A stretch of 14,457 bases of DNA, from positions 1 to 14,457 of the forward strand of contig PLZT01000403.1 in assembly GCA_003152255.1 (NCBI GenBank), read 5' to 3'. Position 1 is the stretch's first letter; the number at the start of each line of letters is the position of its first letter. The position numbers were made by a program, and so were the translations under genes. The notes below the pieces were generated by a model, which saw nothing but the letters and a program-made list of their open reading frames with translations, was not told where the DNA came from and searched no databases. Positions 1-14,457 of the stretch are shown one piece after another. The stretch comes from Methylocystaceae bacterium. Lineage in GTDB: Bacteria > Pseudomonadota > Alphaproteobacteria > Rhizobiales > Beijerinckiaceae.

Positions 1-3
1 ACA

Positions 4-219
4 TTAACTCATTCTATTCACACGGTATTTATGGCATCGGCATGAAAATTTTCCCCACAAAAATTGCAGAAGAGCCAAAATGTAATTGAAGACCGTATGC
101 AAGGTGAGTTTCGGCGCCGGGCCTCGGCTCCCGACGGTAAGATGCGGCAAGACAAATTGCTGGAACTGCTCGAAACTCAATCTCGTCGGAATCGACTGCC
201 GTTGCTGGCTGCTCGCCAT
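4..219 (-). pseudogene. Truncated transposase-like N-terminal fragment
   Basis: A 71-codon reading frame on the minus strand, starting MASSQQRQSIPTRLSF and ending at a TAA at positions 4-6. The middle (FVLPHLTVGSRGPAPKLTLH, then VFNYILALL) resembles the N-terminal DNA-binding part of DDE transposases of the IS4/IS5 kind, recalled from family patterns and not searched. After about residue 50 the sequence stops looking like that family and ends early, so only an N-terminal scrap remains. The frame is open upstream to 390, overlapping the end of the porin gene, but the ATG at 219 is chosen because a GGGG stretch lies just before it and similarity begins shortly after. It lies 158 bases downstream of the porin gene on the same strand. 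No catalytic residues are present, so it should be inactive. The family assignment is uncertain. Confidence 0.4.
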
Positions 220-377
220 TTTGCCCCACAAAGAAATTAGATTTTTGCCCGCTTCGGTCGCTATCATTAAAAAGTCCGTAACTACAGCGCTTACAGACAA
301 ATTCGCGCGATTCGCAAAACCCGCAACCAGTAGCTGGCCAAAATCACGCCACCCCTGGGTAATTACGCGAATCCGCT

Positions 378-2519
378 CTAGAACTCCCAATGGAGCCGGC
401 CGCTAAAAATGTTTACTGGGCCTCGACTAGTGTTAAAGCCAGGATTTTGGACGAACTGGTAATCGAAAGTGATAGACGTCGATGACATCAGACTAAGATT
501 GTAATATGATTCAAGGACTTTCTCTGGGCCGGTAGGAAATGGTTGCTGTCCACCACTAACCAACACTCCGGAGCCACCAAGATTTAAATAATTTAGCTCT
601 GCTGCTGCCGCTTCATTGTATATGCCTGCAATACCCACCGTATCCTTCGGCCTCCCCCAGAACGCGCCCCCGATCGAGACACCGCTGCTGAAGAACAAAT
701 GGGAGTCCGAAGATGACAAACCTTCAACGTAACTTGGCGCGAAGCCGACGCGGGAGAATACACCCACATTTGGCATGATTTGCTGCTCAAGATTAATATG
801 CGCATCGACCTTTTGCCGGTATTTACGCACCGAGGAGGTCTCTGGAGGTTGATTTGTCGCTAACCCAAGCGCAATAGCGTCCGAATATGTGCCCAGACGG
901 CCAGAGACCATATTCACGTTGACTTTCACTTTTCCTGGCTGCCCCCACAGTTCATGCCGTTCCTCGACTTCGCCAACGATTTCGTACTGGCTGAGCGTCG
1001 GATCGGAGCCATAGGCGTTCGATGTGTTGCTATACGCCGATCTGGACATGTCGAACCATCCCAGGCGGTAGGTAAAGCGATCTTTATATAATTCGGCGGC
1101 GGCGCCAGGGCCGATTCCCCAAGCGTCGCCGCCCCAATCGAACGTCAAACAATAAACAAGTCCCCAATTCATGAACTGAGTTTTTGCGCTATTGGCGTAC
1201 GTGTTCGTGTCAAAAATATCTAATGGAGATATTATGCCGGTAGTTAGAACAAGGCGATCCGAGGTTTGCGTCCCGGCAAATCGATTAAAGTCAGCCTCCA
1301 CCTTCTGCGTTTCGCCGCCGAGATTTATTGTCTGTCTGACGAAAGCGCGCATAATTTTAGCATAAGGTATCGCTTGGCCGAGTTTATACGCTTCGGCGGT
1401 TGGAACATCCGCTATGCCGGCACCATTGTTAACCCCAAATCCTTGATCAATCTCTGGATTTACCCAAAATTCGGCTCCCTGCCAAAGCTTAAGGCCGGTG
1501 AAAAGGGTGGTTTCCCCGATTTCGGTGCTATGCCCTTTGGCGGGCAGCGTAAGCGGGGCGCCGATGAATGAGGGAGGCTGCCGGAACGTTGGATAGCCCA
1601 ACTCTGTCAATGTAAATTGGCCACGAATATTGATCAGGTCCGGATCCAACTCGAGCAAAGTTGGGCGAGTTTGCGCCGATGGAGTCCCCATATCGTCAAA
1701 ACGGTAGTTCAGACCGATACGCGCTTTATGTTCGGAAACATTGGAGGACACCCGCAGGCCGGAGCTTGGAAAGTCTACGTTGCTCGTCCCATAGTTGGCG
1801 TACAAATATTCGGCCCAGAGCGTCCACTGCGGGATCAATGGCGTTTCGACGCCAGCCCCAGCCGTCCAGCCCAGCCGTCGATGGTGAGACAAGTCGGTCG
1901 CGCCGCTCGCGTTTTGCGTCATCGTAAATTGTTCGGAAGTCCAGGCGAGGCCGCCCGTCGCATAAAGCAGCCAATTGCCCGGCGCATATCCGATGCGGCC
2001 CCGCACCGAGCCAGAAATATACGTGCTATCGGTATAGCTCGCCGTGCCGCCCAATACATTGGCGGTGTTGCCGGTGTTATGGCCCGCGTAATTGGGAAAG
2101 GCTGAGAAACTGATATCCGCTACGGCTCCAATAACCGCGCGATTGGCCAGCATGTAATTATATCCCACTTGCGCGCCTTCAAACCAGCTTCCGCCCTGGT
2201 TGAAGAGGTTGAGTGGAACAGCCTGGCTGATTGAACCGCGATCGACAATGAGTCCAGGCGCCGTGGGGGAACTGGCGATCCAATTCGATGCGCCCCAGAC
2301 ATAACCCAAATGTCCGCCGACATATAATCCTGTCCAATTAAAGTCGTCTGATTGTTGCGGGGCGGTCACCGGAGGGGATTTTGGGGAGAGATCCGCTGCG
2401 GACGCTCTCCAAGGCAACAAAGTTTCCGAAACCGCCAAAGCAATAAGAAAGACCCGGCAAGATTTCGTCGCGCCGCCGCTCTGGACGCCGAACGAACGGA
2501 TTAAGTTGGAATGGCGCAT
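378..2519 (-). CDS. Outer-membrane protein: Omp25-like barrel fused to OprB-like porin, guanidine-riboswitch controlled
   Basis: A 713-residue outer-membrane protein. Residues 1-41 look like a signal peptide with a long N-region and a likely cut at ASA|AD. Residues about 59-274 form an Omp25/opacity-type beta-barrel: FNWTGLYVGGHLGY at the start, barrel strands such as GRIGYAPGNWLLYATGGLAW, and ARIGLNYRF at the end. Residues about 285-713 resemble the carbohydrate-selective porin family OprB (TELGYPTFRQPP, long glycine/aromatic strands), ending in Phe as outer-membrane barrels do. The ATG at 2519 has GAGGG eight bases upstream. It is a single-gene unit directly behind a guanidine-I riboswitch and translated on the same strand as the guanidine operon, so its likely job is guanidine entry across the outer membrane. 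The substrate is inferred only from regulation; a sugar or other small cation is possible. The two-barrel fusion is unusual. Confidence 0.85.
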   Translation of the reverse strand: MRHSNLIRSFGVQSGGATKSCRVFLIALAVSETLLPWRASAADLSPKSPPVTAPQQSDDFNWTGLYVGGHLGYVWGASNWIASSPTAPGLIVDRGSISQAVPLNLFNQGGSWFEGAQVGYNYMLANRAVIGAVADISFSAFPNYAGHNTGNTANVLGGTASYTDSTYISGSVRGRIGYAPGNWLLYATGGLAWTSEQFTMTQNASGATDLSHHRRLGWTAGAGVETPLIPQWTLWAEYLYANYGTSNVDFPSSGLRVSSNVSEHKARIGLNYRFDDMGTPSAQTRPTLLELDPDLINIRGQFTLTELGYPTFRQPPSFIGAPLTLPAKGHSTEIGETTLFTGLKLWQGAEFWVNPEIDQGFGVNNGAGIADVPTAEAYKLGQAIPYAKIMRAFVRQTINLGGETQKVEADFNRFAGTQTSDRLVLTTGIISPLDIFDTNTYANSAKTQFMNWGLVYCLTFDWGGDAWGIGPGAAAELYKDRFTYRLGWFDMSRSAYSNTSNAYGSDPTLSQYEIVGEVEERHELWGQPGKVKVNVNMVSGRLGTYSDAIALGLATNQPPETSSVRKYRQKVDAHINLEQQIMPNVGVFSRVGFAPSYVEGLSSSDSHLFFSSGVSIGGAFWGRPKDTVGIAGIYNEAAAAELNYLNLGGSGVLVSGGQQPFPTGPEKVLESYYNLSLMSSTSITFDYQFVQNPGFNTSRGPVNIFSGRLHWEF

Positions 2520-2525
2520 GGAGTT

Positions 2526-2586
2526 ATCCCTCAGCTTTCGCTACTTCGAGGGATTGACAAAGACCTTCGTAGCGCCAATCCCTTGG
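2526..2586 (-). promoter_or_regulatory. Riboswitch expression platform that can hide the ribosome binding site of the porin gene
   Basis: Between the aptamer and the porin ATG, the minus strand holds three mutually exclusive pairings seen by eye. The ribosome binding site GAGGGAT (2532-2526) is perfectly complementary to ATCCCTC (2554-2548). An overlapping CAATCCCT (2556-2549) is perfectly complementary to AGGGATTG (2583-2576). That last segment lies in CCAAGGGATTGG (2586-2575), which can fold on itself and whose CCAA is also part of the aptamer closing stem (GCCAA, 2587-2583). A further pair CGCTAC/GTAGCG (2574-2569 with 2544-2539) brackets the anti-RBS. The arrangement fits translational control with ligand turning expression on. 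The pairings are observed; the switching order is inferred. Confidence 0.6.
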
Positions 2587-2697
2587 CTTACGAGGTCTCC
2601 CGGGTTTTTCTCCCGCCGTGCGCCCGAAGGATGTCTCCCTTCGGGTAGCGGCTCTCGGACCAGCGTCTTTTCAGATCGGAACCCTAGCCGCCAACTC
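2585..2697 (-). promoter_or_regulatory. Guanidine-I riboswitch (ykkC class), copy 2
   Basis: The minus strand carries the ykkC-class signature in order: GGCTAGGGTTCCG at the 5' side, then GGTCCGAGAG, a long variable hairpin (CCCGAAGG with CCTTCGGG), then ACGGCGGGAGAAAAACCCGG followed by GAGACC. The closing stem can form between TTGGC/GGCT at the 5' end and AGCC/GCCAA at the 3' end. The class senses free guanidinium and normally turns its target on. It sits 65 bases upstream of the porin gene start. The core matches copy 1 at 14078-13963 almost word for word, while the variable helices differ in length and sequence, so the two copies are old relatives and not a recent duplication. Confidence 0.95.
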
Positions 2698-3014
2698 TTT
2701 TTTTACCCTATCGTGTCTGCTCGTATTTGAGAAGGTCGCTCCTGCATAAAGCTGAGGCAATCTCTGAAGATTGATTCATCAAGTAGCTATTTGACGATGC
2801 AGCCCGGTGCAGCAATTCTCGACATCTCCCGTTCTGACAGCTGATCCTTAAGGACGTCGAATGTCGTTGCACGAAGAAATCATTTTTGCTTCAATCGCGC
2901 AGCAACGACAGATCAAGATTTCGCTGCACACGCGAGCGCGACGGCGCCTCGAAATGTCATGCGCCGCCCACTCCAGCCGCGCGATCAACAAGGCGTCGGT
3001 TTATAGCGATCGAC
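2698..3014. other. Non-coding stretch between riboswitch 2 and the transposon remnant
   Basis: About 317 bases with no recognisable gene. It must contain the minus-strand promoter for the porin transcript; the only sigma-70-like candidate I see is TTCTCA, 17 bases, TAGGGT just before the riboswitch, a poor match. Unlike copy 1, no GG/GC sigma-54 pattern was found. A plus-strand frame beginning MSLHEEIIFASIAQQ at 2861 runs about 58 codons but resembles nothing I know. This stretch may also hold the left border of the transposon, which I could not place. Confidence 0.5.
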
Positions 3015-3061
3015 ATGGCCAAGCCGGTTTATTTTGACGATGATATGGAATTCTGGGACCA

Positions 3062-3866
3062 ATGATCGAGCCACCACATTTGGCGCCCGCCGCCGCGCTC
3101 GGCGCTACTGCAGCATCTTGATGCGCTACGCGATCATCCGCCTTCGACACGCCCGCCTGGGCTCGCGATTTACGGCGATAGCGGCATGGGCAAGACCATG
3201 CTCGTGGAAAAGTTTCGGCGCGATCACCCGCCGATCGTAAATTGCAACAACGGCTCCGAGGCCCTGCCCGTGCTGGCCATCACGTTGACGTCGTGCCCAA
3301 CCGAACGTCGGATATATGGCCAACTGCTCATGGCGCTGGGCGCCAGCGTCAATGAACGCGCGACTCTCATGGAGCTCGAGATCAGGACAGTGCTTCTGTT
3401 GAAGGACAGCAGTGTCCGCGTCTTGGTCATTGACGAGGTTCATAACCTGCTCGCCGGCACGCCCCGAGAGCAGCGCGGAATTCTCCAGTTGCTGCGATAC
3501 CTGAGCAACGAACTCAGAGCGTCGCTCGTTTGCCTCGGCGTAACTGACGCCCGCGACGCAATCGCTGGCGACACCCAACTTTCGCAACGTCTCGATCAAA
3601 TTGTGCTGCCAAGATGGAAGGCCGACGAAGAATTTCAAGAGCTTGTTACCGCGATCCTACGCAGTCTGCCTCTCAAACAACCATCCGCCCTGTCGAGCCA
3701 AAACCTGCGCCATCCCTCGCGCATCAGCGACGGGATCACAGCGCGCCTACTCGAGATACTCAACGAGCTTGCGATCGACGCAGTCCAAGCGGGCGCGGAA
3801 CGTATCACTGACGAAGACATCGAATCCTGGAAACCAGCCCTTGAAAAGGAAACCGCTTTCGCCTGA
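3062..3866 (+). pseudogene. tniB: TniB-like transposition AAA+ ATPase, apparently frameshifted near its 5' end
   Basis: The long frame encodes an AAA+ ATPase of the TniB type, the ATP-dependent partner of the TniA transposase in Tn402/Tn5053-like elements. It shows Walker A GDSGMGKT (codons at 3174-3197), Walker B RVLVIDEVHNLL, and a TniB-like middle and tail (LRYLSNELRASLVCLGV, ILNELAIDAVQAG). The only in-frame ATG, at 3186, lies inside Walker A and cannot be the true start. In-frame TniB-like coding continues upstream (SALLQHLDALRDHPP) to a TGA at 3063-3065, with no ATG, GTG or TTG. An ATG at 3062 in another frame gives MIEPPHLAP before stopping, so a one-base shift around 3085-3100 would join the two. 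A short frame MAKPVYFDDDMEFWDQ ends at that TGA, an ATGA overlap. It is isolated: no tniA or tniQ is visible. A rare start (ATT 3078 or CTG 3108) is the alternative. Confidence 0.7.
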
Positions 3867-3887
3867 CGTGACGTCCAACACAAAAAT

Positions 3888-3934
3888 GGCATTTCAATCG
3901 AGACTCTGGCGGCAAAAGTCTCAATTGAAATGCC
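3888..3934 (-). terminator. Long hairpin with T-run, possible terminator of the guanidine operon
   Basis: Positions 3888-3905 and 3917-3934 are inverted copies of an 18-base sequence separated by 11 bases. Read on the minus strand, the single difference becomes a U-G wobble, so all 18 positions can pair, and the hairpin is followed by ATTTTTG. It lies about 195 bases past the allophanate hydrolase stop codon and 21 bases past the tniB-like stop on the other strand. The stem is AT-rich for a terminator, and the arms are better explained as transposon repeats that happen to act this way. Confidence 0.4.
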
Positions 3935-3975
3935 CAAAATCGGCGTGGCCTCCCAAAGTCTCACATTGAACTGCC
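3888..3975. repeat. Three copies of an 18-19 base repeat behind the tniB-like gene
   Basis: Copy 1 (3888-3905) is the reverse of AGTCTCAATTGAAATGCC with one change; copy 2 (3917-3934) is AGTCTCAATTGAAATGCC; copy 3 (3957-3975) is AGTCTCACATTGAACTGCC, the same orientation as copy 2, starting 40 bases further on. Repeated subterminal sites of this length next to tni genes are typical of transposase binding sites at the ends of Tn402/Tn7-like elements. No matching set was found on the left side of the tniB-like gene, so the other end appears lost or unrecognised. Confidence 0.6.
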
Positions 3976-4129
3976 AATCGACACTGAGTTAAATATTGCG
4001 AAGCACTGTCACCAAGCTGTCATTTTAAGCATTTGCTTGCCTGAAAGACAGATTTGACCGGGCAGCTCGTTTTTTCTCCGACCGTTGCGCGAATATCACT
4101 CTTTGGCGCACGGTGAGTCGCGCGTCCGT

Positions 4130-5932
4130 TCAACTCTTCGTCGCGATATAGGCGCGCCATCCTCCCAGGTCGGTGATTTCCTGCGCACCCTGGACAGCGT
4201 GCCATTCACACAGAAAACCGGTGATCTGCGAGCCGTCGTCGAGAGTCACCTTGCCAACGCCGAGTGGCGTAGGGATCGCGGCGACGAAGGCTCCGAAGGC
4301 CGCCGGCGAAAGTCCCCATACCTCGACCGCCAATCCGGCGCCCGCAAATCCAGGATCGCGCACGAGGCCCGGCTTTGGCGGCGTCGCGCCCGGAAGAACG
4401 AAGAGGCGATAATCTCCCGCAGTGCGACAGGCCCTGATGCGGACGCCTCCAGCGTCCGCAAGCAGGTGATTGAGCGGCATGCCGGAGAGATGCGCGCCGA
4501 CGACAGCAATCGGGATCAAAGAAGCGTCAGACGTCGTCAGCACGCTTTCATTCGGTATGACGGCGGCTGTGTCGCGTCCCATGCCGCAAGACGCTGCGCG
4601 ATGAAGACGATCGGCAAGCTTCGCGAGGCCATCATCGGCAAAGGCCGGCGCGATCAACGTCACGCCCACAGGCAATCCGTCGCTGCGAAATCCCGCCGGC
4701 ACAGCGACTGCGCAACAATCCAGAAAATTCACGAAATTTGTGTAAAGGCCAAGATTGGAGTTGAGTGCAACAGGATCGCGCATCATCGCGTCGACGCTGT
4801 AAATGGTCGGCGCCGTTGGCAACAGCAACACATCCATCTTGCTCCATTCGCGCGCGGCCGCTTTGCGAAAAGCTTCGAGCGCATAGGCGCCGCGAAATGC
4901 GTTGACAGCCGTGATGCCCTGTGCGCCCACAACAATGCCGCGCACGGTCGGATCCATCGCGTCGGCGCACCGTTCGAAAAAGGGCGCGATAGCCGCGAGC
5001 CGTTCGGCCACCCACGGACCGCCGTAGAGCAACCCAGCGCAGTCGCGGAATGGCGCATAGTCGATTGCAACCGATTTGCCGCCGAGGGTCACGAGCCGCG
5101 CGATGGCGACGTCGTAGTTCGCTTCGGCATCTCGATCACCAAAGAATTCGCGATCACCCGCGGCGAGAACGCCGAAGCGGAAGCAATCGACGGGCAATGC
5201 GCGCGCCGCCATGCTGCGCCCATAAGGATCCGTCGGATCATTATCCTGCAGGACGCGGCGCACGCGATCCGCATCTCCGACTGCGGCCGCGAAGACGCTG
5301 ACGCAGTCGAGGGTGCGGCAGGCCGGGACGACGCCGGTCGTGGAGATCAGTCCGCGCGTCGGTTTGACGCCGACGATATTGTTGAACGCCGCCGGAACGC
5401 GTCCCGATCCCGCCGTGTCGGTGCCAAGTGCAAAGGAGACTTGGCCTGAAGCGACGGCGACCGCCGAACCGGACGACGATCCGCCAGAGATGTAGTCGCG
5501 ATTAAATACGCAGCGCGGCGCGCCATAGGGCGAGCGGGTTCCGTTGAGCCCGGTGGCGAACTGATCGAGATTGGTCTTGCCGATTAGCAATGCGCCGGCG
5601 GATCGCAGCAGTGCAACGGCGCGTGCGTCGTCCCGAGGCTCGTAGGCGAACGCTGGGCAGGCGGCGGTGGTTGGCATCCCGCGCGCGTCGATATTGTCCT
5701 TCACGGCGAAGGGAAGGCCCCACAGCGCCCTTTGCCCTTCCACCGGGCCACGGTCGATCAGCGCACGCGCGTCGTCAAGGATCGCGTCGTTTGAGCGACG
5801 TGTGATCCAAACCGACCCATCGGCGCCGGAGTCGATCCGCGCGAGCAGGGCGCAGGCGACGTCGAATGGTGTAAACGTGCCACTCCGATAGCCGGCCTCG
5901 AGCGACGCAATATCCAATATTGCAGGAATCAT
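4130..5932 (-). CDS. atzF: Allophanate hydrolase (amidase-signature enzyme, two domains)
   Basis: A 600-residue cytoplasmic enzyme that hydrolyses allophanate to ammonia and CO2, the last step of the pathway. Residues 1 to about 440 form the amidase-signature domain: Lys78 in FAVKDN, the cis-serine Ser152 in SGGSSSGS, and the nucleophile Ser176 in GTDTAGSGRVPA give the full Ser-Ser-Lys triad. Residues about 445-600 (starting near IPIAVVGAHLSGMPLNHLL) are the C-terminal domain found in AtzF-type allophanate hydrolases, so the protein is full length. The ATG at 5932 overlaps the carboxylase stop as ATGA, with AAGG just upstream, which implies translational coupling and a fixed ratio with the carboxylase. 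It is the last gene of the operon. In bacteria this activity is encoded apart from the carboxylase, unlike the fused yeast Dur1,2 protein. Confidence 0.95.
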   Translation of the reverse strand: MIPAILDIASLEAGYRSGTFTPFDVACALLARIDSGADGSVWITRRSNDAILDDARALIDRGPVEGQRALWGLPFAVKDNIDARGMPTTAACPAFAYEPRDDARAVALLRSAGALLIGKTNLDQFATGLNGTRSPYGAPRCVFNRDYISGGSSSGSAVAVASGQVSFALGTDTAGSGRVPAAFNNIVGVKPTRGLISTTGVVPACRTLDCVSVFAAAVGDADRVRRVLQDNDPTDPYGRSMAARALPVDCFRFGVLAAGDREFFGDRDAEANYDVAIARLVTLGGKSVAIDYAPFRDCAGLLYGGPWVAERLAAIAPFFERCADAMDPTVRGIVVGAQGITAVNAFRGAYALEAFRKAAAREWSKMDVLLLPTAPTIYSVDAMMRDPVALNSNLGLYTNFVNFLDCCAVAVPAGFRSDGLPVGVTLIAPAFADDGLAKLADRLHRAASCGMGRDTAAVIPNESVLTTSDASLIPIAVVGAHLSGMPLNHLLADAGGVRIRACRTAGDYRLFVLPGATPPKPGLVRDPGFAGAGLAVEVWGLSPAAFGAFVAAIPTPLGVGKVTLDDGSQITGFLCEWHAVQGAQEITDLGGWRAYIATKS

Positions 5933-8900
5933 TGGCCGACCTTTTCAAGAACAGCGACGGCGTCGCCCGCCCGAACGCCGCGTCCTTGCTTGCAACGGAT
6001 TTCGGCGACGCGGCCCGCCTCAGGCGCCACAATCTCCATCTCCATCTTCATCGATTCGACGACAACGACCGCTTGGCCGCGCTCGATCATCTCGCCTTTC
6101 TCAACGAGAATTTTCCATACATTGCCGGAAATATGAGCGGACACGGCGAAACCGCCGGGCGGCAAGCCCAACCCGTCACCGTCCCGCGCGCCTCCATCGT
6201 CGGAAACGAAACTGTCGAGACCCTTCGCCTTCCAATCAGCGCGTTCCGCTTCAAAAGCTGCATGCTGACGCGTTTTAAACGCCGCGATTCCCTCGCCGTT
6301 TTCGGCGAGGCTCCGGGCATAGTCGCGATACGAAAAGGTCGTCTCCTGAATTTCAATCGGATAACCGCCGTGCGGAAAGGCTTCGCGCGCTTCCACAAGC
6401 TCCGCTTCCGTGACAGGAAAAAAACGGATGCGGTCGAAGAAGCGCAACAGCCAGGGATGGCCGAGCGAAAATTCGCCGGTCGTGCGCCAAGAATTCCACA
6501 TCTGGATGGTGCGGCCGAACAATTGATAGCCGCCCGGACCCTCCATGCCGTAGACGCACAGATAGGCGCCGCCAATGCCGACCGCGTTTTCCGGAGTCCA
6601 TGTGCGGGCGGGATTGTATTTCGTCGTCACAAGCCGATGACGCGGATCGACGGGTGTCGCGACCGGCGCGCCGAGATAGACGTCGCCAAGACCCATCACG
6701 AGATATTCGGCGGAGAATACAATGTCGCGCACAGCGCCGATGCTTGGCAGACCGTTGATGCGCCGGATGAACTCGATATTGGACGGACACCAGGGCGCAT
6801 CGGGACGCACAAGCTCCTGATATTTGCGCATGGCGAGTTGAACCGATGGATCGTTCCACGACAAGGGCAAGTGAACGATGCGCGAGGGAACGCTGACGTC
6901 CTCGGTGGGGAGCAACGCCGTCTCGATGCGCTGCAACACCTCGATAAGGCGGGCCCCGGACAGGGTGGCGCTCTCGAAGTGAATCTGCAGCGATCGAATG
7001 CCCGGCGTGAGATCGACGATGCCCAGAAGTTTTTCGGCGCTTAACGCCTCGGCGAGCAGATGCACGCGCAGACGCAAGGCGATATCCAATGACATGGGCC
7101 CGTATTCGACGAGCAAATAGTCGTCGCCCGCGCGCCGGTAGACGACTTTTGTCGGCCCATCATCCAGGCAGTCGAGAATAGGGCTTTGTAGCGACCTGCC
7201 GCTTGCGAGCCGCGTGGCCTCTCGGCCTATCGCTGTGCGGGGTGCCTTGGCGACGTAACCTTCCTCAGCTTGAAAGCGAACGCCGTCCCCGGGCTTGAAC
7301 TGGCCGATTTTCCATAGATCACCAGGCGCGACGACGGCCGGGCAGACGAACCCGCCGAGACTCGGGCCATCGGGCCCAAGGATGATCGGCATGTCGCCCG
7401 TAAAGTCGATCGCGCCAATCGCATAGGCGTTGTCGTGGATGTTGGATGGATGGAGGCCGGCTTCGCCGCCATCCTTGCGCGCCCAACGCGGCTGCGGGCC
7501 GATGAGCCGCACACCGGTGCGGGCGCTGTTAAAGTGGATTTCGTAGCGCGCCGAGAACAAGTCTTCGATATCGGACGTCTCAAAGAAATCTGGAGCGCCA
7601 TGCGGGCCGGAGCGCACTTCAAGCAGCCATTCGCGAACGAGCGGTGGAATCTCCTCAGCTATCGTAGGCCTCGCGGCGCCGACCGGCGCCTTCCCGATCT
7701 TGAGGACATCGCCGGCGCGCAGAGCGCCCACGGCGTGCCCGCCAAAACGGCCCAGCATGAAGGTGGCTTTCGAGCCAAGAAAAAACGGCGCGTCGACGCC
7801 GCCAGCAATGGCGAGATAGCTGCGTTGCCCCGGCCCCTCGATCGCCCCGAGAGATAACGTCTGCCCCACTCTCACCGCGACAGGCTGGAAATAGGCGATC
7901 GGCTGGTCATCGAGACACGCGGGCATGAACGCGCCCGTGAGCGCGATCAGCGCATTGCAATGAAAGCGCAACTTCGGGCCTGCGACTGTGCATTCGAGCG
8001 CCGCGGCACCTTCGTCATTGCCGACGATGCTATTCGCGAGCCGATGCGAGCGGGAATCCATCGGACCGGACGGCGGAACGCCGACGCTCCACAAACCAAG
8101 GCGCCCCGGCCAATCCTGCACGCTCGTCTGCGCGCCAGGCACAATCACCTCGATAGCGCGCGGCGTGAAGGCAAATGACTTCAGCAGGCCGGTCGAAACC
8201 TTTCCTGTCGTAAATTCCGGCGTCGACGCAACCGAGGCGAGATAGTCGAGATTCGTTTCGAGGCCATAGAGTTCGGTCTCGGCGAGGGCGACCTGCATTC
8301 TTGCGATCGCCGCCGTTCGGTCGGCCGCATGAACGATGAGCTTGGCGAGCATCGGATCATAATGCGGCGTGACGTCGCTTCCCGTTTCAATCCAGCCGTC
8401 GACGCGCGCGCCCGCTGGCCAACGCAGATGCGTGACGACGCCCGTCGCGGGCCGGAAATCGGCCTGAGGATTTTCGGCGTAGATGCGCACTTCGATCGCC
8501 GCGCCCCTGGGAACTAACTCGCTCTGCGCCGGCGCTGAAAACTCACCCGCCGCCTGTCGGATCATCCATTCCACGAGGTCGACGCCAAAGACGGCCTCGG
8601 TGACGGGATGCTCCACCTGCAGGCGCGTATTAACTTCAAGGAAATAGAAATCCTCTCGCGCGACGTCATAAATGAACTCCACCGTTCCGGCGGATTCGTA
8701 GGCGACAGCCTCGCCAAGCGAAATCGCCGCTGCACGCAGCCTCTCGCGCGTCGCAGCGGAAAGACCTGGCGCGGGAGTTTCCTCGATGACCTTCTGATTG
8801 CGCCGTTGCAAAGAGCAATCGCGTTCGCCGAGCGAGAGAACCCGTCCGTCGCCGAGGCCGAAGATCTGCACCTCGATGTGACGAGCGACCGGAATGAAGC

Positions 8901-9498
8901 GTTCGATAAAGACGCGCGCGTCGCCGAAGCTCGCGCCCGCCATCCGTTGCACCGTTGCGAATTTGGCCGCGAGCTCCCGCTCGTCATGACAGAGCTGCAT
9001 GCCAATGCCGCCGCCGCCGGCCGTGCTCTTCAGCATCAGCGGATAACCGATCTGCGTCGCGGCCGCCGTAGCGTCATCGATGCTCGCGAGGATATCGCTG
9101 CCCGGCAGCAGCGGCGCGCCGCAACGCGCGGCGATGGCGCGCGCGGTGTGCTTGAGACCAAACTCGCGAAGATGCTCGGGATTCGGTCCGATGAACACAA
9201 TTCCTTCTGCGGCGAGTTGTTCGGCGAATCCGGCATTCTCGGACAGAAAGCCGTAACCGGGATGCACAGCCTGCGCACCCGTCGCTTTGCATGCGGCGAC
9301 AATCGCCTCAATGTCGAGATAGCTGTCCTTCGCGGGCGCGGGGCCGATGCGGACGCGCTCATCCGCGTCGAGCACGGGCCGCGTGAAGCGGTCCGCGTCC
9401 GAATAGACGGCGACCGAGCCGATCTCGAGCCGATGCAGCGTGCGGATCACCCGGCCGGCGATTTCGCCCCGGTTGGCGACAAGGACTTTCTTGAACAT
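5929..9498 (-). CDS. Biotin-dependent guanidine (urea-type) carboxylase
   Basis: A 1189-residue multidomain carboxylase. Residues 1 to about 445 are biotin carboxylase (glycine loop STAGGGGIGM near 158-167, RDCSLQRRNQK 227-236, EVNTRLQVEHPVTE 288-301). Residues about 449-1090 are the urea-carboxylase carboxyltransferase with KipA-like and KipI-like parts (VPPSGPMD 474-481, DGGEAGLHPSNIHD, LGPDGPSLGGF). The C-terminus is the biotin carrier domain with biotinyl Lys1151 in ESMKMEM. It would use ATP and bicarbonate to carboxylate guanidine to carboxyguanidine. Such proteins are often labelled urea carboxylase; the guanidine riboswitch and deiminase partners point to guanidine. Asp698 in AIDFTGD lies where, from memory, fungal urea-specific enzymes have Asn; that alignment needs checking. 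It starts four bases after the preceding gene, without a strong ribosome site. Confidence 0.95.
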   Translation of the reverse strand: MFKKVLVANRGEIAGRVIRTLHRLEIGSVAVYSDADRFTRPVLDADERVRIGPAPAKDSYLDIEAIVAACKATGAQAVHPGYGFLSENAGFAEQLAAEGIVFIGPNPEHLREFGLKHTARAIAARCGAPLLPGSDILASIDDATAAATQIGYPLMLKSTAGGGGIGMQLCHDERELAAKFATVQRMAGASFGDARVFIERFIPVARHIEVQIFGLGDGRVLSLGERDCSLQRRNQKVIEETPAPGLSAATRERLRAAAISLGEAVAYESAGTVEFIYDVAREDFYFLEVNTRLQVEHPVTEAVFGVDLVEWMIRQAAGEFSAPAQSELVPRGAAIEVRIYAENPQADFRPATGVVTHLRWPAGARVDGWIETGSDVTPHYDPMLAKLIVHAADRTAAIARMQVALAETELYGLETNLDYLASVASTPEFTTGKVSTGLLKSFAFTPRAIEVIVPGAQTSVQDWPGRLGLWSVGVPPSGPMDSRSHRLANSIVGNDEGAAALECTVAGPKLRFHCNALIALTGAFMPACLDDQPIAYFQPVAVRVGQTLSLGAIEGPGQRSYLAIAGGVDAPFFLGSKATFMLGRFGGHAVGALRAGDVLKIGKAPVGAARPTIAEEIPPLVREWLLEVRSGPHGAPDFFETSDIEDLFSARYEIHFNSARTGVRLIGPQPRWARKDGGEAGLHPSNIHDNAYAIGAIDFTGDMPIILGPDGPSLGGFVCPAVVAPGDLWKIGQFKPGDGVRFQAEEGYVAKAPRTAIGREATRLASGRSLQSPILDCLDDGPTKVVYRRAGDDYLLVEYGPMSLDIALRLRVHLLAEALSAEKLLGIVDLTPGIRSLQIHFESATLSGARLIEVLQRIETALLPTEDVSVPSRIVHLPLSWNDPSVQLAMRKYQELVRPDAPWCPSNIEFIRRINGLPSIGAVRDIVFSAEYLVMGLGDVYLGAPVATPVDPRHRLVTTKYNPARTWTPENAVGIGGAYLCVYGMEGPGGYQLFGRTIQMWNSWRTTGEFSLGHPWLLRFFDRIRFFPVTEAELVEAREAFPHGGYPIEIQETTFSYRDYARSLAENGEGIAAFKTRQHAAFEAERADWKAKGLDSFVSDDGGARDGDGLGLPPGGFAVSAHISGNVWKILVEKGEMIERGQAVVVVESMKMEMEIVAPEAGRVAEIRCKQGRGVRAGDAVAVLEKVGQ

Positions 9499-9502
9499 GA
9501 CG

Positions 9503-10183
9503 TCACGCGATCGCGGGGTCGAAGATCATCACCTTGACCGGCGTCGGATTGAATCCGTTGCAAGGATTGTTGATCTGCGGGCAATTTGAGATGACGGCGA
9601 TGAGATCCGTGGCTGCGAGCACGTCGACATAGTCGCCGGGACTCGAGACGCCGTCGACGATGGCGAGGCGCCCGTCCGGCTCGATCGGCACATTCATGAA
9701 GAAGTTTATGTTGGGCACAATGTCGCGCTTGGTCATGTCGTGCTTGGCGACTTCCATCAGAAAGTTCTCGCGACAGGCGTGCATGTAGCGCGTGTGCTGG
9801 CCAAAGCGCGCCGTATTCGCCTCGCAGGAACAGGCTCCGGCCGAGGTGTCGTGACGCCCGCAACTGTCGGCGACGACGACGGCCAGCACATTGCCTTCGT
9901 TCGACATCAATCGGGAGCCCGTCGTGATATAGGGCGCGCCCTGCGCAAGCATCGTGTCTTGCGCACTGTAGCGCTCGCTTGTGTCGGCGGCGTCATAGAA
10001 GAGCGCGTCGACAGCCTGCTGGCCTTCGAGATCGACAATGCGAAGAATCTGCCCTTTCTCGACGATGTGTGACCACGGGTTGTTGGCGGGAATGGTGAAT
10101 TCGTAAATCGCCTTGTCGGGATCGATAGCGGGCGCGGCGAAGAAGGCGGACGCCGTCCCGAGAGTCGTGACGTTGCTATTCAT
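9503..10183 (-). CDS. Carboxyguanidine deiminase subunit (DUF1989, urea carboxylase-associated), shorter partner
   Basis: A 226-residue DUF1989 protein, one of the paired 'urea carboxylase-associated' proteins now known to form a two-subunit carboxyguanidine deiminase (CgdAB) that converts carboxyguanidine to allophanate plus ammonia. Visible family features are GQILRIVDLEGQQAVDALFY (44-63), DSCGRHD (106-112), Cys118 and Cys120, CRENFL (137-142), and SNCPQINNPCN (199-209). The ATG at 10183 is chosen because GAGGAG lies seven bases upstream and family similarity starts soon after; the frame stays open much further, but that part merely overlaps the neighbouring gene. It lies ten bases after the longer partner and four before the carboxylase. 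I cannot say from sequence alone which subunit is CgdA and which CgdB. Confidence 0.92.
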   Translation of the reverse strand: MNSNVTTLGTASAFFAAPAIDPDKAIYEFTIPANNPWSHIVEKGQILRIVDLEGQQAVDALFYDAADTSERYSAQDTMLAQGAPYITTGSRLMSNEGNVLAVVVADSCGRHDTSAGACSCEANTARFGQHTRYMHACRENFLMEVAKHDMTKRDIVPNINFFMNVPIEPDGRLAIVDGVSSPGDYVDVLAATDLIAVISNCPQINNPCNGFNPTPVKVMIFDPAIA

Positions 10184-10193
10184 GACGCGCTCC

Positions 10194-11033
10194 TCAGCCT
10201 TGCAGATATGTGGCATTGTTCTCGAATCCGCGAGCGGCTTCCGCCGTCGCGGTGCGGCACAGGTCGTCATCGCCGGGATCGGGAGCCTCAAAAATAACGA
10301 CCTCAACGGATCCAGGCTCGAATGTGAGGTCTGGAGCCAGAGGATGCGGACAGTTTGAGACAACGACGATCGTGTCGAGTTCGGCGCGAAGATCGACGAA
10401 ATCGCCCAGCGCGACGCCATCGCGCCACACGGCATGGCCGTCGACGATAGAGACGGGCGCGAAAAAAGTGATCGCCGGCGCAAGATCCCGCACGCCAAGA
10501 CCATGTTTGCCGGCCGCGAGAATGAAATTCTCGCGCGTCGAGCGCAGACCCGCATCGCCGTATTTGCGTAGGTTCGACGCGCGCGTGGAGCCTCCGATGA
10601 TCGTATCATGGCCGCAGCAACTGTCCTCGATGATCGAGAAGAGCACGCGACCCATGTCGGAGAAGAGGACGCGGCCTTTGCGCATCTCGCTCGTCCACTG
10701 AATCTTGATTGTGTCAGCGCTGTTGTACCGTTCGGATGGGTCGTTCGCGTTCCAGGCAAAAAACGACAGGCCGGGATTGCCGGCGCTGTTGAGCAGACGC
10801 AGCGCCTCGCCACGACGCATCCGCGCAGTCCAGTACCAGCCACCCGGAATCGCCTCTCGGCACCTGACATTCTCGAGCGGAAGCTGCGCGTCGCTGCGTG
10901 GCGTCGGCGGCGGCAAAGCGCGCGGCGCAACTGTGCTGCCCGCAGCCTTCATCTCCTCATAGCGTTTGCGATTCTCGGCGATCATGGCGGCGATGTGCGT
11001 CGAGTTCTTTGCCTTCGATTGCTGCGCGTTCAT
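10194..11033 (-). CDS. Carboxyguanidine deiminase subunit (DUF1989, urea carboxylase-associated), longer partner
   Basis: A 279-residue DUF1989 protein, the second member of the deiminase pair. It has an N-terminal extension of about 50 residues that looks helical and charged (AAMIAENRKRYEEMKAAG) and then proline-rich. The core has RMRRGEALRLLN (71-82), SERYNSADTIKIQW (100-113), DSCCGHD (137-143), TRENFILAAGKHGLGVRDL (166-184) and SNCPH (226-230). It differs from its partner by having CC in the DSC motif and lacking the CxC and PCN cysteines, which suggests unequal roles in the active site. The ATG at 11033 overlaps the ATPase stop as ATGA, with GGAG seven bases upstream. Its role is inferred from the family and from its position next to the carboxylase. 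Confidence 0.92.
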   Translation of the reverse strand: MNAQQSKAKNSTHIAAMIAENRKRYEEMKAAGSTVAPRALPPPTPRSDAQLPLENVRCREAIPGGWYWTARMRRGEALRLLNSAGNPGLSFFAWNANDPSERYNSADTIKIQWTSEMRKGRVLFSDMGRVLFSIIEDSCCGHDTIIGGSTRASNLRKYGDAGLRSTRENFILAAGKHGLGVRDLAPAITFFAPVSIVDGHAVWRDGVALGDFVDLRAELDTIVVVSNCPHPLAPDLTFEPGSVEVVIFEAPDPGDDDLCRTATAEAARGFENNATYLQG

Positions 11034-11878
11034 CCTCGTGCTCCGTTCAGAGCCGGGTCGTCCTGGCGTTGTTCTGGCTGCGGCTGCGGGTCGTCCCGTC
11101 CGGAGGGAGAAGGATTGGTTGCTTCAGGCAGAGCGGCGGCAATACGGCTCGGCCATATGTCGATGTCGCGTCCGATGATGGCGCCATATCGTCCGCCGTC
11201 CGTCGGCTCGTTGCGCCGCCGCTCAAAGGCGACGACGCGCGTCGCCAGTTTGAACGCTTCCGAAAGATCGTGCGTCACCATGACGACCGTAAGGGACCGA
11301 TCATTCCAAAGCTTGCGCATCAGCTCGTGAATTTCCGCCCTTATCCCCGGATCAAGCGCGCCGAACGGCTCGTCGAGCAGGAGCACCTTCGGGCGAGCGA
11401 TAAGCGCCTGCGCCAACGCGAGTCGCTGCTGCATTCCGCCTGAGAGTTGCGCCGGATATTTCGCTTCGGCACCGGACAGACCCACCGCGGCGAGCAGTTG
11501 GCGCGCTTCATCTTCAGCCGCGCGCCGCCGCTCGCCCGAAAGTCGACCGAACAGAGCGCCGAGAACGCCGCTAGCCTGAAGGTTCGGCCCCAGCAAAACA
11601 TTGCCCAGGACAGTCAGATGCGGAAATACCGAGTAGCGCTGAAACACAACGCCGCGCTCCGAACTCGGCTCACGCGAGATTGGCGCGCCTTCCAGCTCAA
11701 TGACGCCGCTCGTCGGCTGCTCCTCGGACAACAGCAGCTTCAGGAACGTCGTCTTTCCGCAACCCGATGGGCCTACGAGGGCAACGAAAGCGCGCGGGGC
11801 AACCTCGAGGTTGATCTGCTCGAGCACGATGTAATCGCCATATTCTTTCCAGACGTTCTTGACCGAGATCAGGCTCAT
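11030..11878 (-). CDS. ABC transporter ATPase of the guanidine uptake system (NitT/TauT type)
   Basis: A 282-residue nucleotide-binding subunit that powers import through the permease encoded just before it. All ATPase motifs are intact: Walker A GPSGCGKT (36-43), Q-loop VVFQ (77-80), signature LSGGMQQR (145-152), Walker B VLLLDE (165-170), D-loop GALD, and the switch histidine His203 in THD. The frame is open 68 codons further upstream, but that part overlaps the permease gene; the ATG at 11878 forms an ATGA overlap with the permease stop and begins MSLISVKNVWKEYGDY, as the family does. The last 60 residues or so are a proline-, arginine- and glutamine-rich tail with no clear motif. It is most like the nitrate/taurine/aliphatic-sulfonate group; the guanidine substrate is inferred from riboswitch and operon. 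Confidence 0.93.
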   Translation of the reverse strand: MSLISVKNVWKEYGDYIVLEQINLEVAPRAFVALVGPSGCGKTTFLKLLLSEEQPTSGVIELEGAPISREPSSERGVVFQRYSVFPHLTVLGNVLLGPNLQASGVLGALFGRLSGERRRAAEDEARQLLAAVGLSGAEAKYPAQLSGGMQQRLALAQALIARPKVLLLDEPFGALDPGIRAEIHELMRKLWNDRSLTVVMVTHDLSEAFKLATRVVAFERRRNEPTDGGRYGAIIGRDIDIWPSRIAAALPEATNPSPSGRDDPQPQPEQRQDDPALNGARG

Positions 11879-12789
11879 GACGACGCCCTCGCCGTCGCGA
11901 ACCACGGAAAGACGCGCCGCTGCAGAACAAGGAGACCGATCTCCATTGTGAAAGCGAGCAGCGTGATCCATGCGACGTACGGCAGAATCACATCCATCGC
12001 GAGATAGCGGCGCACGAGAAAAATCCTGTAGCCAAGCCCGGACTCGGACGCGATCGCCTCGGCGGCAATGAGAAACAGCCATGCAGGACCAAGCTGCAGG
12101 CGCAACGAGTCAAGCAGGCGCGGCAAGATCTGCGGCAGCACGATGCGCCAGACAATCGTCCATGTCGACGCGCCGAGGGTCTGCGCCTTGATAAACTGCT
12201 GCGGCGGCAAATCCTCTATTCGCAGCGCCACATCTCTTATGAGAGGCGGCGCGACGCCAATGACGATCAGGACGATTTTCGCCGTTTCGCCAAGCCCCAC
12301 CGTGATGAACAATATTGGCAGGATCGCGAGCGGCGGCACCATGGAAACCACTGCGACGAAGCCGCCCATAAGCGCACGCACATAAGGCAGAAGTCCGATG
12401 GCGACCCCGAGCGCCAAACCGAGGATTGTCGCAATGGCGAGCGCGGCCGATAATCGACCAAGGCTCGCGCCAGTGTCGAGCCAGAACAGCACGTCGCCCG
12501 TGCGCTGATCGACTGTAAACGCCATGCGCTTGATGGCATCGACAAAGGCCGAAAACGCGGGCAGCAGCTTGTCGTCCTGATTCGCCGCGCGTCGCAACGC
12601 CGAGCCAATCAGATAGGCCACAAGCGTCACGGCGAAGGGGATCAGCGCTAAAACCCGCGCGCCGCCACGTCCCGGGCGTCGATTGATAAATCGCATCGGC
12701 ACAAGCCTCTTGGCGAAAGGATGCGCAACATCTGCGCCAGCTGCAGGTCGGAGGTCCGGATTCGACGCCGACCATCCGACCTGCGTCAT
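11875..12789 (-). CDS. ABC transporter permease of the guanidine uptake system (NitT/TauT type)
   Basis: A 304-residue inner-membrane subunit with about six hydrophobic segments: near 46-64, 111-134, 141-166, 170-187, 234-247 and 266-290. The cytoplasmic coupling loop (EAA motif) reads KAQTLGASTWTIVWRIVLPQ at 201-220, which contacts the ATPase. The ATG at 12789 begins five bases after the binding-protein gene with AGGAA upstream. An alternative ATG at 12696 (residue 32, MRFINRRPG) has AAGAGG in front and would drop a soluble N-terminal stretch; the longer form is annotated because it fills the gap between genes. It overlaps the ATPase gene by four bases. Substrate specificity comes from the binding protein, so guanidine is a contextual inference. 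Confidence 0.92.
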   Translation of the reverse strand: MTQVGWSASNPDLRPAAGADVAHPFAKRLVPMRFINRRPGRGGARVLALIPFAVTLVAYLIGSALRRAANQDDKLLPAFSAFVDAIKRMAFTVDQRTGDVLFWLDTGASLGRLSAALAIATILGLALGVAIGLLPYVRALMGGFVAVVSMVPPLAILPILFITVGLGETAKIVLIVIGVAPPLIRDVALRIEDLPPQQFIKAQTLGASTWTIVWRIVLPQILPRLLDSLRLQLGPAWLFLIAAEAIASESGLGYRIFLVRRYLAMDVILPYVAWITLLAFTMEIGLLVLQRRVFPWFATARASS

Positions 12790-12794
12790 CGGTC

Positions 12795-13895
12795 TTAGAG
12801 TTTTCCTGCCGCCGCCGCCATATAGGCGTCCGTGAAGCGAAGCTTCACTTTGTTTTTGTCGCCGATCACCTTGCCGTCGGAAAATTTAATGCCCACCGCA
12901 TCGACCGACGTCGCATTATTGCCCAGCAGATTGTGCTCGAAGAGGAAGTGGCGAATCCTGTCCATGGTCACGCTGACTTCGGAACTGCGCGCGAAGGACG
13001 CCCCCTCCTCTGCGCTGGCGAAGAGTTTTGTCGCAGCGAGCTGACTCTCGAAGCCGGCGAGGTCAGTTCCGGACGCCTTGCCCATCGCTTCGCGCGCAGC
13101 TTTGCCTTCCGGCGTCTTGGAGACCATCACAGCGAGGGTCTCGTACCAGATGCCGACTAGCGCTTTGGCGAATGCGGGATTGTCATTCAGCGTCTCGGTG
13201 TTGACGACCGTCAGATCGATGATTTCGCCGGGAATCTGTGACGAATCGAACACTTTATGAGCGCTCTTGTCGCCAAGGATTTCCGCCACGATCGGGTTCC
13301 AGGTCACGACAGACGTCACCGCCGGAGTTTTCCACGCGGCGACCATATCGGCGTCAGATGTGGAAACGACAGTCAGATCCCGTTCCTTCATTCCCACAGT
13401 GCTAAGCGCGCGCGCGAGAAGATAATGCGAGACCGAAAACTGGACGAGATTTACCTTTTGTCCTTTGATGTCGGAGAGCTTGGTCTTGTCTTTCAAAATG
13501 ACGGCGTCGTTCCCGTTGGAGAAATCGCCCACGATCACCGCCGTCGTGTCGACTCCGCCAACCGCCGGCGTCGACAATGCGTCCATATTCGTGACGGTGA
13601 GCGCGTCGAATCCGCCGACCGTATATTGGTTGATCGACTCGCCGTAGTCATTGACCTGAACGACGTCGATTTTTATGCCGTGTTTGTCCGCCCATTTCTT
13701 GACGATCCCATGGTCGCTGGCCCATTGCCACGGCATCCAGCCAACGTAAATCGTCCAGGCGAGCTTGAACTGCTTTTTCTGTGCAGCCATCGCTTCTTGC
13801 GGCATGGCGAGGCCAAGCGTCGCTGCGGCCAGCGCAACCCTGCCGATAAGGACGCCGGCAAAATTCAACCTCTTTAGGCGTGTCGAGACATTCAT
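12795..13895 (-). CDS. Periplasmic substrate-binding protein of the guanidine ABC transporter
   Basis: A 366-residue secreted binding protein of the NitT/TauT fold, of the kind found beside urea carboxylase genes. Residues 1-37 form a signal peptide: basic start MNVSTRLKRL, hydrophobic core, AMA|AQ cut. The mature part begins KKQFKLAWTIYVGWMPW and includes YTVGGFDALTVTNMDAL and VGDFSNGNDAVILK, typical of this family's substrate cleft. Three ATGs are possible (13946, 13901, 13895); the last is chosen because GGAG stands six bases upstream and the signal peptide starts there cleanly. It is the first gene after riboswitch 1, so guanidine control acts on it directly and reaches the rest of the operon by co-transcription. 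Guanidinium as ligand is inferred from this control. Confidence 0.93.
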   Translation of the reverse strand: MNVSTRLKRLNFAGVLIGRVALAAATLGLAMPQEAMAAQKKQFKLAWTIYVGWMPWQWASDHGIVKKWADKHGIKIDVVQVNDYGESINQYTVGGFDALTVTNMDALSTPAVGGVDTTAVIVGDFSNGNDAVILKDKTKLSDIKGQKVNLVQFSVSHYLLARALSTVGMKERDLTVVSTSDADMVAAWKTPAVTSVVTWNPIVAEILGDKSAHKVFDSSQIPGEIIDLTVVNTETLNDNPAFAKALVGIWYETLAVMVSKTPEGKAAREAMGKASGTDLAGFESQLAATKLFASAEEGASFARSSEVSVTMDRIRHFLFEHNLLGNNATSVDAVGIKFSDGKVIGDKNKVKLRFTDAYMAAAAGKL

Positions 13896-13962
13896 GTGCA
13901 TCTCCGCTCGCAGCGACAACCGGGCCAAAAATAGGCAGAAGACCAAGAGCCGCCAATTCGCT

Positions 13963-14078
13963 GGCTACTGAGGTCTCCCGGGATTTTATCCCGCCGTGTC
14001 CCAAGCGGATTTCTCCCGCACAGGCGGCAGCTCTCGGACCAGAACACCTCGCATGAGGCCGGAACCCTAGCCGCCAAC
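13963..14078 (-). promoter_or_regulatory. Guanidine-I riboswitch (ykkC class), copy 1
   Basis: The minus strand shows the ykkC signature in order: GGCGGCTAGGGTTCCGG, a short GCCTC/GAGG hairpin, CTGGTCCGAGAGCTGCC, a second hairpin (GCGGGAGAAATCCGC), ACGGCGGGATAAAATCCCGG and GAGACC. The closing stem is GGCTA (14072-14068) with TAGCC (13967-13963). The class binds guanidinium and normally activates downstream genes. It lies 67 bases upstream of the binding-protein start codon. The leader between them repeats nine bases of the aptamer's 5' strand, TTGGCGGCT, at 13956-13948, which could compete for the closing stem. Confidence 0.96.
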
Positions 14079-14094
14079 TCAACGAACCTGTTAC

Positions 14095-14110
14095 TGCAGA
14101 ATTTGTGCCA
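14095..14110 (-). promoter_or_regulatory. Putative sigma-54 (RpoN) promoter of the guanidine operon
   Basis: On the minus strand TGGCACAAATTCTGCA matches the sigma-54 consensus TGGCAC-N5-TTGCA except for one base (C for T); the invariant GG (14109-14108) and GC (14097-14096) have the required spacing. A start about 12 bases past the GC falls near 14085, seven or so bases ahead of the riboswitch. Sigma-54 with NtrC usually drives nitrogen-scavenging genes, which suits a guanidine nitrogen pathway. I did not find a clear NtrC site upstream. Confidence 0.72.
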
Positions 14111-14457
14111 AATCAGTAACGTTGGGTTTCCGGTTCAACGAAAGTCGAGCGGCGGGGGCGCTGATTATTGGCTGTGCACTTGTGCTTAACGACAAAGCAG
14201 GTTGCGCGCGAAGTGGGCGGCCAATTCCGGTTGTCGCCAGAAACTCGGGCAATTTGCCCAGCTCGCTGCGGGTTAGATACCCTGGCGACACGTCGAAGAA
14301 AGGTCAAGGACACGGGGCGCCGCCGGTTCTTCTTTCACGGCAGCGCAATACCCGTCGCGGCCAAGTGCGTGAAGCCGCGCGCGTCTAATACCAAATCTCA
14401 CAGAGCGTGACTCTGTGGCTCTTCCCGAATCAGCAACGATCTGATTCAACGTGGCGA
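14111..14457. other. Region without a recognisable gene, upstream of the guanidine operon
   Basis: About 347 bases in which short frames exist on both strands but none resembles a known protein or has a supporting ribosome site. An activator site for the sigma-54 promoter would be expected here. The right end holds two perfect hairpins and may be the border of an insertion sequence that continues beyond the window. Confidence 0.5.
14399..14447. repeat. Two adjacent perfect inverted repeats, possible insertion-sequence end
   Basis: CACAGAG (14399-14405) pairs with CTCTGTG (14411-14417) across five bases, and GAATCAG (14427-14433) pairs with CTGATTC (14441-14447) across seven. Neither is followed by a T-run on the plus strand. 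Clustered short palindromes at the edge of a gene-free stretch are common at insertion-sequence ends, but the element itself would lie outside the window. Confidence 0.4.

Follow-up and report, generated by a model that had tools for sequence, protein, structure and literature searches.

A guanidine-I riboswitch aptamer lies directly before the gene of a 713-residue outer-membrane porin in a 14,457-nucleotide stretch of DNA from a Methylocystaceae bacterium (contig PLZT01000403.1; the whole stretch is referred to here as the window). The preliminary description had claimed this arrangement, and the riboswitch-porin unit is real: the aptamer scores well above the RF00442 gathering score, matching the full model (positions 1-107, cmscan), and the protein carries an OprB Pfam match (Table 1). 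The two guanidine-I aptamers of the window, both on the minus strand, are its only Rfam matches above the gathering score. The ATG of the porin ORF begins 75 nt past the first of them. As had also been claimed, the porin appears to be a single gene: downstream of it on the same strand there is one ORF of at least 80 aa (390-4), which has no Pfam match, and the window stops there. The unit also looks functional. Control of the porin by guanidine is likely, because the leader is complete and resembles importer leaders of the Rhodoblastus group as far as the start codon. We lean towards the view that the porin belongs, as a guanidine-induced component of the outer membrane, to a regulon for the uptake and degradation of guanidine, and a guanidinium channel is our best reading of the protein, with guanidinium as the presumed substrate.

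Table 1. Positions of the porin unit and of the neighbouring guanidine operon within the window.
Feature	Position	Strand	Basis or remark
Porin, 713 aa	378..2519	-	Small beta-barrel domain (residues about 64-273) and OprB-type barrel (about 283-713)
Guanidine-I aptamer, porin leader	2698-2595	-	cmscan RF00442, 79.3 bits (gathering score 63), E 4.1e-13
Hairpin past aptamer (AGACC...GGTCT)	2561..2598	-	Minimum-energy fold; element b in loop side
Element b, GGGATTGGC	2582-2574	-	Within hairpin
Element d, GTCAATCCCTC	2558-2548	-	Pairs with element b or Shine-Dalgarno
Porin Shine-Dalgarno, GAGGGAT	2532-2526	-	Sequence; paired with element d in minimum-energy fold
Sigma-54-type -24/-12 promoter candidate before second riboswitch	14110-14095	-	TGGCACAAATTCTGCA, 1 mismatch to TGGCACRNNNNTTGCW
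Second guanidine-I aptamer (importer/catabolic operon)	14081-13973	-	cmscan RF00442, 77.2 bits
ABC importer substrate-binding protein, 368 aa from ATG at 13901	12795..13901	-	TIGR03427, 513.7 bits (cut-off 333.9); start as in P0121
ABC importer permease	11875..12789	-	Pfam BPD_transp_1
ABC importer ATPase, ORF as listed	11030..12082	-	Pfam ABC_tran at 87-240
CgdA-type carboxyguanidine deaminase subunit (UAAP1)	10194..11033	-	TIGR03425, 256.8 bits (cut-off 206)
CgdB-type carboxyguanidine deaminase subunit (UAAP2)	9503..10213	-	TIGR03424, 324.2 bits (cut-off 284.7)
Guanidine (urea-type) carboxylase, 1189 aa	5929..9498	-	TIGR02712, 1809 bits
Allophanate hydrolase	4130..5932	-	TIGR02713, 778.9 bits

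In the porin, Pfam places OMP_b-brl at residues 53-274 and OprB (PF04966) at residues 344-713 (E 1.1e-33), the latter at 117.6 bits against a family cut-off of 22.9. A structure model predicts an OprB fold for the C-terminal barrel (PDB 4gey, 14% identity). Its final alignment had 111 rows, namely the window's protein and 110 of the 120 relatives listed; a first model from 20 sequences was poor (pLDDT 54.4) and was discarded. Database names of the relatives are Mn2+ porin or carbohydrate porin, and of the plasmid relatives one lies by an Nramp gene and another by a cation diffusion facilitator (CDF) gene. A metal link was dropped as a general trait of the family, since a probe search found Nramp-like genes by 4 of 80 porin loci and a CDF-like gene by 1 of 80. 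Viral contigs gave three matches to the porin, of 20 residues.

The porin leader carries a complete set of parts: an aptamer 5' of the gene, a hairpin, and a strand (element d) with two alternative partners, element b and the Shine-Dalgarno. For the leader stretch 2720-2500, the predicted fold beats those of 199 out of 200 shuffled sequences (z -3.21), and in its unbound minimum-energy form the hairpin is formed and the Shine-Dalgarno paired. Among the 113 leaders examined that have a GGGAGACC-like start, 75 show at least 8 bases of b-d complementarity, partly by chance, and 27 platform-bearing leaders (26 distinct) were picked for pair counts. In the 26 distinct leaders, b-d is paired in 97.7% of cells and d-Shine-Dalgarno in 92.9% (with two-sided changes in 13 and 14 cells, respectively), percentages that are inflated because the leaders were chosen for having the platform. 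The cell-based measure was reached by none of 500 shuffles for either pairing, and slid controls were paired in at most 56% (b-d) and 68% (d-Shine-Dalgarno). Counted per pair, the signal is thin: two pairs of each pairing have double changes, which was equalled by 82 of 500 shuffles for b-d and 438 of 500 for d-Shine-Dalgarno. Independent covariation events are few, because most double changes go back to a single G-C to A-U split common to related leaders. The platform hairpin is conserved in the 27 selected leaders, yet it hardly covaries (116 of 500 shuffles).

From these parts a course of events can be proposed. Cytoplasmic guanidine would bind the porin-leader aptamer, and the bound aptamer may withhold its 3' tail, GGGAG, from the hairpin. 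Element b could then catch element d during transcription, before the Shine-Dalgarno is made, and this pairing would leave the ribosome-binding site free for the porin to be made. Without guanidine, the hairpin would hide b, d would pair with the ribosome-binding site, and little porin would result. That guanidine means on is presumed by analogy with the known class, while action on translation is suggested by the pairing of element d with the Shine-Dalgarno. Once made, the barrel would let more guanidinium, or closely related guanidino compounds, reach the periplasmic binding protein that serves the importer behind the second riboswitch. A simple equilibrium switch finds no support in folding. 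In the folding model, forced b-d pairing costs 8.6 kcal/mol relative to the unbound form, and with 5, 6 or 8 tail bases freed the Shine-Dalgarno stayed paired at equilibrium, the ON state not being reproduced. Since equilibrium folding fails to open the Shine-Dalgarno, either the choice is made during transcription, as the kinetic step above would have it, or the model is incomplete.

The operon under the second aptamer encodes an importer and a complete guanidine carboxylase pathway: TIGR02712, TIGR03425, TIGR03424 and TIGR02713 all score above their cut-offs, UAAP1 and UAAP2 being two DUF1989 proteins. The true start of the ATPase is probably further in than listed, because the 5' part of its ORF overlaps the permease. 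According to the available part of PMC11410670, guanidine and urea carboxylases are told apart by an Asp at TIGR02712 position 701; the window carboxylase has Asp698 in GAIDFTGDMP, which would fit this rule if it corresponds to that profile position. Methylocystis supplies the closest named binding proteins, at 83% for a MAG and 79% for M. parvus.

The two units appear to differ in their promoters. A sigma-54-type site (GG and GC present, at most two mismatches, within about 150 nt upstream of the aptamer) was found for 102 of 155 aptamers, namely 153 surveyed leaders and the window's two, against about 1.0 expected from mononucleotide shuffles; the leaders are related, and the sites are not independent events. 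No such site precedes the porin leader or its nearest relatives (L081, L086, L087, L088 and L092), and none of 18 guanidinase leaders has one at two mismatches or fewer. A scan for a sigma-70-type promoter upstream of the porin leader, which performed at chance level, found none. Because the operon has a sigma-54-type site and the porin leader is without one, the catabolic genes look to be gated by nitrogen state and guanidine, and the porin by guanidine alone.

The 153 surveyed guanidine-I leaders were drawn from 38 porin-holding genomes, from Beijerinckiaceae and Xanthobacteraceae, and from alphaproteobacterial and phylum-wide samples; 152 are above the cut-off, L171 stands at 62.1, and one place in G342 is counted twice (L211, L240). 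Their first genes were typed by BLAST against a small reference set, and hence the labels mean likeness, not function: binding protein (115), guanidinase (18), permease (8), CgdA/CgdB (7), nitroreductase (2), TonB-dependent receptor (2) and an unassigned membrane protein (1). The preliminary description had proposed a covariance-model listing of guanidine-I aptamers before OprB genes, and beyond the window this came back empty: an OprB porin is the first gene behind none of the 153. Three leaders outside this set precede a binding protein (L100) or CgdA (L176 and L237), and thirty more, 28 of them typed, precede a binding protein (13) or CgdA (15), with no OprB porin among the 28. At 80 porin loci, a pattern scan that recovers both window aptamers and is stricter than the covariance model detected no guanidine-I aptamer. 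Rfam matches place guanidine-I in three of the 38 porin-holding genomes, always on contigs other than that of the porin. The OprB-guanidine-I link is rare and, within the surveys made, occurs on this contig only. The proposal of a dedicated guanidinium entry channel, and with it of a regulon that reaches the outer membrane, stands in part: the guanidine-I leader, the complete platform and the place beside a carboxylase operon speak for an outer-membrane member, whereas a dedication of this porin to guanidinium is conjectural, the OprB form is confined to this contig in the surveys made, and the porin's relatives are named Mn2+ or carbohydrate porins.

An outer-membrane target had been put forward as an extension of the known guanidine response, and in this respect the porin is not a one-off, as TonB-dependent receptors occur in other guanidine regulons. 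At L180 (G874), CgdA, CgdB, carboxylase and allophanate hydrolase stand behind one guanidine-I aptamer. A second aptamer there leads into the gene of an 810-aa TonB-dependent receptor, after which come the importer genes, namely a TIGR03427 binding protein that shares 56% identity with the one in the window, a permease and an ATPase. At L181 (G795), a receptor of the L180 type (86%) lies behind its own guanidine-I, a further guanidine-I stands before CgdA, and the contig ends shortly past the receptor. A sigma-54-type site is present before both receptor leaders. A different placement is found at L303 (G725), where a 726-aa receptor lies 115 nt downstream of allophanate hydrolase; at L393 (G1295) a receptor 95% identical is placed likewise, and L314 (G593), with its receptor 1.3 kb further on, is a weaker case. 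The search for outer-membrane genes near guanidine operons relied on probes from receptors and from the window porin and on a motif for C-terminal barrels, a choice by which other porin families may be missed. Of 83 neighbourhoods, some of which overlap and 76 of which contain carboxylase or guanidinase, only those of G874, G795, G725 and G593 gave receptor matches, and a receptor was seen in one of 20 further neighbourhoods from the order of G725. Barrel-like genes in L325 and L331 were dropped, being on the strand opposite to the carboxylase.

Receptors of the L180 type are plentiful in their genomes, with 47 matches in G874 and 70 in G795; chance placement is disfavoured because the receptor sits between guanidine-I and importer in two species. 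Recruitment was probably independent, since identity is 30% over 228 residues between the L180 and L303 receptors and 21% over 207 between the L303 and L314 receptors. Recruitment of outer-membrane uptake therefore seems to have happened more than once, and further lineages support a wider pattern in which guanidine regulons contain outer-membrane genes. A broader proposition is that the guanidine regulons of some Gram-negative bacteria have a dedicated importer in the outer membrane, and that such importers came under guanidine-I on at least three independent occasions, as an OprB-type double-barrel porin and as two TonB-dependent receptor lines; here we see the case for and against as evenly balanced.

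The descent of the porin leader bears on what its presence means. Its best local-alignment scores are to the importer leaders L081 (122.5), L092, L086 and L087. These four come from the genus of G160, to which a MAG named Rhodoblastus belongs, and the likeness spans aptamer, platform and Shine-Dalgarno up to ATGCGC. Against the window's own operon leader the score is 68, and since the Rhodoblastus-group leaders score higher, a recent copying of the neighbouring leader was rejected. Plasmid records matching the porin leader number 139, and among the 40 listed, the annotated H21 has the leader before an importer, while H31 carries no annotation. It could be, then, that recombination set a Rhodoblastus-type leader before a porin for Mn2+ or another solute, and that induction by guanidine is accidental. 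Besides the nearer kinship to another genus's leaders, such an origin would fit the third-position GC of the porin (0.57, unlike the 0.65-0.79 of the catabolic genes), the TniB-type ORF between the two units, the names of the Mn2+ porin relatives, and the fact that the link is otherwise unseen in the leaders surveyed. However, the platform and the start-codon register are intact, the unit adjoins a guanidine operon on the same strand, and a porin induced without purpose would be expected to decay; we consider an accidental capture unlikely.

Guanidinium is small and should cross general porins, which counts against a dedicated channel for it. This leads to a second alternative, in which the porin is regulated by guanidine as a signal but serves larger guanidino compounds such as methylguanidine or agmatine. 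An OprB-type barrel is a nutrient channel, and methylguanidine use from a guanidine-riboswitch operon is described in the available part of PMC12508155; nevertheless, a search of the window turned up no gene for compounds of this kind, and we hold this alternative to be distinctly doubtful. That the contig is chimeric, or the porin unit a mobile-element remnant uninformative about a living regulon, might be suspected from the TniB-type ORF and the 23-nt inverted repeat that lies behind it, between the two units. The junction needs no join, however, as the leader runs without a break through the Shine-Dalgarno to the start codon, in the order seen in other genomes, the ORF is open across 713 codons, and its protein cluster is listed with two contigs, all of which makes this very improbable. 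Finally, a stress or exit route at high guanidine, releasing guanidine or ammonium or remodelling the outer membrane, would accord with export as the commonest use of guanidine riboswitches and with TolC as the suggested guanidine exit in E. coli (both from the available text of the review PMC12186494), but the neighbouring operon is an importer with binding protein and degradation pathway and no exporter gene was found in the window, so we give this reading hardly any credence.

A guanidine-sensing RNA before an outer-membrane pore, together with the receptors of other guanidine regulons, indicates that passage through the outer membrane can be a limiting step in guanidine use and can answer to the same signal; it would also point to habitats in which guanidine, or else a larger guanidino compound, is in such short supply that a separate entry route pays. 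The arrangement suggests a cell that, in the presence of guanidine, opens its outer wall as well to this nitrogen source, and it gives a large porin family and two TonB-dependent receptor lines a first candidate substrate.

Compared with guanidine-I before importer and guanidine carboxylase operons, the porin unit has the same aptamer, platform and neighbouring genes, and its leader is of the importer-leader type. Here the regulated gene is an outer-membrane porin in place of an importer, an exporter or an enzyme. Accounts of guanidine use, in the text available, speak of an importer, catabolic enzymes and an exporter and have uptake begin at the inner membrane. In the available text of the literature searched (including PMC12186494, PMC2211319, PMC11410670, PMC13296017 and PMC10119275), the founding guanidine-I and nitrogen-source papers aside, neither a porin nor a receptor nor sigma-54 is linked to a guanidine riboswitch. 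Guanidine-I is described as acting on transcription in the available part of PMC11410670, whereas translation is suggested by the platform of the porin. The OprB carbohydrate porin (PDB 4gey) shares with the window porin the C-terminal family and fold; the window porin has in addition an N-terminal small barrel and guanidine control. With MnoP of Bradyrhizobium japonicum, which is regulated by metal, it is connected through the database names of its relatives. MnoP is a porin used for a small cation, Mn2+, in the available part of PMC6011978. FmdC of Methylophilus methylotrophus (PMC5877670) and BCAL3473 of Burkholderia cenocepacia (PMC10117139) are porins induced by or used for small nitrogen compounds; compared by description only, they have other substrates and regulators, and the available parts of these sources mention no riboswitch. 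The TonB-dependent receptors at L180, L181, L303 and L393 resemble the porin in being outer-membrane proteins under guanidine-I control together with importer and carboxylase genes; they differ in being energised and of another fold class, with a guanidine-I of their own in two genomes and a place at the operon end in two.

Sigma-54-type -24/-12 sites, allowing at most 2 mismatches, are found upstream of 102 of the 155 guanidine-I aptamers (153 surveyed leaders and the window's two), against an expectation of about 1 from mononucleotide shuffles, with the sites not being independent events since the leaders are related. These sites often lie 10-19 nt upstream of the aptamer core. If these sites act as promoters, guanidine catabolism would require guanidine and nitrogen shortage jointly.

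In the window, the porin unit is separated from the catabolic operon by a TniB-type ORF and, directly behind it, an inverted repeat of 23 nt whose arms lie 1 nt apart. Members of the family of the porin encoded at 378-2519 (-) carry two barrels on a single chain, one small and one of the OprB kind, and the predicted structure of the window's member has confident strands for both. To judge by eye, the barrel-like protein at the surveyed locus L331 resembles a general porin.

Coordinates of the features in the window and at L331
Feature	Location	Strand	Length	Remark
TniB-type transposition ORF, inverted repeat just behind	window 3186-3934	+ (ORF)	226 aa (ORF)	
Sigma-54-type -24/-12 promoter candidate	window 14110-14095	-		sequence pattern
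Barrel-like gene	L331 3839-4891	+	350 aa	near a guanidine operon, on the opposite strand

Other riboswitch matches were also observed. At L183 (genome G066), a guanidine-II riboswitch (5747-5796, +; 42.4 bits versus a gathering score of 32) lies about 2.8 kb downstream of guanidine-I on the same strand. Sub-cut-off guanidine-I-like matches of 33 to 48 bits precede membrane proteins at L101, L102, L104, L105, L106 and L174; these proteins look by eye like EamA-type transporters, and the matches perhaps represent another ykkC subtype.

At L228 (genome G969), guanidine-I is followed by a gene for a 478-aa membrane protein, resembling an amino-acid permease on visual inspection, and then by a CgdA-like gene. 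Finally, above-cut-off guanidine-I matches at L082 and L083 (genomes G027 and G031) have a nitroreductase-family gene downstream, assigned by Pfam for L083 and by likeness for L082, an unfamiliar kind of guanidine-I target.
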